The notes beneath the pieces are model-generated. The model had not been told where the DNA came from. It was given only the letters and a program-made list of their open reading frames with translations, and ran no database searches. The position numbers were made by a program, and so were the translations under genes. A stretch of 32,638 nucleotides of DNA, from positions 1-32,638 of the forward strand of contig JACPHA010000003.1 in assembly GCA_016188825.1 (NCBI GenBank). Direction: 5' to 3'. Below, in pieces: positions 1 through 32,638 of the stretch (the first letter of the stretch is position 1; every line of letters begins with the position of its first letter). Source of the stretch: Candidatus Pacearchaeota archaeon. GTDB lineage: Archaea > Nanobdellota > Nanobdellia > Pacearchaeales > GW2011-AR1.

Positions 1-1761
1 ATTATTAGCATTACAACTTACACTAGCACAATTATTTGGATTTGTGCACAAAGCAACGTTAGCAGTTGCTGTGCAAGTTCCTGCCCCATTGCATTGTTGA
101 GCAGAAGCACATTGTGCTCCACTTATTGTACAGCTTGTTCCACTTGCAGCAAAATCATAAGCACACCCTGTTATAGAATCTCCTGTTGCTCCAACACACC
201 TGTCATTTATTGTGCATGCATTATTATCATTGCATGCTGCATTGTTTAGAACGTTACAACTATCAGTTGCCTCATCGCATGTTGTTGTGCATGAATATGA
301 ATCAGCAATGCACGGATCAGCACCATCACTGCATAATCCACCAGAACAAACTTCCTGTCCATCACAGAATAATCCATTATTGCAATCAGCATTAGTATTA
401 CAAGAAACTATTTGTGGAAACTCATACGCTCCCATGTCCAAAGCGCTTCCCTGCGGTCTTGAAGTTCCATCAGTGTCCTTGAAAGGCAACGGAAGAGTAA
501 ACAACACAGCAAGGTTAGGGTCGCCTTTGTCAATGGCCGGCGATGCAGACTTCAGGCGGAAATCAAAGTTGTTGAAGAAATCATAATTGACAAACTGCGG
601 GTCTTGACCAATGATGCTGTTGGGGCCCTCACTTGGGTAAGGCGTTGCAGTGTCATCATTCGGCCCTGAAGGAGCGCTCGGCTTGGTGTAAAACAGGTTG
701 TAATTGGAGTTAACATTGGTAACAGCCGGAGCAATGTCTATGCCTGACTGGTAAAAGATATTGTTGTGAATGACCACGTTATCCATTGGAGCCCTGCCTC
801 CGCCAGCCAACAACCTGATGGCCGGGTAACCCAACCACCCAAAGGTGTTGGAATGAATGTAAAGATTCCGGACAACCGTTGGACTGCTCTGCGGTGATGC
901 CAAAAATATGCCCGGCGCTTCCCCGCCATTCTCCTGCCAGTATTTATCGTTATACAAAACGTTGCCGTAAATATATACGTTCTCAAACACGCTGCTCGGC
1001 GTACCATCGTTGGGTCCGCCGTAAATATACTGCGTAAAGTCAAAAATCCTGTTGTTCCTAATGATCAAACCATTCACTGGCTCCGTTATCTCAAAGGCAT
1101 CCGGATGACAACCACTACGAAATGAATCCCCAAGTACGTTATTCTCAATTATGATGTTCTTGCCCTGAATGTCCATGCCGTCACAGGTAATGCGCAAGAT
1201 CTTGTTGCCGCGAATGGTGACATTGGTAGCCACGCGATCGCCGCGGAGGCCGATTCCGGCCGAACCAGGAACATCATGGATATAATTGTTCTCAATTAAA
1301 GCATCATGAACATTCCGACAGTCGATGCCGTAATCATCCATATCGTGGATGTAGTTATTGACCATTTCCACACCCTTCACAACTTCTTGGTCTCGATCTT
1401 GACAGTAAAACCCCGAGCCCCCACCATTGCTTATCTCAAAACCCTCCACCCTAACAAAGCTTTTGAGATTAAAGTTTACCGTACTACTCAACTTAACCAT
1501 GCACACAGGGCGAACATTGTAATCGCTGGCCTGCACGCACTCGTCCCCGGGATAGGCCTTGAAGGTAATGAGGTTTCCAGCAGTTCCAGAATTAGCAGGA
1601 GACAATGTTCCTGTGTAGATGCCAGCACGCACGCAAACAACATTTCCTGCAGCTGCTGTCGACGCTGCTTTTCCTAATGTACACCATGGGTTTGTTTCAC
1701 TTGTTCCTGAATTGCTATCGCTACAAGCCCCTCCAATTGAATTTATATCAACATAATGAGT
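1..1761 (-). pseudogene. Frameshifted 3' half of surface protein: parallel beta-helix plus Cys-rich repeats (runs off left edge)
   Basis: An uninterrupted reading frame of about 587 codons runs from the left edge to 1761 on the minus strand, with no start codon of its own near the domain start. It begins THYVDINSIGG, then a C..NSGTS...PWCTLGKA stretch typical of the start of bacterial and archaeal right-handed beta-helix domains. Beta-helix rungs follow (IENNYIHDV, VTIRGNKI, IIENNVLGDS, LIIRNNRIF, VYIYGNVLY, VVIHNNIFY), then the usual closing SPAIDKGDP and LDMGAYEF. The C-terminal part is Cys-rich (DCNNGLFCDG, ACNDNNACTINDRC) and continues beyond the window. It is in a different frame from the LamG gene at 1743-3311, whose last residues AGALIMLI would become AGATHYVDINSIGG with one extra base near 1760. 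I infer one original secreted adhesin or carbohydrate-binding protein split by a single-base shift. The beta-helix part (about 430-1400) is visibly richer in G+C than its surroundings. Confidence 0.8.
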
Positions 1762-3311
1762 GCACCTGCTTCTTGCTGTAAAACAGTCAATACATTTGAA
1801 GTTCCCTCTGGATTTATCTTTGCTCTGAAAAATAAATCAGGATCTCCGCCAGGAAAAATACCAAGAACTTTGTCTTCTTTCCACCTTGCTGCATATGACT
1901 TTCTTGCTTTTCCATTAATCACAACCCCAGAATCCTTATCTTCCTCTTCAACACCAAAAACACCATCGGTTTCTAAAATATTATAATCAACCGCTTTTCC
2001 TTCACAATTTTCAGTCTCAACTGTCAAATAAACAGTTTCTCCGTTAAGAGCAGTATCTTTTCTGTTTCCATTCAAATCTGTCCATTCAACTCTCTTAATC
2101 TCGCATTCTTCCTGCCCGGTTAATTTCTGAATTATTCCTTCTTCTGTACAGGGTTGTGTTGTTATTGGTTTATTATTTGTTGTTCCACAATTATTTTTTT
2201 CAATACAAAATCTCTCTTGCAAACCATCAACACAACTTCCAAAGGCAGTGCATTCCCAATTTTCTCTGCATTCTTGCAATTGACAATCTCTCTGAACTTG
2301 AGGCAAATTATTTGTTGTTCCACAATTATTTATATCAATGCACTCTCTAACTTGTTTTCCGTTTATGCAAGCACTCCAAACATTACATTGCCAATTTTCT
2401 TGACAAGTTGGTTGAGTAGCGTCTTGCATTGGTGTTGTGCATGCTTGCGTTGTAACTGGTTTATTATTTATTGTTCCGCAATTATTATTATCAAGACATG
2501 TTCTTGTTTGAATATCATCAACACAGCTGTCCCAAGAAGAACATTGCCAATTTTCCGTACATGTCTGTGGCGGCTGCGTTTGAGAAGGTTGAGCATTGTA
2601 AAGCTCTAAAATTTCACTTTCACTCAATGCCCTGTTAAAAACAACTAATTCGTCAATGGCCCCATTGAAATTCCAGTTAGAAACCAATCCAATTTGAAGA
2701 TTCGTATTTGTTTTCTGTATTACTCCTTGTCTTGCTCTTGTCCCTGCTAAAACTCCATCAACGTAAATTTTTAAATTTGCTCCATCAAAAGTGAAAACAA
2801 CGTGATGCCATTGGTTTGTTGTCAGTTGGTTTGAGCTCTGAACATTATTATTACAATTCCCAGTTGTATAGCACATTTCAGCAAAAGCATAAAGATTGTT
2901 ATTAAGAGTCAATCCATAGCTAGCGTATTTATAAGCAATTGCTTGTGTTCTTCCTGTGCTTCCTTTAGGATAAACCCATGCAGAGATTGTCAATGCATTT
3001 GTTAAATCTAAACTACCAGAATCAGGAATCGTTATATATTCTGATTGAGAATCAAAACCACATCCCTGATTGAATTTTCCCTGGACATTGCAATCAACAT
3101 TTCCAATTATATTCCCTTGATTATTATTTCCAGAATTATCTAATACATTTCCATTCATGTGGGTTAATAACACCACACTAGGATCAGTTGTCAATTCTCC
3201 GCTTGGATTAAAAACAAGAAAACCCAAAATACTAAAACTTCCTAACAATACAAGTCCAATGGAAACCAAAATCACAAAAAACCAAATGTATTGAAACGCC
3301 TCTTTTTTCAT
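1743..3311 (-). CDS. Membrane-anchored LamG surface protein with three Cys-rich TSP1-like repeats (5' half of a split gene)
   Basis: 522 aa. Residues about 9-33 form one hydrophobic membrane or signal segment (IWFFVILVSIGLVLLGSFSI), with the rest expected outside the cell. Residues about 45-240 are a LamG/concanavalin A-like domain: LLTHMNGNVLDNSGNNN, a WVYPKG strand, QWHHVVFTFDGANLKIYVDG and GAIDELVVFNRALSESEI. Three repeats of pattern C.ENW.C..W..C..G.Q.R.C...NNCGT follow (about 250-390), resembling TSP1-type Cys modules. A beta-rich region (VEWTDLNGN...GETVYLTVE) ends the frame. The likely role is binding surface glycans or other cells; that is family inference. The start ATG at 3311 lies about 25 nt from a TATA-like box. 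The stop falls where homologous architecture would run into the beta-helix of 1-1761, so this C-terminus is probably artificial. Confidence 0.85.
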   Translation of the reverse strand: MKKEAFQYIWFFVILVSIGLVLLGSFSILGFLVFNPSGELTTDPSVVLLTHMNGNVLDNSGNNNQGNIIGNVDCNVQGKFNQGCGFDSQSEYITIPDSGSLDLTNALTISAWVYPKGSTGRTQAIAYKYASYGLTLNNNLYAFAEMCYTTGNCNNNVQSSNQLTTNQWHHVVFTFDGANLKIYVDGVLAGTRARQGVIQKTNTNLQIGLVSNWNFNGAIDELVVFNRALSESEILELYNAQPSQTQPPQTCTENWQCSSWDSCVDDIQTRTCLDNNNCGTINNKPVTTQACTTPMQDATQPTCQENWQCNVWSACINGKQVRECIDINNCGTTNNLPQVQRDCQLQECRENWECTAFGSCVDGLQERFCIEKNNCGTTNNKPITTQPCTEEGIIQKLTGQEECEIKRVEWTDLNGNRKDTALNGETVYLTVETENCEGKAVDYNILETDGVFGVEEEDKDSGVVINGKARKSYAARWKEDKVLGIFPGGDPDLFFRAKINPEGTSNVLTVLQQEAGALIMLI

Positions 3312-3331
3312 TTGATATATAGATTTTTACT

Positions 3332-3339
3332 ATTTAAAA
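3332..3339 (-). promoter_or_regulatory. TATA box of the LamG gene
   Basis: On the minus strand the bases read TTTTAAAT, preceded by GC, about 25 nt before the ATG at 3311. This is the archaeal box A spacing expected for a leaderless or near-leaderless transcript. Confidence 0.5.
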
Positions 3340-3468
3340 GCTTTTTGAAAATTCGATATTGCAGCTTTCCGTGATATGATTTTCTTTTTCATTAACAAAA
3401 AAATAATTGATAATAAAGAAATTAGAGGGTTAATAATCTCATCGATAATTCATCAAAAATAAGTAAGA

Positions 3469-3515
3469 TATAGACAATTTGTAAAATAGTAACCCAATCA
3501 AGCAAATTGTCTATA
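3469..3515. repeat. Single-unit hairpin element with TATAG...CTATA ends
   Basis: Perfect 13-bp inverted repeat TATAGACAATTTG (3469-3481) and CAAATTGTCTATA (3503-3515), separated by 21 nt. It stands in a gene-free stretch between the LamG gene and a broken NYN gene. Stem length, loop length and ends match the hairpin units at 3937-4026 and 25031-25119, although the loop sequence differs. I take it as the minimal one-unit member of a family of small structured elements. A bidirectional terminator is possible, but no gene ends next to it. Confidence 0.6.
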
Positions 3516-3609
3516 ATAAAAATTGGCATCTATATTATGAGTAATTTATGAGTAATTAAATTTCTTAAAAATATTGGTTATTCAAAGTCCCCGATAATAT
3601 CATTCACAC

Positions 3610-3715
3610 TATAGTCAACGACATTAATATTCCCCCGTTTTGTCGTTGTCTCGTCAAGATTTGTTTGTCTTTCGCAAATCTTGAGCGTTAGGGAAAGACT
3701 TTTGACTTCACTATA
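3610..3715. repeat. Multi-hairpin structured repeat, copy 1 (related to 8437-8587)
   Basis: About 106 bp bounded by TATAGT and ACTATA. Inside are two hairpins: GTCAACGACA/TGTCGTTGTC (3614-3623 and 3641-3650, one mismatch) and TCAAGATTTG/CAAATCTTGA (3654-3663 and 3675-3684, perfect). A GGGAAAGAC block and the end CACTATAA follow. The order of blocks (TATAGTCAA-GAC-TTAATA, TCAAGATTT hairpin, AGGGAAAGAC, CACTATAA) is repeated in the element just before gltX at 8437-8587, so this is a dispersed family and not chance. No gene overlaps it. Its function is unknown; it may be a TA-flanked MITE or a structured RNA. Confidence 0.65.
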
Positions 3716-3794
3716 AATATTCTATTTATTTCCTTCTAACTCATTTACCAATCTACACCGACGACAATTTATTACATCAACAATATTAAAATAA

Positions 3795-4108
3795 GTGATT
3801 AATGCATTAACGAACCAGATTGTTTATATTTATAGACGATAAAATAGTGAAAAATATGTGCAAGCAATTAAAATGCGAACTTTAATAAAATCAATATAAA
3901 GATAGTTATCTTACATCGGGGATTTATCGAAGTTATGGACAATTGCATTGCTTATGTGACATTTATTTGCAATTGTACAGACAGAGAATTGCAAAAAACA
4001 GGAGACATATCCTATGCAATTCTCTGTATTTACTAATTATTGAAATGAGTTGAATAGTTTTATAATCTCTTTAAAGAGGCAGTTTAGTTCGGAATTGACC
4101 TAGTCACC
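3795..4108 (+). mobile_element. MITE copy A (314 bp with nested insert), 8-bp target duplication
   Basis: Non-coding element about 95% identical to the reverse complement of 24649-24962. It begins GTGATTAATGC and ends TAGTCACC, imperfect forms of the inverted ends GGTGATTAG...CTAATCACC seen in copy B. It is flanked by the direct repeat TAAAATAA (3787-3794 and 4109-4116), a perfect 8-bp target-site duplication. It carries the palindrome CTCTTTAAAGAG near its right end and no reading frame. A 90-bp double-hairpin element is nested at 3937-4026; without that insert and one TAT the element is 221 bp. An 8-bp duplication suggests cross-mobilisation by a DDE transposase from a family making 8-bp duplications (IS66, IS256 or IS1595 types do); no such gene is visible here. 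Confidence 0.85.
3937..4026 (+). mobile_element. Nested 90-bp double-hairpin mini-element, copy A
   Basis: Runs from GGACAATTGC to AATTCTCTG with TAT on each side (3934-3936, 4027-4029). Two hairpins: ACAATTGCA/TGCAATTGT (3939-3947, 3968-3976; loop 20) and ACAGAGAATTGCA/TGCAATTCTCTGT (3981-3993, 4015-4027; loop 21). Only two bases differ from the copy at 24763-24852. Copy B of the MITE has the uninterrupted sequence at this spot (CGACGTTAT directly joined to TTACTAATT), so this unit inserted here by itself. It may carry a TAT duplication, or it may have inserted 3' of TAT without duplication, as IS200/IS605-type elements do. Paired subterminal hairpins favour the latter, but this is unproven. 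Confidence 0.8.
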
Positions 4109-4239
4109 TAAAATAATTCATTAAGAAAACATGTTTATTTTTTGGATATTCTTTTACAATTCGTGTCATGATAACTTGACAGTATCAACAAACCGAAGGT
4201 TTTTTAAAGTAGAGGATTATTATAATATTAATAACTTTC

Positions 4240-4265
4240 CCGGTATGGTCTTTGGGCAATACCGG
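4240..4265 (-). terminator. GC-rich hairpin just past the broken NYN gene
   Basis: CCGGTAT (4240-4246) pairs with ATACCGG (4259-4265) around a 12-nt loop. It starts 10 nt after the stop codon of the minus-strand NYN reading frame. A transcript end or stabilising hairpin is the simplest reading; no long T-run follows. Confidence 0.45.
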
Positions 4266-4274
4266 ACCTTACAT

Positions 4275-4826
4275 TTACTTCACTAATTTAATTTTATCTA
4301 GAATTATTGACAAATTTATTACTTTATTACAGAGTTTTCTTAATTTTTTTGAGGATGTTTTAGTGAAAAAAGCATTTTCAGTTTTCTTGTTTAATCTTTT
4401 CAATGTATTTATTACAGGAACAAAGTCTTCATCCCCTGAAACAAGAATTGCAGTATCGTAAAGGTTCTCATATGCGCCAACAAGCATATCATTAGCAAGA
4501 TAAACATCATCTCCTTTAACATCAAAACCAAAAGTCCCGTCCTTATTTTCGTGTTTTCTTAGAGTACATAAAACAACCTTAAAATCTGGTATTTTCTCTA
4601 ATTCTGCTAAAAACTTTTGGTGTTTCCAATATTTTTCTTCATTTGTTGTAATGTCTAAAGGAGCAATGTAATAAAAAGCGTTTGTCAAAATTCTATCTTT
4701 ACTAAGCTCTTTTATAAGTTTTTCAAAATCTATTTTTACTCCATATAAGCTATAATAAAGGTTGCTTCAATCGATAAAAATAGAAACTCTTTCTTGTTTC
4801 TTTTTCTCATCTTTTTTAGTTAACAT
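4275..4826 (-). pseudogene. NYN-domain (LabA/DUF88-type) nuclease gene broken by an in-frame TGA
   Basis: From ATG at 4826 the frame reads MLTKKDEKKKQERVSIFID, then TGA (4767-4769), then SNLYYSL and on without break to TAA at 4275. The conserved first motif of NYN/LabA-like PIN-fold nucleases is FIDGSNLYYSL, so the TGA sits exactly where Gly (GGA) is expected, a single G-to-T change. Later conserved features are intact: the central VLCTLRKHE region, KGDDVYLANDML, and the acidic motif TAILVSGDEDFVPVI. The family cleaves RNA with metal-binding Asp residues. A restart at TTG (4688) would give 137 aa lacking the first catalytic Asp, so the product would probably be inactive. TGA is a normal stop elsewhere in the window (CYTH gene, MsrA), so recoding is unlikely. 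Confidence 0.8.
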
Positions 4827-4918
4827 AGTTATGGGTATCCTTCTATTTGTTTTAAACTTTAGCTTTTTGTAGACTCCAAAGATTCTCAAAGTAAATTTTC
4901 AATTCTTTGGCTACCAAT

Positions 4919-5098
4919 TTATTTTTTTGCTTCAACAACATAAGGTTTTTCTGATGTTATAAAAATATCCGAGATTATGGTTCCAACTTTAGATGGTAAG
5001 TTTTTGAGAAATCTATTATCTCCAAGATGGTTATATTGTAAAATATTTTATCTCCTCTAAATCTTTCATCCCATTGATTGCCAAAAACATGCAAAAAT
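4919..5098 (-). pseudogene. Small degraded fragment, possibly nuclease-like
   Basis: Two short overlapping frames follow the 521-aa gene. One reads FLHVFGNQWDERFRGDKI before losing phase. The other (about 4922-5047) reads QYNHLGDNRFLKNLP, then ISDIFITSEKPYVVEAKK and stops. The spacing of D in SDIF and E-A-K in YVVEAKK is reminiscent of a PD-(D/E)xK nuclease core, but this rests on a short motif. It is best treated as a decayed gene end with one frameshift; no intact start or full domain is present. It lies next to the broken NYN nuclease gene. Confidence 0.35.
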
Positions 5099-6646
5099 TC
5101 AATAAATAGAGGGTGGAAAAGCCGGCATTCCATGAACTTTCTTATAGGTGTCATATAATCTTCTGCATTTTTCTCTTGCGCTTAAAATTGCCTGCGACCT
5201 TATAACCTTTTCATATTCGTTATCTGGCTCAATTCCTTTTGACAAATCCTTCTCTTCTTCTTTTTTCTCACCCTTAAAAAAAGAAAACAGAGCAGAAAAG
5301 GGATTTGTGTCTTCCTCCTCCTTCTCCTCTTTCTTTTCTTTCTTTTTATCCTCATATAAAAATTCGTCTAAATCTTCTTTTATCTGCTCCAAGCTTTCAG
5401 TTGTTGCTCCAGCGATAGTCCTATACATATCATCAAAATCGTCTTCCTCTAATGTTTTTTTCAAAGCAGAAAGCTCATCTTCATTCAAAACAAAACTTGT
5501 AAAACCAGTATTCACCTTGCCCCGAAAACTGTATCCTCCTCTTTGATCGCTTCTGTCTGGAATACTTCTAAAACCAAACTCAATAATCGCGATTGGGAAA
5601 TACTTTCTCGTTTTTATTGTATTAAACATTTTAGGCAGCTCGCCTTTTGCAACATCCTCTTTCGGATCATACTTTCCCTTCGCCAATAAAACAAGTTGAA
5701 AAATTGCCGTATTGAAGGCGTTAACAATGTCTGCCGTCGGCTCCAAGCTCTGTTCCAGCTCTTTCGCGGCTCTTAAATATGGTTTGGCCCAGCGAGCATA
5801 CAGCTTTAATGAATTAACCTGGCTCCTTAAATAAATTCTTTCAACTTGGTATCTCTTCCTCAACTCCTGCTCTGATTCACGCAACCAAAATTCAAATTCA
5901 GCAAGCCTCTGCTGCAAGATTCTTTTAACCCTTTCATTCAAATCAATCTTGTCTAATTTTTCAAGAGACTCCGCCGCCATGAAACCATCAATCAAAGTCA
6001 CGTAATCAAACTGCCTCGCTAAATTATATATAGAGCTGACCTGCTTCTTTGTATCAACGTTATCAAGCCAAATCTGCTTTAATGCGAGCAGGGCAGCGTT
6101 TCTTTTATTATCCTCTCCTGACTTTAAGTCATCGTATAAAGCCAGTCTGACTTTAAACTCTTTCAAATCATAAATTATATTTAAAATAGATTTTATCAGC
6201 GTGTTTGTTGTTCCAAAAATTTTCATCGCCTCCTCCTGCATTACTGTTGCTCTCTTGCTCATCTCAGAAAAATGCCCTGAGCCCGGTGAAGAAAAAAAAT
6301 TATCAGCAAGTTTTTCAGCCTCTTCATATGCTCTTCTCACATAATCCAAAATCCAAAAATAAACTGGCTCAAGCGCTTGTGAAGAAGCATCATACTCCAT
6401 GCTATGCTTCTCTATCGGCGATTTAAAACCTGACAATGAAAAAGCATTTTTTGTCAATTGAACATACTGAATGTCTATAAAGTCTGTCTCTCTCAACTTT
6501 GCCTTTTCTGCAGCCTTCAAATACCCTTCTTTTTTAGCAATTTTTTTAACAGCCTCGCTAAGCTTAACACCCCCCTCATCTCTGGTGTCGTCGCAATACA
6601 GCTCAGGATTTATCGCCGCAATCAGCTTCTTGACATCAGTCGCCAT
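5099..6646 (-). CDS. Conserved-looking hypothetical protein, helical with a Lys/Glu-rich linker
   Basis: About 515 aa starting MATDVKKLIAAINPELYCDD. I do not recognise the family. The frame opens 18 nt further upstream at a TTG, but ATG at 6646 is the better start; a TTTATAA box sits upstream at about 6680. No signal peptide or membrane segment is evident. Residues about 40-340 look mostly helical. A more ordered region contains YFPIAIIEFGFRSIPDRSDQ. Near the C-terminus comes a highly charged stretch (KKKEKKEEKEEEDTNPFSALF) and then a helix ending KKVHGMPAFPPSIY. The length and charged linker suggest a cytosolic multi-domain protein. It may share a transcription direction and regulation with the two genes to its right. 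Confidence 0.75.
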   Translation of the reverse strand: MATDVKKLIAAINPELYCDDTRDEGGVKLSEAVKKIAKKEGYLKAAEKAKLRETDFIDIQYVQLTKNAFSLSGFKSPIEKHSMEYDASSQALEPVYFWILDYVRRAYEEAEKLADNFFSSPGSGHFSEMSKRATVMQEEAMKIFGTTNTLIKSILNIIYDLKEFKVRLALYDDLKSGEDNKRNAALLALKQIWLDNVDTKKQVSSIYNLARQFDYVTLIDGFMAAESLEKLDKIDLNERVKRILQQRLAEFEFWLRESEQELRKRYQVERIYLRSQVNSLKLYARWAKPYLRAAKELEQSLEPTADIVNAFNTAIFQLVLLAKGKYDPKEDVAKGELPKMFNTIKTRKYFPIAIIEFGFRSIPDRSDQRGGYSFRGKVNTGFTSFVLNEDELSALKKTLEEDDFDDMYRTIAGATTESLEQIKEDLDEFLYEDKKKEKKEEKEEEDTNPFSALFSFFKGEKKEEEKDLSKGIEPDNEYEKVIRSQAILSAREKCRRLYDTYKKVHGMPAFPPSIY

Positions 6647-6720
6647 TTTCTTTTTATTTCTCAACCTCTTATTTGTTATAAAGTCTACAATTAATAAAGT
6701 AAATCTATTTATTTAAAGAT

Positions 6721-7083
6721 TTACAACCTATTCAATTTCTCCTCAATTTCATTAAGCCTCTCAATCAATCTATCAAGCTTATATTCAAAATCCTCAAGCT
6801 TGACTTTCAAATGTTGAATTTGCATTTCATCAAAATTTTTATTTTCTATTCCCTCGCTCGTTGAATTTGCATTTGTGCCTGCCAAATTATCAAGAAAATC
6901 AAATTGGTTTCCCAAAGTCTCCATTGTCTGTTTATTTCCAACCGTCGTCGGACTATTCAATTCAATATAACCGTCCTTTGTTACTTTGCCTATCTCTCTT
7001 TTTTTCGCTTCTTCCTTTTTTAACAAACCTCTTTTCTGCAGGTATGTATAATCAATAAGCTCTCCACTTTTTAAAAAACCCAT
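6721..7083 (-). CDS. Small coiled-coil hypothetical protein
   Basis: 120 aa, MGFLKSGELIDYTYLQKRGLL at the start. The N-terminal third is basic (KKEEAKKREIGKV), the middle is low in structure (NSPTTVGNKQTMETLGNQ), and the last 35 residues form a clear coiled coil (KLEDFEYKLDRLIERLNEIEEKLNRL), so it probably oligomerises. No known domain is recognised. It lies 74 bp upstream of the 515-aa gene and 34 bp downstream of the winged-helix gene, same strand, so the three may form one unit. Confidence 0.7.
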   Translation of the reverse strand: MGFLKSGELIDYTYLQKRGLLKKEEAKKREIGKVTKDGYIELNSPTTVGNKQTMETLGNQFDFLDNLAGTNANSTSEGIENKNFDEMQIQHLKVKLEDFEYKLDRLIERLNEIEEKLNRL

Positions 7084-7117
7084 TCAGAAACAAAGATAAA
7101 GTTTTATTTAAACTTTG

Positions 7118-8350
7118 TTAATTTTCATTTACAAAATATCTTGCAGTTTTTCCGACCTTAACTTTTTTTAATATTCCTGCCTTGACTAAAGGAGTTAAAA
7201 AATAAGTAACAGAATACAAATGAAATGCTTTGTAAATCTCACAAGGTCTACTTCCTGGGTTTTCAGACAAGAATTTCAATATTTTCTCGTTAGTTTCCTC
7301 TCGTGATCTCGTATTAATGTGCGGAGAGAGTTTAACATAATAATTAATTGCCATTTGAAGCTTATCTTCAAAAGTTTGATTAGTGTCCTCTCTATAGGGT
7401 TCCTGCAATTTTCCTAATGTTCCTCCATCATTTAAACAATCTTCTATAACTGAAATGTATCCGTCTAAAAATTTCCTTCCTTCATCCAATAGTTTAATCT
7501 CAGAATATTTTTTTCCTGATTGCCATTTACCCCTTTTTACTAATCCCTGTTCTATAAGACCAGAAACAACGTGAACAATATTGTGGCTACCACTTGAAGG
7601 GAAAATTTCAGAGAGCTGCTTAAGATTTAAATTGCCTTTCTTTGACAATTCTTCTGCGATATTATTTGTTAACGTAAGATAACTATGAACAGTCTCTGCT
7701 TCTTCAGGTTTTTTTCCTTCAATCCAATGATATTCAGAAATGGGGTTTCCTCTCTTTGACTCTCCAATAGAATCAAAATAAACAAATCCTACTTTCTGTA
7801 ATGGACTTAGCAAAAATCTAATGTTCTCATTGTCAATGCTGATTCTTTCTGCCAAATCTACTGCCCTTAGTGTTTTTTCTCCTAATTCCTTAAGAATTTT
7901 TACCCTAGTTAATGGGGCCCTCATTTTCCTTTGAGAACTCGTACTTCCAAGAATTTCAAACATGCTTCTCCCGGTTCTTGCAACATGCTCTATCGTAAAG
8001 AAACAAATAGGCAAGCCATATTTATTTCCAGCATCTGTTAATCTATAACCAAGATAAATAGAGCTATCACTTTCTCTTGTAACAACTTCTTCTGCAAGAA
8101 TTCCAATTGGATAAAGAGTATCGTGGCAATAAGCTCCAAAAGCTCTGCTCTGTGGCAAGTAAAAATCTTTCCCAATTGTTTCTCTTACTCTTGCCTTTAT
8201 TTCTGAACCTTCTCTCGGAACATCGTCAAGATGCAAAAGAGTCGCTGTTTTCAATTCAGTATTCACTACATTAAGTATTGCATTTAGCCTTTCTTCTAAA
8301 TCTGTTGGAAATGGTTTTTCCCTGCTTTCCAAAATCTTTAATTCGGCCAT
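7118..8350 (-). CDS. Tandem winged-helix DNA-binding protein
   Basis: 410 aa. An unrecognised N-terminal domain (about 1-140) contains RAFGAYCHDTLYPIGILAEE. Three winged helix-turn-helix-like units follow. The first is about 145-200 (RVKILKELGEKTLRAVDLAER...LLSPLQKVGFVYFD). The second is about 228-300 (IAEELSKKGNLNLKQLSEIF...VVSGLIEQGLVKRGK). The last is about 345-405 (EKILKFLSENPGSRPCEIYKAF...LVKAGILKKVKVGKTARYF). Each has the helix, turn, recognition-helix and wing pattern of archaeal regulators. It is presumably a transcription factor of unknown target. It is divergent from gltX, and the 240-bp gap between them contains the multi-hairpin element 8437-8587. Confidence 0.75.
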   Translation of the reverse strand: MAELKILESREKPFPTDLEERLNAILNVVNTELKTATLLHLDDVPREGSEIKARVRETIGKDFYLPQSRAFGAYCHDTLYPIGILAEEVVTRESDSSIYLGYRLTDAGNKYGLPICFFTIEHVARTGRSMFEILGSTSSQRKMRAPLTRVKILKELGEKTLRAVDLAERISIDNENIRFLLSPLQKVGFVYFDSIGESKRGNPISEYHWIEGKKPEEAETVHSYLTLTNNIAEELSKKGNLNLKQLSEIFPSSGSHNIVHVVSGLIEQGLVKRGKWQSGKKYSEIKLLDEGRKFLDGYISVIEDCLNDGGTLGKLQEPYREDTNQTFEDKLQMAINYYVKLSPHINTRSREETNEKILKFLSENPGSRPCEIYKAFHLYSVTYFLTPLVKAGILKKVKVGKTARYFVNEN

Positions 8351-8414
8351 AAAAATTGTTTATTTGGTTGGTTTTTAATTATTTCGAATGTGCTTCTTCT
8401 CTGATGCAAATATC

Positions 8415-8422
8415 TTTAAATA
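8415..8422 (+). promoter_or_regulatory. TATA box of gltX
   Basis: TTTAAATA with an AAATATC upstream element. A start site about 25 nt downstream falls at about 8440, the first bases of the structured repeat 8437-8587. The gltX mRNA would then have a leader of about 150 nt, made almost entirely of that repeat, unlike the leaderless genes nearby. Confidence 0.5.
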
Positions 8423-8436
8423 ATTTATTTCTCTAA

Positions 8437-8587
8437 TATAGTCAAGGACGTTAATAATTGACCAAGATTGTCATAGACTACATCAAGATTTATGTGATTT
8501 TAAATCTTGAATATGCTCAAGAACTACGTTCTTGACATTGAGGGAAAGACGCACAAAACCATTAAAAAACTTGCGTCTTTCACTATA
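8437..8587. repeat. Multi-hairpin structured repeat, copy 2; presumed gltX leader
   Basis: About 151 bp from TATAGTCAAGG to CTTTCACTATA, with ends that are inverted copies (TATAGTCAAGGACG against TATAGTGAAAGACG). Internal hairpins are TCAAGATTTA/TAAATCTTGA, TCAAGAAC-TAC-GTTCTTGA and GAAAGACGCA/TGCGTCTTTC (loop 18). It shares block order with 3610-3715. It ends 3 nt before the gltX ATG, so the ribosome entry region would be held in a stem. It could be a MITE that landed in the promoter-start gap, or a regulatory leader. An alternative TTG start at 8507 would translate through it, but the family relation to a non-coding copy argues against that. Confidence 0.65.
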
Positions 8588-8590
8588 ATC

Positions 8591-10240
8591 ATGAAACTGG
8601 AAAAAGAAATAAAAGCATATGCAATTAAAAACGCACTCGAATTCGGCAAAGCAGAGCCTTCCAAAATCCTGCCGAAATTATTCCGGCACGGCTTAGAAAA
8701 ATCTGAGATAAAGAATATTATGCCGGAAATTATTAAAACAGCTAAAGAAATTAATTCTTTATCAAAAGAAAACCTTTTGGATTTGTTTAAAGAATATGAA
8801 AAATTTGTAAAAGTGAGGGAAGAAAAAGAAAAAGACCTTCCAGAGCTGAAACTCAAAGATACAAAAAATGTTGTAACACGTCTTGCTCCAGAACCATCAA
8901 AATATCTTCATCTCGGCCACGCCATGTCATTCCTGTTAAACTATTTATATGCAAAAAAATATAATGGAAAATGTTTGTTGCGTTTCGAAGACACAAATCC
9001 AGAAAAAGTCTCGCAAGAATATGTTAATTCAACTCTCGATGATATAAAAAACTATTTAGAAATCAAAATTGATGGAATAAGATATATTTCCGATGACATG
9101 GAAATCCTTTACAACTATGCAGAAAAACTAGTCAAAATAGAAAAAGCATATATGTGTTTTTGTGACAGAGAAAAAATGCAGGACCTAAGACATAAGGGAG
9201 TTGAATGTGCCTGCCGTAAAAATTCAATAGAAAAAAATCTCGCCGAATGGAGAAACTTCTTGAAAGGAAAATACATGAAAGGCGAAGCAGTTCTAAGAAT
9301 AAAAGGAGATATGAAAAGCCAAAACCATGTAATGCGCGATTCTGTTATACTAAGAGCAATTGCAAAAAAACATTACAGACACGGAAATAAATATAAAGTC
9401 TGGCCAATGTATGATTTCTACAACCCAATCGAAGATAGTTTAATGGGAATAACTTTAATATTGCGAAGCAATGAGTTTGATTTGCGCGTTGAACTGCAGG
9501 ATTATATTAAAGATATCCTCGGATTGAAAAAACAAACAATCGTCCAATACGGCAGATTTAACGTGATTGACTTCACAACAAAAGGCAGAGAAATAAGAGA
9601 TTTAATCGCATCAAAAGAATTCCTGGGCTGGGATGACCCAAGACTCATAACCTTAAAAGCCCTAAAAAGAAGAGGAATTGTGAAAGAAACAATCTATGAA
9701 TTAACAAAACAAGTTGGCTTGTCAAAAAACCAAGTAAACCTTGAATTTGAAATGCTCGCTGCAATAAACCGTAAAATAATAGATGCAACAGCAAATCGTT
9801 ATTCTTTCGTTGCAAATCCAATGGAAATAAAAATAAAGAATGCACCAAAAATAAAACAAATTTCTATTCCTGTGCATCCTGAAAAAAAAGAAACAAGAAA
9901 CCTCAGGATTTCAAAGATGTTTATATCAGAAGAAGATTTCAAAAAATTCAAAGGAAAAGAAATAAGACTCTTGCATCTATATAATATCAAATTAGATAAA
10001 AAAGAAAATAAAGCAGAATTCATGTCATTGGAAAACAAAGACATTCAAAAAATTAACTGGGTTTCTGAGCCTGTTAAATGCAAAATTCTCATGCCTTCGG
10101 GTATTTATCTCGGGGGATTGGCAGAAAAAACAATAGAAAGATTAAAAAACAATGAAATCATACAATTTGAAAGATTTGGCTTTGCCAAACTAGATAAAAA
10201 GAGGAAAAACAACTATGAATTTTGGTTCGCGCATAAATAA
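8591..10240 (+). CDS. gltX: Glutamyl-tRNA synthetase, archaeal type
   Basis: 549 aa from ATG 8591. It charges tRNA-Glu (and, in archaea with the transamidation route, tRNA-Gln) with glutamate in the cytosol. The archaeal N-terminal helical region (KLEKEIKAYAIKNALEFG...ILPKLFRHG) precedes the class I catalytic core. The HIGH motif is HLGH within RLAPEPSKYLHLGHA. FEDTNPEK binds substrate. CFCDREK and CACR form a Cys cluster. GWDDPRLITLKALKRRGI is the family signature. The usual KMSKS-like loop (LSKSKI in many archaea) reads FTTKGREI here, keeping one Lys. The C-terminal beta-barrel anticodon-binding part is present. A frame extension to a TTG at 8507 is rejected because it runs through the hairpin repeat and adds non-homologous residues. 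Confidence 0.95.
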   Translation: MKLEKEIKAYAIKNALEFGKAEPSKILPKLFRHGLEKSEIKNIMPEIIKTAKEINSLSKENLLDLFKEYEKFVKVREEKEKDLPELKLKDTKNVVTRLAPEPSKYLHLGHAMSFLLNYLYAKKYNGKCLLRFEDTNPEKVSQEYVNSTLDDIKNYLEIKIDGIRYISDDMEILYNYAEKLVKIEKAYMCFCDREKMQDLRHKGVECACRKNSIEKNLAEWRNFLKGKYMKGEAVLRIKGDMKSQNHVMRDSVILRAIAKKHYRHGNKYKVWPMYDFYNPIEDSLMGITLILRSNEFDLRVELQDYIKDILGLKKQTIVQYGRFNVIDFTTKGREIRDLIASKEFLGWDDPRLITLKALKRRGIVKETIYELTKQVGLSKNQVNLEFEMLAAINRKIIDATANRYSFVANPMEIKIKNAPKIKQISIPVHPEKKETRNLRISKMFISEEDFKKFKGKEIRLLHLYNIKLDKKENKAEFMSLENKDIQKINWVSEPVKCKILMPSGIYLGGLAEKTIERLKNNEIIQFERFGFAKLDKKRKNNYEFWFAHK

Positions 10241-10287
10241 AAAAAAGCAATCAAGCTCGAGAAATCAAATAACTGAAAGGAGGTCCG

Positions 10288-10412
10288 TAAAGTCAACCCA
10301 GAAGCTTAACATAATCCATCAAGAAAGATTATAACTTTTGAATATATCCGACAGTTTAGTAATTATATCTTTTCTTACCGAGGATTAAAATGTTAAGTTT
10401 ACCTTGACTTAA
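10288..10412. repeat. 125-bp imperfect long inverted repeat
   Basis: Left arm blocks AAGTCAA, CTTAACAT, AATCC and AAGAAAGATTATAACT are mirrored on the right as AGTAATTATATCTTTTCTT, GGATT, ATGTTAAG and TTGACTT, so nearly the whole stretch folds into one long interrupted hairpin with an apical loop near TTTTGAATATATCCGACAG. The outermost TAAAGTCAA/TTGACTTAA resembles the TATAGTCAA ends of the elements at 3610 and 8437. It fills the gap between gltX and the pilin gene. It may be a diverged mini-element or a non-coding RNA; no coding potential is seen. Confidence 0.55.
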
Positions 10413-10423
10413 TAAGCGGAAGA

Positions 10424-10430
10424 TTTATAA
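10424..10430 (+). promoter_or_regulatory. TATA box of the pilin gene
   Basis: TTTATAA preceded by the purine-rich GCGGAAGA (BRE-like). It lies about 33 nt before ATG 10460, giving a very short leader. Confidence 0.55.
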
Positions 10431-10459
10431 ACAATTTTTTCCTTATTAAAAAAGAAAAA

Positions 10460-10900
10460 ATGATGAACAAAAGAGGTTTAAGCACAATTGTCGCAACTGT
10501 TCTTATCGTTCTATTGTCTCTCGTAGCAATTGCTCTTGTTTGGAGTTTTATAAGTCCTGCAATTAAAGAATCTGGAACAAGTGTTGCACTTCAACAAAAA
10601 TGCTTCGAAGTCGAGGTAAGGCCAACAAACTGTAATGCAACTACTGGTGTAGTAAACGTCCAGCTAACTAGGGGAAATGTTGCCGATATCGACAAAGTTA
10701 CCGCAATAATAGAGCAAAGTGATGGTTCTACCAAAACTGCAGAAGGCACAGTTACTCAACAGCTTAGTACTGTTTCTATCACTGTCGTAATCGATGCGGG
10801 AAAATCAGGAAAAACAGCGCAGGCAGCCGCGCGAGTAAAAGACGAATCAGGAAAAACAGCGTTGTGCAGTCCTTCAGTTGAAAAAGTAGCCTGCACCTAA
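10460..10900 (+). CDS. Archaeal type IV pilin-like protein
   Basis: 146 aa. The N-terminus MMNKRG-LSTIVATVLIVLLSLVAIALVWSF is a class III prepilin signal: a short basic leader, a cleavage site after Gly, then an unbroken hydrophobic helix that packs in the pilus core and anchors subunits in the membrane before assembly. The remaining 105 residues are Thr/Val-rich beta structure with four Cys (CFEVEV, TNCNA, LCSP, VACT) that may form disulfides. This is the pattern of archaeal pilin N-terminal family (DUF1628-like) proteins. No pilus ATPase, membrane protein or prepilin peptidase gene is in the window, so it is an isolated minor pilin or surface fibre subunit. Confidence 0.8.
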   Translation: MMNKRGLSTIVATVLIVLLSLVAIALVWSFISPAIKESGTSVALQQKCFEVEVRPTNCNATTGVVNVQLTRGNVADIDKVTAIIEQSDGSTKTAEGTVTQQLSTVSITVVIDAGKSGKTAQAAARVKDESGKTALCSPSVEKVACT

Positions 10901-10971
10901 AATTAATTTTTTATTTTTATTATTTTACGAAATTTTTATAATTTTTTATTAAATAAAAGCGGAGCTTAAAA

Positions 10972-11511
10972 ATGATAGAAGCAGAGGCAAAAATTAAAAT
11001 AAACAATCCAAAAGAATTCAGAAAAAAAATTTCTAAGATATCGAACTCTATTAAAAAAGAAAAGAAGATTGATTTCTATTACACTCTCGAAAGCACAAAA
11101 AATTATCCTCAAAAAAGTCTGAGAATAAGAAAAACTCATGATGGATTTCAAATAAACTTCAAAAAAAAGCTGTCTTACATTAAGGGGATTCATGCAAAAA
11201 AAGAAAGTGAATTTACCGTCTCTGACTTGAAAAGTTTTCTTAGTCTGATTAAAGATTTTGGTTTTAATAAATGGCTGACAAAAGTAAAATTATCTGAGAT
11301 TTATGAAATAAACAAAATTTTCCACATAGAAATAAATCATGTCAAAAATCTTGGCTGGTTTCTAGAGATTGAATACTTAACAGATAAAAAACATATCACA
11401 AAAGCAAGAAATGAAATTTTAAAAGTTCTTAAATTCCTCGGCATTCACAAAAAAAACATAATAGAGCAAGGATATACAAAAATGCTCTGGGACAAAAAAT
11501 TCCGGAAATGA
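10972..11511 (+). CDS. CYTH-domain protein (class IV adenylate cyclase / triphosphatase fold)
   Basis: 179 aa. The N-terminus IEAEAKIKI is the ExExK signature of the CYTH triphosphate tunnel fold. Further conserved charged strands are KSLRIRKTHDGFQINFKKK, KVKLSEIYEI, FHIEINHVKNLGWFLEIEYL and the C-terminal YTKMLW. Archaeal members usually act on triphosphate substrates (thiamine-PPP, inorganic PPP) or are annotated as class IV cyclases; the substrate cannot be told from sequence. The start has a TATA-like TTTTTATA at 10933-10940 and GGAG 7 nt before ATG. Stop TGA. Confidence 0.8.
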   Translation: MIEAEAKIKINNPKEFRKKISKISNSIKKEKKIDFYYTLESTKNYPQKSLRIRKTHDGFQINFKKKLSYIKGIHAKKESEFTVSDLKSFLSLIKDFGFNKWLTKVKLSEIYEINKIFHIEINHVKNLGWFLEIEYLTDKKHITKARNEILKVLKFLGIHKKNIIEQGYTKMLWDKKFRK

Positions 11512-11624
11512 TTATAGACACGCCGATAAAGAGTCAGAAGAACCAAAAAGATAGTTTAAATTATAAGTATATCTAATAATATTAATTATTCTCCTTCTAT
11601 GAATTGTCCCGCACAAACCTAAGA

Positions 11625-11632
11625 TTTAAAAA
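11625..11632 (+). promoter_or_regulatory. TATA box of the uS10-Nudix unit
   Basis: TTTAAAAA about 25 nt before ATG 11654. The box is bracketed by CTAAGAT (11619-11625) and ATCTTAG (11646-11652), an inverted repeat whose right arm touches the start codon. The repeat could be an operator or, in the RNA, a start-masking arm. Confidence 0.5.
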
Positions 11633-11653
11633 CCATTTTTTTCTCATCTTAGT

Positions 11654-11962
11654 ATGTCAAAAGTAAGAATCAAACTAAATAGTATCGAAATAGACCCAAT
11701 TAATTCAGTCATACAATCAATAAAAGAAATTACTGAAAGAACCGGGATTGTAATGCGCGGCCCTATTCCCTTGCCGACTAAAAGGTTGAAAGTAACTGTA
11801 AGAAAATCTCCATGCGGAAACGGCACTGCAACTTTTGACAGATACGAAATGCGCGTCCATCGTCGTATTATAGACATTCCTGCAGATGACAGAATCCTGC
11901 ACATGATTATGAAACTTCCAATCCCAAGATCAGTTCAAATCAAAATTGAAATGAAAGAATAA
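11654..11962 (+). CDS. rps10: 30S ribosomal protein uS10
   Basis: 102 aa, normal length for archaeal uS10. Recognised by VRIKLNSIEIDPINSVIQSIKEI, the loop TGIVMRGPIPLPTKRLKVTVRKSP, FDRYEMRVHRRIIDI and the end LPIPRSVQIKIEM. The long basic hairpin loop reaches into the head of the small subunit. It usually sits next to EF-1alpha in archaea; here it is followed at once (one base between stop and start) by a Nudix gene, so the two are cotranscribed. A TATA box precedes it, and the mRNA is probably leaderless. Confidence 0.95.
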   Translation: MSKVRIKLNSIEIDPINSVIQSIKEITERTGIVMRGPIPLPTKRLKVTVRKSPCGNGTATFDRYEMRVHRRIIDIPADDRILHMIMKLPIPRSVQIKIEMKE

Positions 11963-11963
11963 A

Positions 11964-12584
11964 ATGTCAAAAGAAGCGCTTGTTGTCGAAAGAAATGTCC
12001 TCTTCAAAAATAATTACTTCCGGGGTTTCGTGCCTTTAGCGTCAAACACAGATTACATTAATATAATCCTAGCAAATTACAAATATCACCAAAGAGGCGA
12101 CCAGCTTGAAAACAATCCAAATTTACAGCAGATAATCCCGTATGTCTGGCTTGTTAATCAAAAAACAAAACAAATATTTGTTTACAAACGAGCAAACAAC
12201 CCAAATTACACAGAAAAAAGATTAAGAAACAAAATTTCCTGCGGTCTCGGCGGCCACATAGACAAAGCAGATGCAAAAAATCCTATAATGAACGCAATGG
12301 CGCGCGAACTTAAAGAAGAAGTAAAAATGTCTCATTACCCAAAACCAAAAATCCTCGGATTTATCAACGAAGACGAAACAGAAGTTGGGAAAGTTCACTT
12401 CGGTATTTGCGCAATTGCAGAAACAACAGAAAATGCAAAAAAAGGAGACGACGAAATGTCGCAATGCAAAATGTGCTCTATTAAAGAAGTAGAATCTCTT
12501 TTCTCTGATCCTGAAAATGACGTAGAATCATGGACTCAAATTTCCTGGCCTTTTGTGAAAAATTATTTAGAAAGTAGAAATTAA
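11964..12584 (+). CDS. Nudix hydrolase-like protein
   Basis: 206 aa. The central part matches a Nudix fold: a strand with VWLVNQKTKQIFVYKRANN, a Gly-rich turn GLGGHIDKADAK, and a helix NAMARELKEEVKM carrying the REL.EE metal-binding end of the Nudix box. The box is longer than the canonical GX5EX7REUXEEXGU because of an insertion after GGHID. Nudix enzymes hydrolyse nucleoside diphosphates linked to another group (X); the substrate is unknown. It starts one base after the uS10 stop. Its last four bases overlap the convergent thyX stop. Confidence 0.75.
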   Translation: MSKEALVVERNVLFKNNYFRGFVPLASNTDYINIILANYKYHQRGDQLENNPNLQQIIPYVWLVNQKTKQIFVYKRANNPNYTEKRLRNKISCGLGGHIDKADAKNPIMNAMARELKEEVKMSHYPKPKILGFINEDETEVGKVHFGICAIAETTENAKKGDDEMSQCKMCSIKEVESLFSDPENDVESWTQISWPFVKNYLESRN

Positions 12585-14248
12585 TAAATCTCTCCTCTGC
12601 TAAATCCGCTTGCGAGGTTCTTGCCCGAAATTCTTGCCTGTTCTTTTGCTCTCGAAATTCTATTATCAGGATCAGAATAATTAACAAACCCATAAAAGGT
12701 TTCTGCCCAGGGATATTCTTCAGTTATTTTTTTTGCCATTGCCATGACCATGCTTCTATAACTAAAATGCCCCTGAATCCCTGTTCTCAATTCACCAAGA
12801 TGCTGAAATTCCCTCAAATTCATCCCTAGCATAAATCTCATTCTGTGATTAAATAATGTTGCATATTCAGAAGCTTCATCTAGGCCTGCATGTTTCAAGT
12901 CGCTGTTCAAATCATCCATTCTGTTTACAACCTCTTGCACTTCTTTTTCCAAACCAACAACAGTCATTTCAGGAGGCATAATAAATCCCAAATCGGTCGT
13001 TAATCTTTGTCTCTGCTGTGTTAACATTCTATGCCTCTCTAAATCCCTATATTCTGCAAAACACCCAACCAAGTCAAAAGTCAATGGATATCCTGCTTCA
13101 ATTCCCCTCCCTGTTCTGTCTCTTCTGCTGTCCCTATTTCCCTTATAAATATTTAGAATTTCCTTTTTTTCAACATGTGATAAATTTCTCACAACATCAA
13201 TAATTTGTTGTAAAGAACAGCTCGTGTAAGGAAACAAACTTGAAGAAACAACCTCATCAATATAATCCGCTATAGAAATCAGATTAACTCTTTCCGCTAT
13301 TGGCACTATTCCATCAAAAAGTTTTTTCGCAAGATATTTCATTTCTCTATTTATTTCTGATATCTTCGGATTTGCTCTATTCCTTTTAATAAAAGTTGGA
13401 ATAACCTTGTTTAACTCCTGCTCAAGTTCGCAACCTCTTTCTCGCGCCTCTGCTAATTCATGGCTTTTCATGAAGCTAATAAGATTGGTGAAAAATCTTC
13501 CATTTCCAAAAACTCCGAGATGAGTGAGAGTAGAAGCAGGCAAGAGGCATCTGCCAACGTCACACGCCGCCCCCCTAATTGTGCCGTTATAACCATTATT
13601 AAATTCTCTTCTTTCTTGGTCATTTAATAATTCACTTTCTCCAATCTCTACTTTCTCTCCGTTTCTCTCGACGAAAATTTTAAATTTTTCTCTGGAATAT
13701 TCCTTTTTAAAAAATTCTGTTAATTTTTTAATTCCTTCGGAATAAACTTCAAAGGCTCTATCATTAACTCTCTCAAATTTCCCTAATAATCCTGACTCAA
13801 TAACTTCTTCTGGTCTTAAATATCGCCATTTTCCTTGAGAATCTCTGGTATCATATCTTACATATCTAGTAGACTGCTCTATCGGAGACCCCCCTATTCT
13901 TCTATCTTCAATAAATTTAGTTCCGAGTTGAGATATATCTTCAATTCCTACATGAACTCCTTCCAATTCTCCAACTGACTCGTCGCCATAAGCATTTAAA
14001 ACTCTATTCATTAATTCTGTTCCCTTTGCCTGCGACGGCTCTCCATTTTCATCAAAAAATTCATTAACTAATGTAAGTTGAAGTCCTGTTCGTGAACGAG
14101 AATAGCGGGCCATTACTCCTCCTGTAAGCTCCGAGGGCAAGCCATGAATAACAAAAGTCCTCCCGCCCACGTTTGTTACATATTTACCTAATTTCTCCAA
14201 AATTTCTTTAGGAACTTCCTCAACAAAATCCCATTTTTCTTTCCCCAT
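12581..14248 (-). CDS. thyX: Large ThyX-like flavin-dependent thymidylate synthase (tandem-domain form)
   Basis: 555 aa, more than twice a typical single-domain ThyX (about 220-250 aa). The N-terminal half carries ARYSRSRTGLQLTL, EDRRIGGSPIEQSTRYVRYD and AACDVGRCLLPASTLTHLGV. The C-terminal half has YRDLERHRMLTQQRQR, the RHR substrate and FAD motif, followed by LGFIMPPEM, NHRMRFMLGMNLREFQHLGELR and GIQGHFSYR. This is the two-copy ThyX-fold arrangement with motifs divided between halves. Family role: methylation of dUMP to dTMP with methylene-tetrahydrofolate and FADH2. The gene is divergent from dTMP kinase 98 bp away, which makes a coherent dTMP to dTDP step. Whether it still makes dTMP or has another role is not decidable here. 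Confidence 0.85.
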   Translation of the reverse strand: MGKEKWDFVEEVPKEILEKLGKYVTNVGGRTFVIHGLPSELTGGVMARYSRSRTGLQLTLVNEFFDENGEPSQAKGTELMNRVLNAYGDESVGELEGVHVGIEDISQLGTKFIEDRRIGGSPIEQSTRYVRYDTRDSQGKWRYLRPEEVIESGLLGKFERVNDRAFEVYSEGIKKLTEFFKKEYSREKFKIFVERNGEKVEIGESELLNDQERREFNNGYNGTIRGAACDVGRCLLPASTLTHLGVFGNGRFFTNLISFMKSHELAEARERGCELEQELNKVIPTFIKRNRANPKISEINREMKYLAKKLFDGIVPIAERVNLISIADYIDEVVSSSLFPYTSCSLQQIIDVVRNLSHVEKKEILNIYKGNRDSRRDRTGRGIEAGYPLTFDLVGCFAEYRDLERHRMLTQQRQRLTTDLGFIMPPEMTVVGLEKEVQEVVNRMDDLNSDLKHAGLDEASEYATLFNHRMRFMLGMNLREFQHLGELRTGIQGHFSYRSMVMAMAKKITEEYPWAETFYGFVNYSDPDNRISRAKEQARISGKNLASGFSRGEIY

Positions 14249-14317
14249 TCTTTCGAAAAATTCTCCCTCTACTTAAACTATCATAAGATTCAAAATATAT
14301 TTCTCACTATAACAATC

Positions 14318-14325
14318 TTTTATAA
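14318..14325 (+). promoter_or_regulatory. TATA box of tmk
   Basis: TTTTATAA followed by CC, about 25 nt before ATG 14347, so the transcript should begin at or next to the start codon. Confidence 0.5.
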
Positions 14326-14346
14326 CCAAATTAAGCAAAATATTAA

Positions 14347-15027
14347 ATGCCAAAAAAAACAGGACTTTTTGTAGTTTTTGAAGGCATTGACGGGGCAGGG
14401 ACATCAACGCAAGTTCATAAAGTTGCAGAAGAAATAGAAAAAATTTCCAAATATCAAGATGTCGTAAGAACGCATGAGCCCTGGGATAGTAAAGATATAA
14501 AGAAAAAAATTGAGGAAGATAAAGATGCTTACTCGGGAGCCGAAGAATTAGCCGAGTTGTTTATTGACGATAGAGCAAGGCATACAAGAGAATTAATAAG
14601 ACCAAACCTTAAAGCAGAAGCGATTGTTATTTGTGATAGATATTCCATGTCTACCTGTACATACCAATGGGCACAAGGAATTCCTATTAATGAATTAATG
14701 CACATGCATAAGGACAGGGCAATATTAGTACCCGATATTACTTTCTTTGTAGATGTAGAACAAGAAACAGCAGAAGAAAGAACCAGAACAAGAAGTTTTG
14801 TAAAAGAAAAATTTGAAAGAAATCCCGAGTTTACAAAAAAACTAATCAATGCTTATAGAGCATCCTATTATTTAGCAAACGTCACTCCTAGCATATTTGG
14901 AAAAGTCGTTAGAATAAACGGAAACAAAATAATAGAAGAAGTAACTTCTGAAATAATGAATAATTTTAGGCCCCTCTATGAAAAATGGGAAAGCGGAGAA
15001 TATTCTTCTCCAAAGCAAAATCCTTAA
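14347..15027 (+). CDS. tmk: Thymidylate (dTMP) kinase
   Basis: 226 aa. P-loop FEGIDGAGTSTQ at residues about 10-21 binds ATP. THEPWD and the LFIDDRARH region form the nucleotide sites. VICDRYSMSTCTYQWAQG is the DR(Y/F) motif that holds the dTMP phosphate and sugar. FFVDVEQETAEERTRTR is the lid region with Arg residues. It phosphorylates dTMP to dTDP in the cytosol. It is divergent from the ThyX-like gene, which would supply its substrate. A tRNA gene starts 26 bp after its stop. Confidence 0.95.
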   Translation: MPKKTGLFVVFEGIDGAGTSTQVHKVAEEIEKISKYQDVVRTHEPWDSKDIKKKIEEDKDAYSGAEELAELFIDDRARHTRELIRPNLKAEAIVICDRYSMSTCTYQWAQGIPINELMHMHKDRAILVPDITFFVDVEQETAEERTRTRSFVKEKFERNPEFTKKLINAYRASYYLANVTPSIFGKVVRINGNKIIEEVTSEIMNNFRPLYEKWESGEYSSPKQNP

Positions 15028-15053
15028 AACCCTCCTGTTTCTTTAACAATAAT

Positions 15054-15135
15054 GCCCACATGGCACAATGGCACTGCGCACGCTTGGAGAGCGTGTTTCC
15101 TTCGGGATTTCCAGGTTCGATTCCTGGTGTGGGCG
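15054..15135 (+). tRNA. tRNA-Ser (anticodon GGA)
   Basis: Acceptor arms GCCCACA (15054-15060) and TGTGGGC (15128-15134) pair fully, with discriminator G at 15135. Anticodon stem CACGC/GCGTG encloses loop TTGGAGA with anticodon GGA at 15086-15088. A long variable arm of about 15 nt (TTTCCTTCGGGATTT) and T arm CCAGG-TTCGATT-CCTGG follow. The long variable arm and G discriminator agree with serine. No CCA is encoded; TTTTT follows. It decodes UCC/UCU. No intron is seen. Confidence 0.95.
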
Positions 15136-15147
15136 TTTTTAGTTTAA

Positions 15148-15372
15148 CAAAATAAAAAGTTTGAAGTGGTTGAATCTGGTTTGTTACACTTCTGTCCAGA
15201 CACGTGGATCGAAGATAGAATGCCGTGCGTATGTCCTGCCTAAGATACTAACTGTGAAGCCTGCAAAAATAAAGAATATTTTGTTGTGAAGGGAGAACGA
15301 AGAGAGCTTTCAGAGTTTGATCGTACTTGGATTCAGGAAAACTGTGATGCAGAAAGGCAGATTGTGGTTTAG
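15148..15372 (+). pseudogene. Cys-rich protein remnant with one in-frame stop
   Basis: One frame reads FEVVESGLLHFCPDTWIEDRM, PCVCPA, then TAA (15241-15243), then DTNCEACKNKEYFVVKGERR, ELSEFDRTWIQENCDAERQIVV and TAG. The text on both sides of the TAA is coherent and Cys/charge-rich, so this looks like the C-terminal part of a gene carrying one nonsense change. No start codon or 5' part is found after the tRNA, so the gene is also truncated; the tRNA end is close. The family is not recognised. Six Cys in the remnant suggest metal binding or disulfides. Confidence 0.55.
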
Positions 15373-15433
15373 AGTGAGATTTTACCATCCTATTTTAAGA
15401 AAACTTTATTAAACCAAATGGTTAGCAATAAAT

Positions 15434-15991
15434 ATGCCAAAACTATTTGTAAAAAAATTAAAGAAATATAGTTTCATACTCTTCCCACTTAGTATTGGTA
15501 TAATGCTCCCTTCCCTGATCGCGCCTTGGGTAACAATCAATCTTTCCGGACAACATTCTCACTCTCCATTTGACATTATAAAATCAGCAATAAGCCAGAG
15601 CGCCGGATTTGTTTCTCAAAATCAATTTGATTTGTTAGATCTGTGGGCCAAATATACCGATAGTTATTTTGCTCTTATCTTGAGTATGATTACATACATA
15701 ACCTCGATCACATTAATGATTTTATCCATTGCGTTGAAGAAGAATAGATCAAAATTCATCCTAATCGCTGGAATTTTAGCCATGTCTAGTGGTATATCAT
15801 GGATATACACAATAGAATCATTTAAGACTCATTTTGTTCAAACTGCAGTATCAGCTGGCGGCATAATAGGCGAAGAATGGAAAGGGCAAGAGAGTACTAT
15901 AATAAATTCTATAATTGTAACTGGATTTGGTCATCATCTCGTTATCCTTGCCGGAACACTTGCCATACTTGCGTACTTATGGCAATATTAA
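15434..15991 (+). CDS. Four-helix integral membrane protein of unknown function
   Basis: 185 aa. Hydrophobic segments at about 13-35 (FILFPLSIGIMLPSLIAPWV), 78-100 (FALILSMITYITSITLMILSI), 107-126 (FILIAGILAMSSGISWIYTI) and 160-183 (IIVTGFGHHLVILAGTLAIL). The N-terminus is basic (MPKLFVKKLKKY), so it is predicted inside. The loop between helices 1 and 2 (about 40 residues) holds QHSHSPFDIIKS. No catalytic motif or known family is recognised. It stands alone, with its own start 61 bp past the Cys-rich remnant. Confidence 0.65.
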   Translation: MPKLFVKKLKKYSFILFPLSIGIMLPSLIAPWVTINLSGQHSHSPFDIIKSAISQSAGFVSQNQFDLLDLWAKYTDSYFALILSMITYITSITLMILSIALKKNRSKFILIAGILAMSSGISWIYTIESFKTHFVQTAVSAGGIIGEEWKGQESTIINSIIVTGFGHHLVILAGTLAILAYLWQY

Positions 15992-16022
15992 AAAAAAGAA
16001 AAAATCGAATTTAAATTCTGTT

Positions 16023-16709
16023 CTATCTTCTGTCGCCGTTAGTGCACGGGCCTGCTTGTTTTATACCGCAGTTAGGCAGATCATCTGCTGAAGATGCGCT
16101 TCCGTCACCTACTTCCCATACATCCTCAAGGTCGTGGTTCAAATCCTGCTTGAGAGCGAATGGGCTATCAACCAAAAACACATAGGGCGGATAGTTAGGT
16201 AGTGAATCAACTGGATCCCATAAGGTGACTACCTTACCGTATGTGCTGTGCAGAATGTTTACTAGTGTACCACAATCAAGTCCGTCAGGTAGAGATATAC
16301 ATTCTGGCGCTCCCCTCTCAGCTGTTAGCTCTACAGCATGGTCGTGCCAACTTTGTCTTTCTCTCAAAGGCAATTGTAGATATTGCTCTCTTGATATAAT
16401 GTATTCAATCTGTGCAAGTTGTGGACTGTTTGGCTGTCCAGGTGGAGTTGCCATGTTCTCCTCAGCGAAGAGCAGACATGTTGCAACGATTGGCGGCGTG
16501 AGTTTGCAAAAGTGATCCATCTGAGCCTCTAAGTGTGAACTGTCATGTCTGCCAACCGATACATGGATGTTAAAACCTTGAGTCGGATCTTCTTCGCCAT
16601 TTCCATTCACAGATTTAACTATTGTTGGTCCTAGAATCAAAAAGGTGGCAATCACAGTTACTACAGCACTAAGAACGATCTTCTTCCTATTGGTCAAGTT
16701 ACCTTTCAT
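16023..16709 (-). CDS. Exported DUF1264 / oil-body-associated-protein-like protein
   Basis: 228 aa from the ATG at 16709, chosen because GGAGG lies 5-6 nt before it; the frame also opens 6 codons earlier. A basic start (MKGNLTNRKK) and hydrophobic helix IVLSAVVTVIATFLILGPTI give a signal anchor. The body matches the DUF1264/OBAP pattern: a strand with HVSVGRHDSSHLEAQMDHFC, CLLFAEEN, QIEYIISREQYLQLPLRERQ, then WHDHAVEL, and later STYGKVVTLWDPVDSLP. OBAPs and their bacterial relatives are known as secreted or lipid-body-associated proteins without a firm activity. Codons and base content are closer to 47-50% GC than the neighbours, and the strong Shine-Dalgarno is unlike the leaderless local genes. 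Recent acquisition from bacteria is a reasonable inference. Confidence 0.75.
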   Translation of the reverse strand: MKGNLTNRKKIVLSAVVTVIATFLILGPTIVKSVNGNGEEDPTQGFNIHVSVGRHDSSHLEAQMDHFCKLTPPIVATCLLFAEENMATPPGQPNSPQLAQIEYIISREQYLQLPLRERQSWHDHAVELTAERGAPECISLPDGLDCGTLVNILHSTYGKVVTLWDPVDSLPNYPPYVFLVDSPFALKQDLNHDLEDVWEVGDGSASSADDLPNCGIKQAGPCTNGDRR

Positions 16710-16714
16710 ATTTA

Positions 16715-16720
16715 CCTCCT
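16715..16720 (-). promoter_or_regulatory. Strong Shine-Dalgarno of the DUF1264-like gene
   Basis: Minus strand GAGGAGGTAAAT directly before ATG 16709. It decides the start and is one of only two clear Shine-Dalgarno sites in the window. Confidence 0.7.
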
Positions 16721-16755
16721 CGTCCACGGAATAGCCATGAGTTTATAAGGTTTAT

Positions 16756-16919
16756 TGTAACGAAAGCTATAAGTGGAACTCTTCACTAATTTTTGCTTCG
16801 CAAAGATCGTTACACTTTGGCTCGGTCTTTCTGCGAAAAACGAATATAACAGCCGTTAGTTGCAATCAGAAGGGCACTCTTTCCCCCAGACCACGCAACC
16901 CTAATCTGAGAGGGGTTGC
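16756..16919. other. Structured non-coding stretch upstream of the DUF1264-like and DUF4382 genes
   Basis: The 334-bp divergent gap 16710-17043 contains no gene. TGTAACGA (16756-16763) pairs with TCGTTACA (16807-16814) and encloses two smaller hairpins, AGTG/CACT and TTTGC-TTC-GCAAA, so it can fold as a three-way junction. GCAACCC (16895-16901) pairs with GGGTTGC (16913-16919) around 11 nt. On the minus strand these would lie in the leader of the DUF1264-like gene, which uses a Shine-Dalgarno and hence has a leader. No known riboswitch is recognised. The remaining bases hold a TATA box for the plus-strand gene. Confidence 0.45.
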
Positions 16920-17014
16920 TTACGAAATGGAAAAATCCTTCGATTTCATATCATTTCTTCAAGAATCTTCCCACTTTACCTGACTTTAACTTTACAGCTC
17001 AAGAAATAAACAAA

Positions 17015-17022
17015 TTTAAATA
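17015..17022 (+). promoter_or_regulatory. TATA box of the DUF4382 gene
   Basis: TTTAAATA, about 25 nt before ATG 17044; the transcript is probably leaderless. Confidence 0.55.
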
Positions 17023-17043
17023 CCTTCCAGCCTTTTAAGTTAA

Positions 17044-17592
17044 ATGAAAAAAGAGTTTATCTGGATTATAATAATAGCAGTAATAATTCTCGTAGCAGGC
17101 TATTTTTTTACGAGCCAAAAATCCGGAACAGGCACATTAGTTTTGCAAATCACAGATGCTCCTCCGGCAGGAGAAAATGTTTCTAGCGTAATTGTACGCC
17201 TCTCAAATGTCGAAGTTCATAAAGCACAAAACACAATAGAAATAAATAACACAAATATTACTTCAGAAGCAGGCTGGTTTACTGTTGTTCAGGACCCTGT
17301 TCAATATGATTTAATTGCCATAAAAGATGTTACTCAATTATTAGGAACAGCTGAATTACAGTCAGGAAAATACACTCAAATAAGATTAAATGTTGATTCT
17401 GCCACAGCCGTAATAAACGGCCAGCAACAAGAATTAACAATACCTTCTAAAACCATAAAACTCGTCAGAAATTTTGACATTGTTGCAGGAGAAACAACAA
17501 CCCTGACACTTGACTTTGATGCAGAAGAATCTATTAACAAGCAAGGAAATAACCAATATCGCATGAATCCAACAATAACAATCGTGAGTTAG
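17044..17592 (+). CDS. DUF4382-family exported protein
   Basis: 182 aa. N-terminal signal anchor MKKEFIWIIIIAVIILVAGYF, then the DUF4382 domain over almost the whole remainder: GTLVLQITDAPPAGENVSSV, VRLSNVEVHKA, WFTVVQDPVQYDLIAIKDV, LLGTAELQSGKYTQIRLNVD, IPSKTIKLVRNFDIVAGETT, and LDFDAEESI with the closing YRMNPTI. These proteins are beta-sandwich, surface-bound, often lipoproteins in bacteria; here there is no lipobox Cys, so an uncleaved membrane anchor is likely. Function is unknown. Monocistronic, with a good TATA box. Confidence 0.85.
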   Translation: MKKEFIWIIIIAVIILVAGYFFTSQKSGTGTLVLQITDAPPAGENVSSVIVRLSNVEVHKAQNTIEINNTNITSEAGWFTVVQDPVQYDLIAIKDVTQLLGTAELQSGKYTQIRLNVDSATAVINGQQQELTIPSKTIKLVRNFDIVAGETTTLTLDFDAEESINKQGNNQYRMNPTITIVS

Positions 17593-17685
17593 GTACGTTA
17601 ATTTGCGAACTACAAAACATCATCACATTATCGCTATAATCTCTAATAACGCCACGACCCTTATTAAACGAACGACAGAAAAAAA

Positions 17686-20600
17686 TCAAATTGCCTTTAT
17701 GACTTCTCCTGTGAGAATTTCCTTGCTTTCCCAACCTTCAGGAAGTTCTTCTTGATCAAGCTCAAACTCGCCTTCGGATTCTTTATCAATTTCACCAAAT
17801 TCTCCTTTCTCTTTTTCATCTCCTCTCATCATCATCAAAATGAAGCTATTGAACATTGACTTAACATCACTCTTCGCCGTTTCAGGCTGAATCTCTGCGG
17901 AATTCACAATGCCTCTTATCTTAAAAAACATTTTAACACCATCAACTGCTTCTTTAACTTTCGGTCTAAGTCCGGTTTGTCTGTCCCATGGCGGACTCTC
18001 TGTTCTTGCTCCCCTTATTTCTTTTTCGTGCATATGAACTAACTCATAAATCCTCTCAAAATCAATTATTATTGCAATGTCTTGCTCTGGAACTTCGGAA
18101 GGCAACATTGGTTTAATATTCACTATATTCTCCTCATCTATTTTCGCATACAAATTAAAAACAATTTCATCTGTTTCATAATCCTTAAACTGAATTGCCA
18201 AATCAACGCTACCGCCATATTTTTCAGATAGTTTCTGAATTTTTTTCATAAATTTCTTATCCATTTTTATAAATTCCCTCTCTTCCTCTGTCGGGCCCCC
18301 CTCAAATTCCCTTTCTGCGCTTTCTTCTGAAGGCCCCGGAAATTCATGATTTTCCATTGCTTTTTTCATCTCATATTTTATAAATTCTTTAGGAGGAAAT
18401 ATCCACACCCTCATGTAAGGAGAAATAATATTGACTTCTTCTCCCTTTTCATGCAACCGCGCTGTTTTAACTTCTTCCCAGAACTCTAAGCTGCCATACT
18501 CTGTGTCATATTTCACATTAATTAAATTTGGCTGCGGGAATTCATAATTTTTCAGGCATTCCTTTCTCTCAACCATCTGCCTGGAAAGATCAACATCTTT
18601 CCAATAAAGCTCAAAAATTCCTGAAACCTTTGATTCCCAGTCTTCTGCGTTGCTAGGCAAATGTTTCTCAAAGAACCACTTCACAAAATCTTCGTTAAAA
18701 CTTTTCTCAAACTCTCTACGTTGATTAATTAAACTTTCTAATTCTCTCTTACACCAGTCGGAACTTCCCCTCTGATAATATTTGTTTTTCAATTCTTGAA
18801 TTTTTCCAAATGGCTCTCCCCAGCCTCCAAACCATATAAATGCTTCTTCTTTTCCTTTGGAAGTCCTGCATGTTCCTCCAATATTGAATACGCCCTTCTC
18901 TTCTTTGCGTCTTTCCCCCTCTCCCTCAAATTTCACATCATAACGTTTTCCTTCTAAGCAATTATCAAAACATTCGTCCGAACATCCTGAACTTTCTTCT
19001 TCGCAGCCGGATTCGCATTTTTCTTTAACCTCGTCAACATTGCATTCTAACTCCTCGCCGCACTCTTTCCGTATGCATGATTCAGCACATGGCCTAATTT
19101 TAGCATCGTAGCACTGCCTATCGCATCCTTCCCTGCACCCGCTTTCTCTTCTCTCTCCCTCTTCTTCCTCTCTATCTTCTCTCTCCTCGTCATTATCCTC
19201 TTCAAATTCTCTTGGTTCCTCAACTCTGCTCTCCTCTTCCGGCAAAACAGAAGTTTCATCAGCTGGTGATTCAGATTCGCCCCCACCCGCTGACTCCTCG
19301 GCATTTTGACTTTCAGAAGGAGCCTCTTGTCCCCCCGTAGAAAAACCGGTTAGACCCAATTTATTTATTAACGCTCCAAAAAAAGAAAATATGACATTTC
19401 CTGTGGTGCTGGCACTTTCCCCGGTTTCTTCCTCTTCAACCTCTTTGCTCTCTTCTTCTGGCTCTGTTTCGAATTCTTCTTCATCAACTTCCTCGGCAGA
19501 TTCCAAATTTTCTGCGGGCGGTGAAATTTCCTCAATTGTTTCTGGCAAAGTTACACATGCCCCGTTACTACAAACATCGTTCTCTCCGCCACAATCGCTC
19601 CTTACTTCACAACCTGCCTGTTCCTCTTCAATGTCCTCAACTTCCTCTATTGGACTAATTGTTTCGCCCTCGCATTCTAAACCAGTCCTACTCCATACAC
19701 CCTCTATGCACTCTTCTTCCACTACAGATTCCCCATTTCCACAGTGAGCTATTTTTTCTTCTCCATCAATACATTCTGGTTCTCTGCATTCTACTAAATC
19801 AACGAATTGGCATTTATTTTCTACGCATTCTGCAACCCCGCATAACGGCTGAGCGCAATCTTCATTGCTTTCACAAAATCCCTCTTCAAGACATACTGGT
19901 TCTAAATTGCATCCCTTTTCATCCTTGCCCTTAAAAATTACTCTTCCGGCACATTCTATTGCTTCGTGCTCCTCGCAAGCCGCACAATCCCCTAAACAAG
20001 ATTCATTTTCCCCCTCTTCACAAATATGGTTGCCACAAATTGAAATTGCCCCTTCTATTTTAATTTCTTCTTCTTTTGGTTGACAAATCTTCTCGATACA
20101 ATAAAAATCCACTTTCTGTTTTATGGTCCCATTACCTATAAGTTTTTCTACTTCTCCGCTCCCGCAAATCTTCCCGCCGCACTGGTCTTCCTGGCAGTCA
20201 ATAAACTCATTATTGTTATCGTCTTTGTTATTATCGCAAATTTCCTCCCCGAACTCCTTAAACTTTTCAACCAGGCGTTTTTCATATTCTTCTTGGGTAT
20301 AGAAAAATTCTTTCTTGTCATAACCGGCAAATAGGCCATTATAAAAATTGGCTCTTCTGTCGAGATTCCTTTTCCTCAATTCTTTCTCTTTGGCTCTTCT
20401 CTCCTGCTCGTCTTTAATCCAACCATAATTCTCGTTGTATTCTCTTCTCTCCTCTTCAGACATTGACTCTCTTTTTGACTTGTAAGTCTCATCAACTTCT
20501 TCCCAAACATTGTTTGCTTTTTCATCCCAGGCCCAGTTTAAAGCCTGAAGTTCACTTTTTATTTCACTCACTTTTTTAAAATCTCTATCCTGAAGTGCTC

Positions 20601-21621
20601 CTCTTAATTCTTCCAATAATCTTACAGTCTCTCTTTCAAAATCTTCGAAATTTAAATTCATAAATTTCTCTTTAGAAATTTCTCTAAAACTCTCTTCCTC
20701 AAAAAAACCTCTTCCTCTGCTCTCTGTCCATATATTAAAATTTATCCAATTCCAATCACATTCCTCGCACATTTCAAAGCGAGTCCTTGCCTCAAAATCA
20801 TCTCCTTCAAAAAATGTGAATTCCTGAGCAAGTAGCTTTTGAGTTCCTCTTTTGTTTTCTGCCCCAAATATAGAATTCATTAACTCTGTGCATTGCAAAG
20901 AGCTTTGCCTGTAATAAGACTCAAATGTTCTCTCGACATTTACGCTTTCCTCAGCCAATTTCTCTGCATTATCCTTGCTCGGATCAGAATCAAATGCTTC
21001 TGCCAGTTCTTTTATTTCGCCTATTCTTTCCTCAATGTTTAATTCTTCTGCAGGAGTTTTATACTCGATAGAAAAATGCAGTCTATACACCAATAATCCA
21101 TTCTCTCCAAAATCAAATTCTTTTTCTAACTCACCCACAAGTTTTTTCTCATAATCAAATTCTTCCTCGTCTTCCGGAGAAAGAGAAGCATGGTTCCTGT
21201 TTTTTATAAATATCGAAGGAAAAGCTTCCAGCCTAATTTGGATTTTCTTTCCGTCATAAACTATTTTTCTCCATACAGGAACTTCTTCATCTAACTTTTT
21301 TTCTCTGTCTTCGCGCTCAACCCAAACCCACTTAGTTTCTTCACTCGGCTCACCAAACACTCTTTCCAAACTTTCTCTATCAAAAAGACCGCCTTCAAAT
21401 CTGCTCTTCGCTCCAAGAATTTCATTTAAATTTTCTCTAGTAGCAGACACGTATAACAATAATCCTGCATAGTTTATATTTCCTGTTTCATATTCCTCTG
21501 CGTAGTGAGTTAATTTTTTTATCTCTTCCTCAAGTTCGTTCTCTTCAAAAGAGCTGACCGCATTAAAACTAAAAGAAATAACAAAAAATAAAATAAGCAA
21601 TATAATGCTCCTCTTTTTCAT
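17686..21621 (-). CDS. Giant acidic Cys-rich exported protein (1311 aa)
   Basis: Signal peptide MKKRSIILLILFFVISFSFNAVSS, then a long charged, mostly helical N-terminal region (about 25-450). A Cys-rich zone follows (about 455-700) with repeated motifs such as ICDNNKDDNNNEFIDCQEDQC, ICGNHICEEGE, and CGVAECVENKCQF, resembling Ca-binding or disulfide-rich repeats. A very acidic linker with an internal hydrophobic stretch (NVIFSFFGALINKLGLTGF, about 760-780) comes next, then a second Cys cluster (GCREGCDRQCYDAKIRPCAES, CSDECFDNC) and a C-terminal region with MRVWIFPPKEFIKYEMKKAM. No enzyme motif is recognised. It is probably a surface or periplasm-like structural protein. Its C-terminus LTGEVIKAI ends 93 bp from the convergent DUF4382 stop. 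AGAGAATTTCTCT, a small palindrome, lies just before its start. Confidence 0.8.
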   Translation of the reverse strand: MKKRSIILLILFFVISFSFNAVSSFEENELEEEIKKLTHYAEEYETGNINYAGLLLYVSATRENLNEILGAKSRFEGGLFDRESLERVFGEPSEETKWVWVEREDREKKLDEEVPVWRKIVYDGKKIQIRLEAFPSIFIKNRNHASLSPEDEEEFDYEKKLVGELEKEFDFGENGLLVYRLHFSIEYKTPAEELNIEERIGEIKELAEAFDSDPSKDNAEKLAEESVNVERTFESYYRQSSLQCTELMNSIFGAENKRGTQKLLAQEFTFFEGDDFEARTRFEMCEECDWNWINFNIWTESRGRGFFEEESFREISKEKFMNLNFEDFERETVRLLEELRGALQDRDFKKVSEIKSELQALNWAWDEKANNVWEEVDETYKSKRESMSEEERREYNENYGWIKDEQERRAKEKELRKRNLDRRANFYNGLFAGYDKKEFFYTQEEYEKRLVEKFKEFGEEICDNNKDDNNNEFIDCQEDQCGGKICGSGEVEKLIGNGTIKQKVDFYCIEKICQPKEEEIKIEGAISICGNHICEEGENESCLGDCAACEEHEAIECAGRVIFKGKDEKGCNLEPVCLEEGFCESNEDCAQPLCGVAECVENKCQFVDLVECREPECIDGEEKIAHCGNGESVVEEECIEGVWSRTGLECEGETISPIEEVEDIEEEQAGCEVRSDCGGENDVCSNGACVTLPETIEEISPPAENLESAEEVDEEEFETEPEEESKEVEEEETGESASTTGNVIFSFFGALINKLGLTGFSTGGQEAPSESQNAEESAGGGESESPADETSVLPEEESRVEEPREFEEDNDEEREDREEEEGERRESGCREGCDRQCYDAKIRPCAESCIRKECGEELECNVDEVKEKCESGCEEESSGCSDECFDNCLEGKRYDVKFEGEGERRKEEKGVFNIGGTCRTSKGKEEAFIWFGGWGEPFGKIQELKNKYYQRGSSDWCKRELESLINQRREFEKSFNEDFVKWFFEKHLPSNAEDWESKVSGIFELYWKDVDLSRQMVERKECLKNYEFPQPNLINVKYDTEYGSLEFWEEVKTARLHEKGEEVNIISPYMRVWIFPPKEFIKYEMKKAMENHEFPGPSEESAEREFEGGPTEEEREFIKMDKKFMKKIQKLSEKYGGSVDLAIQFKDYETDEIVFNLYAKIDEENIVNIKPMLPSEVPEQDIAIIIDFERIYELVHMHEKEIRGARTESPPWDRQTGLRPKVKEAVDGVKMFFKIRGIVNSAEIQPETAKSDVKSMFNSFILMMMRGDEKEKGEFGEIDKESEGEFELDQEELPEGWESKEILTGEVIKAI

Positions 21622-21655
21622 TCTGTTTAGAGAATTTCTCTGTTAAAAAAGCTTG

Positions 21656-22216
21656 CTATTTCTTAAAATATCTTACCAAATCTCTACTCACTAAAGGTTT
21701 TCCCTTAACTAAAGCATATTTATAAGGCAGAATTGTTGATTCAATTTTATTTATTCTAATCTCAACGCCATTCTTAAACTTCAAATCTCCTATCTTCTTT
21801 CCCTTTACAATTTCATTGACAACATAAACAGCATTGTCTGTAGCAAGTTGTTCTTTTCCAATGCTTCTTGCCCTTGCATTTTTTATAAATTTTGTCAGCT
21901 CTTTTTTTGTCCTTTTTCTTGATGGGTAGTCTCCTAAAATTCCTCCAAAAACAAAATAATCAAATTTATTTGCCTCTTTCGGAGTTAAGGTTTTCTTTGC
22001 TTCTGGGTCCAAAACACAAACCTTTTCTAAATCAAACTCTCTGACTGATTTTCTAATAACTTTCCCATATTTTCTCAATATTCCGGTTCCTCTTTTCAAA
22101 TTCGTAAACCAAACATTTTCCTTCCCAACAATTTTAGAAATGTTCTTATACTCAAAGAAGCACCATTTCCATATTTTCTGCTCTAAATGCTCAATGACAA
22201 AAATCGGTTTTTTCAT
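21656..22216 (-). CDS. SFM1-like SPOUT methyltransferase
   Basis: 186 aa. Sequence follows the SFM1 family of SPOUT-fold S-adenosylmethionine methyltransferases: FVIEHLEQKIWKWCFFEYKNI at the start, CVLDPEAKKTLTPKEANKFD, the knot motif YFVFGGILGDYPSRKRTKKEL, RSIGKEQLATDNAVYVVNEIV and the end PYKYALVKGKPLVSRDLVRY. Yeast Sfm1 is unusual among SPOUT enzymes in methylating an arginine of ribosomal protein uS3. The archaeal members have no known target; a ribosomal protein or RNA is the natural guess. It is divergent from msrA with a TATA box at about 22245-22252, and 34 bp from the giant Cys-rich gene downstream. Confidence 0.85.
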   Translation of the reverse strand: MKKPIFVIEHLEQKIWKWCFFEYKNISKIVGKENVWFTNLKRGTGILRKYGKVIRKSVREFDLEKVCVLDPEAKKTLTPKEANKFDYFVFGGILGDYPSRKRTKKELTKFIKNARARSIGKEQLATDNAVYVVNEIVKGKKIGDLKFKNGVEIRINKIESTILPYKYALVKGKPLVSRDLVRYFKK

Positions 22217-22264
22217 TTTTCTTCTCTAAGAATTCCCTCCAACCTATAAAAAATATCCCCAATA

Positions 22265-22272
22265 TTTAAATA
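22265..22272 (+). promoter_or_regulatory. TATA box of msrA
   Basis: TTTAAATA about 25 nt before ATG 22294. It lies back to back with the promoter of the SFM1-like gene. Confidence 0.55.
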
Positions 22273-22293
22273 CATATTTTATTTTAATAATTA

Positions 22294-22797
22294 ATGCTAA
22301 AAAATAACAAAGTAAATAAAACAGAAACAGCAACATTCGGCGGCGGCTGTTTCTGGGGAGTTGAATATGAATTTTCCAAATTGCCTGGGGTAATTTCAGC
22401 AATGTCTGGGTACATGGGTGGCTCTGACGAATATAAAAATCCAACCTATCAACAAGTCTGCACAGACAAAACAGGTTATGCAGAAGTTGTCCAAATTATT
22501 TTCGCTCCTTTAGAAATTTCATATTCTGACTTATTGAAATATTTCTGGAAAATCCACGACCCAACAACTCTCAACAGACAAGGCCCGGATGTAGGAACTC
22601 AATACCGCTCTGTTATTTTCTATCACAATGAAAAACAACAAACCCTTGCTCTGAAATCAAAACAAGGAATGCAAAAAAATTTTTCAAGAAAAATCGTGAC
22701 CGAAATTGTCAAGGCAAAAAAATTCTATCCGGCAGAAGAATATCATCAAAGATATTATGAAAAACATGGAATAAAAGTAAATTTATGCAGATTTTGA
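22294..22797 (+). CDS. msrA: Peptide methionine-S-sulfoxide reductase MsrA
   Basis: 167 aa, full family length. Catalytic motif GGGCFWGVEYEF at residues about 16-27 with the nucleophile Cys. The substrate-pocket motifs are SGYMGGSDEYKNPTYQQV, HDPTTLNRQGPDVGTQYRSV and YPAEEYHQRYY. One Cys near the end (NLCRF) can act as the resolving residue. It reduces the S-epimer of methionine sulfoxide in proteins using thioredoxin-like donors, repairing oxidative damage in the cytosol. Stop TGA. Monocistronic. Confidence 0.95.
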   Translation: MLKNNKVNKTETATFGGGCFWGVEYEFSKLPGVISAMSGYMGGSDEYKNPTYQQVCTDKTGYAEVVQIIFAPLEISYSDLLKYFWKIHDPTTLNRQGPDVGTQYRSVIFYHNEKQQTLALKSKQGMQKNFSRKIVTEIVKAKKFYPAEEYHQRYYEKHGIKVNLCRF

Positions 22798-22886
22798 AAA
22801 TTAACTTCGGCTTCATTTTAAGTTATTACTATAAAAATTAAACAAAACTTCAAAACATATAAAAACTCCTTTTTCCTATAATAAAA

Positions 22887-23309
22887 ATGGCATTTCCAGA
22901 TGTGCAAGTCAATTATCTCGCAATTCTTGTTTCTGCAATAGCAAGTTTTGTTCTCGGCTGGATTTGGTATGGTCCTTTATTCGGCAAAACCTGGATGAAA
23001 GAATCAGGAATAACACGACAGCAAATTGCTCAAGCAAAGAAAAAAGGAATGACTGCGCAATTTTCAGTGGCTTTCATCTCATCTTTAGTCATGGCATTTA
23101 TTCTGGCGCATTTCGTAAAATACGCTTCGACAGCAAACTACACCGAAGCAATCTCGCTGGTTTTCTGGCTTTGGCTCGGTTTCATAGCAACAATAATGTT
23201 GGGAAGCATTTTGTGGGAAGGAAAATCGTTTAAGCTGTATTTAATAAATACTCTTTACCATTTAGTTTCTCTGGCTATCATGGCAATGATTTTAACTGCT
23301 TGGCAATAA
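22887..23309 (+). CDS. DUF1761-family membrane protein
   Basis: 140 aa with four hydrophobic segments. The N-terminal motif NYLAILVSAIASFVLGWIWYG-PLFGKTWMK is the DUF1761 signature; segments at about 56-75 (FSVAFISSLVMAFILAHFV), 86-108 (ISLVFWLWLGFIATIMLG) and 118-138 (YLINTLYHLVSLAIMAMIL) complete it. Function is unknown in any organism. TATA-like TATAAAAA at 22858-22865 is about 25 nt upstream. Confidence 0.85.
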   Translation: MAFPDVQVNYLAILVSAIASFVLGWIWYGPLFGKTWMKESGITRQQIAQAKKKGMTAQFSVAFISSLVMAFILAHFVKYASTANYTEAISLVFWLWLGFIATIMLGSILWEGKSFKLYLINTLYHLVSLAIMAMILTAWQ

Positions 23310-23339
23310 ATTTATTAACTTGTTTTCTTGTCAAAAATC

Positions 23340-23917
23340 ATGAAACTTAAAGTTCCATTTATACTTACAAACCACAAAACTCAACTGCGGTCCAGCAGCT
23401 TTGCGTATGGTTCTTGCTTATTTTAATGAGCTCCCGGGTCTAAAAGTCCTAGAAAAAAGAACAGGAATAAAAAAAGGTAAAGCTATATCAACTATACAAA
23501 TCGCAACTGCGGCGGCTTTATCTGGTTACCAAACCGATTTCTTTTCTAAGCATATATCAAAAATACCATGATCTTTCTACTCAATCTAAAAAATTAGTTG
23601 AAAAAGCGAAAAGGGCGGGTGTAAAAATACAAGAAAAATCTTTATCATTGGAAAAAATATTATCCAAAACATCTGAAAATTGTATCCCTATTATTCTGCT
23701 TGATTGGAACATTGTCCGCAATAAAAGAGAAAAAAGCTACCAAGGACATTTTGTGCCGATAGTTGGTTATGGCCCAAGAAATATTTATGTTCATAACCAT
23801 GGTTTAAAAAATCCGCGAGCTTTCCGGTCAATTCCTAAAAAAACATTCGAAAAAGCAAGAAAATCACAAGGCACAGACGAAGATATTTTGTTTGTGTATA
23901 GAAAAACAGAAAATTAA
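23340..23917 (+). pseudogene. C39-like cysteine peptidase gene with two frameshifts
   Basis: ATG 23340 opens MKLKVPF and soon loses phase. A second frame gives QTTKLNCGPAALRMVLAYFN, then ELPGLKVLEKRTGIKKGKAIST to SKHISKIP and TGA. A third frame, entered near 23555, gives KYHDLSTQSKKLVEKAKRAG and continues through IPIILLDWNIV, SYQGHFVPIVGYGPRNIYVHN to TAA at 23917. Joined, this is one peptidase C39-like domain with nucleophile Cys in NCGPAA, its helper Gln just before, His in GHFVPIVGY and the Asn after YVH. The shifts fall near 23355-23375 and 23550-23560. The family processes leader peptides or acts as secreted or cytosolic proteases. It is either dead or mis-sequenced; each shift is one base. 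Confidence 0.8.
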
Positions 23918-24424
23918 TCACCCAATCGTATCATAATCCCTATGCTTCTTTATCCACTGCGAAACCTTCTTTCCTGTTGAAACAAAAGTGGTTTCATCCC
24001 ATATTTTTCCAAATTCTCTGCTTATATGATAGGCTGCCTCTCTGCATAAAATAAAATAACTCTTGTTCGGCTTTTTCTTTTTGTGGTCAATTCCCACAAA
24101 CTGATCAATTAAAATAAAACACTTGCACAATTCCTTTCCAGTTAAAAAATCATAAGCTCCTATTTGCTCTAAATTATAATCATCTTCTCTTTCTTTTATC
24201 TTTTTCAATTCCTTTTCATTCACATCAAACAAAACGCCATTGAAAAAATGTTTTTTGTCTTTAACAACATTCAAAACATCGGGGTCTTTTCCCTTTTCCA
24301 AGCCTAAATTAAATACCCTCTTGAAACCTCTGACAATAACAGGAACAAAATGCTTGTCAGGAATACTCTCTCTCAAAGACTTATGGCTAATCAAACTGCC
24401 ATAACCAACAATTTTATAATTCAT
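23918..24424 (-). CDS. Gamma-glutamylcyclotransferase-like protein
   Basis: 168 aa. The N-terminal strand and loop IVGYGSLISHKSLRES is the YGSL substrate-binding motif of the GGCT/ChaC/AIG2 fold, and KIKEREDDYNLEQI carries the acidic residue position used for catalysis in this fold. FNGVLFDVNEKELKKI is the typical VYDL-like segment. Family members release 5-oxoproline from gamma-glutamyl compounds such as gamma-Glu-Cys or glutathione; the substrate here is unknown. The gene is convergent with the broken C39-like gene and abuts its stop directly. Confidence 0.8.
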   Translation of the reverse strand: MNYKIVGYGSLISHKSLRESIPDKHFVPVIVRGFKRVFNLGLEKGKDPDVLNVVKDKKHFFNGVLFDVNEKELKKIKEREDDYNLEQIGAYDFLTGKELCKCFILIDQFVGIDHKKKKPNKSYFILCREAAYHISREFGKIWDETTFVSTGKKVSQWIKKHRDYDTIG

Positions 24425-24648
24425 TTTGCCCCTTTTTATTATTAATATTTAAACAAAAATAGTTTATATTTCTTTTCCTTTTTTGAATTATATTGGTATA
24501 AAACAAACGGTTCAACTTAAATAAAAAATCGGTATTCTTAATCAAGACAAAATAGAGGACGATATTACAAATGTTATGGAATATTAATTATCTACTAATG
24601 TGCTCCGTCATGAATTTTTTCTATTTCTTCCAATTCGTATAAAGATTA

Positions 24649-24962
24649 GGTGATTAGGTCAATCCCGGACTAAACTGCCTCTTTAAAGAGATTATAAAAC
24701 TATTCAACCCATTTCAATAATTAGTAAATAACGTCGATAAATCCCCGATGTAAGATAACTATGGACAATTGCATTACTTATGTGACATTTATTTGCAATT
24801 GTACAGACAGAGAATTGCAAAAAACATGAGACATATCCTATGCAATTCTCTGTATCTTTATATTGATTTTATTAAAGTTCGCATTTTAATTGCTTGACAT
24901 ATTTTTCACTATTTTATCGTCTATAAATATAAAAAATCTGGTCAGTTAATGCACTAATCACC
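24649..24962 (-). mobile_element. MITE copy B (314 bp with nested insert), 8-bp target duplication
   Basis: Inverted copy of 3795-4108. Ends are GGTGATTAG and CTAATCACC, a perfect 9-bp inverted repeat. Direct repeats AAAGATTA at 24641-24648 and 24963-24970 are the 8-bp target duplication. The nested 90-bp element lies at 24763-24852, in the same plus-strand orientation as in copy A although the host element is inverted, and on the other side of the 32-bp segment containing CATCGGGGATTTATCG. The 698-bp gap 24425-25122 contains nothing else except the twin hairpin at 25031-25119. Confidence 0.88.
24763..24852 (+). mobile_element. Nested 90-bp double-hairpin mini-element, copy B
   Basis: Same length and ends as 3937-4026, two base differences (GCATTAC for GCATTGC; CATGAG for CAGGAG). 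Flanked by TAT at 24760-24762 and 24853-24855. Copy A of the MITE shows the joined empty site here (AAAGATA directly followed by GTTATC). Arms: 24765-24773 with 24794-24802, and 24807-24819 with 24841-24853. Confidence 0.8.
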
Positions 24963-25030
24963 AAAGATTATTATAATTTGAGCTGTAAAGTTAGCAACAC
25001 CTTTTTTGATTAAATATTATTCATTAATTA

Positions 25031-25119
25031 TAGGAAATAACTTTAATAATCGTAACGGTTTTGTTATTTCCTAGATAGCAAATTGCTGAAAAAATCTGAA
25101 AATTAAAGCAATTTGCTAT
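25031..25119. repeat. Twin hairpin, same architecture as the 90-bp mini-element
   Basis: Two perfect inverted repeats one base apart: TAGGAAATAAC/GTTATTTCCTA (25031-25041, 25063-25073; loop 21) and ATAGCAAATTGCT/AGCAATTTGCTAT (25075-25087, 25107-25119; loop 19). TAT lies at each outer edge (25029-25031 and 25117-25119). Total size, two-unit layout and TAT flanks equal those of the nested element, yet the stems differ in sequence. It starts 4 nt past the stop of the aIF2-gamma gene, so it would also work as a transcript end for that gene. Confidence 0.6.
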
Positions 25120-25122
25120 AAT

Positions 25123-26334
25123 TTACAAAATCTCCCCATATCCAATTAATCTCCAATGTCCAAGAACATTTCTGGCAATACCTACATTATCACCTTTAAA
25201 TAAAATGGTTGGAACTTTTAATGAAATTGTTAAATGCTCCTTGTCAACAAAATTTATCGTGCCTCCGGTGATTGAGGCGTTAATGCTCAGCATTAAAATT
25301 TCTTTTTGCTTTATCGGCTCAACATTTGCATGCGATGATATTCCAAAAACCCTTGGAAATAAATTATATTTTAATTTAACTTCGCTCACGGCCTCTGGCA
25401 GTTTGCCAAAAAGAGAAACCAGATTGCCCGAAAGCAAATCTCCCTTTCCCAAAGACATATCAAGCTCGGTCTCAATTGACATACTCCCTCCAGGAGTTAA
25501 TTCATTAACCTTAATTGAACCGTTAAACAAACTTACAATTCTAGTTTTTATAGGAAAATATTTTTTCTCTGCACTTTCTTTTTCTTTCACTGCCCTCCCC
25601 GGCTTGATTTCTATTTCATCGCCAGCTCTAAACTTCCCCTGTTTCAAAGAACCTCCTAAAACAACCCCATGAAGCTCTTTTGGTTTTATCCCTGGCTTGT
25701 TAATATCAAAACTTCGTGCAACTATAAATATCGGCTCCTTATCAAAATTTCTCTTCGGCTCTGGAATTTCAGCAATCGCCCTCAAAACCTCGTCGATATT
25801 AACTCTCTGCTGTGCAGAAACGGGAATTATCTCAACATTCCTATAATGCTCTCCCAAAAATTTCTTTATGTCTTGATAATTTTTCTTTGCTTGCTCACTT
25901 GTAACCAAATCAATTTTGTTCTGAACAACAATCAATTTCTCAACCTTCTTTGCCTGCAGGGCCATTAAATGCTCATAAGTCTGCGGCTTTATTCCCTCAT
26001 TTGCAGCAACAACCAAAATCGCAGCATCGATCAAAGCAGCCCCTGACAAAGTCGTGGCCATTAACATTTCATGACCCGGAGCATCAATAAAAGAAACATG
26101 CCTAACAATCTCCCCCTTCTTTTCAGTATTATATCCATTATTATCTTTATAAATAATAATATCAGCATATCCCAACTTTATTGTAATTCCTCTTTTCAAT
26201 TCCTCGGAATGTGTTGAAGCCCATTTTCCGCTAAGCCTCTCCAACAAAGTCGTCTTGCCGTGGTCTATATGCCCAAATATCCCCACGTTTATTGTCGGAA
26301 TTTTTTTATTTTCTCCTGTTTCTTTTCCTTTCAT
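25123..26334 (-). CDS. eif2g: Translation initiation factor aIF2 gamma subunit, zinc knuckle absent
   Basis: 403 aa from ATG 26334, chosen because a TATA box lies 25 nt upstream and NVGIFGHIDHGKTTL then sits near the N-terminus; the frame opens 32 codons earlier. GTPase motifs: GHIDHGKT (G1), RGITIKLGYA (switch I), FIDAPGHE (G3), NKID (G4), PVSAQQ (G5). Domains II and III follow (GGVVLGGSLKQGKFRAGDEIEI and ISLKVPTILFKGDNVGIARN). The factor carries initiator Met-tRNA to the small subunit. The Cys-rich zinc knuckle usually found between switch I and G3 is missing: the segment IIIYKDNNGYNTEKKGEIV has no Cys. Two small unknown genes separate it from eS6, a frequent archaeal neighbour. Confidence 0.95.
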   Translation of the reverse strand: MKGKETGENKKIPTINVGIFGHIDHGKTTLLERLSGKWASTHSEELKRGITIKLGYADIIIYKDNNGYNTEKKGEIVRHVSFIDAPGHEMLMATTLSGAALIDAAILVVAANEGIKPQTYEHLMALQAKKVEKLIVVQNKIDLVTSEQAKKNYQDIKKFLGEHYRNVEIIPVSAQQRVNIDEVLRAIAEIPEPKRNFDKEPIFIVARSFDINKPGIKPKELHGVVLGGSLKQGKFRAGDEIEIKPGRAVKEKESAEKKYFPIKTRIVSLFNGSIKVNELTPGGSMSIETELDMSLGKGDLLSGNLVSLFGKLPEAVSEVKLKYNLFPRVFGISSHANVEPIKQKEILMLSINASITGGTINFVDKEHLTISLKVPTILFKGDNVGIARNVLGHWRLIGYGEIL

Positions 26335-26354
26335 AAATTCCCTAGAAAAAATGA

Positions 26355-26362
26355 TTTTATAA
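26355..26362 (-). promoter_or_regulatory. TATA box of aIF2 gamma
   Basis: Minus strand CCCTTATAAAATC, about 25 nt before ATG 26334. It decides the internal start over the longer frame. Confidence 0.55.
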
Positions 26363-26563
26363 GGGTTTGGTTTATTCTCTATAGCAAAAAACCCAAAAAT
26401 CCTAAGAAGATGGTTTTGGGAGTTAACCAAATATAACTAATCTACTTTTGAAATAATAATATAATTCAATTAATTATATTTCTCTAGAATTGAGAAAATT
26501 AAACAATTTTTGAAGTTGTAACTATAGACACTGCGGCGACTTCACAAAGATAAGCAAAAACAT

Positions 26564-26854
26564 TTACTTGAATTGCTCTATTGCATAGAGTAAAATATAT
26601 CCATAAACAACAAGTCTCACAAGCTCATTACTAAATGCTATAATGTAGTCGCTTGTATGCAGCCTAGCATAATCTGGAATTTCCACGCCCCATTTTATAT
26701 AAACTTCTCCTATTTTTTCCACTATCCTAATCCCTTCTTTGGAGTATCCTGGGACCAAAGTTCTCAAAAATAAATTTCTGTTATTATGCTCATGCAGTTG
26801 TTCATAAAGAGGCTCTATTTCTTTCGCAAATGACTCTAAATCTTGCTTAGACAT
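26564..26854 (-). CDS. Small hypothetical protein, 96 aa
   Basis: Starts MSKQDLESFAKEIEPLYEQL. The first half is helical and acidic, and the C-terminus is more hydrophobic (LVRLVVYGYILLYAIEQFK), perhaps a packing helix. No family is recognised. Downstream, 229 bp separate it from the aIF2-gamma start; that gap holds an imperfect hairpin TGAAGTTG/CGACTTCA around a TATAGAC sequence. It lies 29 bp after the 101-aa gene, so the pair may be cotranscribed. Confidence 0.5.
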   Translation of the reverse strand: MSKQDLESFAKEIEPLYEQLHEHNNRNLFLRTLVPGYSKEGIRIVEKIGEVYIKWGVEIPDYARLHTSDYIIAFSNELVRLVVYGYILLYAIEQFK

Positions 26855-26883
26855 TTTATTGGTAGTGATTTAGCAAAATAAAT

Positions 26884-27189
26884 TCACGAATATCTTTTTC
26901 TTACTATAAACTCCGGCTCCCCCAGGCTCTCGTATTTTTCAGCCAACTTTATAGCCGTTTCCAAATAATCCGAACGAAAAACATCAACAACATTTCCCTC
27001 TGGTATAATGTAAAAGACAACCTTTATTTTTTCTTCAAGTAAATAAAAACCTATAATTAATTGGTGTTTACTAACAGAAATCCTTAAAGACCCGCCCAAT
27101 TGCTCATTGGCTATCTCCGCTAACCTGCTAACCCTTTGTGGGCTTGTTTCCCAGAATTTATCTAATACTTTAACCATATCTAACTTCAT
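26884..27189 (-). CDS. Small hypothetical protein, 101 aa
   Basis: Starts MKLDMVKVLDKFWETSPQRV. Alpha-beta composition: an N-terminal helix, then alternating strands (LRISVSKHQLIIGFYLLEEKIKVVFYIIPEG is one long beta region) and a C-terminal helix (YLETAIKLAEKYESL). No catalytic motif is recognised. It is 40 bp downstream of eS6 on the same strand and likely in its transcript. Confidence 0.5.
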   Translation of the reverse strand: MKLDMVKVLDKFWETSPQRVSRLAEIANEQLGGSLRISVSKHQLIIGFYLLEEKIKVVFYIIPEGNVVDVFRSDYLETAIKLAEKYESLGEPEFIVRKRYS

Positions 27190-27229
27190 TAATCAGAGTT
27201 TAAATTAATTATTGTAATAGAAAACGCGT

Positions 27230-27643
27230 TTATTCTTTTTTGTGTTCTGCTTTTTTCTCTGCCTTTCCCTTGTTCTGCTCCGGAAAAATTTCTGCCAATT
27301 TTTTATTGCCGTGCTTCATAACTTTCATATTAATCTGAACAGTTGTCTCGGCAATTGTCTTTCCTCTCACTGTTTTTCTTCTTCGCAATCCCTTGCCGTT
27401 TTCACGCATTCCAAAGCCTCTCGAAAATAAAATTCTTTTCAAACCAATTCCTTCAACATTTTTTGCCAAAGGAAAACCAGCAATATCGCTTCCGCCCGTA
27501 ATCTCGAATTCATAGCCTTCCAAATCATGATTTATTTCCTTTCCATGCACAGATTCTCCAACAGATTTTCCGGCTAAGCCGCGCGCCTCGCTCTCAATCT
27601 TCCAAGCCTTCCCCTTATCCGAAATATTCAATTTAAACGCCAT
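27230..27643 (-). CDS. rps6e: 30S ribosomal protein eS6
   Basis: 137 aa, archaeal length. Recognised by FKLNISDKGKAWKIE, GKSVGESVHGKEINHDLEGY, EFEITGGSDIAGFPLAKNVEG, KRILFSRGFGMRENGKGLRR, RKTVRGKTIAETTVQINMKV. The tail is Lys/Glu-rich (GKAEKKAEHKKE). Structural protein of the small subunit. TATA box on the minus strand at about 27665-27672, 25 nt upstream. It shares the strand with aIF2 gamma, and aIF5B is about 3 kb to the right. Confidence 0.95.
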   Translation of the reverse strand: MAFKLNISDKGKAWKIESEARGLAGKSVGESVHGKEINHDLEGYEFEITGGSDIAGFPLAKNVEGIGLKRILFSRGFGMRENGKGLRRRKTVRGKTIAETTVQINMKVMKHGNKKLAEIFPEQNKGKAEKKAEHKKE

Positions 27644-27741
27644 AAACCTTGTAAATAAAATGGGTTTTTAAAATTATGCTAAGCATAATTTTAAATTAAT
27701 GATTTGAATGTTCTATAAAAAAATAGATATGAAAGAGTATT

Positions 27742-28620
27742 TTAAAATCTACTTGAATAATTCAACTCAGAAGGATGATGATAATAAACAATAGTCCCTT
27801 CTGTTCTTACTTTTTTCTTGCACAATTTTTCAATTCCCTTAATATTTTTCCTTCTAATTAAGTCTGAAAACTCTCCAGAAAAAATAGTAGATTCCAACCC
27901 ATCTGTATAAACTACCAAAATATCGTCTCCTCTTAATTCCTGCGTTCCTGTTCTTACATAATTCATCGCAGAGTCTTCTCCTGTCAAAACACCAAAAGAA
28001 TGCTCTTCCTTCGGATTATTTCTATAATCTCTCCTGACTATTCTTCTCGCTTCTGGATTTCTCCAATCTATGCCTTGCAGTCTCTTGTCTTGCCAGATGT
28101 ATTTGTCATGCTTGTCTGGCCCCTGATTTTCTGTTCTAAATTTTAAGTTTCCTAGCAGGTCAAAAACAGCAATTCCTGCGTCTGTTAAATAACCGAATGA
28201 AAAAACATCAGACAATCTACAAATTCCTGCGGCAACACAGCCTGCGAAATCATTTGTTAAATAATCGGCATTTGAAATGTTCCGCCCGTTCCAATTTCTA
28301 ATTTCCTTATTCGCCTCATCAAAAGCTTTTCTTATTGCTTTTTCATTCCTATTCAATTCATAATAATCAATTAAAGCAATACGAAATGTTTCTACAAGAA
28401 TATTGGAAGCCACTTTCGCAGGGCTTGGTTTAGGATAATTCAATAAAAAATCAATTTTTCCCATTAACGTGCCCACATTATGCAAGTCTTCGAAAGGGTC
28501 TCTTGTAACGCCGTCAGCCACCGCCATAATCTTGCTCATGTTATCAAAACCAAAAGCATCCTCAACTGGTTTTCTCATTAATCTTAGCTTCCAATTCTCA
28601 ACTGTAAATCCCTCTGTCAT
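27742..28620 (-). CDS. PP2C-like (PPM) Ser/Thr phosphatase
   Basis: 292 aa. PP2C-fold motifs in order: PVEDAFGF (metal-binding Asp), MAVADGVTRD (the DG metal motif), DFAGCVAAGICR (usually GTTA), SFGYLTDAGIAVFDLLGNL (the GDS-like strand), VLTGEDSAMNY, and GDDILVVYTDGLES (the DG D motif near the end). Proteins of this family remove phosphate from Ser/Thr in a Mg/Mn-dependent way. There is no sensor or membrane domain, so it acts in the cytosol. A TATA-like TTTATAAAAT lies upstream. No kinase is visible nearby. Confidence 0.8.
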   Translation of the reverse strand: MTEGFTVENWKLRLMRKPVEDAFGFDNMSKIMAVADGVTRDPFEDLHNVGTLMGKIDFLLNYPKPSPAKVASNILVETFRIALIDYYELNRNEKAIRKAFDEANKEIRNWNGRNISNADYLTNDFAGCVAAGICRLSDVFSFGYLTDAGIAVFDLLGNLKFRTENQGPDKHDKYIWQDKRLQGIDWRNPEARRIVRRDYRNNPKEEHSFGVLTGEDSAMNYVRTGTQELRGDDILVVYTDGLESTIFSGEFSDLIRRKNIKGIEKLCKKKVRTEGTIVYYHHPSELNYSSRF

Positions 28621-28708
28621 AATTAAAAACCGATTTTATAAATATTTAAATCTTTCTCTTTAATAACTTTAAAGTAGCTACTAATATTCATACCCTAAAT
28701 CAGAAATA

Positions 28709-28716
28709 TTTATATA
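28709..28716 (+). promoter_or_regulatory. TATA box of the first vapBC pair
   Basis: TTTATATA. The expected start site is near 28738, which favours ATG 28738 over the ATG at 28723 for the antitoxin. Confidence 0.5.
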
Positions 28717-28737
28717 TTAGGTATGATTAAATTAGCT

Positions 28738-28983
28738 ATGACAAAATTTAAGATAAAGCTAGGAGAGAGGGGACAGGTAGTTATCCCAAAAATAATAAGA
28801 GAAAGTCTTGGAATGACAAAAAATAAAACAATAATAATTGAAATAGAAAATAAAAGCATAAAACTTACTACTTCAGAAAAAAGCGATATTCTAAAATCCT
28901 GGAAAGAAATAGCCGAAAAAGAAGGAACAAATATCTCTAAAAAATTCATTTACGGCGACAGATTATATGAAAAGGTATTTTAA
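28738..28983 (+). CDS. vapB: AbrB/SpoVT-type antitoxin
   Basis: 81 aa from ATG 28738 (an ATG 15 nt earlier adds five residues). TKFKIKLGERGQVVIPKIIRESLGMTKN is the swapped-hairpin AbrB DNA-binding domain. The C-terminal part (SWKEIAEKEGTNISKKFIYGDRLYEKVF) is the toxin-binding tail. It should bind and mask the PIN toxin that follows immediately and repress the shared promoter. Stop and next start are one base apart. Confidence 0.85.
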   Translation: MTKFKIKLGERGQVVIPKIIRESLGMTKNKTIIIEIENKSIKLTTSEKSDILKSWKEIAEKEGTNISKKFIYGDRLYEKVF

Positions 28984-28984
28984 T

Positions 28985-29380
28985 ATGTATCTCGATGCAA
29001 ATTTCTTTGTTTTTGCGGTTTTAGACAACACAAAAAAAGGTCAAAAAGCAAGGAGTATTCAAGAAGAAATAATGAATGGGAAATGGGCAATCACTTCTGT
29101 TTTAGCGTTAGATGAAGTTATGTGGGTGTTCATAAAAAATAAAAAAGAACATTTGTTAAGGAAGGTTATAGAAGATATATATGCAATGCCAAATTTAGAA
29201 GTCAGAGAAGTATCTTCATCTATACCAATGCGGGCGCTGGAGATAATGGAACAGTTTGGTTTAAAACCGAGAGACGCATTTCATTTATCAATAATGGAAT
29301 CATTTCAAATTGACACCATTGTTAGCGACGATGTTGATTTTGACAAAGTTAAAAAAATAAGAAGAATAAAAATTGAATAA
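28985..29380 (+). CDS. vapC: PIN-domain toxin (VapC type)
   Basis: 131 aa from ATG 28985, MYLDANFFVFAVLDNTKKG; an in-frame ATG at 28967 would overlap the antitoxin by 17 nt. Acidic PIN residues: D in YLDANFF, E in LALDEVMWV, D in KPRDAFHLSIM and D in TIVSDDVDFD. The fold cleaves RNA, often initiator tRNA, when freed from its antitoxin. Partner of the AbrB-type antitoxin upstream. Convergent with the second pair. Confidence 0.85.
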   Translation: MYLDANFFVFAVLDNTKKGQKARSIQEEIMNGKWAITSVLALDEVMWVFIKNKKEHLLRKVIEDIYAMPNLEVREVSSSIPMRALEIMEQFGLKPRDAFHLSIMESFQIDTIVSDDVDFDKVKKIRRIKIE

Positions 29381-29396
29381 CATCTAACACCTCCAA

Positions 29397-29789
29397 TCAA
29401 TAAATCCTAATCTTCAAATCCTTAATCCTCTCAAAATGTTTTTTATTTTTAGTTATCAAAACCTCATTATTTCGAATTGCAATGGCGGCAATCATTATAT
29501 CTTCTACATCTATAATCGCTCCTCTATTAATTAGGTCTGCTTCAATATCCCCGGCTAAAATAGCGCTCTCTTTATCTAATGGTAAAACAATTAAAGATGA
29601 TAAAAAATTAATTATTTTTTCTCTTTCATTCTTTACTTTGGGTTTATTGGCCCCCCTTATTAATTCTACTACCGAAGGCGACGCCATATTAATTGTCTCA
29701 TAAAAAGACTCAAAATCTTCCATTAAATTTTTCGCACTATCTGAACCCTTCAATAAGTCTATAATAAAAGAAGTGTCTAAACACGCCAT
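29397..29789 (-). CDS. vapC: PIN-domain toxin (second pair)
   Basis: 130 aa. MACLDTSFIIDLLKGSD carries the first Asp, SPSVVELIRGA the Glu, GAIIDVEDIMIAAIAIRNN the central Asp pair, and VLITKNKKHFERI the last position, where Asn replaces the frequent Asp. Metal-dependent RNase fold. The start overlaps the antitoxin stop by one base (TAATG), a usual coupling in VapBC. Confidence 0.88.
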   Translation of the reverse strand: MACLDTSFIIDLLKGSDSAKNLMEDFESFYETINMASPSVVELIRGANKPKVKNEREKIINFLSSLIVLPLDKESAILAGDIEADLINRGAIIDVEDIMIAAIAIRNNEVLITKNKKHFERIKDLKIRIY

Positions 29790-30040
29790 TATACCTCTAA
29801 CTCTCTTTCTATTCTCTTAAGTCTAATTTGGCGAGCTTTCCTATGTTTGCTCCTTGATTCAATTATGGTTTCCTCTAATTCATCTGTGGCATCTTTAGAA
29901 AGTATCCCGAAAAAATCCCTCAGTTTCGTCTTTCCGGTAACTCTCTTAATTACTTCTGAAAAGCTCTCATTCTCTCTTTCTCTCAAACTAGCCAATCTCC
30001 TATATGCTTCTTCTGTAATTGATATTGTTTTGGTTGACAT
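29789..30040 (-). CDS. vapB: VAPB-type (DUF217) antitoxin
   Basis: 83 aa. STKTISITEEAYRRLASLRE, then SFSEVIKRVTGKTKLRDFFG, is the archaeal VAPB_antitox/DUF217 signature, a ribbon-helix-helix-like DNA-binding start. The basic tail SRSKHRKARQIRLKRIEREL binds the toxin. Cotranscribed and overlapping with the PIN toxin. The palindrome 30043-30058 in front of the start is a candidate operator. Confidence 0.88.
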   Translation of the reverse strand: MSTKTISITEEAYRRLASLRERENESFSEVIKRVTGKTKLRDFFGILSKDATDELEETIIESRSKHRKARQIRLKRIERELEV

Positions 30041-30042
30041 AA

Positions 30043-30058
30043 ATACACGTATGTGTAT
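30043..30058 (-). promoter_or_regulatory. Candidate operator of the second vapBC pair
   Basis: ATACAC-GTAT-GTGTAT, a 6-bp perfect inverted repeat, lies directly between the TATA-like AAATATATAA (about 30062-30071, minus strand) and the antitoxin ATG. This is the place where VapB repression would act. Confidence 0.5.
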
Positions 30059-30126
30059 GCATTTATATATTTTTCGGCTATTTTAAAAATCTCAAGTAAC
30101 TATCAAGTAATAACAAAACAGAAAGG

Positions 30127-30277
30127 TTTAAATAGCTATCCTTTCTTAATATTTTTGTCTTATCCCGAATTAATATTCATTCGACAAATAAGATAAACTC
30201 TGCTGTAAAGCAGAGTCTTATGAGGAAACTAAATAAGAAGAAAATAAAATGGATTGTGAAAGAAATTGAAAGGAGGG
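30127..30277 (+). promoter_or_regulatory. Promoter, hairpin leader and Shine-Dalgarno of the lipoprotein gene
   Basis: TATA box TTTAAATA at 30127-30134 predicts a start near 30153 and a leader of about 130 nt. The leader contains the stem ATAAGA..ACTCTGCT-GTAA-AGCAGAGT-CTTAT (30188-30221) and a strong GGAGGG (30272-30277) 8 nt before ATG 30286. Most neighbours look leaderless, so this leader stands out. Confidence 0.55.
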
Positions 30278-30285
30278 ACAGAAAA

Positions 30286-30621
30286 ATGAGAAAACAACCA
30301 AAGTTAGCTGCGCTTGTGTTGGGTATTTTGGCGAGTGTTGGCGGTTGTAAAGAAATCGTTAGAGATACTAGTAGAGATTTTGGAAAAGAAGGCAAAGTAA
30401 ATGATTATGACGCTGTTGCTTTCATTGACGGCGAAGGGAGACATTTAACGATAATGGGCGGAGATTTACCAGATTCAGGATATATAACTGCTTTAGATAG
30501 AGATAACGACGGCAGATTTGATGAAATCAAATTAAGATACATGCGAAAAGGACATCCGCTTGAAACATACGCCTCTCTTGAGAGATTAGAGCAAGCATAC
30601 AACAGCATTGTAAACGAATAA
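30286..30621 (+). CDS. Small predicted lipoprotein
   Basis: 111 aa from ATG 30286, chosen by the Shine-Dalgarno GGAGGG and because it gives a proper signal peptide, MRKQPKLAALVLGILASVGGC; an in-frame ATG at 30220 lies inside the leader hairpin. SVGGC is a lipobox-like site, so the mature protein would be lipid-anchored at Cys. The body (DYDAVAFIDGEGRHLTIMGG...ALDRDNDGRFDEIKLRYM) has a DRDNDGRFD loop resembling an EF-hand-like calcium-binding DxDxDG motif. Function unknown; 16 bp from the convergent aIF5B stop. Confidence 0.7.
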   Translation: MRKQPKLAALVLGILASVGGCKEIVRDTSRDFGKEGKVNDYDAVAFIDGEGRHLTIMGGDLPDSGYITALDRDNDGRFDEIKLRYMRKGHPLETYASLERLEQAYNSIVNE

Positions 30622-30637
30622 TAATTTTATTTTTATT

Positions 30638-32416
30638 TTATATCCCCCAGTCCCCTTTCCTGCTCTTAATATCTGCAATTTCCTGCAAAACCTTTAATTC
30701 ATTAGAAGAAAGCAAATCCTTGTTTTTCTTGAAATTCTTAAACTGGTTTGCGGTCAGCTCAGAATATAAAAATCTTTTCTCTCCTATTTTTCTGTCAAAA
30801 TAAATTCCTGGAAGAGCAATCGCAACTTCTTTTCCTTCACTTACCTCTTGAGCAGATTTCTTGTCCATCTGTATTGATTTTACTCTTGCAATTTCCTCTC
30901 CGCTCTCATCAATCAGCCTGGCTCCAACTTTTAATTTTCCTCCAACAACCTTGACTCCAAAAATAGCAGGATTGGAATTTCTAAAAACATAATTCTTCAA
31001 AATCTCAAGCTTGCAAATTGGAGCCAAACTTAACATGCGTTCTCTTTCAATTTCTTTCGCTTTCTCCCCGCGCCATTTCTGCAAATCCTCAATCAACTTG
31101 TAAATAACGTCATGCCTTATGATTTCAACATTTCCTTTATCAAGATTTTCCTCAAAGCCAACATTAAAACCTAAAACAACTGCATTTAACGGATTTATTT
31201 CAAGATTTGCTTTTGCAGAAACAATGTCTGTTTTTCCAATGTCTCCTATTCCTGCTTTTGCAATTTTTATATTTTCTTGCTTAAGCAAAGTCATCAAAGC
31301 CTCTAAGCTACCCAAAGATTCTGCCTTGATTATAATACCCTCCTTGTCAACATTTATCACCCCTGAAATTTCCTTCTTAAACGCTTCTCTTATTTTATCC
31401 AAATTATTATTTACTTTTTGAAATGGCATTCCTGGCAAAACTCCCTCTTTGTTTGTCAAATGCAATCTCGCTCCGGTCGCTGCACTAATCGTTTTAATTG
31501 CCTCGTACTTAAATGAAAGCGGTTGAATTTCTTCAATGGCTCGGACTTTAGAAACAAGAACATCTCCAAAACTTGCAATCGCAATTTCATTGCCTTCTTT
31601 CAAAACGCCATCATACAAAATTCCCTCAATGTAATCCAAAGACTTTTCTTTCTTGATTTCCAAAATAACTCCCTTGGCTTCTTCTGAAAAGCACAATCTT
31701 TCTTTCAAAAATCTTTGAGACAAACCGCAAAGCACAAGCATCAGCTCTGGAATCCCCTCTTTGGTTCTGGCAGAACATGGAACAATCGCAATCTTTTTTG
31801 TAAAATCAATTATCTCATAATAAAGCTCTGAATCAAAACCATGTTCTGACAAAGCTCCTTGAAAAGTCAAAAATGCCTCGTCAAATTCCTGTTTGACATT
31901 CATTGCCTGACCGTCAATTGATTCTTTCAAATTCTTGTCTAAATTCGTCTTCCACCCAGAAATTGTATCAATTTTATTCAAGGCAATCAAAAAAGGAGTT
32001 TTATTTGTCTTCAATATCTGCAAAACCTCTGCAGTTTGTGGTTTTATGCCTTCTTTTATGCTAACAACCAAAATAGCCAAATCAGCTAAACTTCCTCCGC
32101 GTTTTCTTAAATTAGTAAACGCTGCATGCCCAGGCGTGTCAATAAATAAAAACCCGGGAATTTCTAAATGAATTCCCTGCTTATCAACCAGTGGGCAAGC
32201 CTTTTTTATTTGCTCATAGGGGCATTTCGTAAAAGAAATCTTCTGTGTTATCCCACCGGCCTCTCCTGCCTGAACATTCGTCCCCCTAAAACAATCCAGC
32301 AAACTAGTTTTCCCATGATCCACATGTCCAACTACAGTAACTATGGGCTGTCTTATTTTTTTCTCCGCTTCTCTCTGCATTTCCTGACTTTGCATTTTCT
32401 CGCTTTTCATTTTCAT
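30638..32416 (-). CDS. infB: Translation initiation factor aIF5B (IF2-like)
   Basis: 592 aa, typical archaeal length and without an intein. G1 TVVGHVDHGKTSLLD, switch I GGITQKISF, G3 FIDTPGHAAFTNLR, G4 ALNKIDT, G5 PCSARTKEGIPEL. Domain II (GVILEIKKEKSLDYIEGILY), domain III (IIIKAESLGSLEALMTLLKQ) and domain IV (CKLEILKNYVFRNSNPAIFGV) follow. It joins ribosomal subunits at initiation. Basic/acidic N-terminal tail MKMKSEKMQSQEMQREAEKK. TATA-like TTTTAAAT on the minus strand at about 32449-32456. Confidence 0.97.
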   Translation of the reverse strand: MKMKSEKMQSQEMQREAEKKIRQPIVTVVGHVDHGKTSLLDCFRGTNVQAGEAGGITQKISFTKCPYEQIKKACPLVDKQGIHLEIPGFLFIDTPGHAAFTNLRKRGGSLADLAILVVSIKEGIKPQTAEVLQILKTNKTPFLIALNKIDTISGWKTNLDKNLKESIDGQAMNVKQEFDEAFLTFQGALSEHGFDSELYYEIIDFTKKIAIVPCSARTKEGIPELMLVLCGLSQRFLKERLCFSEEAKGVILEIKKEKSLDYIEGILYDGVLKEGNEIAIASFGDVLVSKVRAIEEIQPLSFKYEAIKTISAATGARLHLTNKEGVLPGMPFQKVNNNLDKIREAFKKEISGVINVDKEGIIIKAESLGSLEALMTLLKQENIKIAKAGIGDIGKTDIVSAKANLEINPLNAVVLGFNVGFEENLDKGNVEIIRHDVIYKLIEDLQKWRGEKAKEIERERMLSLAPICKLEILKNYVFRNSNPAIFGVKVVGGKLKVGARLIDESGEEIARVKSIQMDKKSAQEVSEGKEVAIALPGIYFDRKIGEKRFLYSELTANQFKNFKKNKDLLSSNELKVLQEIADIKSRKGDWGI

Positions 32417-32497
32417 TGCCTCTATATAATTTACTCATTTTATTCAATATTTAAAACTCAAACATGCCTTTTAAAGCTTAACCTCTTGATTTTACAG

Positions 32498-32638
32498 TGT
32501 TCTATCCCGTTAATATTTCCTAACGATATATTTTTTTGATTCTTCATTTTCTCAGTTTCCTTATGAAAGCTTCTGATGGTGTTTCAAGTTCATCAAAGTT
32601 TAAAGCTTTATGCGGCTTTAAATCGTTATACCAATAAA
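32498..32638 (-). mobile_element. End of an insertion sequence cut by the window edge
   Basis: The transposase C-terminus at 32544-32638 implies an IS extending right. Its terminus probably lies near TGTTCTATCCCG at 32498, which starts with TG as expected for an IS3/IS481-type end. The true boundary and any duplication cannot be judged from one end. Confidence 0.5.
32544..32638 (-). CDS. Integrase-core (rve) transposase, C-terminus only
   Basis: The frame reads YWYNDLKPHKALNFDELETP, then SEAFIRKLRK and TGA. YN..(R/K)PH.AL....TP.EAF is the classical end of the DDE rve domain of IS3/IS481-like transposases. The catalytic triad and start lie beyond the right edge. Confidence 0.85.
   Translation of the reverse strand, partial: YWYNDLKPHKALNFDELETPSEAFIRKLRK

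Follow-up and report, generated by a model that had tools for sequence, protein, structure and literature searches.

Mini-elements nested in an IS1595-type MITE

The window analysed here comprises 32,638 nucleotides from a Candidatus Pacearchaeota archaeon (positions 1 to 32,638 of contig JACPHA010000003.1, assembly GCA_016188825.1) and contains two copies of a MITE, each of which carries a smaller element. Host MITE A occupies 3795–4108 on the forward strand, with an 8-bp target-site duplication (TAAAATAA) at 3787–3794 and 4109–4116, and measures 221 bp once its insert is discounted. Host MITE B occupies 24649–24962 on the reverse strand, between copies of AAAGATTA at 24641–24648 and 24963–24970. 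The genome holds two further full copies (C8:16438–16657 and C19:95258–95479) and a degenerate one at C8:32336. All four full copies are bordered by 8-bp AT-rich duplications (TAAAATAA, AAAGATTA, TTATTTTA and TTTTTCTA). In a congener, the terminal 31 bp of the host MITE adjoin an IS1595-family transposase fragment (L100), which identifies it as an IS1595-type MITE.

Copy A of the mini-element extends from 3936 to 4026 on the forward strand, 91 bp that begin with T and end in CTG, its limits being set by the empty host MITEs and the differing flanks of 13 full-length copies. Flanks and empty sites likewise define the duplicated target TA on its left (3934–3935) and right (4027–4028). Copy B, also 91 bp long and on the forward strand, lies at 24762–24852 with TA at 24760–24761 and 24853–24854; both copies are very probably of the IS630 type, as set out below. 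The initial annotation had reported the two inserts at these places, about 32 bp apart in the host MITE and in opposite relative orientation. We confirm these assignments, with 98% identity between the copies over 96 nt. The length of 90 bp that it gave needs correction: the mobile unit is real, but its true size is 91 bp, the extra base being on the left. As it had also stated, MITE A is empty at B's insertion point and MITE B at A's. The two further full host MITEs lack the insert at both points, as does the degenerate copy, although a deletion affects the region of B's point in the latter. Once the insert and one TA are taken out, host MITEs A and B align end to end over 221 bp with few differences. 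Across the five host-MITE copies compared, A's and B's insertion points are empty in all others, so the inserts represent two separate insertions into already dispersed MITEs, which bears out the earlier proposal that the unit moved on its own after the larger MITEs had spread. Comparison with the empty sites gives a net gain of 93 bp per insertion, corresponding to the 91-bp element and one duplicated TA.

With the 90-bp unit as the query, 17 places were matched in the 1.0-Mb genome. Thirteen of them, on seven contigs, are full-length (92–100% identity), and a covariance model finds 35 distinct places in the same genome (E ≤ 0.001). Only two of the full-length copies lie inside the host MITE, and since most copies are elsewhere, the mini-element cannot be a feature confined to this MITE, the outcome that, according to the initial annotation, would have refuted its proposal. 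All 13 copies have the borders TAT/GG...CTG/TA, the flanks beyond are unrelated, and the position next to the right TA is occupied by A in eight copies, by T in four and by G in one. From the absence of shared flanking sequence and the variability at this position, it follows that the target is TA and that the T preceding GG and the final CTG are the two ends of the element. The 3-bp TAT duplication considered earlier is rejected on the same grounds, the left T being the element's own end. TA is present on both sides in 43 of 44 copies inspected in 20 genomes, as aligned to a model that includes the TA columns. The positions of the mini-element are mostly intergenic.

Two adjacent hairpins and their conservation

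The mini-element folds into two adjacent hairpins, defined by folding and by compensatory changes. Hairpin 1 spans 3936–3979 (arms 3936–3946 and 3969–3979) and hairpin 2 spans 3981–4027 (arms 3981–3992 and 4016–4027), both on the forward strand. The left terminal inverted repeat (3936–3961, forward) and the right one (4001–4026, reverse) reach inwards so that their inner parts form the loops of hairpins 1 and 2, respectively. This arrangement is highly non-random (z = −5.4 as DNA and −4.9 as RNA), with none of 200 shuffles equally stable. Among 11 aligned members, seven pairs are altered on both sides, compared with 3.0 expected in shuffles, and this signal collapses once the pairing partners are slid. 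In 28 non-redundant members, the arms pair within the two hairpins at 91% and 95% of positions and at 75% and 67% in the end-to-end and inner cross pairings; fitting to the covariance model biases this alignment somewhat towards the structure, yet the outer arms lie at fixed distances from the ends. With 91–95% pairing within the hairpins and 67–75% across them, we rejected the end-to-end stem of a classical MITE as the predominant fold, and likewise the single long hairpin of an inverted REP pair that characterizes REPIN/RAYT systems.

Behind each end, at a nearly fixed distance, its outer 11–12 bases recur as an inverted copy. This produces the two hairpins and gives the mini-element four copies of the terminal core in all. 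The inverted core copy mostly matches at 8–9 of 9 bases near position 35 in mini-elements, whereas in full-length IS630 ends the best matches are only 5–7 of 9 and their places are scattered. Inheritance of the hairpins from the full-length IS, whose ends lack an inverted core copy, was rejected. The distal stem bases may differ between hairpins 1 and 2 while each hairpin remains self-complementary, so identity of binding sites alone is insufficient to explain the hairpins. A solitary single-hairpin relative lies at 3469–3515, 47 bp long including both TA dinucleotides and with perfect IS630-type ends (TATAGACAATTTG). It is the sole TATAGA-ended solo hairpin that a pattern search found in this genome, and the search detected none with TATGGA ends. 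This single hairpin may be an ancestral or a reduced form.

Covariance-model matches occur in 20 of the 275 genomes searched, in about 17 genera, over which the double-hairpin shape is kept with compensatory changes. Two genomes considered below, G032 and G029, are Candidatus Pacearchaeota from the same family. Together with the archaeal genes in the window, these relatives put the source genome in or near Pacearchaeota. A pattern search found no viral contigs with the mini-element. Several individual copies have particular settings. One (L010, 2499–2593) lies 13 bp beyond the stop of a HepT-like gene, a member of a nucleotidyltransferase/HepT-type pair, and is directly followed by a degenerate single hairpin. 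Another (L017, 2498–2592) sits in a narrow gap, 3 bp from an S8e ribosomal protein gene on one side and 5 bp from a convergent open reading frame on the other, a position in which its hairpin could serve as a terminator. In a third (L042, 1501–1575), the loop of hairpin 2 has only 3 nt, which indicates that loop 2 tolerates changes in length. On several contigs of genome G186, several copies lie within about 150 bp of contig ends, and the family therefore probably breaks MAG assemblies.

Ends shared with full-length IS630 elements

We built a terminal profile of 28 positions, TA included, from the ends of mini-elements only. An alignment of three complete transposases served to scan named genomes and yielded 15 transposase loci in Pacearchaeota, Woesearchaeota, Nanoarchaeota, a Micrarchaeota and a Hadarchaeum. 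The transposases pass the NCBIfam IS630 model with E values of 1e-63 to 3e-69. In 14 of the 14 full-length IS630 elements examined (about 1.1 kb), those for which both ends were available, the best forward and reverse matches of the profile fall on the element's TA-flanked termini, usually 57–75 bp before the transposase gene and 38–39 bp after it (98 in one). At L136 the right end is 1.2 kb away, and L139 gave only a partial match. The termini score 11.0 to 30.5. Across 75,620 control positions in Y1 loci the highest score is 11.9, a value that two weak IS630 ends do not exceed. Other DDE_3 loci and IS630 subtypes mostly show nothing comparable, the exception being L095, which has the same kind of end. 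In the stretches sampled by both searches, most inverted end pairs measure either about 95 bp or about 1.1 kb, a distribution that is indicative only.

The correspondence extends to sequence variants. The cores AATTGC, AACTGC and AATTCTG are common to mini-elements and full-length IS, and in G032 the resident IS630 has ends that agree with a mini-element whose core, AACTGACTT, is unusual; the start of this mini-element, TATGGACAACTGACTTGATTATATGG, corresponds to the IS end TATAGATAACTGACTTAATTGTGTGA. Because a profile derived from the mini-element finds both ends of full-length IS630 elements, we conclude that the unit is, with high probability, a non-autonomous mini-transposon of the IS630 (IS630-Tc1-mariner) family, 91 bp long and presumably moved in trans. 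It has no transposase gene, is multicopy (13 near-identical and 35 model-detected copies) and duplicates its TA target on insertion, as seen from empty sites and flanks. All the defining features of an IS630-family MITE that were tested are present, except that no partner was found in its own assembly.

IS630 DDE_3 genes are rare, occurring in 16 of 254 genomes, and are concentrated in bearers of the mini-element (7 of 20, versus 9 of about 234 genomes without it; Fisher p = 5e-5, an approximate value because the two genome sets differ slightly). The autonomous partner occurs in the same genome in G029 and G032, and as a contig-end fragment in G180. Two observations count against an IS630 MITE. 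No IS630 transposase of this group was found in the 83%-complete assembly of the element's own genome, nor in the incomplete assembly of its congener G009, which also carries many copies of the mini-element. In addition, the left and right terminal bases of the mini-element differ (TGGA versus CAGA or TAGA), and full-length IS630 ends mostly have TAGA on both sides. In relatives, IS630 copies are often at contig ends (G029 and G180), as expected of repeats in metagenome assemblies.

Alternative origins, movement and related systems

The initial annotation had noted a resemblance to IS200/IS605-derived elements. A PATE-like element of this kind, or a REP/REPIN unit, on whose single-stranded hairpins a Y1 transposase would act, is very unlikely here, even though it would account for two terminal hairpins and for asymmetric ends. 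A TA target and an element ending in TA formally fit insertion 3′ of TA without duplication, and Y1 genes are present in the organism's own genome and enriched in bearers (13/20 versus 67/234). However, no Y1 match was obtained in several bearers with multiple copies, G035 among them. A PATE would have a specific target of 4–5 nt 5′ of its left end, without duplication, but only the two bases TA are constant at that position, and the site fits a simple TA duplication. The hairpins begin at the very ends and leave no room for guide sequences, and the end profiles match IS630 termini precisely and not Y1 loci: in the 12 best Y1 loci, none of them from the element's own genome, there was no profile match comparable to the IS630 ends. 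The resemblance therefore does not hold.

It is equally improbable that the unit is, instead of a transposon, a structured RNA or protein-binding site encoded by the host and spread by recombination. The strong compensatory changes in both hairpins and the mostly intergenic copies would suit such a function, but not the clean empty sites, the TA duplication, the IS630 ends or the patchy occurrence in 20 of 275 genomes; the only Rfam match in the window is one tRNA. The assembly is a fragmented MAG, so the difference between MITEs A and B might in principle reflect a rearrangement during assembly, but the chance of this is negligible: besides A and B there are 11 more full-length copies of the mini-element, on several contigs and between unrelated flanks, and another two complete host MITEs are empty.

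For the IS630 mini-transposon, mobilization in trans by an IS630 transposase is the most likely route, because the chemistry of the family is established for ISY100, in which 30 bp of each end suffice, the TA target is duplicated and transposition is by cut and paste (PMC2170065). The transposase would bind both ends of the mini-element, cut it out and join it to a TA, with host repair filling in the TA duplication. The transposase gene may now lie outside the assembled 83% of the genome or have been lost. In the reading we prefer, which is also the weakest step of the scheme, the compact form would have been kept since it transposes well with one transposase family. The hairpins could provide extra transposase sites or cruciforms that aid movement, or the folded transcript could have a role. 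Template switching during the correction of quasi-palindromes can keep stems perfect without selection, and repair of these near-palindromes might likewise have preserved the hairpins. We advance only tentatively, as somewhat less probable than its negation, the idea that selection has made the double hairpin a transmissible design. Mini-elements whose four copies of the terminal core keep a fixed spacing would then track the changing specificity of IS630 transposases across DPANN archaea, through higher transposition (extra binding sites or single-strand cruciforms) or a folded RNA, and might descend from an ancestor with one hairpin of 47 bp, resembling the copy at 3469–3515.

These observations define a widespread IS630 mini-transposon family in the reduced genomes of DPANN archaea, in which mini-elements change in step with transposase end sequences, and they raise the question of why two side-by-side hairpins have been kept for so long in a mini-transposon. 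The clean nesting of an IS630 MITE inside an IS1595 MITE, twice, provides natural empty sites. The archaeal MITEs listed in a 2024 review come from Sulfolobus, haloarchaea and a few others (PMC10969869), and we found no description of MITEs from DPANN lineages in the literature searched. IS630 MITEs themselves are already known, and the part that appears to be new is a double-hairpin design conserved across genera.

By analogy, the mini-element would work like RUP and fold like CIR. RUP of Streptococcus pneumoniae (107 bp, linked to IS630-Spn1) is likewise about 100 bp and gene-less, with a TA target, IS630-like terminal repeats and a frequent location inside other mobile elements, but it is bacterial and restricted to a single lineage, and two adjacent hairpins with four cores are not described there (PMC2229807). 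The Correia/NEMIS elements of Neisseria (about 107–155 bp) share terminal TA, many copies and structured transcripts, but form a 5′–3′ end-to-end stem, and no autonomous partner is named there (PMC2229807). The CIR elements of Caulobacter and Brucella have terminal TA and two hairpin arms connected by a linker; they differ in carrying a GANTC motif, and neither a terminal inverted repeat nor a transposase partner is given there (PMC2229807). ISY100 and the IS630/Tc1/mariner elements share the TA target and its duplication and the short imperfect terminal repeats, and encode a DDE transposase (PMC2170065). Unlike the mini-element, they are autonomous, and in the archaeal IS630 ends that we examined there are no internal inverted core copies such as those that build the two hairpins of the mini-element.

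Follow-up and report, generated by a model that had tools for sequence, protein, structure and literature searches.

The element that separates the glutamyl-tRNA synthetase gene gltX of a Pacearchaeota genome from its TATA box is very probably a MITE of the IS630 (Tc1/mariner) type, inserted at a TA dinucleotide between box and start codon and tolerated there through either a leader or a new box. It lies in the window, the whole 32.6-kb (32,638-nt) stretch of DNA analysed here, which is contig C11 of the source genome G000 (a 20-contig, 1.01-Mb draft of 83% completeness). The initial annotation had left two origins open, a captured mobile element or a regulatory RNA family. TA-bounded empty sites, IS630-type ends, and dispersed copies establish the former as a MITE; the latter is rejected because no complete element was found in 37 orthologous gltX loci and because insertions are TA-bounded.

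The proposed mechanism runs as follows. An IS630-type transposase, supplied in trans, would bind and cut the terminal repeats, and the element would enter at a TA with duplication of that TA, as sister copies have done. The target would have been a TA in the short gap from the TATA box to the start of gltX, a gene that looks leaderless in relatives, and insertion would have displaced the native box to -177. The basic MITE is about 93 nt; the length of 151 nt at gltX is attributed to two palindromes lodged in mid-element. Tolerance would then follow in one of two ways: the leader of about 145 nt is still translated, or a box in the last loop starts transcription near the ATG.

Position and structure of the gltX element

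The gene (8591..10240, + strand) encodes an archaeal-type glutamyl-tRNA synthetase (Pfam PF00749, PF03950, and PF20974). The element, a member of the long subfamily described below, occupies 8437..8587 on the same strand: 151 nt with both TAs, the insert itself being 149 nt. It scores 65.4 bits over 8437-8587 against R1, a covariance model built from eight copies. The initial annotation had placed a TATA box, TTTAAATA, at 8415-8422; the end of the element 3 nt before the ATG; and a final stem between GAAAGACGCA (8544-8553) and TGCGTCTTTC (8572-8581). Box, gap (8587 to 8591), and stem are all where it put them. The order of blocks that it recognised (TATAGTCAA, the TCAAGATTT hairpin, GGGAAAGAC, CACTATAA) is likewise identical in 8437-8587 and 3610-3715. 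The latter is a second family copy (+ strand, 106 nt) with one extra inner hairpin, common to C18:79614.

The element is bounded by a left terminal repeat (8437..8463, + strand) and a right terminal repeat (8561..8587, - strand), whose outermost dinucleotides (8437..8438 and 8586..8587) are the presumed TA target duplication, TA insertion being seen at the empty sites of the 3610 and C19:18046 copies. Three structures on the + strand lie further in: an extra inner hairpin, TCAAGATTTA..TAAATCTTGA (8483..8510), similar in form in all four long-subfamily copies; an embedded palindrome, TGCTCAAGAAC..GTTCTTGACAT (8514..8538), belonging to a second dispersed family with 12 exact-pattern places in this genome; and the last hairpin (8544..8581). 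Folding of the 151 nt yields -42.4 kcal/mol (z -6.15), a stability equalled by none of 200 shuffled sequences; for the 3610 copy the corresponding figures are z -2.94 and two of 200. In the gltX copy, the fold of minimum energy has 8441-8451 paired with 8526-8536 and so differs from the left hairpin of shorter copies. (Complementarity between loops suggested kissing loops or a pseudoknot. This was dropped; the complementarity arises because the loops contain the inner portion of each 27-nt terminal repeat.)

The stability of the multi-hairpin fold and the strong covariation between copies would also suit a conserved regulatory RNA, riboswitch- or attenuator-like, that controls synthetase genes. 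Such a family is nonetheless most improbable. The covariance search that the initial annotation had recommended upstream of gltX orthologues found complete elements at none of 37 loci, although R1 may miss very divergent ones; two further named loci, which repeat genomes already included, were left out of this set. The named loci with related gltX number 10: Pacearchaeota and Nanoarchaeota MAGs or assemblies, one Woesearchaeota MAG, and one other archaeon. One genome, G006, has a 23-bit R1 piece on the other strand, truncated by the end of the contig and roughly 370 nt upstream of its gltX. No Rfam 15 covariance model matched 8350-8650 at E up to 1. Moreover, none of the 24 own-genome copies examined, apart from that at gltX, lies within 10 nt of a start codon, and other copies show TA-bounded insertion.

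Translation might instead begin inside the element, at ATG 8513, which would give GluRS 26 further residues; no stop codon interrupts the frame between 8507 and gltX. This is unlikely. Where matches to orthologues include the N-terminus, their first residue falls within 1-8 of the ATG 8591 product. The upstream frame passes through the repeat hairpins, and 26 open codons in a row are not rare by chance.

A MITE family with TA borders and IS630-type ends

The family was sought in G000 by its start motif, TATAGTCAANGACNTTAATA, with up to two mismatches, and by R1, with E up to 1e-3. The motif occurs at 15 places (the reversed pattern, used as control, at none) and R1 matches 20; united, the two sets comprise 26 places, with an outer and a nested copy counted apart and one left-end fragment included. 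C3:10341 is a further family copy and also an R1 match. The 24 copies examined in detail are short, multicopy, and without a transposase gene. The sequences at the motif places share a core of 91-93 nt made of two tandem hairpins, TATAGTCAAnGACA..TGTCnTTGACTAT and GGGAAAGACGCA..TGCGTCTTTCACTATA. Lengths vary: other copies exceed the core, one is shorter (45 nt), and the size classes are 149-155, 90-96, and 73 nt. The long subfamily (149-155 nt) has four members: the window copy at 8437, C14:64546-64694, C15:35477-35631, and C14:10664-10814. All four carry two extra palindromes at the identical place.

One of these two palindromes, TGCTCAAGA..TCTTGACAT, also forms a dispersed family in its own right, with exact-pattern matches at 12 places in G000, 19 in G009, six in G006, and 14 in G029, and at none in G003, G004, or any control. 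The middles of these palindromes are variable and mostly self-complementary.

Across 56 relatives, own genome included, R1 matches 10 genomes, with 1 to 28 matches each, and it matches three of five additional genomes. One of these three, the 0.9-Mb genome G194 (L159, L162, and L164-L177), has 114 matches, many of nearly equal score, which probably reflects a recent burst. In many G194 copies, near contig ends, the last loop holds another element. A viral scan returned a single match, within a coding gene and lacking the right end, which was taken as chance.

Evidence for insertion at TA comes from empty sites. The flanks of 11 copies, joined with one TA retained, were searched against all loci in the set. 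For the 3610 copy, an empty paralogue lies in G000:C5 and reads TCACAC-TA-AATATTC, against TCACAC-TA[element]TA-AATATTC in the window; for C19:18046 there is one in C14, also with a single TA. The flanks of the gltX copy align over the junction with the gltX region of G006 at 71%, a divergence too high to fix the border; since the empty allele is available only as this diverged orthologue, TA duplication at the exact gltX site is an inference. The remaining eight copies yielded no informative empty site. One copy is nested in the loop of another (C19:24933-25146), with TA at both of its borders, and its excision leaving one TA restores the usual loop. Insertion at TA with duplication of the TA, the mark of an IS630-type MITE, is seen at two paralogous empty sites (11 copies tried) and in the nested copy. 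Among 53 gathered copies, all begin with TA and 51 end with it.

Other elements in the window have a similar build. Two belong to a double-hairpin family typified by TATGGACAATTGCA (3934..4028, z -5.8, and 24760..24854, z -5.5), and a third to a divergent family (25029..25120, z -7.6). All are TA-ended double-hairpin elements on the + strand, and with these three the 32.6-kb window holds at least five. C12:27144 and C18:10423 have common flanks, and the TATGGACAATTGCA family is present in only one of them, again at TA. Around the 3934 and 24760 elements lie long, near-identical inverted copies (3795-4111 and 24646-24961, 94-100% in several arms), which are probably a larger mobile unit. At three loci (L010, L017, and L049) a double-hairpin family, GAGGACTTTGA..TCTCTATA, adjoins the right side of the MITE and seems to share its TA (three copies). 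Direct repeats also occur at 2145-2562, inside a 522-aa LamG-domain ORF (1743-3311).

Which transposase might move the MITE? A search of 181 genomes of the family for DDE_3 (PF13358) found nine positive; G000, whose assembly is 83% complete, had no IS630-type transposase by this search. The match in G185 (locus L105) is a complete IS630 transposon: 1071 bp; two open frames, whose transposase pieces match DDE_3 (90 bits) and several HTH families; a left end, TATAGCCTAAGACATTAATTATTCCCC; and a right end, read inward, TATAGCTAAGGACGTAAGTATTTCCCC. MITE left ends are identical to its left end at 20-23 of 27 positions in all seven copies compared. Right ends agree at 17-21 of 27 in five copies and at 13 of 27 in two, the latter being 3610 and C18:79614, copies with a short last loop. 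For the gltX copy the values are 20/27 (left) and 18/27 (right). When 569 TATAG sites were scored (loci from L059 on), seven reached 18/27: two IS ends, four MITE ends, and one other. (Earlier IS630 candidates, L089-L091, carry ends of the TATAGATAACTGC type, which are less alike than those of the match from the family-wide search.) Terminal repeats are thus common to the MITE and an autonomous IS630-family element, although the IS was found in family and genus members other than G000.

Closer to home, the same-genus genome G003 contains six end pieces of this IS630 transposon, with protein 74-77% identical, at contig ends, a frequent place for repeats; the right end of the L105 element recurs in them, each carrying GGGGAAATACTTACGTCCTTAGCTATA followed by a different flank (six flanks). 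Two results weigh against the pairing: G000 gave no transposase, and G003 has no R1 match, so that within this genus MITE and IS were not found in one genome. G185, which has the complete IS630, gives one R1 match. The L105 transposon itself has no counterpart of the inner inverted copies from which the MITE hairpins form.

Given how common Y1 genes are, we also considered a REPIN- or IS200/IS605-like element, mobilised by a Y1 (HUH) transposase. Y1_Tnp genes are present in nine of the 10 element-bearing genomes searched, each element has two hairpins, and a MITE copy in G006 (L099 1324-1416) lies directly upstream of a Y1 transposase gene. The borders are nevertheless TA and the ends match IS630. 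Furthermore, the Y1 gene closest to a G000 copy (one locus read) is bordered by other hairpins, without TATAG ends, rather than by the same hairpins as in a REPIN/RAYT arrangement. A Y1 origin is therefore highly unlikely.

Effect of the insertion on gltX expression

A TATA-type box about 30 nt upstream of the start codon is the layout of leaderless genes in archaeal promoters. To place gltX in this context, 101 other ORFs of at least 110 aa from G000 were surveyed, gltX excluded. The peak of TATA-like heptamers lies at -29 to -27. When a 10-mer box was fitted, 45 of the 101 genes had one that scores 3 bits or more and starts at -34 to -26 (16 of 101 in a control zone); its start is exactly -30 in 33 of the 45 and -31 in two. 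In each of the eight same-genus gltX orthologues examined, a TATA-type box stands at -30, although in G006 a 10-mer at -21 scores slightly above it. The original box of the G000 gene, CTTTAAATAA (8414..8423, + strand), scores 8.0 bits and now stands at -177, but returns to -28 without the 149-nt insert. The MITE thus entered the short gap between box and start.

How gltX copes with the insertion is a finer balance. The chances are about even that the promoter has been replaced: a TATA-like box in the last loop, CATTAAAAAA (8560..8569, + strand, at -31 from ATG 8591), would start gltX mRNA at or beside the ATG, leaving the hairpins outside the message. This box scores 4.5-4.6 bits, close to the gene median of 4.8, and 6.98 when the upstream (BRE) side is included, a level that 0.12% of 20-mers attain. 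In a comparison made after the fact, five other copies with this loop have TTGGTAAAAAAC there and reach at most 1.39 bits in that register. The divergent neighbouring gene has a similar box, AATTAAAAAC, at -30, and the last 25 nt before the gltX ATG contain no Shine-Dalgarno-like motif. However, the loop box is one base off the commonest position, for -31 is used by two of 45 boxed genes and -30 by 33; the -30 register of the loop scores only 0.78 with the BRE side; and the native box is still intact.

That same intact and strong native box (8.0 bits) favours the other course, which is a sizeable possibility: the box still drives transcription, and the element, as a structured leader of about 145 nt, reduces or controls translation of gltX or undergoes RNase cleavage, as described for Correia elements. 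The stability of the fold (z -6.15) fits this, and there is precedent in the Correia element described between the mtrCDE promoter and its genes (PMC2649163). Yet the ATG has no SD-like motif ahead of it, and gltX orthologues look leaderless. Nor is the start codon much occluded. The initial annotation had the final stem block access to the start; the stem is real, but the case for blocking is weak. It ends 9 nt upstream of the ATG and hence does not cover the start codon, which is unpaired at 0.75-0.77 in modelled leader transcripts and at 0.92 in a leaderless one. On balance, promoter replacement is slightly more likely than a structured leader.

Paired hairpins, known relatives, and significance

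The MITE origin is clear but ordinary; less so is the behaviour of its two hairpins. Each MITE end forms its own hairpin, and among 24 divergent copies, all 90-96 nt long, two-sided changes occur in 18 of the 20 pairs. These were taken from 28 copies distinct at 85%, out of 53 gathered, with four copies of the 73-nt class left out. In the alignment, made with MAFFT and not fitted to structure, 87.5% of cells pair, and none of 500 shuffles and no slid version comes near this figure; the copies were gathered with R1, and so are biased to this fold, and the shuffles leave relatedness in place. One-side changes number 20 cells and two-side changes 89 cells, a scarcity of the former that leans weakly toward pairing at the DNA level or palindrome repair. 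Possible causes of the paired changes are selection on the hairpins, as DNA or RNA, and repair that perfects imperfect palindromes.

A bolder reading, possible but doubtful, joins the hairpins to the promoter. It posits a class of IS630-type MITE with an inverted partner for each end, whose hairpins are kept across divergent families. Maintenance of both hairpins by compensatory change would imply that DNA hairpins form as part of movement or survival. The gltX copy would, in addition, be a working promoter that restores a leaderless start through loop changes absent from the other copies compared.

Several known systems offer parallels, here drawn from the descriptions in the cited articles. 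Correia elements (CREE/NEMIS) of Neisseria have TATAG ends, a TA target, and a longer form with an inner insert; their size classes are about 154-156, 105-107, and 69-73, and they can create promoters or lie, as at mtrCDE, between a promoter and its genes (PMC2649163, PMC10969869, PMC2229807). Their terminal repeat, TATAG[CT]GGATTAAC.. or ..AAATTTAAA.., is not present at 8437-8463, where by eye only TATAG(T) is common to both. Their hosts are Neisseria, and the source paper, as far as its account goes, determines no IS630 partner; the present host is archaeal and an IS630-type partner is seen. Each half of the present MITE, unlike Correia, is its own hairpin.

RUP of Streptococcus pneumoniae (107 bp) also has a TA target, IS630-Spn1-like ends, and a proposed mobilisation in trans (PMC2229807, PMC3049150); its host is bacterial, and the likeness, judged from these descriptions, is one of kind only. 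According to one review, repeat elements other than CIR form one stem by pairing of their two ends (PMC2229807). CIR itself (Caulobacter and Brucella) resembles the MITE in size (about 110 bp), TA termini, and two stem-loop arms with a linker, but as described there it has GANTC motifs, no terminal inverted repeats, and no stated link to IS630 (PMC2229807). The closest likeness is to the IS630 transposon of L105 and G003, which has the left and right ends and TA borders and comes from the same archaeal family or genus; it differs in having a transposase in two frames and no inner inverted copies.

MITEs have been reported in several archaea (PMC10969869). A literature search combining Pacearchaeota with transposable element and inverted repeat returned no such report; Pacearchaeota and MITE co-occur in one paper. 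The present family extends Correia- and RUP-like MITE biology to the Pacearchaeota (DPANN), with a likely IS630 partner. The gltX locus is a natural test, in which an essential leaderless gene has about 150 nt of hairpins between its promoter and start codon. Finally, the covariation of the double hairpins raises the question of whether Tc1/mariner-type MITEs can need a hairpin at each end.
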